39,689 nt of DNA from Bdellovibrio sp. (lineage in GTDB: Bacteria > Bdellovibrionota > Bacteriovoracia > Bacteriovoracales > Bacteriovoracaceae): assembly GCA_022729855.1 (NCBI GenBank), contig DZBG01000012.1:1-39689 (forward strand). The letters are read 5' to 3'. This document shows positions 1-39,689 of this stretch, one piece after another. A program made the translations under genes and the position numbers. A model generated the notes under the pieces. It was not told the origin of the DNA and did not search any database. It saw only the letters and a program-made list of their open reading frames with translations. Every line of letters begins with the position of its first letter. Within the stretch, counting starts at the first letter, position 1.

Positions 1-87
1 TTTATTGACTTAAATTAAGACCGATTTTGTGTCATAGGTGCTCGGACAGGACATAATAATCGTCAGTACTGGGGACGTCAGGTTCCA

Positions 88-345
88 GTGTTTACCGCTA
101 AAGTTAAAGGCATGCTAAACAAAGAGGAGCTGATTGATGTGGCCTATTCAGTAGGTACACAATTAGGTAAAGGACATCGTAAGTCTATTACTGATGTTTC
201 ACTCGCAAATGCCATAGAGAAAGATTTTAATCAGCATTTTGATACTTATTATAAAGTCAGTAAGCTTTTTACTTATGAGCTTAGTCTGGCGTTTACAACT
301 TTACTTAAGAAAAATCGCTTATATCAGGATTTCAAAAAGTGGTAG
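88..345 (+). CDS. Hypothetical protein, possible DUF2252 C-terminal remnant
   Basis: Short 85-residue ORF with a GTG start. The same frame stays open back to position 19 but offers no ATG, GTG or TTG before 88, and all three frames carry stops within positions 1-18, so nothing continues from outside the window. The translated stretch before the GTG (with RQYWGRQ) and after it (a GTQLGKGHRKS segment) loosely resembles the C-terminal end of DUF2252 proteins, which are normally several hundred residues long. If so, this is a decayed 3' remnant, not an intact gene. The match is by eye and weak. It overlaps the next gene by 7 nt, so it may at least be co-transcribed with it. Confidence 0.35.
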   Translation: MFTAKVKGMLNKEELIDVAYSVGTQLGKGHRKSITDVSLANAIEKDFNQHFDTYYKVSKLFTYELSLAFTTLLKKNRLYQDFKKW

Positions 346-1082
346 AGAGTAGTCAGCTCATTCTTTTTGCTGTTGCTACTATTGGAGCAACAGTTTCGGC
401 CCTCACTGGTCTCGGTGGGGGATCAGTTGTCTTGGCCTTGCTTCTTATTTTTTATCCACCGATTGAAGCTCTCGCTCTTCATAGTTTTACACTACTGACA
501 TCAAACTTTTTACGAAGCTCTCTTGCCTGGAGAGAGGTGGCGTGGCCCATTGTGGGAAGATATGCACTTCTCTTACTTCCGGGTGCTTATCTTGCCAGTA
601 AGATGTTGGGACTGATTGATCCGGCTTATCTTCAAATTTTAATTGGTGTGATGATAATTGTTTCAATCTATGTTCCACTGCCTGCTAAATTTCAAATCAT
701 TCCGCCAAACTTTTTTATTCCTCTTGGTTTTGTATCGGGAGTCTTAGGAATGTTAGTTGGATCTGTTGGGCCGTTTGTGGCACCCTTTTTTCAGAAAGCA
801 GGTCTGCCACGTCAGTCACAAATAGTGACTAAAAGTGCGGCACAGATGATTCTGCAACTTTCAAAAATTATTGCTTTTGGAAGTATGGCCTCATTTGATA
901 TGTCGGCCATCGGAGATAAAATTTTTATTTTAATCGGTGGAGTGATTGTCGGAGTGATGGTGGCCATTCCCATTTCAAAAAAAATCTCTGATCGCTTATT
1001 TGATAAAATTGTAAATATTCTCTTAACTATTATTGCGATGAAGACAATTTATACAGGTGTGGCCAATTTACTAAATTTTTAA
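339..1082 (+). CDS. TauE/SafE family membrane permease
   Basis: Integral membrane protein of 247 residues with about eight hydrophobic segments. The TauE/SafE hallmarks are a Gly-rich GLGGGS segment in the first helix (residues 24-29) and a second half beginning near residue 128 with GFVSGVLGMLVGSVGP, reflecting the duplicated four-helix architecture. Members export or import small anions such as sulfite, sulfonates or sulfoacetate; the substrate cannot be read here. The GTG start overlaps the preceding ORF by 7 nt, suggesting translational coupling. The 3' end overlaps the convergent acetyltransferase gene by 12 nt. Length is normal for the family. Confidence 0.85.
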   Translation: MVESSQLILFAVATIGATVSALTGLGGGSVVLALLLIFYPPIEALALHSFTLLTSNFLRSSLAWREVAWPIVGRYALLLLPGAYLASKMLGLIDPAYLQILIGVMIIVSIYVPLPAKFQIIPPNFFIPLGFVSGVLGMLVGSVGPFVAPFFQKAGLPRQSQIVTKSAAQMILQLSKIIAFGSMASFDMSAIGDKIFILIGGVIVGVMVAIPISKKISDRLFDKIVNILLTIIAMKTIYTGVANLLNF

Positions 1083-1658
1083 GGCTGACTTGATTTCATC
1101 ATTTGGTTTTATTAATCCAGCTCTTACATCCATCATTTCTCTTCTCAGTGGATTAGTGAAATAAGTTAAGTTCACAAGAAGTCCAAATCCATCATCCATC
1201 TCAAATCCTGAAATAATAAAACCAGCTTTCAGTTTTGGAATAAGAACAGCATTGTTTGTGACATGATGGCTGCTGGTGATTTTCTGGAAGCCCTTCTCTT
1301 TGATAAGCTCAAGATGAGTCGTCAGAAGAGCAGAGTAGAGTCCTTGGCGACGGTGCTTCGGAAGAATGGCAGAATTCCTCATATAATAATCATTATCGAC
1401 GTTTTTCTGATCCCCAAAACTCCAACCAACAAACTCATCCTCTTTAAAGAGAGCAAGAAGGAGGCGGTAAGGTGTGCCTTTATTCTTCGATAATAAGGCC
1501 ATCTCAGCATTTTCTTTCTCTGTGAGATGTTGGCGCCAGGGAAAAGAGAAAAGCACGTCACGAAAGATGGCAGGAGAGTGGGCGTCCCAAAGAGGCCAGA
1601 AATCGTCTGGTTTCATCTCTTTAATTACGTAACCGTGGTCTAAATTTTTTGTGAACAT
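1071..1658 (-). CDS. GNAT family N-acetyltransferase
   Basis: Protein of 195 residues with a GNAT fold. The acetyl-CoA pyrophosphate loop appears as HRRQGLYSALL (Q/R-x-x-G-x-G/A, with Tyr in the last position), preceded by a beta-strand and an N-terminal segment containing conserved-looking Trp and Phe residues. It would transfer an acetyl group from acetyl-CoA to an unknown amine. It is the last gene of the long minus-strand run and begins 3 nt after the DUF2203-like gene, so its expression is probably tied to the smpB segment. The substrate is not predictable from sequence. Confidence 0.75.
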   Translation of the reverse strand: MFTKNLDHGYVIKEMKPDDFWPLWDAHSPAIFRDVLFSFPWRQHLTEKENAEMALLSKNKGTPYRLLLALFKEDEFVGWSFGDQKNVDNDYYMRNSAILPKHRRQGLYSALLTTHLELIKEKGFQKITSSHHVTNNAVLIPKLKAGFIISGFEMDDGFGLLVNLTYFTNPLRREMMDVRAGLIKPNDEIKSALKI

Positions 1659-1661
1659 GAA

Positions 1662-2006
1662 TTAGTGCATGAAAAGTTTGTTCTCAGGGTATTCCCAAAG
1701 AAACTGGCCTTCCTCGGCAGGAATGCGAACTTTGGCCATAGAAACAGGATAACAACCAAGACGGCGTACCTTTTCAGACCAAGTTTGAAGAACGAGACCA
1801 ATACGATTTTGAATATCATTGGCCTTATCAGAATTATTTTTAAAAAAACCTAATTGAGAATTAAGAACGCTAAGTTCTTTTTTTGCTTTTGAAGTCACAA
1901 TCATAAGAAGGGGAATAAGCTCCAAAGCTTCTTGGTGCCCATAGACTTTCTGCGCGTTAAGCGGAGTGATTGTGCGAATATTATCGGATGAAGTTTCTAA
2001 ACTCAT
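1662..2006 (-). CDS. DUF2203-like protein
   Basis: Small soluble protein of 114 residues, no signal peptide. The helical N-terminal two thirds are followed by a C-terminal motif in which a Gly-x-x-Leu-Trp segment leads to Pro-Glu-Asn and a final Phe-Met-His. This resembles the DUF2203 signature (an aromatic LCW strand, then GE and a terminal F/W-x-H). Function of that family is unknown. The ATG overlaps the smpB stop in an ATGA arrangement, so translation is likely coupled to SmpB. An alternative is a lineage-specific protein that only resembles DUF2203. Confidence 0.6.
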   Translation of the reverse strand: MSLETSSDNIRTITPLNAQKVYGHQEALELIPLLMIVTSKAKKELSVLNSQLGFFKNNSDKANDIQNRIGLVLQTWSEKVRRLGCYPVSMAKVRIPAEEGQFLWEYPENKLFMH

Positions 2007-2455
2007 TCGTCGTATTTCCCTTGGCGAAGTTTACGCTCTACGTCCTTTTTAGCAGTTGTTTCACGCTTATCAAAGGCTTTTTTGCCCTTCGCAAGAGCAA
2101 TTTCACATTTGACCAGTGAGTCCTTGAAATATAAAGATAACGGGATGATAGAGTAGCCTTTTGTACTCATCTTCTTCGCAATCTGTGAAATTTCTTCACG
2201 GTGTAGCAACAGTTTTCGTTTACGAGTTTCTGGATGATTATTGATATTTCCGAAATCATAATGAGGAATTGTGGCATTTTGAAGCCAGGCCTCACCCTTA
2301 GAATCAAGAGTCACAAATGCTTCTGTGATAATAGCTTTTCCAGCACGAAGACTTTTAACTTCAGTACCTTTTAGCTCGAGCCCTGCCTCATACTTATCTT
2401 CGATAAAGTAATCGTATCCAGCACGGCTATTTTTAGAAATTATTTTAATGCCCAT
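2003..2455 (-). CDS. smpB: SsrA-binding protein SmpB
   Basis: SmpB binds tmRNA and delivers it to stalled ribosomes for trans-translation. At 150 residues it has normal length. Visible family features are the N-terminal KNSRAGYDYFIEDKYEAGL block, GTEVKSLRAGKA, the central Y-x-x-G-N region (YDFGNINNHPETRKRKLLLH), and the basic tail with KGKKAFDKRE leading to a C-terminal Lys/Arg-rich helix. The start ATG lies 5 nt after the porin stop codon with no strong Shine-Dalgarno, so it is probably translated by coupling. I did not find an ssrA gene in the window. Confidence 0.97.
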   Translation of the reverse strand: MGIKIISKNSRAGYDYFIEDKYEAGLELKGTEVKSLRAGKAIITEAFVTLDSKGEAWLQNATIPHYDFGNINNHPETRKRKLLLHREEISQIAKKMSTKGYSIIPLSLYFKDSLVKCEIALAKGKKAFDKRETTAKKDVERKLRQGKYDE

Positions 2456-2460
2456 ATATA

Positions 2461-3777
2461 TTAAATCGCCCAGTTGATCCCAAGTGACAAGACATGAATA
2501 TTACCACCGATGCGGTAACCTGGCGACCCAATCTTCTGTCCGGCGGCTCCGTCTTCTAGGCCATCAGTTTTATTGATCTTTTGGGATTTTAGATGGTGCA
2601 GTTGATAGGCCAGAGTGGTTTCAAACTTTTTTCCAAAGACTGTGAAGTAACGGCCAAACCCAACAGAACCGACGTGTTTGTCCTGATCAATACTGTTTCC
2701 GTTATTTTTTAGATTAGATGTTTTAAGGGGTGTTGGGCGATAAAAATAACCCGCTCTCACAACCCAAAGCTCACTTAAGGTAGATTCAAATCCAATATGG
2801 GGAATCAAGATATTTCGTGGGCGAAGACTTTCATAATCACGACTTGAAGCAAGTGTACCGCCCACTTGATCAAGAACAAGTTTTGATGTCTTGTAGTTTG
2901 CCCACTCTTGGTATTCAAGCATCGCCATCACTTTAAAACTCTCATTCACTTTCTGAATATGCCCAAGTCGCCATGTTTGAGGATCGTAGTAAAGAAGAGA
3001 GCTGATATTAAACTCAAAAGGAAAAGCGTTTCCGCCACCAATTGAAGTGGCCCCAATGGCCTTATTTGTAAATTTTGATTTCATCTCTTGAGTAAATGAT
3101 AAATAAGTTTCACCACTATTCCATTTCTTACTCACACTACTGGTAAGTCCAAGAGAAGGTTTAGCATTAAAAGTGGCCTTACCCACCGTTGGATAAGGTT
3201 CATTATCGGCACGTGTATAAAAATAACTTTCACCATTTGATTGGAAACCTGTGTGAGCACCGAGCGCAACTCCCCATGAACCAAATTGTTGAGCAAGATT
3301 AAACACGATAGTCGGTCGCAAGTAACGATTGCGGTACATAGTGTATTCAGGTTTATAAGGATCACCTGTATCAGCCTCAATCGTGCGATCAATAGGAGCG
3401 ATCACTGAGAGTCCAAAGACAGGACCTTGTTCACCAAAGAGTGGAGTCGCCAAATGTCCTGCAAACATCGTGGTGGCCGGAGTATTGGGATCAATATTTC
3501 CAGAAGTGGTTGTGTTCCCGTTTTGATTCACTGGATTTTTTATAACCACATTATTGATATCAGTGAGCTGAGGAATAATTTCAATCAAGTTAAAACTAAA
3601 ACTTGTCGTCTTCGTATTGGCGATCAAAGCACCGGCATACATTTGCCTGTCGGCAGATTGAGTGGCACCGGCCTGATGACCTTGAGAAATAGCAATGGCC
3701 GAGGGGCCAAAAAGTTCAAAAGGAGAAGCATAGGCATTAAGATTAAGGAGACTAAGAGCGAGTAGAAAAAGCTTCAT
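2461..3777 (-). CDS. FadL/OmpP1-family outer membrane transport protein
   Basis: Protein of 438 residues starting with a Sec signal peptide (hydrophobic core LFLLALSLLNLNAYA, cleavage near residue 17). The mature N-terminus continues into the FadL-type plug region, followed by many alternating hydrophobic strands ending in an aromatic-rich segment, as in 14-strand FadL barrels that import long-chain fatty acids or other hydrophobic molecules. The start lies inside the 3' end of ksgA (26 nt overlap), so expression follows the upstream genes. The substrate is unknown. In a predator, uptake of prey lipids is a plausible but unproven role. Confidence 0.8.
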   Translation of the reverse strand: MKLFLLALSLLNLNAYASPFELFGPSAIAISQGHQAGATQSADRQMYAGALIANTKTTSFSFNLIEIIPQLTDINNVVIKNPVNQNGNTTTSGNIDPNTPATTMFAGHLATPLFGEQGPVFGLSVIAPIDRTIEADTGDPYKPEYTMYRNRYLRPTIVFNLAQQFGSWGVALGAHTGFQSNGESYFYTRADNEPYPTVGKATFNAKPSLGLTSSVSKKWNSGETYLSFTQEMKSKFTNKAIGATSIGGGNAFPFEFNISSLLYYDPQTWRLGHIQKVNESFKVMAMLEYQEWANYKTSKLVLDQVGGTLASSRDYESLRPRNILIPHIGFESTLSELWVVRAGYFYRPTPLKTSNLKNNGNSIDQDKHVGSVGFGRYFTVFGKKFETTLAYQLHHLKSQKINKTDGLEDGAAGQKIGSPGYRIGGNIHVLSLGINWAI

Positions 3778-4546
3778 ACATGATCATCACTTGTGAGTAA
3801 GTTAGTGTCTCTGCGCGAATTGTAATATCAACACCACCAGCAGCGAGAACTTTTTCAGTTAACTCAGGGCCAATTGATTTTTTTAGAATCCCACCTAATT
3901 GTTTTCGTCTTTGTCCAAAGACTAAACGGAGAAATCCCTCTAGCTTTTTGACTTCAGGAAGAAGGTCTTGGTTTTCTTTTCTTTTGAAATGTAAAACTTG
4001 TGAATCAACTTTCGGAGGTGGAATGAATGCTCCAGGGGGAACAAAACAAACACTTGAAAGTTCAAAAAAACTGGCACAGAGGCAGTGAAGTGAATTCATC
4101 TCATTTTTATCACGAGGAAGAATTTTATCTGCCACTTCTTTTTGATACATCAAACTCATCTCAGTAATTTCTGGCCATTCAAGAAACTGAGTCGTGAGTG
4201 GAACGCTGACGTTATAAGGAAGATTAGAAACTAACCATACTTTTTTAAATCCATGCTGTTTAAAAAAAGCTGGGCCATCAAATTTTAAAGCATCTTGAAT
4301 GAAAATATTTTCTGCTGGAACAATGGTCGCTAATTTTTCGACAAATCTCTCATCCATCTCAACCACAAAAACAGGTTTTCCATGACGAGTAAGATGAGGA
4401 GTAAGAACAGCGGGGCCAGGTCCAATTTCTAAGATGGCATCACAATCAACTGGACAGCGTTTCACAATAGATTCAATCACTGTTTTAGAATGGAGAAAAT
4501 GTTGACCGAATTGTTTATTGGCCCAAGGAAATTTACGATCGCTCAT
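3752..4546 (-). CDS. rsmA: 16S rRNA dimethyladenosine transferase KsgA/RsmA
   Basis: SAM-dependent enzyme that dimethylates two adjacent adenosines in helix 45 of 16S rRNA during small-subunit maturation. At 264 residues it is full length. Motif I is LEIGPGPAVLTPHL (39-52), the acidic SAM-ribose residue follows in VVEMDE (61-66), and the catalytic NLPY motif is at 108-111. The N-terminal FGQHFL block is typical. It overlaps tsaD by 4 nt (ATGA) and the FadL-like gene by 26 nt, placing it in the middle of the pal-to-GNAT run. No anomaly seen. Confidence 0.96.
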   Translation of the reverse strand: MSDRKFPWANKQFGQHFLHSKTVIESIVKRCPVDCDAILEIGPGPAVLTPHLTRHGKPVFVVEMDERFVEKLATIVPAENIFIQDALKFDGPAFFKQHGFKKVWLVSNLPYNVSVPLTTQFLEWPEITEMSLMYQKEVADKILPRDKNEMNSLHCLCASFFELSSVCFVPPGAFIPPPKVDSQVLHFKRKENQDLLPEVKKLEGFLRLVFGQRRKQLGGILKKSIGPELTEKVLAAGGVDITIRAETLTYSQVMIMYEAFSTRS

Positions 4547-5586
4547 TTTTTCTCCACAAAACGACTTTGAGCATCGATCTCAAGGCACTCTGGAAACGGT
4601 TTAGATAAATTTGGAACTCTTGCAGCCCAATTGGCAATCATAGCAGCATTATCAGTACAGTATTTAGGGTTCACGACATGAACATTTTTGAATTGCTCAT
4701 TCATGACTGATTTTAATCGAGAGTTAGCCGCCACTCCACCACCGATGACGATGGGAGTGTTAAAGGTTTTAGGATTTATGTTTAAAACTTTTTCAATCAC
4801 TTCTAAAACTTTAATTCGAAGAGTCTGAACAATGGCTTCTTGGTATGATGCACAGACATCATTAATAAAAGTCTCGTCAGTCAATCTATCAGGATGTTTA
4901 TCCATGAAAACTTTGAGAGCAGTTTTAAGACCTGAGTAGCTCATCTTTCCGGGACGCTCACGCATATAACTGATAGGGAAGTCATAAGCTTTTTTATTTC
5001 CAAGCTTCGCCCTCTCATCAATCACTCTTCCCGCAGGATAACCAAGTCCCAAGACTTTTCCACCTTTATCAAAGGCTTCACCAGCGGCATCATCAAGTGT
5101 TTGTCCTAGGACAGTCATTTGATTTGGTCCATCCACCCAAACAATGAGTGAGTGTCCACCACTTACTAAAAGTCCAAGATAGGGATAAGAAATTTTTTCT
5201 GTTAAATGAATGGCCTCAAGGTGAGCAAATAAATGATTCACTGATGTCAGTGGCAATTCATGAATGAGAGAAATTGTTTTGGCAAAATTGATACCGGTAA
5301 GAAGTGAGCCCATGAGGCCAGGGTGAGTTGTCACCGCGAGCTCTGTGATGTCTTCAAACTTTATTCCGGCTTCCTTAAGAGTTACTTCCGCAACTAATGG
5401 AAGAGCTTTTACATGCTCTCTGGCCGCAATCTCTGGAACAACTCCTCCCCATTTCTGGAGAACAAAGTCTTGAGAAAAACTATTCAGCGCCAGTAGTTCA
5501 ACAACTGATCCGTCATCATTACTTTTTAAAATGGCAAGAGAGGTGTCATCACAACTTGTTTCAACACCTAAAATTATTCTAGTCAT
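4543..5586 (-). CDS. tsaD: tRNA N6-threonylcarbamoyladenosine synthase subunit TsaD
   Basis: TsaD (Kae1/Gcp family) transfers the threonylcarbamoyl group to A37 of ANN-decoding tRNAs with TsaB and TsaE. The 347-residue protein has the N-terminal GVETSCDDTS ATPase motif, the metal-binding HLFAH motif (H118 and H122), the SGGHS phosphate loop and a C-terminal GGVAANSRL segment. Neither tsaB nor tsaE is in the window. The start ATG shares one base with the stop of the preceding cpoB-like gene (TAATG), and no strong Shine-Dalgarno lies close to it, which suggests termination-reinitiation coupling. Confidence 0.97.
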   Translation of the reverse strand: MTRIILGVETSCDDTSLAILKSNDDGSVVELLALNSFSQDFVLQKWGGVVPEIAAREHVKALPLVAEVTLKEAGIKFEDITELAVTTHPGLMGSLLTGINFAKTISLIHELPLTSVNHLFAHLEAIHLTEKISYPYLGLLVSGGHSLIVWVDGPNQMTVLGQTLDDAAGEAFDKGGKVLGLGYPAGRVIDERAKLGNKKAYDFPISYMRERPGKMSYSGLKTALKVFMDKHPDRLTDETFINDVCASYQEAIVQTLRIKVLEVIEKVLNINPKTFNTPIVIGGGVAANSRLKSVMNEQFKNVHVVNPKYCTDNAAMIANWAARVPNLSKPFPECLEIDAQSRFVEKK

Positions 5587-6368
5587 TAAAGTTTACTGAT
5601 CTCCGAAGTCGCAAGTTTTGCATCTGAAGTATTTGGATAGTCTTCTGTTACTTTTTCAAAAGCTTCTTTGGCTTCAGGTTTTTTTCCCATGGCCTTAAGA
5701 GATCTTCCAATAAAAAGAAGACAATTAGGGGCGATAGATGATCTCGGATATTTTGTGAAAACTTTTGAGAAATAAACAAGAGATTGGTCATAGTGTTTTG
5801 TGTAGTACTCAACTTTTCCAAGACCATGTAAAACTTTATTATTCTCACCTGGACTTAAGTTCGCATTGTCTATGATTGGCTCAAGGAGTGCGCGAGCTTC
5901 TTTGTACTTATCGTTTTTAATATGAACTAACGCTTCCGCGAGATCAGTTTTTGCGCTTTTTTTTTGAGCACTAGGTGCAGCCTTCATTGATCCAAGGCTT
6001 TTAGTGACCTTCTCAAGAAATTCGCGCTGACCTTTCATCTCTTCTTGGAGAGTCGCCATCTGAATTTTCATTTGTTTATTTTCTTCAGCAAGTGTCTCAT
6101 TTTGAGTTTTTACTAAAGTGAGTGTTTCATTCATTTGAGTGAAGTTAGTATTTCCAACTTTATGTTCAAGCTCTTCCATCTTACCGTGTTGCTTATCAAG
6201 CTGACCTTGAATATCACGAAGCATATTCGCCATATCTGAGACCAGGCCTCTTGAATCTTTTACTTGTTCAGAAATATTATCGAGTTTCTTTTCACGATTT
6301 ACTTGATCAGCAGTTTTAATACAACCAGTGGCAATAATAAGAAGGGAAAAAATAATAGCAGTCTTCAT
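5586..6368 (-). CDS. CpoB/YbgF-like Tol-Pal lipoprotein with TPR domain
   Basis: Envelope protein of 260 residues in the layout of CpoB (YbgF), which coordinates peptidoglycan synthesis with Tol-Pal constriction. A lipobox (IIATGC, lipidated Cys16) replaces the plain signal peptide of enteric CpoB. Residues about 25-120 form a coiled coil rich in Glu, Lys and Gln, and residues about 140-258 contain tetratricopeptide-type repeats (for example AEALVHIKNDKYKEARALL and the later HYDQSLVYFSKVFTKYP). It lies two genes downstream of pal, matching the usual pal-cpoB order, and runs straight into tsaD. Confidence 0.85.
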   Translation of the reverse strand: MKTAIIFSLLIIATGCIKTADQVNREKKLDNISEQVKDSRGLVSDMANMLRDIQGQLDKQHGKMEELEHKVGNTNFTQMNETLTLVKTQNETLAEENKQMKIQMATLQEEMKGQREFLEKVTKSLGSMKAAPSAQKKSAKTDLAEALVHIKNDKYKEARALLEPIIDNANLSPGENNKVLHGLGKVEYYTKHYDQSLVYFSKVFTKYPRSSIAPNCLLFIGRSLKAMGKKPEAKEAFEKVTEDYPNTSDAKLATSEISKL

Positions 6369-6437
6369 AAAGATCTAGTCTCCGTTTTAATTCTTTGATC
6401 TATCTTAACGAATGGAAATCAGATTGACAGCAAAAAG

Positions 6438-6746
6438 CTATTCACCGGCTTGGCCGTCTAAGGCCTTTTTGCGGGTAGAAGCGTATTCAGCTTTTTCAGA
6501 GTACTGTTTTGAGAGGATCGCGTATTCCTTGGCCTTGTTAAAATACTTACGTCTGTAAGACGATTTGGCCTTGAGGTAAAAATCTTCTGCTTTTCGGTAG
6601 AGTGTAGAGGCGTGGACGTCTGCTCCGGATTCTTTGGCGGCCATGAAAGCTGCTTGGGCAAGACTCATTTCGACCTTGGGGCGGGTGGTAGCTAAACCAC
6701 AGGCCCCAAGGATAAAAATCATAGTAACAGAGAGAAAAAATCTCAT
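6438..6746 (-). CDS. Small DUF4398-like lipoprotein
   Basis: Lipoprotein of 102 residues. The lipobox ILGAC gives lipidated Cys16. The mature part is one helical hairpin with a repeated pattern (AAKESGADVHASTLYRKAE, then a second helix with YFNKAKEYAILSKQYSEKAE), as in DUF4398 lipoproteins often found beside OmpA-family genes. It sits between pal and the cpoB-like gene, sharing one base with the pal stop codon, so it is probably a periplasmic partner of the Tol-Pal system. That role is inferred from position only. Confidence 0.75.
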   Translation of the reverse strand: MRFFLSVTMIFILGACGLATTRPKVEMSLAQAAFMAAKESGADVHASTLYRKAEDFYLKAKSSYRRKYFNKAKEYAILSKQYSEKAEYASTRKKALDGQAGE

Positions 6747-7246
6747 TATTTCGCAGTAATTACGAAATTCGCGCGACGGTTTTTAGACCATGCTGACTCA
6801 TCATGACCTTCGGCCATCGGTTTTTCTTTCCCGTAAGAGATGATTGAGATGCGTTTAGAGGCAACACCATTTGCTACTAGATAATCACGTACAGCTTTTG
6901 CACGACGCTCACCTAAAGCAAGGTTATATTGACGTCCACCGCGCTCATCAGCGTGACCTTCAACTTGAACATCAACTGCTGCATTAGCAGTTAAAAATTC
7001 AGCGTTAGCCGCTAGAGCAGACTTAGTTGATTCTCCAAGAGTTGAAGAGTCAAAAGCGAAGTAAACTGTTTGTAGTCCACCAGCTGTGTTTGAGTCTGAA
7101 TCACCGTTTAGCTCAAGAGCTAGACCGTTGTTTGTTCCATCTGCACCGTTGGCAAGAGCATCAGCATCGTTTTTAGGTTTGTTAGAAGCACATCCTACGG
7201 CAAGGATAGCGACAAAAAGAGTAGAAAAGAAAGCACGTGCGAACAT
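6746..7246 (-). CDS. pal: Peptidoglycan-associated lipoprotein Pal
   Basis: OmpA-family outer-membrane lipoprotein that anchors the outer membrane to peptidoglycan as part of Tol-Pal. The 166 residues comprise a signal peptide with lipobox LAVGC (Cys19), a Gly/Asn/Asp-rich linker and an OmpA-C domain. That domain has a YFAFDSSTL entry strand, the VEGHADERGGRQYNLALGERR peptidoglycan-binding core (split here as EGHADERG and NLALGERRA) and SYGKEKP. The start has a strong Shine-Dalgarno, AAGGAGAAG, at 7250-7258. It is the first gene of the minus-strand run; tolQRAB are not in the window. Its ribosome-binding region is the proposed target of the small RNA at 7548-7640. Confidence 0.96.
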   Translation of the reverse strand: MFARAFFSTLFVAILAVGCASNKPKNDADALANGADGTNNGLALELNGDSDSNTAGGLQTVYFAFDSSTLGESTKSALAANAEFLTANAAVDVQVEGHADERGGRQYNLALGERRAKAVRDYLVANGVASKRISIISYGKEKPMAEGHDESAWSKNRRANFVITAK

Positions 7247-7297
7247 GAACTTCTCCTTAGAAGTGGGTTGCTTTTCAGTTAGGCGAAAATTGTCCTC

Positions 7298-7326
7298 ATT
7301 ATGTCCCTTATGCTTCGCTTTTGAAA
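7298..7326 (-). promoter_or_regulatory. Possible sigma-70 type promoter for pal
   Basis: On the minus strand, TTTCAA (7321-7326) and CATAAT (7298-7303) are separated by 17 bp, placing a start about 45 nt before the pal ATG. The -10 is good and the -35 weak. No terminator separates it from pal. Confidence 0.35.
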
Positions 7327-7401
7327 GGGCCGGTTAAAGATTAATTTAAATCAGTTAAGCTTTAGAGTCTTTTACTCCTGTTTATTCTTGCTGCGTTGTG
7401 C

Positions 7402-7448
7402 GAGTCAAGGCCATGACTCATGTTTAAGAAAAAAGTCAAACTCATGAC
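7402..7448 (+). promoter_or_regulatory. Two matching upstream activator-like sites
   Basis: Two imperfect copies of AGTCAA-N3-CATGAC lie at 7403-7417 and 7434-7448, identical at all 12 defined positions. Each contains the dyad GTCA-N6-TGAC; in the first copy the dyad extends to GAGTCA-N6-TGACTC. The dyad centres are 31 bp apart, about three helical turns, and lie roughly 106 and 137 bp upstream of the start predicted for the sigma-54 promoter at 7522. This is the spacing expected for binding sites of a sigma-54 activator. They could instead act on pal, which diverges. Confidence 0.55.
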
Positions 7449-7520
7449 ATTTAAAAAATATAGCCATGCGTCTTCTGTTGGATTTTATTAGGGAAAAGAA
7501 GTTTGTTAGGTAGGCAAAAA

Positions 7521-7537
7521 TTGGCACAGCACTTGCT
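7521..7537 (+). promoter_or_regulatory. Sigma-54 (RpoN) promoter
   Basis: TTGGCACAGCACTTGCT matches the sigma-54 consensus YTGGCACG-N4-TTGCW at all but one defined position. The invariant GG is at 7523-7524 and GC at 7535-7536, with exactly 10 bp between them. Transcription would start near 7548. No protein-coding gene lies downstream on this strand before the terminator at 7602-7639, so the product should be a short RNA. Confidence 0.75.
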
Positions 7538-7547
7538 AATAAAAAGG

Positions 7548-7640
7548 AGTGTGTGTTGGAGTTAAAGAAAGGATTTTTTTAACTTCTCCTTTTGTCTCTC
7601 GAAAAAAAAAGCCTGTGGTTCTCACAGGCTTTTTTTTTAT
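7548..7640 (+). ncRNA. Candidate sigma-54-dependent small RNA
   Basis: A predicted transcript of about 93 nt runs from the sigma-54 start to the end of the U tract. It contains a 7-bp stem (AGTTAAA at 7560-7566 with TTTAACT at 7578-7584), a C/U-rich segment AACTTCTCCTT at 7581-7591, an A-rich stretch and an intrinsic terminator. The C/U segment is the exact complement of the pal Shine-Dalgarno region (7248-7258). An alternative fold pairs AAAGGA (7568-7573) with TCCTTT (7587-7592), which would hide that segment. The only small frame, TTG at 7556 with eight codons, would have most of its Shine-Dalgarno upstream of the predicted start. Existence of the RNA is inferred, not shown. Confidence 0.5.
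7602..7639. terminator. Bidirectional intrinsic terminator
   Basis: A perfect 9-bp stem (AAGCCTGTG with CACAGGCTT) around a 5-nt loop is flanked by A runs on the left and T runs on the right, so it works on both strands. It would end the small RNA on the plus strand and the arginase-family gene on the minus strand. The whole gene-free stretch 7247-7640 therefore holds the pal promoter region, two activator-like sites, the sigma-54 promoter, the small RNA and this terminator. Confidence 0.85.
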
Positions 7641-8585
7641 CTAATTTCCAGATTTATTGAGCATTTCAAAAATGATTGAGGCCATGGACTTTATTGATTT
7701 ACCAGAAATAGAGTCATACATCGGGTTCATTTCATAAATTCCAACGATTGGTCTTAGGTTTCTCGTCTTCGTCATCGCCTGATAAAAATTCCAGAGATTT
7801 GAGAATTCCTCACGTGTCACTCCGTGGGGATTGACGGCGCTGACAGCTTCAATAAGATTTGATTCCAGAGCGTCGGCATCAAGACTAAAAACAAAAGCGC
7901 ACTCTTCAGTAATTTCTAATGATATTTTTTCAAGAAAACCATCAACATTCACACGATTTTTTGTTTCATGATAAAAAAGTCGATATTGAGTGCCATGTGA
8001 GAGGGGGGAGAGTGTTGAAGCTCCATTGGCAAACTCATGAAGCCCATACTGAAAAAGATGAAACTCACCTTTAAATGATTCAGCAAATTGTCTAAAGGGC
8101 GTCCCAGAATGCGGATCAAGATCCGCACGTGTATCGGCGTGAGCATCTATATTAAGAACAATAATCTTCTTAAATTTTTGTCCTAAAGAAACGAGAAGAG
8201 GGTAGATATGATCATGTCCTCCACCTAAATGAAAAACTTGTTGTGAATGAGACTTTGAGAGAACTTCACTTATTTTATGGGATTCAGTTTTCTGAGCTTC
8301 TTGGAAATCTTGTTTTTCATTATCTTGGCTTGAAACTTCTACTTGTGCCCAATTAAGTTCATTTAACTTAGGTGTGAGGGTCCATTTTTTAAATGTATTG
8401 AGTATGGCCTTCGGAGCGAATCTCGCTCCATTACGCCCACCATTTCTCATCACTCCTATATCAGAGGAAGAAGTGAGAAAAACCACAGATTGTCCCTGGT
8501 CTGGTAATTGAGAGAAATTTCTTTCTTTTGGGGCCAAAGACTCGTCAAAACGTTTTTGCCATTGAGTGTTGGTGTGCTTCATCAT
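7641..8585 (-). CDS. Arginase/agmatinase/formimidoylglutamase family hydrolase
   Basis: Ureohydrolase-fold enzyme of 314 residues hydrolysing a guanidino or formimino compound at a binuclear Mn centre. All six metal ligands are present: His124 in GGGHD, Asp147/His149/Asp151 in NIDAHAD, and Asp236/Asp238 in SLDAD. The SGTPFRQ segment after NIDAHAD suggests formimidoylglutamase (HutG-like) more than arginase, but no other hut, speA or arginine gene is nearby to decide. The usual Pro after the last Asp pair is replaced (SLDADALES). The gene stands alone, ends in the bidirectional terminator, and diverges from the GYF-domain gene with only 42 bp between starts. Confidence 0.8.
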   Translation of the reverse strand: MMKHTNTQWQKRFDESLAPKERNFSQLPDQGQSVVFLTSSSDIGVMRNGGRNGARFAPKAILNTFKKWTLTPKLNELNWAQVEVSSQDNEKQDFQEAQKTESHKISEVLSKSHSQQVFHLGGGHDHIYPLLVSLGQKFKKIIVLNIDAHADTRADLDPHSGTPFRQFAESFKGEFHLFQYGLHEFANGASTLSPLSHGTQYRLFYHETKNRVNVDGFLEKISLEITEECAFVFSLDADALESNLIEAVSAVNPHGVTREEFSNLWNFYQAMTKTRNLRPIVGIYEMNPMYDSISGKSIKSMASIIFEMLNKSGN

Positions 8586-8627
8586 AATATAGTTCCATTA
8601 GAAACAAAAAAAGTTAATAGGTTCACG

Positions 8628-10007
8628 TTGTCAAATTTTAGTCAGACTGACAAGCAAGCGCAACAATGGTTTCTTCTTTTGCCTGATGGGCATGAAGGGC
8701 CATATTCAATCATTCAGCTCGAGCAACGAGTGAGTGAAGGCTTGTCTCTTGAATGCTCAGTGTGGAAGCAAGGTGAAGAGGAAACTCACCAATTAAAAGA
8801 TCTTTTACTGCCTGATATGCCAGTAGATGACGGTCCGCCGGCCTTGCCACCCATTCCCGATGTCGAACTTAATGATCTTCCCCCTGATTTACCGCTGGAA
8901 GATTTGACTTATGAACCCGTAGTTGAAGTGAGTATTAAGTCATCTTCGCAAAATATGATTCGCCTTGTTGTTGGGGTGAGCTTTATTCTTTGCCTTCTCT
9001 TTGGCGCAAAATATCTCTTAGATAAACCAGGACAAGTTTCTTGGTCTCGTCCTCAAAAGATGACATTAGATAGTTATCAAGTGTTAAGTGATAAATTGGT
9101 TTTGAATGATTGGGATCAGCCGTTATTTTTTAACGAAGCCACCTCTCCGGATTACTCTCGCTTCTGGCTTGTGACTCCTCAGTTTTATAATTGTGATATT
9201 GCAGGGGACTTTACTGCGGTTGAAGGTGATATTCTCACTATAGATGATATCAAAACCATAAAATTTAACTCCAAGTCAAAATTAATTGATCATGTGGCCG
9301 AATTTAATAAAATCGAATTCGAAGAAGGGGTAAAACTGCTTCCTGGATTTTATAAAATGAATCTCAAACTCACAAATTGTGAAGCCTCAACACTTAAAAG
9401 CAAACTTGCGGGATTATTCCATACTATTCCTTCTGAGATCGATCTTTCATACAGAATTGCGATCAGTGCTCAAAAAGCAGAATATCTCTCGATTGCTCTC
9501 AAAAAATTAGCGGAAGAAAAAATAAAAATTGAGGAACGCAAACGCCTGAACTCTGATCAGTTTTGGCAAGATGTTCAGCAAAAATATCAAACACTCCTGG
9601 CCGTTTGTTTACAGATTGAGCAAGGATTTTTGGATATCTTAAACACTAAGAAGGACTGGCGCACAAGCTTGCGAACCGGCATTGATAAATACACCAAAAG
9701 TTTTGGGGCGCTCTTAACTAATTTTGTTATTAGCAATGAGGCGGACTTTAAAAAGCTTCGTGATGATAAAGTGAATAATCTTTCTATTAAGACTGGTTAT
9801 GAAAGTAAAATTAAATCTCTGACTACTAATATGGGTCAAAAGAGTATGACGTTCATTGAAAACTGGCAAAAGCTCTCAGTGAAATCAGCTAATAGTCAGA
9901 GAGAAAAACTTAAAAAAGAAGTCAGGACAACTTTCTCTGCTATTAAAAAAGATATTGAGAAGAAAATTATTGATGTGACTGAAGAGCAGGCCAAGCTTGC
10001 AGAATAG
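8628..10007 (+). CDS. GYF-domain membrane protein with C-terminal coiled coil
   Basis: Protein of 459 residues from a TTG start. The frame continues back to an ATG at 8508, but that would run through the divergent arginase-family gene, and the recognisable domain begins just after the TTG. Residues about 14-60 (WFLLLPDGHEGPYSIIQLEQ) match bacterial GYF-2 domains. Residues 63-95 are Pro-rich and acidic, and about 110-131 form one membrane helix. The long remainder is Lys/Glu-rich and coiled coil in its last third. GYF domains bind Pro-rich peptides, so the adjacent Pro-rich stretch may be an internal or partner ligand. Function unknown. Its 3' end overlaps the convergent MBL gene by 41 nt. Confidence 0.7.
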   Translation: MSNFSQTDKQAQQWFLLLPDGHEGPYSIIQLEQRVSEGLSLECSVWKQGEEETHQLKDLLLPDMPVDDGPPALPPIPDVELNDLPPDLPLEDLTYEPVVEVSIKSSSQNMIRLVVGVSFILCLLFGAKYLLDKPGQVSWSRPQKMTLDSYQVLSDKLVLNDWDQPLFFNEATSPDYSRFWLVTPQFYNCDIAGDFTAVEGDILTIDDIKTIKFNSKSKLIDHVAEFNKIEFEEGVKLLPGFYKMNLKLTNCEASTLKSKLAGLFHTIPSEIDLSYRIAISAQKAEYLSIALKKLAEEKIKIEERKRLNSDQFWQDVQQKYQTLLAVCLQIEQGFLDILNTKKDWRTSLRTGIDKYTKSFGALLTNFVISNEADFKKLRDDKVNNLSIKTGYESKIKSLTTNMGQKSMTFIENWQKLSVKSANSQREKLKKEVRTTFSAIKKDIEKKIIDVTEEQAKLAE

Positions 10008-10869
10008 CTTGGAACTCTTGATTGTTGGCCTTCTCAAGCTCAATGCTTTTTACATCATTCCCATCAAATTGAATCCTAGCTCCCCAGTACTTCATATCGT
10101 GCTCAAAGATCATAGTTAGTTTTTGATTGGCAATAAACTCATAGAACGCCATTTTATCTTTGGTTGTCTGGCCAGGGGAGATATCATAGCCCATGACCCA
10201 CGGGATACTTAAGTGAGATGAAGTCGGGACAAGATCGGCCATATAAATAAATTTATCATCATAAGGATGCAATAGATAAGGAGTATGCCCAAAGCTTACT
10301 CTGTAAGAAATTTTCTCACCTTCATCTTCAAGAACAACTCCTTGGTCTTCATGATGCCAGATCACTCTTCCTTCGCTGTCGGCTTTCTCTATTAATGGTT
10401 TAAAAAATTGTGAATGAAATGATCCTGAGTCTCTGACTGTTGGATTCAGCGAGTATTCATAATGTTTTTTATGAATATGGAGTTTTGCCTTAGGGAAAAT
10501 CTCCTGATGATTATTTTCATCTTCACCAAGGCCACCAACGTGGTCAAAATGCAGATGAGTGATAATAATATCGCTAATATCTTCTGCTAATAGATTAAAG
10601 TTTTTTTTCAGCACCAAAAGAAGAGGATGTTTCTCACCTTTTACCGCAAAACGATCATCAAATTTATCTCCGTGATAATCTCCAATACCAGTATCGACTA
10701 AAATATTTTTGTTTTTTGTCTGAATTAACATAACGCGAAGGCTCAGATGAATTCGGTTTAATTCATCCGAGGGGATCTTTTTTTCCCATAAAGGCTTCGG
10801 AATAATTCCAAACATTGCCCCGCCGTCAAGTTTAAATGTGGCCGGATGGAGGACAAAATATTTTTTCAT
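9967..10869 (-). CDS. MBL-fold metallo-hydrolase
   Basis: Metallo-beta-lactamase-fold hydrolase of 300 residues. The zinc motif HLHFDH is at 105-110, preceded by the ILVDTGIGD strand and followed by further His and Asp ligands (SFGHTPY, YMADL, EHD). The second ATG (10869) is chosen because AAGGA lies 7 nt upstream of it but only 1 nt from the first ATG (10875). Many relatives are lactonases or hydroxyacylglutathione-like hydrolases; the substrate is unknown. A possible promoter lies at 10903-10932 (TTGAAA, 18 bp, CATGAT). The gene diverges from sucC. Confidence 0.82.
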   Translation of the reverse strand: MKKYFVLHPATFKLDGGAMFGIIPKPLWEKKIPSDELNRIHLSLRVMLIQTKNKNILVDTGIGDYHGDKFDDRFAVKGEKHPLLLVLKKNFNLLAEDISDIIITHLHFDHVGGLGEDENNHQEIFPKAKLHIHKKHYEYSLNPTVRDSGSFHSQFFKPLIEKADSEGRVIWHHEDQGVVLEDEGEKISYRVSFGHTPYLLHPYDDKFIYMADLVPTSSHLSIPWVMGYDISPGQTTKDKMAFYEFIANQKLTMIFEHDMKYWGARIQFDGNDVKSIELEKANNQEFQAILQAWPALQSHQ

Positions 10870-10942
10870 GGGCATTTCCTTGTTATGACTTTATGCGTAT
10901 TCATCATGCCCTTGGAAATATGCGTTTTTCAAGAGCTTTTAG

Positions 10943-10970
10943 TTGATAGGACCTTCAAAATATCTATAAT
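10943..10970 (+). promoter_or_regulatory. Sigma-70 type promoter of sucC-sucD-ndk
   Basis: TTGATA (10943-10948), a 16-bp spacer and a consensus TATAAT (10965-10970). The start would fall near 10977, giving a leader of about 43 nt ending in an AAGGAGAG ribosome-binding site before the sucC ATG. Confidence 0.7.
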
Positions 10971-11019
10971 GTCCTTCATATCCTATCATTCGCATTTTTC
11001 TCATTTGTAAGGAGAGATT

Positions 11020-12186
11020 ATGAATATTCATGAGTATCAAGCAAAAGCATTGATGCGCCCCTTTAACATTGCCCTTTTAGATGGTGGTGTAGCAGACACT
11101 GTTGAAGGTGCTGTAGAAGTAGCAAAAAAATTAGGTGGAAGTGTTTGGGTTGTTAAAGCTCAAATTCACGCCGGTGGCCGTGGTAAAGGTGGAGGCGTGA
11201 AAGTCGCTAAATCTTTAGTCGAAGTAAAAACTTATGCTGAACAAATTCTTGGCATGCAGTTAATTACTCACCAAACAGGACCTGAAGGTAAAAAAGTTTT
11301 AAAACTTTTTATCGAGCAAGGCTGCGCTATTGAGCACGAGTACTATGTTGGTATCGTTCTTGATCGTACAACTGGAAAACCTGCTTTCATGGTATCGACT
11401 GAAGGTGGAATGGACATTGAGACAGTGGCCCACAATACTCCAGAAAAAATTATCAAAGCACAAATCGACCCTGCGACAGGATTTACTTCTGCTCACGGAA
11501 GAAAACTTGGATACGCTCTTGGCTTTAAAGGTGAAACTTTAAAGAAAGCGATGAAGTTCTTCGACGGTCTTTATAAACTTTATATTGAAAAAGATTGCTC
11601 TATCGTAGAAATCAACCCACTGGTGACAACTAAAACTGGTGACGTTATTGCTCTCGATGCAAAACTTAACTTCGATGATAATGCTCTTTTCCGTCATCCA
11701 GATATTGAAGCTCTTCGTGATGTGACTGAAGAGTCAGCTCAGGAACTTGAAGCTGGAAAATTTGGACTTTCATATGTTTCTCTTGATGGGAATATCGGAT
11801 GCCTTGTAAACGGTGCCGGTCTTGCGATGGGAACTCTTGATATTTTAAAAATTTACGGTGGTGAGCCAGCTAACTTCCTAGATGTAGGGGGTGGTGCTAC
11901 TAAAGAAACTGTACAAAAAGCATTCTCAATTATTCTTGAAGATCAAAACGTAAAAGCAATTTTAGTGAATATCTTCGGTGGAATTATGAAGTGTGACATT
12001 ATCGCTAACGGTGTTGTTGATGCCGCTCGTGAAATGGGACTGAAAGTACCTCTCGTTGTTCGTCTTGAAGGAACTAACGTGGCACTTGGTAAAAAAATTC
12101 TTGCAGAGTCGGGACTTAAAATCACTGCTGCAAATGATCTCGCTGACGCTGCTCAAAAAGCAGTTGCAGCCGCGAAGGGAGCTTAA
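11020..12186 (+). CDS. sucC: Succinyl-CoA synthetase beta subunit
   Basis: The ADP-forming beta subunit pairs with SucD to convert succinyl-CoA to succinate with substrate-level phosphorylation in the TCA cycle. At 388 residues it has standard length. It begins with the typical MNIHEYQAK and has the ATP-grasp region ([19 protein letters not shown]), the metal-binding EINPL segment near residue 197 and the C-terminal GGGATKETV and [10 protein letters not shown] motifs. It heads the sucC-sucD-ndk operon behind a clear promoter and ends 4 nt before sucD. Confidence 0.98.
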
Positions 12187-12190
12187 TTTT

Positions 12191-13066
12191 ATGGCCATTC
12201 TAATTAATCGTAATACAAAACTTATTACTATCGGTCTTACTGGTAAGCAGGGATCATTCCACACACTTCAATCTCGTGATTACGGGACAAATGTTGTTGG
12301 TGGTGTAACACCTGGTAAAGGTGGGATGGTTCACGAAGGTATTCCTGTTTTTGATACAACTTACGAAGCAGTGAAAGCCACTGGTGCAAACGCAGCCATG
12401 GTATTCGTACCACCTCCATTTGCAGCTGATTCAATCATTGAGTGTATCGATTCAGAAATTCCGCTCATTATTGCTATTACAGAGGGAATCCCTGTAAATG
12501 ATATGATTAAAGTGAAAGCTGCTCTTAAAGGATCTAAGTCACGTCTAATTGGACCAAACTGTCCAGGTGTGATCACTCCGGGTGAATGTAAAATCGGAAT
12601 CATGCCAGGTCATATTCATATGCCAGGAAACGTAGGAGTTATCTCTCGTTCTGGAACTCTTACTTACGAAGCAGTTTTCCAATTAACTCAACGTGAAATT
12701 GGTCAATCTACTTGTGTTGGTATTGGTGGAGATCCAGTAAATGGAACTAACTTTATCGATATTCTTGAAATGTTTGAGAATGATCCTGAAACTAAAGCTG
12801 TGATCATGATTGGTGAGATCGGTGGGACAGCTGAAACAGATGCTGCTCGTTGGATTAAAGCAAATATGACGAAGCCTGTAGTAAGCTTTATCGCTGGTGC
12901 TGCTGCCCCTAAAGGGAAGCGTATGGGCCATGCTGGAGCGATTATTTCAGGTGAAGACGATTCAGCTGACGCTAAGTTCAAGGTTCTTCAAGAATGTGGC
13001 GTCACAATCGCACGTTCTCCAGCTGAGCTTGGACAAAAAGTTGCCGAAGTGCTTAAGAAAGCGTAA
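12191..13066 (+). CDS. sucD: Succinyl-CoA synthetase alpha subunit
   Basis: The alpha subunit carries CoA binding and the phosphohistidine. The frame is open back to 12056 inside sucC, but the family N-terminus ([18 protein letters not shown]) begins at the ATG at 12191, giving 291 residues. The CoA-binding GKQGSFH segment is at 18-24, and the active His247 is in GHAGAI. GPNCPG and SRSGTLTYE are also present. The start sits 4 nt after the sucC stop, so the subunits are co-translated. Confidence 0.98.
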
Positions 13067-13098
13067 ATAGTACTAATTAATTTTATAAGGAGCCCAAT

Positions 13099-13527
13099 AT
13101 GTCTAAAGAAAAAACACTTTCGATCATTAAACCGAACTCTACACTTGATAATAACATCGGAAACATCATTTCTGTTTTCGAAAAAAATGATCTTCGTATT
13201 GCTGCTGCAAAACTTACGAAACTTTCAAAAGAAAAAGCAGAAGGTTTCTATATTGAGCACAAAGAAAGACCTTTCTTTGGTGAGCTAGTTAACTTCATGA
13301 CTTCTGGACCAGTACTTATTATGGTTCTTGAAGGTGACAACGCTGTTGTAAAAAACCGCGATATCATGGGAGCAACTAATCCTGCTAACGCTGCTGAAGG
13401 AACAATCCGTAAACTATTCGCTAAGTCAGTTGGCGAAAACTCTGTTCACGGTTCTGATTCTCTTGCTGCTGCAGACAGAGAAATTGCTTACTTCTTCGAT
13501 AAGAACGAAGTTCTTAACCGTTTTTAA
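13099..13527 (+). CDS. ndk: Nucleoside diphosphate kinase
   Basis: Transfers the gamma-phosphate between nucleoside di- and triphosphates through a phosphohistidine. The 142-residue protein has the N-terminal TLSIIKPN strand, the RDIMGATNP segment, and the active-site His117 in NSVHGSDS. An AAGGAG ribosome-binding site precedes the ATG. It is third in sucC-sucD-ndk and is followed by an intrinsic terminator. The linkage is sensible because succinyl-CoA synthetase makes the nucleoside triphosphate that Ndk redistributes. Confidence 0.97.
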
Positions 13528-13551
13528 TATTTAATTATTTTAAATATAAGA

Positions 13552-13578
13552 AAAGCCTCGCGTTATGCGGGGCTTTTT
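13552..13578 (+). terminator. Intrinsic terminator after ndk
   Basis: Stem AAGCCTCGC with GCGGGGCTT (one G-T pair), loop GTTAT, followed by a T tract. It closes the sucC-sucD-ndk unit. Confidence 0.85.
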
Positions 13579-13638
13579 TGTTTCTAGTATTGATTTTCTC
13601 TTGGTAAAACTAAGAGGTCATTAATCTAAGGAGTTTTT

Positions 13639-14055
13639 ATGAAAGCTGTATTTTCGGTACTTGTGACAATCTTTTCTCTGAATGCATTCGCTGCAGGTAA
13701 TTGTGGTCTTTCATTTTGGAATGAAAAAATTGATGGTCTTAATGAATCATACGCTAATGGCCAAATTGAGCACCAAGCTTACTTTACTCAAATGAGAAAT
13801 TTTCAAAAGATGATTGCGATCAATACTTACGAATGTATTTTTTCAGGTAAGACTGATGATTTATCAAAAGAAGCCATCCAGGCTTCAAAAAAACAATTCG
13901 AACTTGATAGAGCTGCAAAAATCGAATTAGCTCAAAAACGATTAGATTTTGAGCTAAAACATGGTTCAACTTACGGTGCTGTTGAATCTAAAATGATGCT
14001 TGAAGAAGTGACGGCTAAATTTAATAAAATTCAAATGACAATGGATTCTCTTTAA
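13639..14055 (+). CDS. Small exported helical protein, unknown function
   Basis: Protein of 138 residues with a Sec signal peptide (MKAVFSVLVTIFSLNAFA, cleavage near residue 19) after a clear CTAAGGAG ribosome-binding site. The mature part is mostly helical and charged, with Cys23 and Cys63 placed to form a disulfide, and a Lys/Gln/Glu-rich helical second half. I recognise no family. It is a single-gene unit bounded by terminators and converges on another small exported helical protein. It is probably periplasmic. Confidence 0.65.
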   Translation: MKAVFSVLVTIFSLNAFAAGNCGLSFWNEKIDGLNESYANGQIEHQAYFTQMRNFQKMIAINTYECIFSGKTDDLSKEAIQASKKQFELDRAAKIELAQKRLDFELKHGSTYGAVESKMMLEEVTAKFNKIQMTMDSL

Positions 14056-14061
14056 TTCATA

Positions 14062-14096
14062 AAAAAAAAAGGCTCCCAAAAGGGAGCCTTTTTTTA
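14062..14096. terminator. Bidirectional intrinsic terminator
   Basis: Perfect 9-bp stem AAGGCTCCC with GGGAGCCTT around an AAAA loop, with an A run before and a T run after. It serves both convergent small exported-protein genes. Confidence 0.9.
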
Positions 14097-14097
14097 T

Positions 14098-14394
14098 CTA
14101 GTTCAGTTGATTTAATTCTCGATTAATTTTTGCCAGTCTGTTCTGAGTATTTAAAACTTCCATATCTCGCTCCATTAAAAGCTCTGTGGCAGCAGTTATC
14201 TGCTCTCTTTCAATCGAGACCGTAATCCACTTATTAAGTGTCTTAACCTTTGACTCCGAATCTTTTTGCATCAGTTGTCTAAGATCTTGAAGCTCTGACT
14301 TGGCCACACCTTTAGTTTCCCAGTTGTTTACATTAACTGAGGCAAAAGCCGTTAGTGAAAGTGTCATGAGTGTCATAGCGATTAAAGTTTTCAT
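14098..14394 (-). CDS. Small exported helical protein, unknown function
   Basis: Protein of 98 residues with a signal peptide (MKTLIAMTLMTLSLTAFA) and a strong CTAAGGAG ribosome-binding site. The mature 80 residues are predicted helical, with charged and Leu-rich heptad-like spacing and no Cys, consistent with a small periplasmic coiled-coil or chaperone-like protein. No family recognised. It shares a terminator with the convergent gene. The interval 14395-14605 between it and cdnL holds no gene; a TATAAA at 14568-14573 may be the -10 of cdnL but has no good -35. Confidence 0.6.
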   Translation of the reverse strand: MKTLIAMTLMTLSLTAFASVNVNNWETKGVAKSELQDLRQLMQKDSESKVKTLNKWITVSIEREQITAATELLMERDMEVLNTQNRLAKINRELNQLN

Positions 14395-14605
14395 TTCTTA
14401 ACTCCTTAGGAAGTAATTAACCAAAGTCTAAGGGGAAAAGGCACCAAGGGGTGGCTTTTTAAGCTCTTGTGAACTTTTTACAGGGTAGGAGTAGAGAGGG
14501 AAAGTCATGAAAATACTCCCAGACATGTAAAAGTTTCAAAAGCCTATCGAAGGATGTCTTTATGCGTTATAAAGGTAGGGATATTTGCAATTTTAGGAGG
14601 AATCC

Positions 14606-15082
14606 ATGTTTAATTTAGGCGACCATGTAGTTTGTCCAGGCCATGGGGTAGGGCAAGTCTGCAGTGTAGAGACTAAAGATTTAGGTGGTGAACAGCGCTC
14701 ATTCTATATAGTTAAAATCATATCGAATGGCATGAAAGTTATGGTTCCAACTGAGAGCAAGGAAGGCATCCGTGCCCTTGTCGGCGAAAACGAGATTGAA
14801 GGGGTTTTTGGCCTTCTTTCTAACCACGATGTGAAGGTTGATAACTCAACTTGGAATCGTCGCCACCGTGAATATACACTTAAAGTTAAAACAGGATCGC
14901 TTCTTGAGATCGCTGATGTTCTTCGTCAGCTCTTACTTCTTAAGATGAATAAAAAACTCTCATTTGGAGAGCGTCAGATGCTTGATCAGTGTCGTGAACT
15001 TTTAGTGAAAGAGATTTCTCTTTCTGCAGGTAAACCTGAACTAGAAGTGACAGACAAAATTGAGTCACTTTATCATAGCTAG
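14606..15082 (+). CDS. CarD/CdnL-family RNA polymerase-binding regulator
   Basis: Protein of 158 residues matching CdnL/CarD, which bind the RNA polymerase beta subunit and stabilise open complexes, often at rRNA and growth promoters. The N-terminal Tudor-like RNAP-interaction domain begins FNLGDHVVCPGHGVGQV and continues through YIVKIISNGMKVMVP. The helical C-terminal DNA-contacting domain includes NRRHREYTLKVKTGS and LSFGERQMLDQCRELLVKEI. Length agrees with CdnL. A TTAGGAGG ribosome-binding site precedes the ATG. It lies 63 nt upstream of gltX, so it may be co-transcribed with gltX-cysS. Confidence 0.9.
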   Translation: MFNLGDHVVCPGHGVGQVCSVETKDLGGEQRSFYIVKIISNGMKVMVPTESKEGIRALVGENEIEGVFGLLSNHDVKVDNSTWNRRHREYTLKVKTGSLLEIADVLRQLLLLKMNKKLSFGERQMLDQCRELLVKEISLSAGKPELEVTDKIESLYHS

Positions 15083-15108
15083 AAATTCCCAAAATTAACC
15101 TTCTCATG

Positions 15109-15127
15109 TAAGATGAAATCCATCTTA
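15109..15127 (+). other. Hairpin just upstream of the gltX ribosome-binding site
   Basis: TAAGATG and CATCTTA form a perfect 7-bp inverted repeat with loop AAATC, ending 4 nt before the GAGGAG ribosome-binding site of gltX. There is no T tract, so it is not an intrinsic terminator. It may be an RNA element that tunes gltX translation, or a protein site. Confidence 0.4.
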
Positions 15128-15145
15128 TGATGAGGAGTTTCTTTT

Positions 15146-16606
15146 ATGACAGTCAGAGTTAGATTTGCGCCATCGCCTACTGGTTATCTCCATATTGGAG
15201 GAGCACGTACGGCCCTTTATAATTACCTATTCGCTAAGGCCACAGGTGGAACTTTTGTTCTTCGTGTGGAGGATACAGATATTGAGCGCTCATCAAGTGA
15301 ATATGAAAAACTTCAAATTGAAGATCTTCAATGGTTAAACCTTCTTCACGATGAAGGTCCTGATAAACCAAATCCAAAATATGCTCCTTATCGTCAATCA
15401 GAACGCTCACATATTTATATGGAACATGCTCTCAAGCTAGTTGAGCAAGGTCTCGCTTTCTACGACTTCTGTACTGATGAAGAACTAGAAGCGGCCAAAG
15501 AGAAGGCCATGGCCGAAAACCGTGATCCACATTACGAAGGGAAGTGGAGAGAGCCAGCCTTTGCAGCAGAAGCCAAAGCAAGAGTGGCAGCAGGCGAGAA
15601 AGCGGCTATTCGTTTTCGTTCACCAAAAAAACCATACACGCTTCACGATAAAGTAAAAGGCACAGTTGTCTTCCCTGAGAATATGGTGGGAGACTTTGTG
15701 ATCGTGAGATCAAACGGTCTTCCCGTTTATAACTTCTGTTGTGTGGTAGATGATTATTTAATGGATATCACTCACGTGATTCGTGGAGAAGATCATTTAA
15801 ATAATACAGTCAGACAGCTTATGATTTACGAGGCCCTGGGAGCAAAGCTTCCTGAGTTTGCTCACGTTTCACTTCTGATTGGGGCTGACAGACAAAAACT
15901 TTCAAAACGTCATGGTGCCACTTCTGTAAACTTGTATCGCAATGATCATTATCTTCCTGAGGCGATGTTGAATTACCTCTGTCTTCTTGGATGGTCTCAT
16001 CCTGAGGAGAAAGATGTCTTTACTCCAGAAGAGATTATTCCTTTATTTACGCTGGATCGTTTCTCAGCTCACTCAGCAATTTATGATCTTGTGAAATTTA
16101 AATATATCAATGGTCAGCATTTAAAAATGAAAGACAATGCTGAACTGATTAAAATGGTGGAAGAGTTCTGTGAAGGAGCAAGTGTAGATTTCTTTAAAGC
16201 TCAGAGTACTGAGTGGAAAAATAAAGCAATTGATATCACTAAACCATACAGTGATTTCATTACTGATATTCCTAAGAATATTCAAGACATGATTTTAGAC
16301 ACTGGCCTTGAGTCAGGTGAGCAAGCTGATGAAATCAAAACTTGGGAATCAAGTGTGAAGGTTTATCAGTTCATTAAAGAGAAAGTAGATAATTATTCAG
16401 CTGATTATATTTCTGAGGCTGATCTTAATGCGTGGACTGATTCTCTGAAAAAAGATTTAGGGATTAAAGGGAAACCATTATTCATGGGATCACGTTTTGC
16501 TTTAACAGGTAAAGCTCATGGGCCAGATCTTAAGATCCTTATCCCACTTACTCCTGTGACAATTATTAAAAATCGCCAAGCCGAAGTTGGAAAATTTTTA
16601 GGATAA
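15146..16606 (+). CDS. gltX: Glutamyl-tRNA synthetase
   Basis: Class I aminoacyl-tRNA synthetase charging tRNA-Glu. At 486 residues it is full length. The HIGH-type motif is HIGG (16-19) within FAPSPTGYLHIGGARTALYN, and the KMSKS-type motif is KLSKRHG. RVEDTD and the GLPVYNFCCVVDD segment are family features. The C-terminal anticodon-binding domain looks complete. Whether it is discriminating for tRNA-Glu only cannot be decided; no gatCAB or glnS is in the window. The stop lies 3 nt before cysS, so both synthetases are co-expressed. Confidence 0.97.
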   Translation: MTVRVRFAPSPTGYLHIGGARTALYNYLFAKATGGTFVLRVEDTDIERSSSEYEKLQIEDLQWLNLLHDEGPDKPNPKYAPYRQSERSHIYMEHALKLVEQGLAFYDFCTDEELEAAKEKAMAENRDPHYEGKWREPAFAAEAKARVAAGEKAAIRFRSPKKPYTLHDKVKGTVVFPENMVGDFVIVRSNGLPVYNFCCVVDDYLMDITHVIRGEDHLNNTVRQLMIYEALGAKLPEFAHVSLLIGADRQKLSKRHGATSVNLYRNDHYLPEAMLNYLCLLGWSHPEEKDVFTPEEIIPLFTLDRFSAHSAIYDLVKFKYINGQHLKMKDNAELIKMVEEFCEGASVDFFKAQSTEWKNKAIDITKPYSDFITDIPKNIQDMILDTGLESGEQADEIKTWESSVKVYQFIKEKVDNYSADYISEADLNAWTDSLKKDLGIKGKPLFMGSRFALTGKAHGPDLKILIPLTPVTIIKNRQAEVGKFLG

Positions 16607-16609
16607 ACT

Positions 16610-18043
16610 ATGACATTAAAGGTCTTCAACAATCTTACTCGTAGCAAAGAAACTTTTACTCCCATCGAAGCAGGGAAAGTAAAATTCTATTCATGTGGAC
16701 CTACCACATATGATTTCCTTCATATCGGAAATGCTCGTGCTTTAGTTGTGGGAGATTTGTTTCACCGAATTTTTAAGTCACTTGGTTATAATGTGAACTT
16801 CGTTCGTAATTATACTGATGTGGATGATAAAATTATTGAGCGTGCTAATTCTTTAGGCCGTGATGCTATTGAACATGCGGCGATCTTTGTGGAAGAGTGT
16901 AAGACAGATATGGATTCTTTAGGAATGCTTCCTGCCACTCATACACCTAAAGTGTCTGAGACTATGCCTGAGATTATTAAGATGATTGAAGATATCATCG
17001 CTAATGGTTACGGCTATATTGTGGACGGCGAAGTTCTTTATAATGTTCCTATGTTTAAAACATATGGAAATCTTTCTAAGAAAGATCTTGATGGTTTAGT
17101 GGCAGGACAGAGAGTGGAAGTTGATCAAAAGAAAAAACATCCCTCAGACTTTGTTCTTTGGAAGCCAGCTAAAGCTGGTGAGCCTTCATGGGAGTCACCA
17201 TGGGGGAAAGGTCGTCCAGGATGGCATATCGAATGTTCGGCCATGGCCAAAAAGTTTTTAGGGAAAACTCTTGATCTTCACCACGGTGGAGTGGATTTAA
17301 TGTTTCCTCATCATGAGAATGAAATCGCACAATCTGAAGCGGCCAATGGTTGTACCTTCTGTAATAACTGGGCCCATAATGAATTTTTAAATTTCGGTTC
17401 AGAGAAGATGAGTAAGTCTCTTGGAAACGTTGTTCGTATTCGTGATTTTAATGAGAAGTACGGCGGACAAGTTCTTCGTCATATTTTAATTTCTGTTCAC
17501 TACCGTGCTCGTCTTGAGTGGAGTGAAGAAGTTTTAAATCGTGGAGTGGATGAAGTAAGACGTATTCATGATTTTGTCCTTGAAACAAATTCATATAAAG
17601 CGAATGCATCACTTAGTGGAATCGATCCTATTATCGCAGGAACAATCTCAGCGATGAAAGAAGAGCTCTCAAACGATTTTAATGCTGCAGGAGCGGCTGG
17701 GCATTTCTTTGTTTTCATTCGTCATGTGAAATCAATAAAAGATCAATTATCAGCTGAATCACTTAAACTAGTTCATGAAGTTATTTCTTTTGCTAATGCC
17801 TCTACAGGTATTGTGAGTTCAAGTCCTGAAGATGTTCTTGCTCATCTTAAAAAGCTCGATAAAGACACATCAGGTGTGGATGTTGACGCTAAAGAAATTG
17901 AGTCTCTGATCGAGGAAAGAAAGACGGCCAAAACGACAAAGAATTGGGCCCGTGCTGATGAAATTAGAGATATTCTCAAGGCCAAAAAAATTGAGATTAA
18001 AGATAATCCAGATGGCACTGTCAGCTGGAAAGTGAACTCTTAA
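16610..18043 (+). CDS. cysS: Cysteinyl-tRNA synthetase
   Basis: Class I synthetase of 477 residues. Cys29 in SCGPTTYD is the first zinc ligand, HIGN is at 38-41, the second zinc Cys is in GWHIECSAM, and the His/Glu ligands are in MFPHHENEIAQSE. The KMSKSLGN loop is intact. The DALR-type C-terminal helical domain follows, ending in a basic segment (EERKTAKTTKNWARADEIRD). It begins 3 nt after gltX. Confidence 0.97.
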   Translation: MTLKVFNNLTRSKETFTPIEAGKVKFYSCGPTTYDFLHIGNARALVVGDLFHRIFKSLGYNVNFVRNYTDVDDKIIERANSLGRDAIEHAAIFVEECKTDMDSLGMLPATHTPKVSETMPEIIKMIEDIIANGYGYIVDGEVLYNVPMFKTYGNLSKKDLDGLVAGQRVEVDQKKKHPSDFVLWKPAKAGEPSWESPWGKGRPGWHIECSAMAKKFLGKTLDLHHGGVDLMFPHHENEIAQSEAANGCTFCNNWAHNEFLNFGSEKMSKSLGNVVRIRDFNEKYGGQVLRHILISVHYRARLEWSEEVLNRGVDEVRRIHDFVLETNSYKANASLSGIDPIIAGTISAMKEELSNDFNAAGAAGHFFVFIRHVKSIKDQLSAESLKLVHEVISFANASTGIVSSSPEDVLAHLKKLDKDTSGVDVDAKEIESLIEERKTAKTTKNWARADEIRDILKAKKIEIKDNPDGTVSWKVNS

Positions 18044-18110
18044 TTTTCAAAGACTTATAGCATTGAAAAAATTACATTAAAAAAGACTTAAGAAATTGAG
18101 CTTTGGCCAA

Positions 18111-18140
18111 TTGATTACAGTCTTGATAAAAGCCTATCAT
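18111..18140 (+). promoter_or_regulatory. Sigma-70 type promoter of the Gly/Tyr-rich exported protein
   Basis: TTGATT (18111-18116) and TATCAT (18135-18140) with 18 bp between them. Transcription would start near 18147, just ahead of the AAGGAGA ribosome-binding site at 18154-18160. Confidence 0.5.
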
Positions 18141-18166
18141 TCACATTCTTGTTAAGGAGAATTTCT

Positions 18167-19129
18167 ATGAAAAAGCTTATCGTGGCCAGCTTAGGTCTTG
18201 CCCTTTCTTTTGCTTCATTTGCAACGTCTTCAACAACATTTAATTATGACGGATCAAATTCGACATTTGATGACGTATTAAATGGAGAAGAAGTTCACAC
18301 TGAATATCGTACTGAATCTCAACAATCTACTTGTTACCAAAATGAAATCGCTGGTTACCGCACTGTTTGTACAGGAGGCGGGTATTATGGTGGTGGATAC
18401 TACGGTGGCGGATATAACGGACCTCGTGGACCTCGTGGCGGTTATTATGGGCCAGGGCCTGGTTATGCAAGAAACTGTTTCAGCGAACCTTTCTACAGAA
18501 CAGTCGCTTACTCTTGTGTAAAAAATGTTGAAGTTCCTTATACAGTAAAAGATTTTGATGTTGTTGCTAATATCAATGTAAATATCGTAAGCACTTCTAA
18601 GAAAGCAGCTGCTGAAGCGATTACTGCTACTTTAGGAAATAACGGACAAGTTTCTCTTAAAGCAACTGGTTCTAAAAACTTCCTTATTGTTTTAAAAGAT
18701 AAAAAAGAAGAAGCCACTGTAAGTGGATCAGTAAAAACTGTTACTGGAACTTATAATGTTGAGCTAGTAGATGCTTCAGCTCTTAACGCTCTTGCGATCA
18801 AAGATCTTAATGCTTCATTTACTGGTGTAACTTTTAAGTATGGTTCATCAAATATCAGCTCTCTTGTTTCTACTTCTCTTAAAATTGAAAAGAGACGTTT
18901 TCTTGCTAAGAAGAAAAATTTATTCGAAAGAACTCTTCAGAAAGCAGAGTATTCTGTGAATGGAACAAACGCTGATGTGAAATATGCTAATATCGGTCTT
19001 GATCTTAAGAAGGGTAGATATGTATTTACTGTAACTTCAGAAATTAAAGCTGAAGGTAAACTTCTTAACGCTTCTCAGTTTGCTGGGCAATTACTTAAGA
19101 CAGTTTCTTTAAAAAAGAAAATTAAATAG
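18167..19129 (+). CDS. Exported Gly/Tyr-rich protein with paired Cys motifs
   Basis: Protein of 320 residues. The ATG at 18167 is chosen over the in-frame TTG at 18149 because it follows AAGGAGA by 6 nt and opens a normal signal peptide (MKKLIVASLGLALSFASFA). A Gly/Tyr/Pro-rich stretch (about 69-101, GGYYGG-type repeats) is flanked by two similar Cys pairs: Cys56 to Cys68 and Cys104 to Cys117, each enclosing YRTV. The rest is beta-strand-rich and Lys-rich. It is probably periplasmic or outer-membrane associated. No family function recognised. It has its own promoter and terminator. Confidence 0.65.
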   Translation: MKKLIVASLGLALSFASFATSSTTFNYDGSNSTFDDVLNGEEVHTEYRTESQQSTCYQNEIAGYRTVCTGGGYYGGGYYGGGYNGPRGPRGGYYGPGPGYARNCFSEPFYRTVAYSCVKNVEVPYTVKDFDVVANINVNIVSTSKKAAAEAITATLGNNGQVSLKATGSKNFLIVLKDKKEEATVSGSVKTVTGTYNVELVDASALNALAIKDLNASFTGVTFKYGSSNISSLVSTSLKIEKRRFLAKKKNLFERTLQKAEYSVNGTNADVKYANIGLDLKKGRYVFTVTSEIKAEGKLLNASQFAGQLLKTVSLKKKIK

Positions 19130-19141
19130 TTTTTTTGAGAA

Positions 19142-19170
19142 AGGGCCCTCTTCGGAGGGCTTTTTTTTTT
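19142..19170 (+). terminator. Intrinsic terminator with TTCG loop
   Basis: Stem GCCCTC (19145-19150) and GAGGGC (19155-19160) closed by the very stable TTCG tetraloop, then ten T residues. It ends the Gly/Tyr-rich protein gene. The minus strand lacks a T run after the stem. Confidence 0.9.
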
Positions 19171-19777
19171 AGTCGAAATAGTATTTCAGACCTAATGATA
19201 TTGAACTTTGGTTGGCCTTAATCTTGTTATAGTAGAAGTAATCATACTGAACGACAAAATCTGTACTTCTTAGTGAGAAGAAAACATAGCCGGCTCCGAT
19301 ATTGACTCCATCAACAAATTCATTTTTAAGTAACCCATATTCTTTTTGGGCCCCAGCTGTACTGGCCTCAGACATTGGCTTGTCTAATTTTTGAGTAATC
19401 TTGGCAAAATTATATCCAAGTCTCGCAAAAAATTTTTTGGTTAAAAAGAAATTGAGTGCCACTCCAAATTGAAATTGATCATGGTTAATCGTGTTCTTAT
19501 TATTGTCATGGGTGATATCTGCGGCGAGGGAAGACTTTTTCACATAAACTTCAAACTCATAAAATTCTTTACGTTGAAGGAGCCCTGCGCCATATGTCAT
19601 CCCACTGGGATAAGTATGACTTTTATTCATCTCTTCTTGGCGATGCTGAGCATACCCACCATAAAGAGCTATTCCAGAGTTAGCGAAAGCGGTGTTATTC
19701 CAAAATATTAGAGATGTTGCCACTACAAAGAGGAAAAATTTTAGTGATGAATAGAGACGCTTAAATAGTACGATCAC
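19169..19777 (-). CDS. Outer-membrane beta-barrel protein, unknown function
   Basis: Protein of 202 residues with a long signal sequence (about 32 residues, ending TAFANS). The mature part shows alternating hydrophobic/aromatic strands (SGIALYGGYAQ, FEFEVYVKKSS-like, FQFGVALNFFLTKKFFARLGYNF) and ends in an aromatic strand LGLKYYFD, typical of an 8-strand OmpA/OmpW-size barrel. No specific family recognised. Its stop overlaps the T tract of the convergent terminator. It diverges from the lipoprotein gene at 19867. Confidence 0.65.
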   Translation of the reverse strand: MIVLFKRLYSSLKFFLFVVATSLIFWNNTAFANSGIALYGGYAQHRQEEMNKSHTYPSGMTYGAGLLQRKEFYEFEVYVKKSSLAADITHDNNKNTINHDQFQFGVALNFFLTKKFFARLGYNFAKITQKLDKPMSEASTAGAQKEYGLLKNEFVDGVNIGAGYVFFSLRSTDFVVQYDYFYYNKIKANQSSISLGLKYYFD

Positions 19778-19866
19778 AAACTAATGCTAACAGAAATTAT
19801 TAAGAAACCTTATCTGGAAAATATTTCCTAAATCTTAATATCTCTGATTAATGCTATTCTTTACCC

Positions 19867-20781
19867 ATGAGACTACTAACACTAATCGTTCTCACATTCT
19901 TAACCTCTTGTCTGCCAATCCCGGAGAAATCAGAGGCCACATTCAGTTCTGTCTATATAGGTACTGATGATATTCTCATTGCCTCGGCAATAACTGACAG
20001 TATTTATCAGTTTAATGCAAATGGTGATTTTGTACGAGTACTCTATCGTTTAGATCTTGTGGCAGAAACACTTGGGGCCCTAAGTTGGTCTCCCGTGACT
20101 AACGAAGTTTTAGTGGCGATTGATGGGACACCAGACCGCGTGATTGCTATTTCTACTATTGATGGAAGAACAAGAGATCTTGCAAAAGATGCAGGGCTTA
20201 CTGGAACTATACGAGCTGTTACACAATTAACAACTTCTAGAGATATTTTAGTATCAGAGGGTGCAACCATTGAGCGATTTAATGAGTATGGACAGAGATT
20301 AACTTACGCAGGGGCTTGGCCATCAAGTGCAATTGCGAACTCTCAAACATTGGTGGCCCTTGATGATGGAAGTTGGCTGTCGTGTTCAAGTTCTGTGGGA
20401 GCAAAAATTTTTCCAGATGTGATTACTGTTCCGGCGGCTTCAGCCACTGTTTCTGCTCCAGCAAGTACCACAGGCTCATATGGATGTGCCGTGACCCCTA
20501 GTGGAGAGATTATTATTAGTTGGTTTGGAACTACGACAGATTACCTTTCAAAATATTCATCAACACTTACGAATCAAACTCATTTGATAAATAATAATCA
20601 GGGGATTCTGTTGGATCCGCGTGGAGTAGGTGTTCAGCAAAACGGTGATATCATTGTGGCCGATTATACAAAAGACTACGCTCTGAAAGTAGATTCAGCA
20701 GGAAATCTTAAAAAGATTATTGGCCAAGGAATAATGGATGCACCTTATGCTGTCCTTGTTGTTCCACCATTTACTCCTTAA
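19867..20781 (+). CDS. Lipoprotein with beta-propeller-like repeats
   Basis: Protein of 304 residues with lipobox LTSC (lipidated Cys15). The mature domain contains repeated blocks in which hydrophobic strands alternate with short Gly/Asp turns: IYQFNANGDFVRVLY, VIAISTIDG, IERFNEYGQRL, ALKVDSAGNLKKI. These resemble NHL/SMP-30-type beta-propeller blades. Such propellers bind proteins or small ligands; no catalytic residues are evident. The 3' end overlaps the convergent lysA by 4 nt with no terminator between them. Confidence 0.65.
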   Translation: MRLLTLIVLTFLTSCLPIPEKSEATFSSVYIGTDDILIASAITDSIYQFNANGDFVRVLYRLDLVAETLGALSWSPVTNEVLVAIDGTPDRVIAISTIDGRTRDLAKDAGLTGTIRAVTQLTTSRDILVSEGATIERFNEYGQRLTYAGAWPSSAIANSQTLVALDDGSWLSCSSSVGAKIFPDVITVPAASATVSAPASTTGSYGCAVTPSGEIIISWFGTTTDYLSKYSSTLTNQTHLINNNQGILLDPRGVGVQQNGDIIVADYTKDYALKVDSAGNLKKIIGQGIMDAPYAVLVVPPFTP

Positions 20782-22046
20782 GTTAGATCCTCGTAGCTCG
20801 TGGCTTTATTAATGATAAGAGTTTTACCGTTATCCTTAAACAATACTTCGGCCGGTCTTCCTCTCAAATTATAACTAGATCCCATTGAATATCCATAGGC
20901 CCCAGTATCAGCAAGAATGATTAAATCATCTTGCTTTAAGGCAGGAAGTTTTCTTCCTGAACCAAAACAATCTGAAGTTTCGCAAATCGGTCCTACCACA
21001 TGATAAAGTTTTTTGGCGGGAGCTTTTTTGACAGGAAACAGTTCATGGTAGGCACCATAAAGTGAAGGGCGCATAAAATCATTCATCCCACCATCTACAA
21101 TGAGAAAATTATTATCTTCAGAAACTTTATTACGTAGAACAGACATCACTAAAATTCCGGCCTTGGCACTTATTTTTCTTCCCGGTTCAAAAACCACACG
21201 CACAGGTTTTGAGCGGTAAGCATAATAATGTTTTTCAAGACTACGGTGAATGAGCTCCATATATGTTTTAAGCTCTGGCATCTTTTTAGAATCATCTGGA
21301 TGATAGTCAACACCAAGGCCACCACCTACATCTAAAAACTCTAAGTTATTTGGCATGAGAAGTGCCGCTTCACAAAGTTTTCCAATGGCCTTCTCAGTTG
21401 CCTTCAGATCTAGGAGCTGGCTTCCAATATGAATTGAAAGACCTACAAGGGTACAATGCTTCCATAATTTTTTATTCTCAATGGCCGTAAAGACGTCATC
21501 AAGAAGCATTCCAAATTTATGAGTCTTGTTTCCTGTAGAAATATACTTATGGGTAATAGGTTGAACCACTGGATTCAGTCTGAAACAGATGCGGGCCTTC
21601 TTATCTAGTTTTTTGGCCACTTCAGAGATGAGCTCAAGCTCTTCGATTGATTCAACATTAAATGAATAGGGCCCGTGCTTTGAAGCTTTGAGAACATACT
21701 TTATTTCTTCTTTCGTTTTTCCCACACCTGAGAAAACGATTTTTTCAGCAGGAATACCGGCTTCAATGGCGCGTTTAAATTCTCCTACTGAAACGATATC
21801 GGCCCCAGAACCAAGCTTTGCTAAAATTTTGAGTAGAGATTTATTTGAATTCGATTTTAAGGCAAAACAAATAAGAGGCTCATGAAGTTTTGCTTTTTTT
21901 GCCGCTTCATAAAAAGCGGAATAATTATTTTTTAAAATAGTTTCACTATAAAGAAAAAATGGAGTGGGAAATTTTTTAGCGATTTGAGAGATATTGGCGC
22001 GCTCAAAATGAAGCGCACCGTTTTTATAGCTTAATTGATTTTTCAT
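20778..22046 (-). CDS. lysA: Diaminopimelate decarboxylase
   Basis: PLP enzyme catalysing the last step of lysine synthesis, meso-diaminopimelate to lysine. The 422-residue protein has the PLP lysine (Lys64 in CFALKSN), HIGSQL, the Gly-rich phosphate-binding GGGLGV, EPGRK, and the C-terminal CETSDCFG and GAYGYSMGSSYN motifs that supply the cross-subunit Cys and Tyr. It lies 9 nt after pyrE at the end of the pyrimidine gene run, an unusual partner. No other lysine gene is in the window. Confidence 0.95.
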   Translation of the reverse strand: MKNQLSYKNGALHFERANISQIAKKFPTPFFLYSETILKNNYSAFYEAAKKAKLHEPLICFALKSNSNKSLLKILAKLGSGADIVSVGEFKRAIEAGIPAEKIVFSGVGKTKEEIKYVLKASKHGPYSFNVESIEELELISEVAKKLDKKARICFRLNPVVQPITHKYISTGNKTHKFGMLLDDVFTAIENKKLWKHCTLVGLSIHIGSQLLDLKATEKAIGKLCEAALLMPNNLEFLDVGGGLGVDYHPDDSKKMPELKTYMELIHRSLEKHYYAYRSKPVRVVFEPGRKISAKAGILVMSVLRNKVSEDNNFLIVDGGMNDFMRPSLYGAYHELFPVKKAPAKKLYHVVGPICETSDCFGSGRKLPALKQDDLIILADTGAYGYSMGSSYNLRGRPAEVLFKDNGKTLIINKATSYEDLT

Positions 22047-22055
22047 AGTTCCTGA

Positions 22056-22670
22056 TTAGTTTAGAGAAACAGCTTTTCTCCATTCTAATACTTTTTGAAG
22101 GGCTCCTGCATCAAGAAATTTTTGTTCAAAGGCCACTTGGGCCAAAGTATCAAAATTTGAAAGTGAGATAAAAGGAACCTTCGCTTTATCAAAGAACTCC
22201 TGAGCATCACTAAAGCCATAAGTAAAAATACTAAGGACTCCCAAAACATTTAAGTCAGCTTCTTGAAGTTTTTGGGCAGCAGCAATAGAACTCTTTCCAG
22301 TAGAAACAAGGTCCTCTAAAAGAACCACCGATTGTCGGGGCGAGGCAGTTCCTTCAATGGCATTTTGACGTCCGTGTTCTTTGACTGAGCTTCTCACATA
22401 GATAAGGGGAAGATTCATTTCATGGGCCACCCAAGCTGCCCAAGGGATACCAGCAGTGGCGGTTCCAGCAATGACTTGTGCCTTCATAGGCTTAATCACA
22501 TCTACCATGGCCTTAATAATTAAGTTTCTGGCCTCTACTGATGAGATCAAAAGACGATTATCACAATAGACTGGTGACTTAATCCCAGAGGTCCAAGTAA
22601 ACGGTTCCTCGGGTCTTAGGAAAACAGCTTTTTCTTTTAGTAAAAGTGAGGCGATATTTTGAGCAATCAT
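22056..22670 (-). CDS. pyrE: Orotate phosphoribosyltransferase
   Basis: Converts orotate and PRPP to orotidine 5'-phosphate. The 204-residue protein carries the PRPP-binding motif VVLLEDLVSTGKSS (115-128), the WTSGIKSPVYCDNR substrate region near the N-terminus and a flexible catalytic loop (KEHGRQNAIEG). It overlaps pyrF by 4 nt and precedes lysA. Steps 5 and 6 of UMP synthesis are thus translated together. Confidence 0.95.
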   Translation of the reverse strand: MIAQNIASLLLKEKAVFLRPEEPFTWTSGIKSPVYCDNRLLISSVEARNLIIKAMVDVIKPMKAQVIAGTATAGIPWAAWVAHEMNLPLIYVRSSVKEHGRQNAIEGTASPRQSVVLLEDLVSTGKSSIAAAQKLQEADLNVLGVLSIFTYGFSDAQEFFDKAKVPFISLSNFDTLAQVAFEQKFLDAGALQKVLEWRKAVSLN

Positions 22671-23365
22671 GGATTTTCTCCTAGAAGGATTTTAGTAAGT
22701 GCAAGCCGAGGAGAGCTGGCCTTTGTAATAGGGCGGCCGATAACCATAAAGTCTGTGCCTTGGCGGTGGGCCTCAAGAGCATTTAAGGTTCTTTTCTGGT
22801 CATCAGTTGAACTCGTTTCAAATCTTATTCCCGGTGTAACCGTTAAAAAGTTTATCCCACAAGCCTCTTTGATTTTTTGAATTTCATGAGGAGAGCAAAC
22901 CACACCATCAAGACCGGCCGTTTTAGCGAGCTTGGCCAGCTCAAGAATAAAAGGATTCATCTCATTTTTGGGGAAGGTCTGTTTAAAAGTCTCTTCAGAG
23001 AATGAAGTCAGAATCGTCACACCAATTAAGAGTGGGGGGGGGGTAAAAAACTGAGTGGCCTCTTTGGCCTTTTTCATCATCTCCAGACCACCAGTACAAT
23101 GAACATTGATCATTTTAACTGGAAGATGTGAGAGTGAGCGAATGGCCTCGTACACAGTATTTGGAATATCATGGAGCTTTAAATCCAAGAAAATTGATTG
23201 CCCATTTTTTGCAATATCATTCACTTTTTCTGCTCCAAAAGCATAGAAGAATTCCATTCCTACTTTTAGCCAAATATCCTGCCCTTGAATTTCTTTCAAT
23301 AGGGCATTCAACTCAGTTTCATCTTTTGTGTCTAAAGCAAGAATGATTTTCTGCGATGGAATCAT
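22667..23365 (-). CDS. pyrF: Orotidine 5'-phosphate decarboxylase with a poly-C tract
   Basis: Final step of UMP synthesis. The 232-residue protein has the catalytic DLKLHD charge network (Asp61, Lys63, Asp66) and LALDTK at the N-terminus. The phosphate-binding VTPGIRF and the late IGRPIT loop are also present. A run of ten C residues on the coding strand (23034-23043) encodes Thr108-Pro-Pro-Pro111, just before the conserved [10 protein letters not shown] strand. As written the frame is intact. A slip of one base there would remove the second half. The gene overlaps carB and pyrE by 4 nt each. Confidence 0.94.
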
Positions 23366-26300
23366 ACGAGAGGCTCCATCACAAATGAGTTCATCTCAAG
23401 AGTTTTAAGGAGCGCCTCGGCGGTATCAAGAGAAGTCATACAAATAATTCCTCTCTCAACTGCAGCTCTTCTCATCTTGAATCCATCACTTTCAACATTT
23501 TTACTTTTTGAAATTGTATTGATGAGAAGATCGATATGCCCTGATCTGATTTCGCTCATAATATCATGCTCACCCTGATCAATACGATTGATCACTTTGG
23601 CGGGAATCTTAATTTCATGAAGAAGTCTTGCTGTTCCTTCTGTGGCGGCAAATGAAAATCCAATTCGGTAAAATCTCTTAAAAAGAGCAAGGGCCTCTTC
23701 TTTATCCTTATCGGCGATAGTCACAAGAATTGTTCCTGATTGAGGAATCGAAACTCCAGCGGCGATAAAAGCTTTTTGTAAGGCCTTCTCATAGATAAAA
23801 TCTTTACCCATGACTTCACCTGTTGATTTCATCTCAGGTCCCAAGGCAATATCCACTTCAGAGAGTTTTGCAAAAGAGAACACCGGAGCTTTCACTGCAA
23901 TTTCTCTTCCTACTGGATGAAGACCCGCTTTATGGCCTTGCTTCAGAAGACTTTCCCCAAGGATGGCCTTCGTTGCCATTTTGGCCATAGGAAGATTTGT
24001 CACTTTTGATAAGAAAGGAACAGTTCGTGATGATCTTGGATTCACTTCTAAAACAAAGACTTCATCATTATTAATCACAAACTGAATATTAATCAGACCA
24101 ATAATTTTAAGGGCCTTGGCAATATCGTTTGTGTATTTAACTAGATCCATTTGGATTTTTTCAGAAACGCTTTGAGGTGGATACACAGCAATTGAGTCAC
24201 CCGAATGAACTCCGGCTTTTTCAATATGCTCCATTATTCCAGGGATCACGACAGTTTCACCGTCACAGATGGCATCTACTTCCATTTCACGTCCGATCAT
24301 ATAGCGATCGATAAGAACGGGATGTTCAGGATTCACCTGAACAGTATTAGTCATATAGCTTGTGAGTTCAGCTTCGTTATAAACAATTTCCATGGCCCTT
24401 CCACCAATAACATATGAAGGTCTAATCATGACTGGAAATCCAAGTGCGGCAGCTGCATTTTGAGCTTCACTCATTGAGTTCACTGCTGTCCCAAGAGGTT
24501 GGGCAATCTTTAAGTCTTTAAGAAGTTTTTCGAATTGTTTTCTATCTTCAGCACGATCAATATTTTCAAGAGATGTCCCAAGAATTTTTACTCCGAGCTT
24601 TTGAAGAGGTGCCGCGAGATTAATCGCCGTTTGCCCACCAAATTGAACAATAACACCCTCTGGTTTTTCTCTGAGAATCACATGATAAACGTCCTCAGGA
24701 GTGAGTGGTTCAAAATAGAGTCTGTCAGAAATATTAAAGTCAGTAGACACTGTTTCTGGATTGTTATTTATGACAATGGCCTCCATCCCCATAGAGCGAA
24801 TGGCATCAATGGCGTGAACTGTGGCGTAGTCAAATTCAATTCCCTGACCGATTCTGATGGGGCCAGATCCCAAAACAACAATTTTCTTTTTCGTTGTCTC
24901 AGTCACTTCATCCTCATCTTCATAAGTTGAATAATAATAAGGAGTACTCGATTCAAATTCGGCGGCACAAGTGTCTACCATTTTATAAACAGGTGTGATT
25001 TTGTGCTGAAGTCTGAAATCCATGACCTCTTGAGAAGTAATGCCCAAAAGACTAGCAATGGTTTGATCTGCAAAACCAATTCTTTTAACTTTTAAAATCA
25101 AATCTTTCTCTAGCTTTCCAGTTTTTTTGAGAAGAACTTCATGATTGATAATGTTTTTAATTTTATTTAGGAAGAAATAATTAAATTCAGTGAGCTTGTA
25201 GATTTTTTCTAAACTCCAATCACGTCTGATCCCTTCAGCAATGGCCCAAATCCTTTCATCATCTTGAGCAAGAATCTTTTTTTCAAGTTCCTCTTCGGAT
25301 AACTTTTTGATAGCTGGAGAATCAAGGTGATAGAGACCTGTCTCAAGTGAGCGCACAGCTTTTAGAATGGCCTCTTCAAAATTTCTTCCAAGAGACATCA
25401 CTTCTCCTGTGGCCTTCATCTGTGTTCCAAGACGGCGGTTGGCCGTAGGGAATTTATCAAAAGCAAATCTTGGAATCTTTGCCACAATATAATCAAGAGC
25501 TGGCTCAAAACAAGCGTAAGTATTTTTAGTGATGGGATTGATGATTTCATCTAGTGTCATTCCCAAGGCAATCTTCGCTGCAATCTTTGCAATAGGGTAG
25601 CCGGTTGCTTTTGAAGCAAGAGCTGATGAGCGTGAAACCCTTGGGTTTACTTCGATCACATAGTATTGGAATGAATGTTGATCAAGAGCATATTGCACAT
25701 TACATCCACCCTCAATTTTAAGGGAACGGATAATTTTTAGAGCACTTGACCTGAGCATCTGGTGATCGCGGTCAGATAAAGTTTGCGAAGGAGCAACAAC
25801 AATACTGTCACCTGTGTGAACTCCCACAGGATCGATATTTTCCATATTGCAAACAATGATACAGTTATCGTTCTTATCTCTAATTACTTCGTATTCAATC
25901 TCTTTAAAGCCCGCAATTGATTTTTCAATAAGACATTGATGAATAGGTGAAGCATTGAGACCTGAAGTGGTAATAGTGAGGAGTTCATCTTTATTTTTTG
26001 CAATTCCTCCACCTGTTCCACCAAGAGTAAAGGCAGGACGGACGATGACTGGATAACCAATCGTTTCTGCAAATTTTATGGCTGTATCAAGATCTTCCAC
26101 GATGGCACTGGCCGGAACTGGCTCACCAATTTCTTGCATGAGTTCTTTAAAGAGTTTTCTGTCTTCTGCTTTTTTAATGGTATCAAGGTTACATCCAAGT
26201 AGCTCAATCCCTAATTTTTTAAGAACTCCAGAATCAGCAAGCTTCATCGCCATGTTAAGGGCAGTTTGTCCTCCAAGAGTGGCAAGGATTCCATCTGGTC

Positions 26301-26544
26301 TTTCTTTATTTAAAATTTTGGTAATGAACTCAGGAGTAATAGGTTCAATATAAACTTTATGGGCAGTTTCTTTATCAGTCATGATAGTGGCAGGATTTGA
26401 ATTAATTAAAACAACTTCAACTCCTTCTTCAATGAGAGATTTTACAGCTTGGGTTCCTGAATAATCAAATTCTGCGGCTTGGCCAATAACAATGGGACCT
26501 GAACCTATCACAAGAACTTTTTTAATATGTGCTAGCTTTGCCAT
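23362..26544 (-). CDS. carB: Carbamoyl-phosphate synthase large subunit
   Basis: Makes carbamoyl phosphate from bicarbonate, ATP and ammonia delivered by CarA. The 1060 residues comprise two homologous ATP-grasp halves, each opening with a [11 protein letters not shown]-type loop ([21 protein letters not shown] at the N-terminus and [19 protein letters not shown] about midway). A C-terminal MGS-like allosteric domain follows (from about 930, with [11 protein letters not shown]). Such domains often bind UMP or ornithine. A GGTAGGAGT ribosome-binding site lies in the carA 3' end. Length is normal. Confidence 0.98.
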
Positions 26545-26545
26545 C

Positions 26546-27619
26546 TTATACTCCTACCGTATTTAAAAAATCATCAAAGAGATAAGCAGTATCCTCAGGT
26601 CCTGGACAAGCTTCAGGGTGATACTGCACAGAAAATGATTTAAGAGTCTTATGTCTAAGACCCTCGACTGAGTTATCATTTATATTAATTTGAGAAATTT
26701 CTAAATCTGTTTTACCTACTGACTCAGTCACCACTGCATATCCGTGATTCTGAGAGGTCATATGCACTCTATTAGTTTTTAAATCTTTCACAGGATGATT
26801 TCCACCACGGTGACCAAATTTAAGTTTTACAGTCTGTGCACCATTGGCCAGAGCGAGTAATTGATGGCCCATACAGATGGCAAAAAGTGGGAATTTATCC
26901 TGAAGCTGTCTAATGACGGGGAGAGTTTCAGGGACATCTGTTGGATCTCCTGGGCCATTTGAGAGCATGATTCCATCTGGATTATAAGAGCAGATTGTTT
27001 CAAAGCTCGCATTAAAAGGAACAACGATGACATCACAATTTCTTTTTAAAAGTGATTTAAGGATATTTTTTTTATAACCGTAATCCACAAGAACAATTCT
27101 TTTTCCTTCACCAGGAAAATGAATAGGTGAAGTGGTTGAGACTCGTTTGATTTGATCTTTTGGCATTTCCGATTTTAAAATAATATCGAGATTATGTTTT
27201 GGATAATCAAGGGGAGCGAAGATAGCTTTCATAGAACCTGAGTTACGAATGGTTTTTGTCAGTTTTCTTGTATCAATTCCCGAGATTCCAGGAACTTTAA
27301 ATTTTTTAAGAAGAGAGCCTAGAGATTCAGTTGAGCGAAAGTTCGCTGGCTCACCGCAAGCCTCTCTCACAATCACGGCCTTGAGGGCCGGAGAGACTGA
27401 TTCGAAATCATCTTTATTCACACCATAATTTCCAATCAATGGATAAGTCAGGACAACCATCTGATCACAATAAGAAGGATCAGATAATATTTCCTGATAA
27501 CCTGTCATACTGGTATTGAAAACAATTTCACCGAATGAGTAAATATTTGTGAGATCAGCTCCAAAGCTATCTCCAATATAAACATCACCATTTTCTAAAA
27601 TCAGTTGAATCTTTTTCAT
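26546..27619 (-). CDS. carA: Carbamoyl-phosphate synthase small subunit
   Basis: Glutaminase subunit supplying ammonia to CarB. The ATG at 27619 gives 357 residues and the family N-terminus ([20 protein letters not shown]). An upstream in-frame extension lies inside pyrB and is rejected. The triad of the class I amidotransferase domain is Cys249 (AICMGHQLL), His334 and Glu336 (YHPEACPGP). The start shares one base with the pyrB stop (TAATG), indicating coupled translation, and carB follows after one base. Confidence 0.97.
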
Positions 27620-28530
27620 TACTTTTCCTCTTCCCCTAATAACCAATCAAGAATACTCATACGCATAAAAACACCATTTGTGACTTGAGCAAAAATTCTA
27701 CTTTGCTTTGATTCTATGACTGCATCTGCGATTTCAATATTTCTATTAAATGGCCCTGGGTGCATGATGATGGCTTCTGGACGCATTTTTGAGGCGCGCT
27801 CTTCTGTAAGACCAAAGGTTTTAAAATAAGATTCAGGTGTAATCCCTAAACTTTCATGGCGCTCATTCTGAATTCTCAGCATCATGACTGCATCAACTTC
27901 AGAGATGACTTCATCCAAGTTCGCTAGCTTTGCATTCTCGGTGATTTTGTTTTTTTCAGGCATCAAGTCTTCTGGGCCACAAAGATAAATTTTCATCCCA
28001 AACTTTTCAGCAGCTATAAGCATTGAGCCTGCCACTCTTGAATGTTTGATATCACCGCAGATGGCGATTTTAAGATTATTTAATTTTTTAAATTCTTGGA
28101 AAAGAGTGAATAAGTCCAAAAGCCCTTGTGTCGGATGTTCGTTTTTCCCAGCACCGGCATTGATCATTGAGCAGTTAACTTTAGAAACCAGTTGCTCGAA
28201 AATTTGATCGTCTGAATGGCGCAGAATAATAGTATCAACACCCAGCGCCTCAATGGTTTTTACTGTGTCATAAATGCTTTCACCCTTTTTGAGACTAGAA
28301 TTTTCTGCGGCAAAATTAATGACGTCCATCCCAAGTAGTTTTGAGGCCATCTCAAATGAGCAAGTTGTGCGAGTACTAGGCTCAAGAAATAAACTCATGG
28401 CCACTTTGTTTTTTAAGCGGTCTTGGTAGTCAGGTCTGTTATGTCTATGGGAAAAAAAATAGTGGGCCCTATGAATAAGGGAGAGAATTGTTTGGTCAGA
28501 TAAATTAGAGAGCGATACCAGATGCTTGAT
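27619..28530 (-). CDS. pyrB: Aspartate carbamoyltransferase with ATC start codon
   Basis: Catalytic chain that condenses carbamoyl phosphate with aspartate. The first ordinary start (GTG at 28404) would remove the N-terminal helix. The frame continues upstream for 42 codons encoding a typical PyrB beginning (KHLVSLSNLS after the start, close to the MKHL opening of many PyrB proteins) and stops only at a TAA further up. There is no ATG, GTG or TTG in any frame in that leader. ATC at 28528-28530 is preceded by GGAGG 5 nt away, giving 303 residues, the normal length. The STRT carbamoyl-phosphate loop then falls at residues 52-55. HSDD, HPTQGLLD and HPGPFNR are also intact. No pyrI follows. Confidence 0.9.
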   Translation of the reverse strand: MKHLVSLSNLSDQTILSLIHRAHYFFSHRHNRPDYQDRLKNKVAMSLFLEPSTRTTCSFEMASKLLGMDVINFAAENSSLKKGESIYDTVKTIEALGVDTIILRHSDDQIFEQLVSKVNCSMINAGAGKNEHPTQGLLDLFTLFQEFKKLNNLKIAICGDIKHSRVAGSMLIAAEKFGMKIYLCGPEDLMPEKNKITENAKLANLDEVISEVDAVMMLRIQNERHESLGITPESYFKTFGLTEERASKMRPEAIIMHPGPFNRNIEIADAVIESKQSRIFAQVTNGVFMRMSILDWLLGEEEK

Positions 28531-28720
28531 ATAAACCTCCAGATACAGTTACTGAATGATTGTGAATATTAGAGAAAAAAATGGGATAACTTTTTAGGAA
28601 AGTGTTAAAATGAAGAGGTGCTGTCGAGTTGATGCGTTGAGGCAATCGCCGCATATAAAATATCCTCTGGTGTGTGTTACCTTACTCTCTAAAATTCAGT
28701 GGAAAATGGCAAGGACAAAA

Positions 28721-30721
28721 ATGAAGAGCTTGTTTCAAATGGTATCTCCCTTCGAACCGACTGGTGATCAGCCTCAGGCGATCAAGCAGTTAACGGCAGG
28801 TTTTAAGTCTGATAAGCAGTTTCAAACACTCTTAGGTGTTACCGGATCTGGTAAAACCTTTACCATGGCCAATATTATCCAAAATCTAGGTAAGAAAACT
28901 TTAATCCTTGCCCCTAATAAAACTCTGGCCGCTCAGCTTTTTTCAGAATTCAGAGAATTTTTTCCCAATAATGCCGTTGAATATTTTGTGTCTTATTATG
29001 ACTATTACCAGCCTGAGGCCTATGTCCCTGGAACCGATACTTATATTGAAAAAGACTCAGCGATTAACGATGAAATTGATAAACTCCGTCACTCGGCAAC
29101 TCGTTCGATCTTGGAGCGCGACGATGTCATAGTTGTGGCATCCGTTAGCTGTATCTATGGTATTGGTGCACCTGAGGAGTATTTTAACCAACGTCTTAAT
29201 TTATTCGTTGGTGAGAAATATGACCGCGATAAATTTTTACGCGAGCTTGTTGCGATTCAGTATCAGCGTAATGATATTGATTTTCATCGTGGTACATTCA
29301 GAGTCAGGGGAGATGTGGTTGAAGTATTTCCAGCTTACGAGGAGAGCCAAGTTGTTCGTCTCGAATTCTTTGATGATGAAGTAGACGCCATCTCTATTGT
29401 CGATCCTCTCCGCGGTAAGGTTCTTCAGACTATACCTAGGGTTACTATTTTTCCTAAGTCTCACTATGTTGTAGGTCAAGAAAAAATGAAAGACGCTCTC
29501 GTGACAATTAAAGATGAGCTTCGTTTTCGTATTAATGAACTTAAAGATGAAAATAAATTAGTTGAGAAACAAAGAATCGAGCAACGAACTCTTCTTGATT
29601 TAGAGATGATGGAGGAGATGGGATTTTGTCCAGGGATTGAGAACTACTCTCGCCACTTAACAGGGGCCAATGCAGGAGATCCCCCTCCAACACTGATTGA
29701 TTATTTTAAAAAAGACTTCCTTCTCATTGTTGATGAGTCCCATATTACGATTTCTCAAGTAGGAGGAATGTATAAAGGGGATAGAGCAAGAAAACAGAAT
29801 CTCGTGGATTATGGTTTTAGACTTCCAAGTGCTTTAGATAACCGCCCCCTTAATTTTCAAGAATTTGAATCCAAGATGGATGAGGTTTTATTTGTTTCGG
29901 CCACTCCGGCAAATTATGAGCTAGAAAAATGTAATGGAGAATATATAGAGCAGATTATTCGTCCTACAGGACTCCTTGATCCAGTGATTGATTTTAAAGA
30001 TGCGACTAATCAAGTGGATGATATGTTAGTTGAGGCCAAAAAAGTGATTGCAGCAGGCTTTAGAGTCTTAGTTACGACTCTTACCAAAAAGCTCGCAGAG
30101 GAGCTCACTAGCTTTTACAGAAGTGTAGGAATGAGAATTCGTTATCTTCATTCAGATATTGATACATTAGAGAGAATGGAGATCTTACGAGATTTGCGCC
30201 TTGGAGAATTTGATATTTTAGTTGGGATTAACCTTTTAAGAGAGGGACTCGATATTCCAGAAGTTGCCCTTGTGGGAATACTCGATGCTGATAAGGAAGG
30301 GTTTTTAAGATCAACTCGATCACTTATTCAAACAATTGGAAGGGCCGCTCGAAATTCCAATGGGAGAGTGATTCTTTATGGGCATAAGAAGACAAAAAGT
30401 ATTCTTGAGTCGATGGATCTCACCGCCCAAAGAAGATTGAAACAGTCCAAATATAATGAAGATCATGGAATAACCGCCACTACAGTTAACAAAAAGGTGA
30501 GCGGAGGGGTTATCGAGGTCCTGCGAGGTAATAAAACCGACAAAAAAGGTCAAAAGAAGAAAGAAAAAATTGATCAACATCTCACACCGGCAGCGGTTGA
30601 TGCTAAAATTAGTGAACTAAAGAAAATGATGAAGCAAGCAGCATCAGAGCTAGATTTTGAAGAAGCAGCAAAACTTCGTGATGAGATTAAACAACTGACT
30701 GAAATGAGAATGATGATATGA
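28721..30721 (+). CDS. uvrB: Excinuclease ABC subunit B
   Basis: DNA damage-verification helicase of nucleotide excision repair. The ATG at 28721 follows AAGGA at 5 nt spacing and gives 666 residues, the normal size; the frame is open to 28610 but that extension is unlike UvrB. Visible features are the Walker A GVTGSGKT (39-46), the beta-hairpin region [12 protein letters not shown], Walker B DES, the SATPANYE motif, helicase motifs V/VI ([22 protein letters not shown]) and a C-terminal UVR domain ([13 protein letters not shown]). It diverges from pyrB; the intervening 190 bp must hold both promoters, of which only TATAAA at 28654-28659 looks plausible for uvrB. Confidence 0.97.
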
Positions 30722-31074
30722 TGAAATTAATTGGACTCTTATTACTGATCCCGATATTTTGTTTGGCAGAGTCTCGTCCTGATACTTTTATTGTTTCGAT
30801 GATGGATAGGAAAGTGCAAGTCATTTCCCCTGAAAAAATAAGAGATATCTTTTCTGTGGTCGTTGAGAATAAGAGCCTTTCAAAATTAGTGGCAAAGTTC
30901 TCGACTGAAGAGGGAACGATAAAGTTTATTTCAATTGAAAGTGGAAAAACAGAAACAGTTGAAATTAAGCATAATAACGGAGCAAAAGTTTTTTTTGTTC
31001 CTTTAAGTCCAGCATTTCAGGAAATAGAGCTCATTGTAGGAAAGAAAGAGTATGAAATCCCATCTCAAAAATAA
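30718..31074 (+). CDS. Small exported protein, unknown function
   Basis: Protein of 118 residues with a signal peptide ([18 protein letters not shown]). The start overlaps the uvrB stop by 4 nt. The mature part is beta-strand-rich, with no Cys and no recognised motif; it looks like a small periplasmic immunoglobulin-like or scaffold domain. Its 3' end overlaps the metallophosphoesterase gene by 23 nt, so uvrB, this gene and the phosphoesterase form one unit although their roles seem unrelated. Confidence 0.6.
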
Positions 31075-32197
31075 TGTAAAAAAAGTCATTCTCGTTATTT
31101 CAGATCTCCATCTCTCTGCAGGAAAGATGATTAAAGGTCGTCGTAATCTTCTTGAAGATTTTCATTTTGATAATGAGCTTATTGATTTTCTTAATTATTA
31201 TTGCTCGGGTGATTATGCAGATAGAGCTGTGGAGCTTGTTATTGATGGTGACTTCTTTGACTTTCTTGCTGTGCCATACGTTGAATTCTTTGATGATGAG
31301 TTTTGGAGTGAAAAAGCGGCTTTAGCCAAATTGAAAATGATCATGGATGCCCACAAGGGTGTTCTTCATGCTCTAAAAAACTTTGTCGCTCAACCAAATA
31401 AGAATGTCGTTTATATTATTGGGAACCATGATGCTGAGTTTGTTTTTGATTCTTTAAAAGAAGTCTTCTTAGATTTTTTTGGCAATTTTAAAGAGCGAGT
31501 CACACTTAAAAATGATCTGGTGACTTATTCTCCTGCTAAAGGAATATCAATTCAGCATGGCCATCAGTACGAGAGGGCCCATCAGTTTGATCAAAATAAT
31601 AGTATTGTAGAGACAGTTAATGGTGAGAAGTACTTTGTCCCACCTTGGGGCTCATACTATGTAACCAATGTTATTAATAAGTATAAGCAAGAGCGAAGTT
31701 TTATTAATGAGGTTCGTCCCATTAAGCATTTTCTTATTCATGGAATTCTTTTTGATACGTTCTTCACAATTCGTTTCATGCTCTCAAATGTTTATTATTT
31801 TATCATGGTACGCTTTTGGCACTATTACATCTTAAAGAAAAACCTTCGCCAGGTAATCCAAGACCTTGTTAGAGAACTAGAGCTTTTTCAAGACTACGAG
31901 ACTTTAACGAGACAATTTTTTGAAAAGAATCCTGAATCAAAAGTTTTAATTGTAGGCCACACTCACAATCCCACTCTGCGCCTTTATACTGATGGAACTA
32001 TTTTTATTAACACTGGATCTTGGACGAAGATGGTGAATCTTGATCTGGGCCAGTGGAATAATGGTAGTGCTCTTACTTATGCAAAGATTTATATCAAAGC
32101 TGATGACTATACTCTCGAGCAGTTTGATGAGGTCGTTGAAGTTGATTTAAAGCACTGGCAGGGTATAAAGAGTTTACCTTATGGTGAGTATCACTAA
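31052..32197 (+). CDS. Calcineurin-like metallophosphoesterase with hydrophobic insert
   Basis: Protein of 381 residues with a complete binuclear metallophosphoesterase motif series: D18-L-H20, G-D67 in VIDGDFFD, GNHD (124-127), HGH (169-171) and GHTH (302-305). Between HGH and GHTH lies a long insert containing a strongly hydrophobic and aromatic stretch (about 226-261), suggesting membrane association similar in concept to the cap of LpxH-type UDP-diacylglucosamine hydrolases, though it is longer than LpxH. Substrate unknown; a lipid-linked phosphoester is plausible. The start lies inside the preceding gene, and the 3' end overlaps the receiver-like gene by 4 nt. Confidence 0.8.
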   Translation: MKSHLKNNVKKVILVISDLHLSAGKMIKGRRNLLEDFHFDNELIDFLNYYCSGDYADRAVELVIDGDFFDFLAVPYVEFFDDEFWSEKAALAKLKMIMDAHKGVLHALKNFVAQPNKNVVYIIGNHDAEFVFDSLKEVFLDFFGNFKERVTLKNDLVTYSPAKGISIQHGHQYERAHQFDQNNSIVETVNGEKYFVPPWGSYYVTNVINKYKQERSFINEVRPIKHFLIHGILFDTFFTIRFMLSNVYYFIMVRFWHYYILKKNLRQVIQDLVRELELFQDYETLTRQFFEKNPESKVLIVGHTHNPTLRLYTDGTIFINTGSWTKMVNLDLGQWNNGSALTYAKIYIKADDYTLEQFDEVVEVDLKHWQGIKSLPYGEYH

Positions 32198-32553
32198 GAG
32201 AATAAGGTATTGAGCTTAGAGTGAAGTCTTTCATTAGTGAAAGGGAGTTCAATAAGATGATTAAGTCCTGTGCTATTCACTAACTCAGCAGTCATGAGAT
32301 TCTTTTCTGTATAACCAAGAAATTTAATTTTCTTCTTTTGAAGCACTTCTAAGAGCGAAGAATTGGATTGGGTACAGTTAAAAAGAACAATATCAAAGTG
32401 TGCATTTCCACTCTCAATTTGCTCGATAAGCTTCTCTCTATTCACAAAATGGAAGAGCGAGAGGACGCCAATTTTAAAAAGCATTGCTTTAAGTAGTCCT
32501 GAGAAGGCCTGATTGGGCTCAATAATCGCAATTTTGGTCTTTGTATTTATCAT
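32194..32553 (-). CDS. Degenerate response-regulator receiver domain
   Basis: Stand-alone 119-residue protein with the alternating beta/alpha pattern of a CheY-like receiver. The signalling residues are mostly lost. The acidic pair is Glu12-Pro13, the phospho-acceptor Asp position in IVLFNCTQ is Asn59, and the conserved Lys before Pro-Phe is Leu103 (IELPF). The switch Thr (Thr82 in LGYTEK) remains. It cannot be phosphorylated in the standard way, so it would act as a constitutive or ligand-independent interaction module. It diverges from flagellin; a link with motility or chemotaxis is only positional. Confidence 0.65.
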   Translation of the reverse strand: MINTKTKIAIIEPNQAFSGLLKAMLFKIGVLSLFHFVNREKLIEQIESGNAHFDIVLFNCTQSNSSLLEVLQKKKIKFLGYTEKNLMTAELVNSTGLNHLIELPFTNERLHSKLNTLFS

Positions 32554-32659
32554 GATAGTTAATCATAGCAGTCAGGCGTTGTTGTTGCAAAGAGTCTAAG
32601 TGATGGAAAAGTCAAAAAAGATAACAAGTACAAGGACGGTTTTAGTCGGACATAAAGTT

Positions 32660-32685
32660 TAAAAAATATGTAAACAGGCCCTTAA
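32660..32685 (+). promoter_or_regulatory. Possible sigma-28 promoter for flagellin
   Basis: TAAA (32660-32663), 14 bp, then GCCCTTAA (32678-32685), which matches the flagellar sigma-28 -10 consensus GCCGATAA at 6 of 8 positions. The spacer is one base short of the usual 15. It implies a leader of about 150 nt before the flagellin ATG. The rest of 32554-32846 contains no gene. Confidence 0.35.
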
Positions 32686-32738
32686 GTTTGTTTTGCGAAT
32701 TCCGAAATGTTGTTTGTCACTCACTAATGAGAGACACA

Positions 32739-32760
32739 ATATTTGAAATTTAACAAATAT
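32739..32760. other. Inverted repeat in the flagellin leader
   Basis: ATATTTG (32739-32745) and CAAATAT (32754-32760) form a perfect 7-bp inverted repeat with an 8-nt centre, about 87 bp before the flagellin start. It could be an operator or a leader-RNA hairpin. AT-rich composition makes a chance match possible. Confidence 0.3.
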
Positions 32761-32846
32761 CTATAGCACGGAAGCTTATCGATTTCTCAAGGTTGGGAAT
32801 AGATCATCAAGGATTTTGATGAGGAAAAAAACCAAGGAGGATTTTC

Positions 32847-33680
32847 ATGGGTTTCCGTATTAACACAAACATCTCGTCGATTGCAGCTCAGCGCTCACTT
32901 TCAGTGAACAATCGCGAATCAGAAAGCAACTTAGCTAAGTTGTCATCTGGATCACGAATCACTAAAGCAGCAGACGATGCAGCCGGACTAGCGATCTCAG
33001 AAAAATTAAAAGCAAACATTCGTTCTTTAAAACAAGCTGACAGAAATGCCAACGATGGTATTTCGATGATTCAAACTGCCGAGGGTGGTCTGAATGAGTC
33101 TTCAGCAATTCTTACTCGTATGCGTGAACTTGCAATCCAAACTTCATCAGATACTGTTGGTGATGTTGAGCGCGGGATGACAAATATGGAGTACCAAAAC
33201 CTTAAACAAGAGCTTGAGCGTGTTTCGCAAGTGACTGAGTTTAACGGTAAAAAACTTCTTAACGGAGAAGGCGGAAAGTTTGAATTCCAAATTGGTGCAA
33301 ACAACGACGCTTTCCAAGATAGAATTGGTTACGATGCTGGTCAGGCCAACTCTGGAATGAGTGCTCTTGGAGTAGATGAACTAGATGTTTCTTCAAAAGA
33401 AGGATCACAATCATCACTTTCAGCAGTAGATGCAGCGATTGAGAAAGTATCTGGACAAAGAGCGTACCTAGGTGCGATTCAAAACAGACTAGTTTCGACA
33501 TCGAATAACTTACAAGTTAACGTAGAAAACATCTCACAAGCTAACTCTCGTATCCGTGATGTTGACTACGCTGATGCAACTGCAACTAAAGCTAAAAATG
33601 ATATCTTGAGTTCAGCTGGTACATCTGTTCTTGCTCAAGCTAACATGAGTGGTCAAAACGCACTTAAACTTATTGGTTAA
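32847..33680 (+). CDS. fliC: Flagellin
   Basis: Filament protein of 277 residues, short because only a small variable region joins the conserved ends. The N-terminal D0/D1 block (MGFRINTNISSIAAQRSL, then LSSGSRITKAADDAAGLAIS) and the C-terminal D1/D0 block (LGAIQNRLVSTSNNLQVN, ending in LAQANMSGQNALKLIG) are intact. A strong AAGGAGG ribosome-binding site and its own terminator indicate a highly expressed single-gene unit. The size resembles the sheathed-flagellum flagellins of Bdellovibrio, which usually have several paralogues; only one is here. Confidence 0.97.
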   Translation: MGFRINTNISSIAAQRSLSVNNRESESNLAKLSSGSRITKAADDAAGLAISEKLKANIRSLKQADRNANDGISMIQTAEGGLNESSAILTRMRELAIQTSSDTVGDVERGMTNMEYQNLKQELERVSQVTEFNGKKLLNGEGGKFEFQIGANNDAFQDRIGYDAGQANSGMSALGVDELDVSSKEGSQSSLSAVDAAIEKVSGQRAYLGAIQNRLVSTSNNLQVNVENISQANSRIRDVDYADATATKAKNDILSSAGTSVLAQANMSGQNALKLIG

Positions 33681-33722
33681 TAAAAAAACGATTAATTTGA
33701 ACGGTTAATCATCCTGTAATAG

Positions 33723-33750
33723 GCCCCATCGTATGATGGGGCTTTTTTTT
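33723..33750 (+). terminator. Intrinsic terminator of flagellin
   Basis: Perfect 8-bp stem GCCCCATC with GATGGGGC, loop GTAT, then eight T residues. Confidence 0.92.
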
Positions 33751-33811
33751 GCTCAGTTTTAATTGCAGGCATAGGTTCAGAAAGGTACCCTTAAATAAAT
33801 TAGGAGCCTTT

Positions 33812-34573
33812 ATGAAGATTATGCTTTTCTCTTTGTTCTTCTCTTCTTTTGCCATGGGAGCCACAATTGTTCCTTTTGCGCGTGACCTTCCTAGAGTTGA
33901 AAGATACTCGTACCTTGGTTCCGAATCATCTCCTTCTGGAAATTATCTTTTAGATTATGCTGGAGACGCCAATGATGTGGAGTATCCGTTAGGATTCTCA
34001 CTGATGAATCATGGGCCGAATAATATTGTTCCAGAACAGCCAAATTCAATGACAATGATTGAAAGAAACTTCTCTTTTGTCAGCGATGATGGATCACAGA
34101 GAGAAAATTACCTATGGATCACTGATAGTAATGGATCGGGGAGAGTTTCAGATTATTTCGAAACAATGATCGCTTTTCTTCCAAGAATCGGACAAATGCA
34201 TATTGAAGAAAGTGGGGATGAGCTCATTGTCACTCTTCCGACTGGGGAAGAGGTTATTTTTAATAAAACTCATAAGGCCATTCAAAGTGGAGTCCTTTCA
34301 GAGGCTCCGGTTGACTTAAATCCTGATCGCTCTCAGAGACAATTTGCGGGTATCAAGTACTCTGGTAAAGGAATCATGATTCGCTCTGATTCAAGGGCGG
34401 CAGATCCAAGACTTGGTAAAAGTCTTCAGGTCATTAAGGCCGGTCTGACCCCTTGTACAATTTCAAAAGACTCATTTTGGACTCAAGATGGTTATCCGCA
34501 ATTTAAATTTCTACGTGATGAGGATGCTTTTCAAGTCATCAAAGAAAAGTGCGGAGAGGCTTATCTTCCGTAA
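33812..34573 (+). CDS. Secreted protein, unknown function
   Basis: Protein of 253 residues. The ATG at 33812 follows TAGGAG and opens a signal peptide (MKIMLFSLFFSSFAMGA); the in-frame upstream extension to 33749 lies in the flagellin terminator and is rejected. The mature part is beta-rich with many Ser, Asp, Gly and Pro residues, has two Cys near the end (in TPCTIS and KEKCGE) likely forming a disulfide, and is rather acidic. No family recognised. It is probably periplasmic or secreted; its position after flagellin may be incidental. Confidence 0.6.
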   Translation: MKIMLFSLFFSSFAMGATIVPFARDLPRVERYSYLGSESSPSGNYLLDYAGDANDVEYPLGFSLMNHGPNNIVPEQPNSMTMIERNFSFVSDDGSQRENYLWITDSNGSGRVSDYFETMIAFLPRIGQMHIEESGDELIVTLPTGEEVIFNKTHKAIQSGVLSEAPVDLNPDRSQRQFAGIKYSGKGIMIRSDSRAADPRLGKSLQVIKAGLTPCTISKDSFWTQDGYPQFKFLRDEDAFQVIKEKCGEAYLP

Positions 34574-34616
34574 GATTGAATTTAAGATTTCTTAACTCAA
34601 ACTCTGATTCAAAAAT

Positions 34617-34625
34617 TGCGATAAT
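34617..34625 (+). promoter_or_regulatory. Possible extended -10 promoter of the lipoxygenase-like gene
   Basis: TGC followed by GATAAT (34620-34625) forms an extended -10 element with no clear -35. A start near 34632 would leave a leader of about 24 nt before the ATG at 34656. Confidence 0.35.
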
Positions 34626-34655
34626 AGATGATACGAATTTTTGGATTGAGAGTGT

Positions 34656-36071
34656 ATGATGAAACCAAAAGATTTTCTCTATGGTAGAAAAGGCCCTTGG
34701 CCTCAACCTTGTCCTGATCATCCCTATGGAGAATCACCGGGAGTTGTTCATTTACCAATAGGCGAATGGATCGATTGGTGGGCGAATATTGGGTTCCGTT
34801 ATATGACCCAATGGCCAGTTTTCACTCCTATTTATTTTATCAACGGTCTTCTTAATCCTGGTTGTAAAGAAGTAAGCGATCAAGAATTTCACAATTACCT
34901 TACTAATTCCATGATGGCGCGATTTATTACACCTCAACTTGATGAGATCGATCGTGACATTTTCAAAGAATATATTGATCCCACGCTCGATTATTTTATT
35001 ACTGATCTTGAAGCGGTGAGAACGGTAAAGACTTTTAAGGGACAATTTGTTTCTCCCACAAAAACACTCCTAAAGAAAACAGGGACCAATCAGTTTGAAA
35101 TTATTTGTATCTATGTAGATGAAACAAAAACGATCCTCACTCATAATGATGGTGATGCATGGGATCTCGCTAAATATTTTGTCCTTCAAGGGGGAGCAAT
35201 TTGCGCCACACTTGTTGTTCATCCCTTGCTTCATTTTCCTCTGGATAGTATTAATGCCATCACAAAAACGGCCTTACCTAAAAAGCATATTCTTTTTAAA
35301 CTACTTTACGCTCATTTGCGCTTCACTCTTCCTCTTGAAAATGCCGTCTTAAATTTTAAGATGTCTCTTCTGCACCCTGATGGTTGGTGGAAAACATACG
35401 CGCCTTATCCTGGCCCCTATGATGGAATTAGAGAGTTGCTAGTGGAAGGATATAAAGGAATTAAGAATAATGATTCTTACCCTCCTTATGAGTATCCGAG
35501 ACGTCCACCTAAGGTCTACTCAAATTATGGAGTCTTTTTAGATAAGTACTATGAAACAATTTATCAGTTTGTAGATGACGTTCTCAAGGAGATACCTAAG
35601 AACGATAAACATGTTAAAAATTGGGCCAATTATATTCATCAATGGATTCCGGGATTCCCTGATGGAGAAGAGATTTTTGAAGGGAAAACATTTACCGAGG
35701 TTGTGGCATATTTTATTTGGGATGTGACCGTGGGTCATACTCTGGATCATTATAATTTTGCAGAAATGGACGTGAGAAAAGTTCCTTTAAGACTTAGACA
35801 GGCCCCACCAGAGAAGGGAACCAAGATCAAGTCACGGAAGAAGCTTCAAACGGCCAACGATATTATGAGATACAAATTGGCGATGAGGTTATTCTTTGGT
35901 CCAACTGTGGTGACAAAATTTGTAGATATAAAATATGATTTTAGTTCGGCACATTTATTAAATAGGGCCGATCAATTTATTGAAGAGTTAAAACAGACAG
36001 AAAAAGAGTTAAATGAAGAGGGACTTGATTATATCCCTTTGGATAAAATTGCCCGTACGATTCAGTTTTAA
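34656..36071 (+). CDS. Lipoxygenase-like protein with altered metal site
   Basis: Soluble-looking protein of 471 residues, no signal peptide. Several blocks follow the lipoxygenase catalytic domain in order: a W-x-x-A-K segment (169-173), the two-His helix (HPLLH, 189-193), then HILFKLLYAHLRFTL (211-225), close to the family HP-x-x-LL-x-PH block. A late helix has His361 and His365 in GHTLDHYNF, matching H-x3-N/H, and the C-terminus YIPLDKIARTIQF resembles the family end, with Phe instead of the usual Ile. By eye, the first iron His position falls on Ala184 while the second is His189. It is shorter than typical bacterial lipoxygenases and lacks a PLAT domain. Active enzyme or pseudoenzyme is undecided. 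Confidence 0.6.
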   Translation: MMKPKDFLYGRKGPWPQPCPDHPYGESPGVVHLPIGEWIDWWANIGFRYMTQWPVFTPIYFINGLLNPGCKEVSDQEFHNYLTNSMMARFITPQLDEIDRDIFKEYIDPTLDYFITDLEAVRTVKTFKGQFVSPTKTLLKKTGTNQFEIICIYVDETKTILTHNDGDAWDLAKYFVLQGGAICATLVVHPLLHFPLDSINAITKTALPKKHILFKLLYAHLRFTLPLENAVLNFKMSLLHPDGWWKTYAPYPGPYDGIRELLVEGYKGIKNNDSYPPYEYPRRPPKVYSNYGVFLDKYYETIYQFVDDVLKEIPKNDKHVKNWANYIHQWIPGFPDGEEIFEGKTFTEVVAYFIWDVTVGHTLDHYNFAEMDVRKVPLRLRQAPPEKGTKIKSRKKLQTANDIMRYKLAMRLFFGPTVVTKFVDIKYDFSSAHLLNRADQFIEELKQTEKELNEEGLDYIPLDKIARTIQF

Positions 36072-36079
36072 TCGTACGG
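36053..36079. other. 10-bp perfect hairpin across the lipoxygenase-like stop codon
   Basis: CCGTACGATT (36053-36062) and AATCGTACGG (36070-36079) pair perfectly around a 7-nt loop. The stop codon (36069-36071) lies at the loop and right arm. On the plus strand no T tract follows; on the minus strand a weak one (AATTTTAT) does, 18 nt after the aldehyde dehydrogenase stop. It probably protects or ends both convergent transcripts. Confidence 0.55.
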
Positions 36080-36096
36080 ACATGAAATGAATTTAC

Positions 36097-37581
36097 TTAA
36101 AAGATAGCGTCAAACCATGGCTTTTTAGCTCTCTCGTCACAGTCAGAAATCCAAAGGTGTTTTACTTCTAAGTAAGACTTAAGTCCTTCTTCGCCCATCT
36201 CGCGTCCAAGACCTGATTGCTTATAGCCACCAAATGGCATCCCAGGATTTAATAAGTGATACTCATTAATCCAAACAGTTCCTGTTTCAAGTTGTTTTGC
36301 CACATTTTTTGCTCTCTCTGCATTCTTAGACCAAACGGCCCCAGCTAATCCGTAGTCGGATTTATTTGCAAGTGCAATCGCCTCTGCTTCATTTGCTACA
36401 GGAGTAATAGCAAGAACTGGCCCAAAAATTTCTTCATTGAAAATAGTATTGTCAGGAGTTACTTCAAAAAGTGTAGGTGCAATATAATAACCTTTATCAA
36501 AATCACCACCAACAACTCTTTCTCCACCAAAAAGAAGTTTTGCTCCTTCATTCTTAGTTGTCTGAATATAATTCATGATCGTATCAAATTGTTTTTTGTT
36601 AATGACTGGGCCAAAACCTGTGCTGATTTCTGTTGGAAGTCCGACTTTAACTTCTGCTATTCTTTTAACCAGAGCTTCTTTAAAAGTAGGGTAGATACTA
36701 TTTTCAACAAACAGACGGGTTCCTGAATCACAGGCCTGTCCTGAGTGATAGAGAAATGCGTAAAGGGCACCATCAACGGCAAGAGATAGATCAGCATCAT
36801 CTAAAACGATATTTGCAGATTTTCCACCAAGCTCAAGTGAGAGTTTTTGAAGATTCTTTCCGGCCGACTCCATAATCTTTTTTCCAACTGCTGTTGAACC
36901 AGTGAAGGCTACTTTTTTTACTTTTGGATTTTTAAGAAGGTATGCGCCTTCATTTGCTCCACCAGTAATAATATTTACGACACCTTTAGGTAAACCAACT
37001 TCATTCAAAATCTCAGCTAGAATTCCTGCAGTCACAGGTGTCTCTTGAGCAGACTTAAGAACAGTCGTACATCCTGAGGCAATTACTGGACCGATTTTCC
37101 AAGCGGCCATAACAAGAGGGAAGTTCCAAGGAATGATTTGAGCACAAACTCCCACTGGTTCATAAAGACGAAAATTATTTGAAAAACCAGCGCGAGACGC
37201 CGCTTCATCTTTTACTTCAAATTGAAACTTACGAAGTTGCCCTGCTAAAACTTTAAAGTATGAAGCAGCATTGGCCACATCTGCTTTTGCTTTACGTAAT
37301 GTCGATCCCGAATCAGCAACTTCAAGAGTTGTTAATTCATCTTTTCTCTCTTTAAGTTTTACTGAGATGGCCTCAAGAATATCAGCTCTTTTATTTTGAT
37401 CCATTCCGCGCCACTCAGCTGAGTAGAAAGCGGCTTCGGCAGCATCTACTGCAGCATCAATATCTTTTTCTGTTGGAAGATGAACAGTGGCTACTTTTTC
37501 GCCATTGGCAGAATTCGTTGAAACAAAGTGTTTCGTTGATTCCTTAAATTCTCCATTAATAAACATTTTGATGTCTTTCAT
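36097..37581 (-). CDS. NAD(P)-dependent aldehyde dehydrogenase
   Basis: Aldehyde dehydrogenase superfamily member of 494 residues. The oxyanion Asn153 is in PWNFP, Lys176 in TVLKSAQ contacts the cofactor, the general base Glu250 is in LELGGK, and the nucleophile Cys284 is in GQACDSGTR. The Rossmann GSTAVG segment (228-233) and the C-terminal PFGGYKQSGLGRE are intact. It resembles betaine/aliphatic aldehyde dehydrogenases, but the substrate is not determined. It follows two small secreted-protein genes and a thiolase gene and has an AAGGAG ribosome-binding site. A role in fatty or amino acid degradation with the thiolase is a reasonable inference. Confidence 0.93.
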   Translation of the reverse strand: MKDIKMFINGEFKESTKHFVSTNSANGEKVATVHLPTEKDIDAAVDAAEAAFYSAEWRGMDQNKRADILEAISVKLKERKDELTTLEVADSGSTLRKAKADVANAASYFKVLAGQLRKFQFEVKDEAASRAGFSNNFRLYEPVGVCAQIIPWNFPLVMAAWKIGPVIASGCTTVLKSAQETPVTAGILAEILNEVGLPKGVVNIITGGANEGAYLLKNPKVKKVAFTGSTAVGKKIMESAGKNLQKLSLELGGKSANIVLDDADLSLAVDGALYAFLYHSGQACDSGTRLFVENSIYPTFKEALVKRIAEVKVGLPTEISTGFGPVINKKQFDTIMNYIQTTKNEGAKLLFGGERVVGGDFDKGYYIAPTLFEVTPDNTIFNEEIFGPVLAITPVANEAEAIALANKSDYGLAGAVWSKNAERAKNVAKQLETGTVWINEYHLLNPGMPFGGYKQSGLGREMGEEGLKSYLEVKHLWISDCDERAKKPWFDAIF

Positions 37582-37591
37582 TTAAGACTCC

Positions 37592-37927
37592 TTATTTGTT
37601 AAGTATTTTAAGTGTAATAATTGAATTCGGTTGACCCTGCTCACCTTTGGCATAAATATATTTCCCTTCTCCGGTAATAAATTCTTCACCTTTTGTCACA
37701 AGTTTATCTTTCTCAAAAAGATTGAACTTTGCCTGATACTTTTTATTTTCTAATCTGATGACTGTGACTTTGTAGAGGAAACTGTTCATTGGGAATACTG
37801 ATTCTTTTCCAAGTGAGATTTTTTTCTTAAATTCAAAATCTTCACCATCTATACTCACTTGGCCCGCAAGGGTGAGTGCCATGGCGTAAAAAGGAAAGAG
37901 TGTAAAAAGGAATACAATTGTTTTCAT
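37592..37927 (-). CDS. Small exported beta-rich protein, paralogue-like
   Basis: Protein of 111 residues with a signal peptide (MKTIVFLFTLFPFYAMA). The mature domain begins LTLAGQVSIDGEDFEFKKK and continues with alternating strands. It resembles the neighbouring upstream 127-residue protein in layout: L-x-G, a short Gly turn, an acidic/basic strand, and a Lys-rich strand ending in Phe before a hydrophobic strand. No Cys in the mature part. Function unknown; likely periplasmic. It overlaps its neighbour by 4 nt and is followed 10 nt later by the aldehyde dehydrogenase. Confidence 0.6.
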   Translation of the reverse strand: MKTIVFLFTLFPFYAMALTLAGQVSIDGEDFEFKKKISLGKESVFPMNSFLYKVTVIRLENKKYQAKFNLFEKDKLVTKGEEFITGEGKYIYAKGEQGQPNSIITLKILNK

Positions 37928-38307
37928 AGATGCCTAAGTTTAATGGTTATTTTTGTAAAATCTTTTGTCTCTTGATCTTCCTTAATCATGGTTGCTTCAT
38001 TTTCACCTAAGACTAGGAGCTGAGACTTGGCCAGTGTCTTAAGTGTTATTCCTGATTTTTGTACAACTTCAATTTGGATGAGCTGGACATCCTTTTTATT
38101 TTTTGCCGCCTCAGGAATATCGAACTTAGAGGGAAGTTTAACATGAACTATTAATTCGCCATTCTGAAATGAATAACTTTTATCATGGTTAACTTTTTGA
38201 ACAATTTCTAAGGTCTTCCCATTTAGATTAAAACTGCCTGTGAGGTTCCAGCAGGCCCAAGTCGGAAGAGAGAGGAGAAGAGTCGTCATTAAAATAAATA
38301 GTTTCAT
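37924..38307 (-). CDS. Small exported beta-rich protein, unknown function
   Basis: Protein of 127 residues with a signal peptide (MKLFILMTTLLLSLPTWA) followed directly by Cys19 (WACWNLTG). The sequence before the Cys (PTWAC) is a poor lipobox, so lipidation is unlikely. The mature part is beta-strand-rich with the same opening pattern as the next gene (NLTGSFNLNGKTLEIVQK). Overlaps of 4 nt at both ends tie it to the thiolase and to its paralogue-like neighbour. No recognised family. Confidence 0.6.
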   Translation of the reverse strand: MKLFILMTTLLLSLPTWACWNLTGSFNLNGKTLEIVQKVNHDKSYSFQNGELIVHVKLPSKFDIPEAAKNKKDVQLIQIEVVQKSGITLKTLAKSQLLVLGENEATMIKEDQETKDFTKITIKLRHL

Positions 38308-39506
38308 TTACAATTCTCAATCGAGAGCGCAATTCCCTGACCTACACCTATACACATGGCCGCTAAGCCTTTTTTATATTCAGGATGTTTCTGCATTTGA
38401 TGAATCATAGTAGTCAGAATTCTTGTCCCTGAACAGCCTAGTGGATGTCCAATGGCAATTGAGCCACCATTCTTATTTACTTTGCTTGGATCAATCTCAA
38501 GCTCTTTCATGCAAGAGAGGGCCTGAACAGCAAAAGCTTCATTGAGTTCAAAAATATCAAAATCATTTATTTTATAACCAAATTTATTCATGAGCTTTTG
38601 AGTGGCCCCCACTGGGCCTAGACCCATAATATTGGGATGAAGTCCGTGAACGGCTCCACCTGTGACCATTGCGAGTGGTTTTAAATTATGTTTTTTTACA
38701 AATTCCTCAGAACAGATCACAACCATGCTGGCCCCATCATTAATTGATGAAGCGTTTCCTGCTGTCACTGTCCCGTCTTTTTTAAAAGCAGGTTTTAGTT
38801 TGGCAAGTTTCTCAAGTGAAGTATCGGCCCTTGGCCCTTCATCATTTTCAACAATCGTTGATCCTTTTTTTGTTACAATAGTAAGAGGAAGAATCTCATC
38901 TTTAAAAAGTCCTGCTGTTGTTGCGGCCACAGCTTTTTGGTGTGAACCAAGGGCAAACAGATCTTGCTCCTCTCGACTGATATGATGAAGCTTTTGAACT
39001 TCTTCCGCAGTTTCACCCATTCCAAGTAGAGGAATCATTTCGGCCATTTTAGGATTTTCAAATCTCCAACCAATAGAGGTGTCCCACATTTTTTGATTGC
39101 GATCAAAACCAGATCCCGCTTTGCTCATGACGTAAGGAGCGCGAGACATGCTTTCTGCACCACCGGCAATAAAACAATCTCCAATACCAGCTTGAATACG
39201 CGCGTGAGCATCAATAACTGCATCAAGAGATGAACCACAAAGTCTGTTTATTGTTGTTCCTGCTACTTCGTAAGGATATCCAGCAAGAATTAAACTCATG
39301 CGTGCAATATTTCTATTGTCTTCACCGGCCTGATTCGCACACCCAATAATTGTGTCATCAATTTCTTTAAGATCATGTTTCGCGTGAATAGCGTAATCTT
39401 TGAAAAGGAAGGCCAGCATATCATCGATGCGCATTGATGAGAGAGCACCACCAAATGAGCCAACGGGAGTGCGTTTAGCATGAATAATATATGAAACTTT
39501 TTTCAT
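38304..39506 (-). CDS. Acetyl-CoA acyltransferase (thiolase)
   Basis: Thiolase of 400 residues catalysing 3-oxoacyl-CoA cleavage or acetyl-CoA condensation. The ATG at 39506 has AGAGG 5 nt upstream and opens the family N-terminus (KKVSYIIHAKRTPVGSFGG); the in-frame extension to 39524 has no better site. The nucleophile Cys90 is in NRLCGSS, NEAFA is present, the base His is in GHPLGCSG and the second Cys is in CIGVGQG. GCANQAGEDNRNIARM resembles the PcaF/PaaJ group, but beta-oxidation FadA-type use is equally possible. It is first in a four-gene unit ending in the aldehyde dehydrogenase. Confidence 0.93.
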   Translation of the reverse strand: MKKVSYIIHAKRTPVGSFGGALSSMRIDDMLAFLFKDYAIHAKHDLKEIDDTIIGCANQAGEDNRNIARMSLILAGYPYEVAGTTINRLCGSSLDAVIDAHARIQAGIGDCFIAGGAESMSRAPYVMSKAGSGFDRNQKMWDTSIGWRFENPKMAEMIPLLGMGETAEEVQKLHHISREEQDLFALGSHQKAVAATTAGLFKDEILPLTIVTKKGSTIVENDEGPRADTSLEKLAKLKPAFKKDGTVTAGNASSINDGASMVVICSEEFVKKHNLKPLAMVTGGAVHGLHPNIMGLGPVGATQKLMNKFGYKINDFDIFELNEAFAVQALSCMKELEIDPSKVNKNGGSIAIGHPLGCSGTRILTTMIHQMQKHPEYKKGLAAMCIGVGQGIALSIENCK

Positions 39507-39536
39507 CTTAACCTCTAGGTGCAAATTGATACCAGA

Positions 39537-39566
39537 ATCCTAGCATCGACCGAGTAAAAATGACAA
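39537..39566 (-). promoter_or_regulatory. Possible sigma-70 type promoter of the thiolase unit
   Basis: On the minus strand TTGTCA (39561-39566) and TAGGAT (39537-39542) are separated by 18 bp, giving a start about 25 nt before the thiolase ATG. The -35 is good, the -10 moderate. Confidence 0.4.
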
Positions 39567-39689
39567 TCTAAGAGCTTTTTAATAAGCCAAGAAAAGTCTT
39601 TAATTTCAGATAATTAGAAGTGTTACAAAAAAGAATCTCAGGGCCTACGCATCTAAATTCTTTCGCCCAATAAGGATTTCCAATAGATA

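Follow-up and report, generated by a model that had tools for sequence, protein, structure and literature searches.

A candidate small RNA gene between a sigma-54-type promoter and a terminator

The region upstream of pal in Bdellovibrio sp. raised the question of whether a promoter-like string followed closely by a terminator marks the gene of a regulatory small RNA (sRNA) and, if so, what that RNA might control. The DNA studied (the window) was the forward strand of contig DZBG01000012.1, positions 1 to 39,689 (39,689 nucleotides), from assembly GCA_022729855.1, with the GTDB lineage Bacteria; Bdellovibrionota; Bacteriovoracia; Bacteriovoracales; Bacteriovoracaceae. A first-pass annotation of this DNA had proposed an RpoN-type element with one mismatch. 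Here, we observed that the element, TTGGCACAGCACTTGCT (7521–7537, + strand), agreed with TGGCACRNNNNTTGCW at all defined positions, with GG at 7523–7524 and GC at 7535–7536 separated by exactly N10, so that no mismatch had to be allowed. It was the sole exact consensus match in the window and in the 2.80-Mb genome. As the reversed version of the pattern, used as a control, had one match there too, the promoter string alone was not beyond chance genome-wide (~1 expected per genome).

The terminator proposed downstream was recovered at 7602–7638 (+ strand) as a GC-rich stem (AGCCTGTG/CACAGGCT) with flanking A-T pairs, 17 pairs as counted, and a T9 tract. Sigma-54 spacing placed the predicted start at A7548, 12 nt after the -12 C, which would give a transcript of ~91 nt (7548–7638, + strand), in keeping with the ~93 nt suggested earlier. 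The absence of an open reading frame between promoter and terminator was borne out: a small ORF inside the sRNA was rejected since no frame was conserved, the longest in the window RNA having 9 codons and those of homologues differing (3 to 28 codons). The RNA does contain GUG and UUG codons, and AUG as well in many homologues; on this basis a gene for a small protein was considered, as was a leader or attenuator acting on a gene downstream. The lack of a conserved frame speaks against the former, and the latter is at odds with the position of the sRNA, which stands alone, the next gene being convergent here and in most homologues; we regard either as very improbable.

It could also be argued that there is no RNA gene at all, only a chance promoter-like string before the terminator of the convergent arginase-family gene. 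Such a string is expected about once per genome, as in the control, and the terminator, being symmetric, can also serve that gene, whose end is 3 bp away in the window. However, the whole unit was kept in most family genomes, even where that gene was not adjacent, and the majority of the invariant positions fell between promoter and terminator. Conservation thus already refutes this reading in practice, and we give it next to no weight. Taken as a unit, the conserved promoter, RNA and terminator, together with the dyads upstream, support a stand-alone, sigma-54-driven and activator-gated sRNA of ~91–93 nt, as had been proposed. That an RNA gene exists we consider close to certain, although its transcription is inferred without expression data.

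Conservation of the locus and its predicted activator sites

A blastn comparison with 39 relatives gave matches in 21 genomes, none of them from another family, and the RNA could be aligned in 19 of the matched loci. Family membership was assigned through named records that matched the same contigs, for example L035, which is identical to G009. The order of parts was constant, namely TTGGCAC-N5-TTGC, a GU repeat, a hairpin with AGGAUUUUU, GUCUCUC and the terminator. When a three-part DNA pattern was searched over 84,980 species, 40 stretches were found, 39 of which carried Bacteriovoracales-type RNAs (a few of these records had only broader titles, and L043 was divergent). In the remaining stretch, from Aneurinibacillus, the rest of the RNA was missing.

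The first-pass annotation had suggested a covariance search of related genomes. Of 129 genomes of the family, 97 were matched by a model built on the RNA without its promoter; among the 73 good genomes the count was 62, and the matches covered 33 of 48 genera. In a sample of 192 genomes across the phylum, all 42 matches fell within the family and none in the other families sampled. The sRNA was normally present in one copy per genome, and one genome with 9% contamination had two copies. At 30 of 30 inspected loci found by this RNA-only model, GG-N10-GC was present 25–28 nt before the GU repeat; when counted from the -12 C, this puts the repeat no more than a few bases from where the transcript is predicted to begin. 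Most of these loci also had GTCA-N6-TGAC dyads, roughly 80 and 110 bp farther upstream. TGGCA and TGC of the promoter were invariant in 51 homologues. Conservation of the whole unit therefore places the sRNA beyond chance, even though the promoter string alone is not. The RNA is thus a widespread regulatory RNA of an entire bacterial family, and we found no published account of it in the open literature searched.

Upstream of the promoter we observed two putative activator dyads to which no strand was assigned, GTCAAGGCCATGAC (7404–7417), an exact tandem match to GTCA-N6-TGAC, and GTCAAACTCATGAC (7435–7448), 31 bp from the first. Among 51 homologous upstream regions, 31 had exact dyads of this type, with 46 copies in all, compared to 0.09 in shuffles; they usually came in twos, ~31–33 bp apart, and mostly lay 65–120 bp before the promoter. 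The exact tandem dyad was specific to this locus, occurring in only 3 of 25 genomes and always upstream of the sRNA. A dedicated, as yet unidentified enhancer-binding protein acting at the dyads is implied by these patterns. RpoN was found in 25 of 26 genomes tested, each with 11–28 sigma-54 activator matches. Loss of RpoN as the cause of sRNA absence was rejected, since of the genomes tested that lack the sRNA only one had no RpoN. The activator sites, the conservation, and the likely seed and candidate targets described below go beyond the first-pass annotation.

Predicted RNA parts and candidate targets

Folding of positions 7548–7639 gave -31 kcal/mol (z = -5.6), with a hairpin followed by the terminator. 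The predicted 5' tail, AGUGUGUGUU (7548–7557, + strand), was unpaired in folds, and hairpin 1 (7558–7586, + strand) had arms at 7558–7570 and 7574–7586 with a GGA loop at 7571–7573. An unpaired linker (7587–7601, + strand) carried the conserved GUCUCUC at 7594–7600. Nearly all of 50 homologue folds showed the same succession of unpaired tail, hairpin with loop GGA, unpaired linker and terminator. GUGUGU of the tail and AGGA at the hairpin were invariant in these 50 homologues. Three parts of the RNA are near-invariant, namely the 5'-terminal (GU)n tail, the GGA-displaying hairpin and the GUCUCUC linker. In the upper helix of the hairpin 97.7% of cells were paired, with a compensatory change at its base, and the lower helix was less well aligned. 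Covariation measures were mixed; the structure is therefore backed mainly by agreement among single folds.

The tail is a likely seed for ACACACA. In leaders of genome G002, 77% of which was covered by the survey, ACACACA was the top arrangement of A4C3, present in 15 genes compared to a mean of 4.3, and it occurred once in the coding control window. The genes concerned included thyA, nrdB, tdk, a MazG-like gene and a DksA-like gene; the first three encode thymidylate synthase, ribonucleotide reductase and thymidine kinase, respectively. We then located nrdB, thyA and tdk in 16 other genomes and searched for ACACACA-N0-30-RGGAG-N4-9-start, so that the test outside G002 rests on pattern positions. 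In the 12 sRNA-bearing genomes, 15 of 68 CA-repeat sites coincided in frame with the start of one of the three genes, relative to 0.07 expected under random placement. The 15 sites were split as 7 at nrdB, 3 at thyA and 5 at tdk (including the window's genome). The four genomes lacking the sRNA had 1–2 pattern sites each, none of them at nrdB, thyA or tdk. Among copies of nrdB, thyA and tdk in sRNA-bearing genomes, only ~40% had the strict pattern. Predicted duplexes between each tail and the leaders of its own genome were about -9 to -18 kcal/mol. Over all G002 leaders, duplex energies showed no excess relative to a reversed seed, and energy ranking alone was therefore not used to choose targets. 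From the CA repeats at orthologous leaders we infer that pairing of the GU tail with the nrdB, thyA and tdk leaders is probable.

These repeats need not be sRNA sites; they could be enhancers alone, because ACA motifs enhance translation by themselves (PMC3879156). Combined with the AGGA invariant at the hairpin loop, and with almost every family genome tested encoding CsrA, this allows for an sRNA that is real and sigma-54-driven but has a protein as its main partner, the GGA-loop hairpin sequestering CsrA or another RNA-binding protein and the CA repeats being unrelated enhancers. CsrA sites typically have their GGA in the loop of a hairpin. Nevertheless, known CsrA-sequestering RNAs carry several sites, and the several conserved GGA loops required for an RNA of the CsrB/RsmZ kind were not met, since only one loop GGA was constant here and the GGAG of the stem was not. 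This explanation also leaves unaccounted for both the near-invariant GU tail and the link of the CA repeats to sRNA-bearing genomes, and we consider it unlikely.

The GU tail, for its part, leaves unexplained why the linker and hairpin loop are nearly identical among homologues. The RNA might also act by base pairing with other targets, its main seed being the linker GUCUCUC (or a hairpin arm) directed at ribosome-binding sites, with the GU tail as a stability or Hfq element. GUCUCUC was near-invariant and unpaired, and by hand count GGAGAC lay at the Shine-Dalgarno sequence (SD) in 13 of 74 CA-repeat leaders, cf. 25 of 421 in the G002 background. On the other hand, GGAGAC was found in none of the 9 G002 CA leaders with such SDs, GAGAGAC and GAGACAT were not outstanding among permutations, and where linker and GU sites occurred in that order one RNA would need to form a crossed complex. 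We find this explanation more doubtful still than a protein partner.

We thus favour, on balance, a trans-acting base-pairing sRNA, specific to the Bacteriovorax/Halobacteriovorax family, with the GU tail directed at ACACACA leaders and acting as a dNTP brake. Under this proposal, sigma-54 RNA polymerase would bind 7521–7537, and an unidentified NtrC-type activator on the two GTCA-N6-TGAC dyads (7404–7448) would start transcription at ~7548. The unpaired (GU)n tail would then pair with ACACACA just upstream of the ribosome-binding sites of nrdB, thyA, tdk and other mRNAs, thereby blocking translation or silencing a CA-type enhancer. As for the hairpin and linker, they may keep the RNA stable, bring in a protein or serve as a second site of contact. 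The outcome would be that dNTP synthesis is braked while the signal of the activator is on, plausibly in non-replicating cells.

The direction of regulation is inferred by analogy. In GcvB, an unstructured GU-rich region binds CA-rich repeats located at ribosome-binding sites and thereby silences translation enhancers of the ACA type (PMC3879156), which makes repression the likely sign of similar pairing here. Repression of dNTP synthesis by this sRNA is, in our estimation, evenly poised between true and false. As to its physiological role, also inferred, the Bacteriovorax family includes predators of other bacteria. Attack-phase cells of Bdellovibrio are non-replicative (PMC3627812), so a dNTP brake would fit a predator; neither predation in all family members nor the phase of expression is established. 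The broadest claim is that a family-wide sigma-54 sRNA restrains deoxyribonucleotide supply at the post-transcriptional level (nrdB, thyA, tdk and others) and, through its GU-repeat tail and CA repeats, ties a signal to the phase in which predators do not replicate. This claim is tentative and falls somewhat short of an even chance. If the target assignment is true, sigma-54 signalling would be linked to the control of DNA-precursor synthesis, providing a handle on the switch between non-replicating and replicating states in these bacteria and a testable sRNA regulon resting on a dinucleotide repeat.

Comparison with known small RNAs

The sRNA had been described as belonging to no named family, and an Rfam search indeed gave no family above the gathering threshold, including Qrr, GcvB and GlmY. 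McaS (RF00115) reached 35.5 bits in the window relative to a cut-off of 42, mostly through the terminator and AAAAGGA. Kinship with McaS was rejected as chance, since the match began inside the promoter and was absent from eight homologous loci.

In layout, the locus resembles the Vibrio Qrr RNAs (LuxO, sigma-54), in which a sigma-54 promoter with upstream activator sites drives a stand-alone RNA of ~100 nt that ends in a terminator. It shares the promoter, activator sites and terminator of that layout but differs from Qrr in its single copy, its activator dyad and the lack of any sequence relation at the Rfam threshold. GlmY (QseF/GlrR) is likewise a sigma-54 sRNA with activator half-sites GTC...GAC. 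The QseF site is TGTC-N10-GACA (PMC8745638), whereas the dyad here is GTC-N8-GAC (N6 between GTCA and TGAC), so that the test for a GlmY/QseF site was not met.

The predicted mode of action is closest to that of R1 of the enterobacterial sRNA GcvB, an unstructured GU-rich pairing region whose CA-rich targets lie within or beside ribosome-binding sites (PMC3879156). Two features of this mode were met, namely a conserved unstructured GU-rich region and CA-rich nrdB, thyA and tdk leaders conserved between genomes. In contrast to GcvB, this sRNA has a plain 5' GU dinucleotide repeat, a sigma-54 promoter and different hairpins, and its candidate targets concern DNA precursors rather than amino-acid transporters. 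Promoter, activator sites and candidate regulon can all be read from the DNA itself.

Small RNAs are also described for Bdellovibrio bacteriovorus, a predator of the same phylum. Of these, merRNA contains a c-di-GMP riboswitch, and FliA promoters are present at some other attack-phase sRNAs (PMC3627812). In the phylum sample, the RNA studied here had no match beyond its own family.

Genomic setting and other sites in G002

An arginase-family gene was present in 39 of 52 loci, usually adjacent and convergent. The other flank held either pal and its operon, as in the window, or a short unknown ORF and another gene cluster. The location upstream of pal given in the first-pass annotation was accordingly right as to position, pal adjoining the sRNA here, but carries no general significance, as many homologues lie beside other genes. 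A stretch of 11 nt in hairpin 1 (7581–7591, + strand) was complementary to the pal SD, AAGGAGAAGTT (pal leader near 7235–7246, - strand). This complementarity was kept in only a few of 20 homologues, and pal was rejected as a general target; the arginase-family gene was also rejected, its longest complementarity equalling that of shuffles. A 499-aa protein without a Pfam match was encoded at 8508–10007 of the window (+ strand), and its relatives were found in 32 loci, usually beside the arginase-family gene. Sub-threshold Rfam matches to the CpoB_ybgF thermometer were seen near pal operon genes (L006:682-837, - strand; L005:790-901, - strand).

Two other sites were observed in G002:C1. At L245, a second sigma-54-type site, TTGGCACACGCCTTGCT (start about record position 2117704, - strand), is followed by a ~170-nt stretch without a called gene, which has a 12-bp long-range stem and a T-rich tract at its end and is possibly a further sigma-54 RNA. 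At L155 (record position 309562, + strand), TTGGCATCAGCTTTGCT has no called gene downstream; after it come repeated ATCAAGGAAGA and AGGAAGAT segments that resemble CsrA-type sites.
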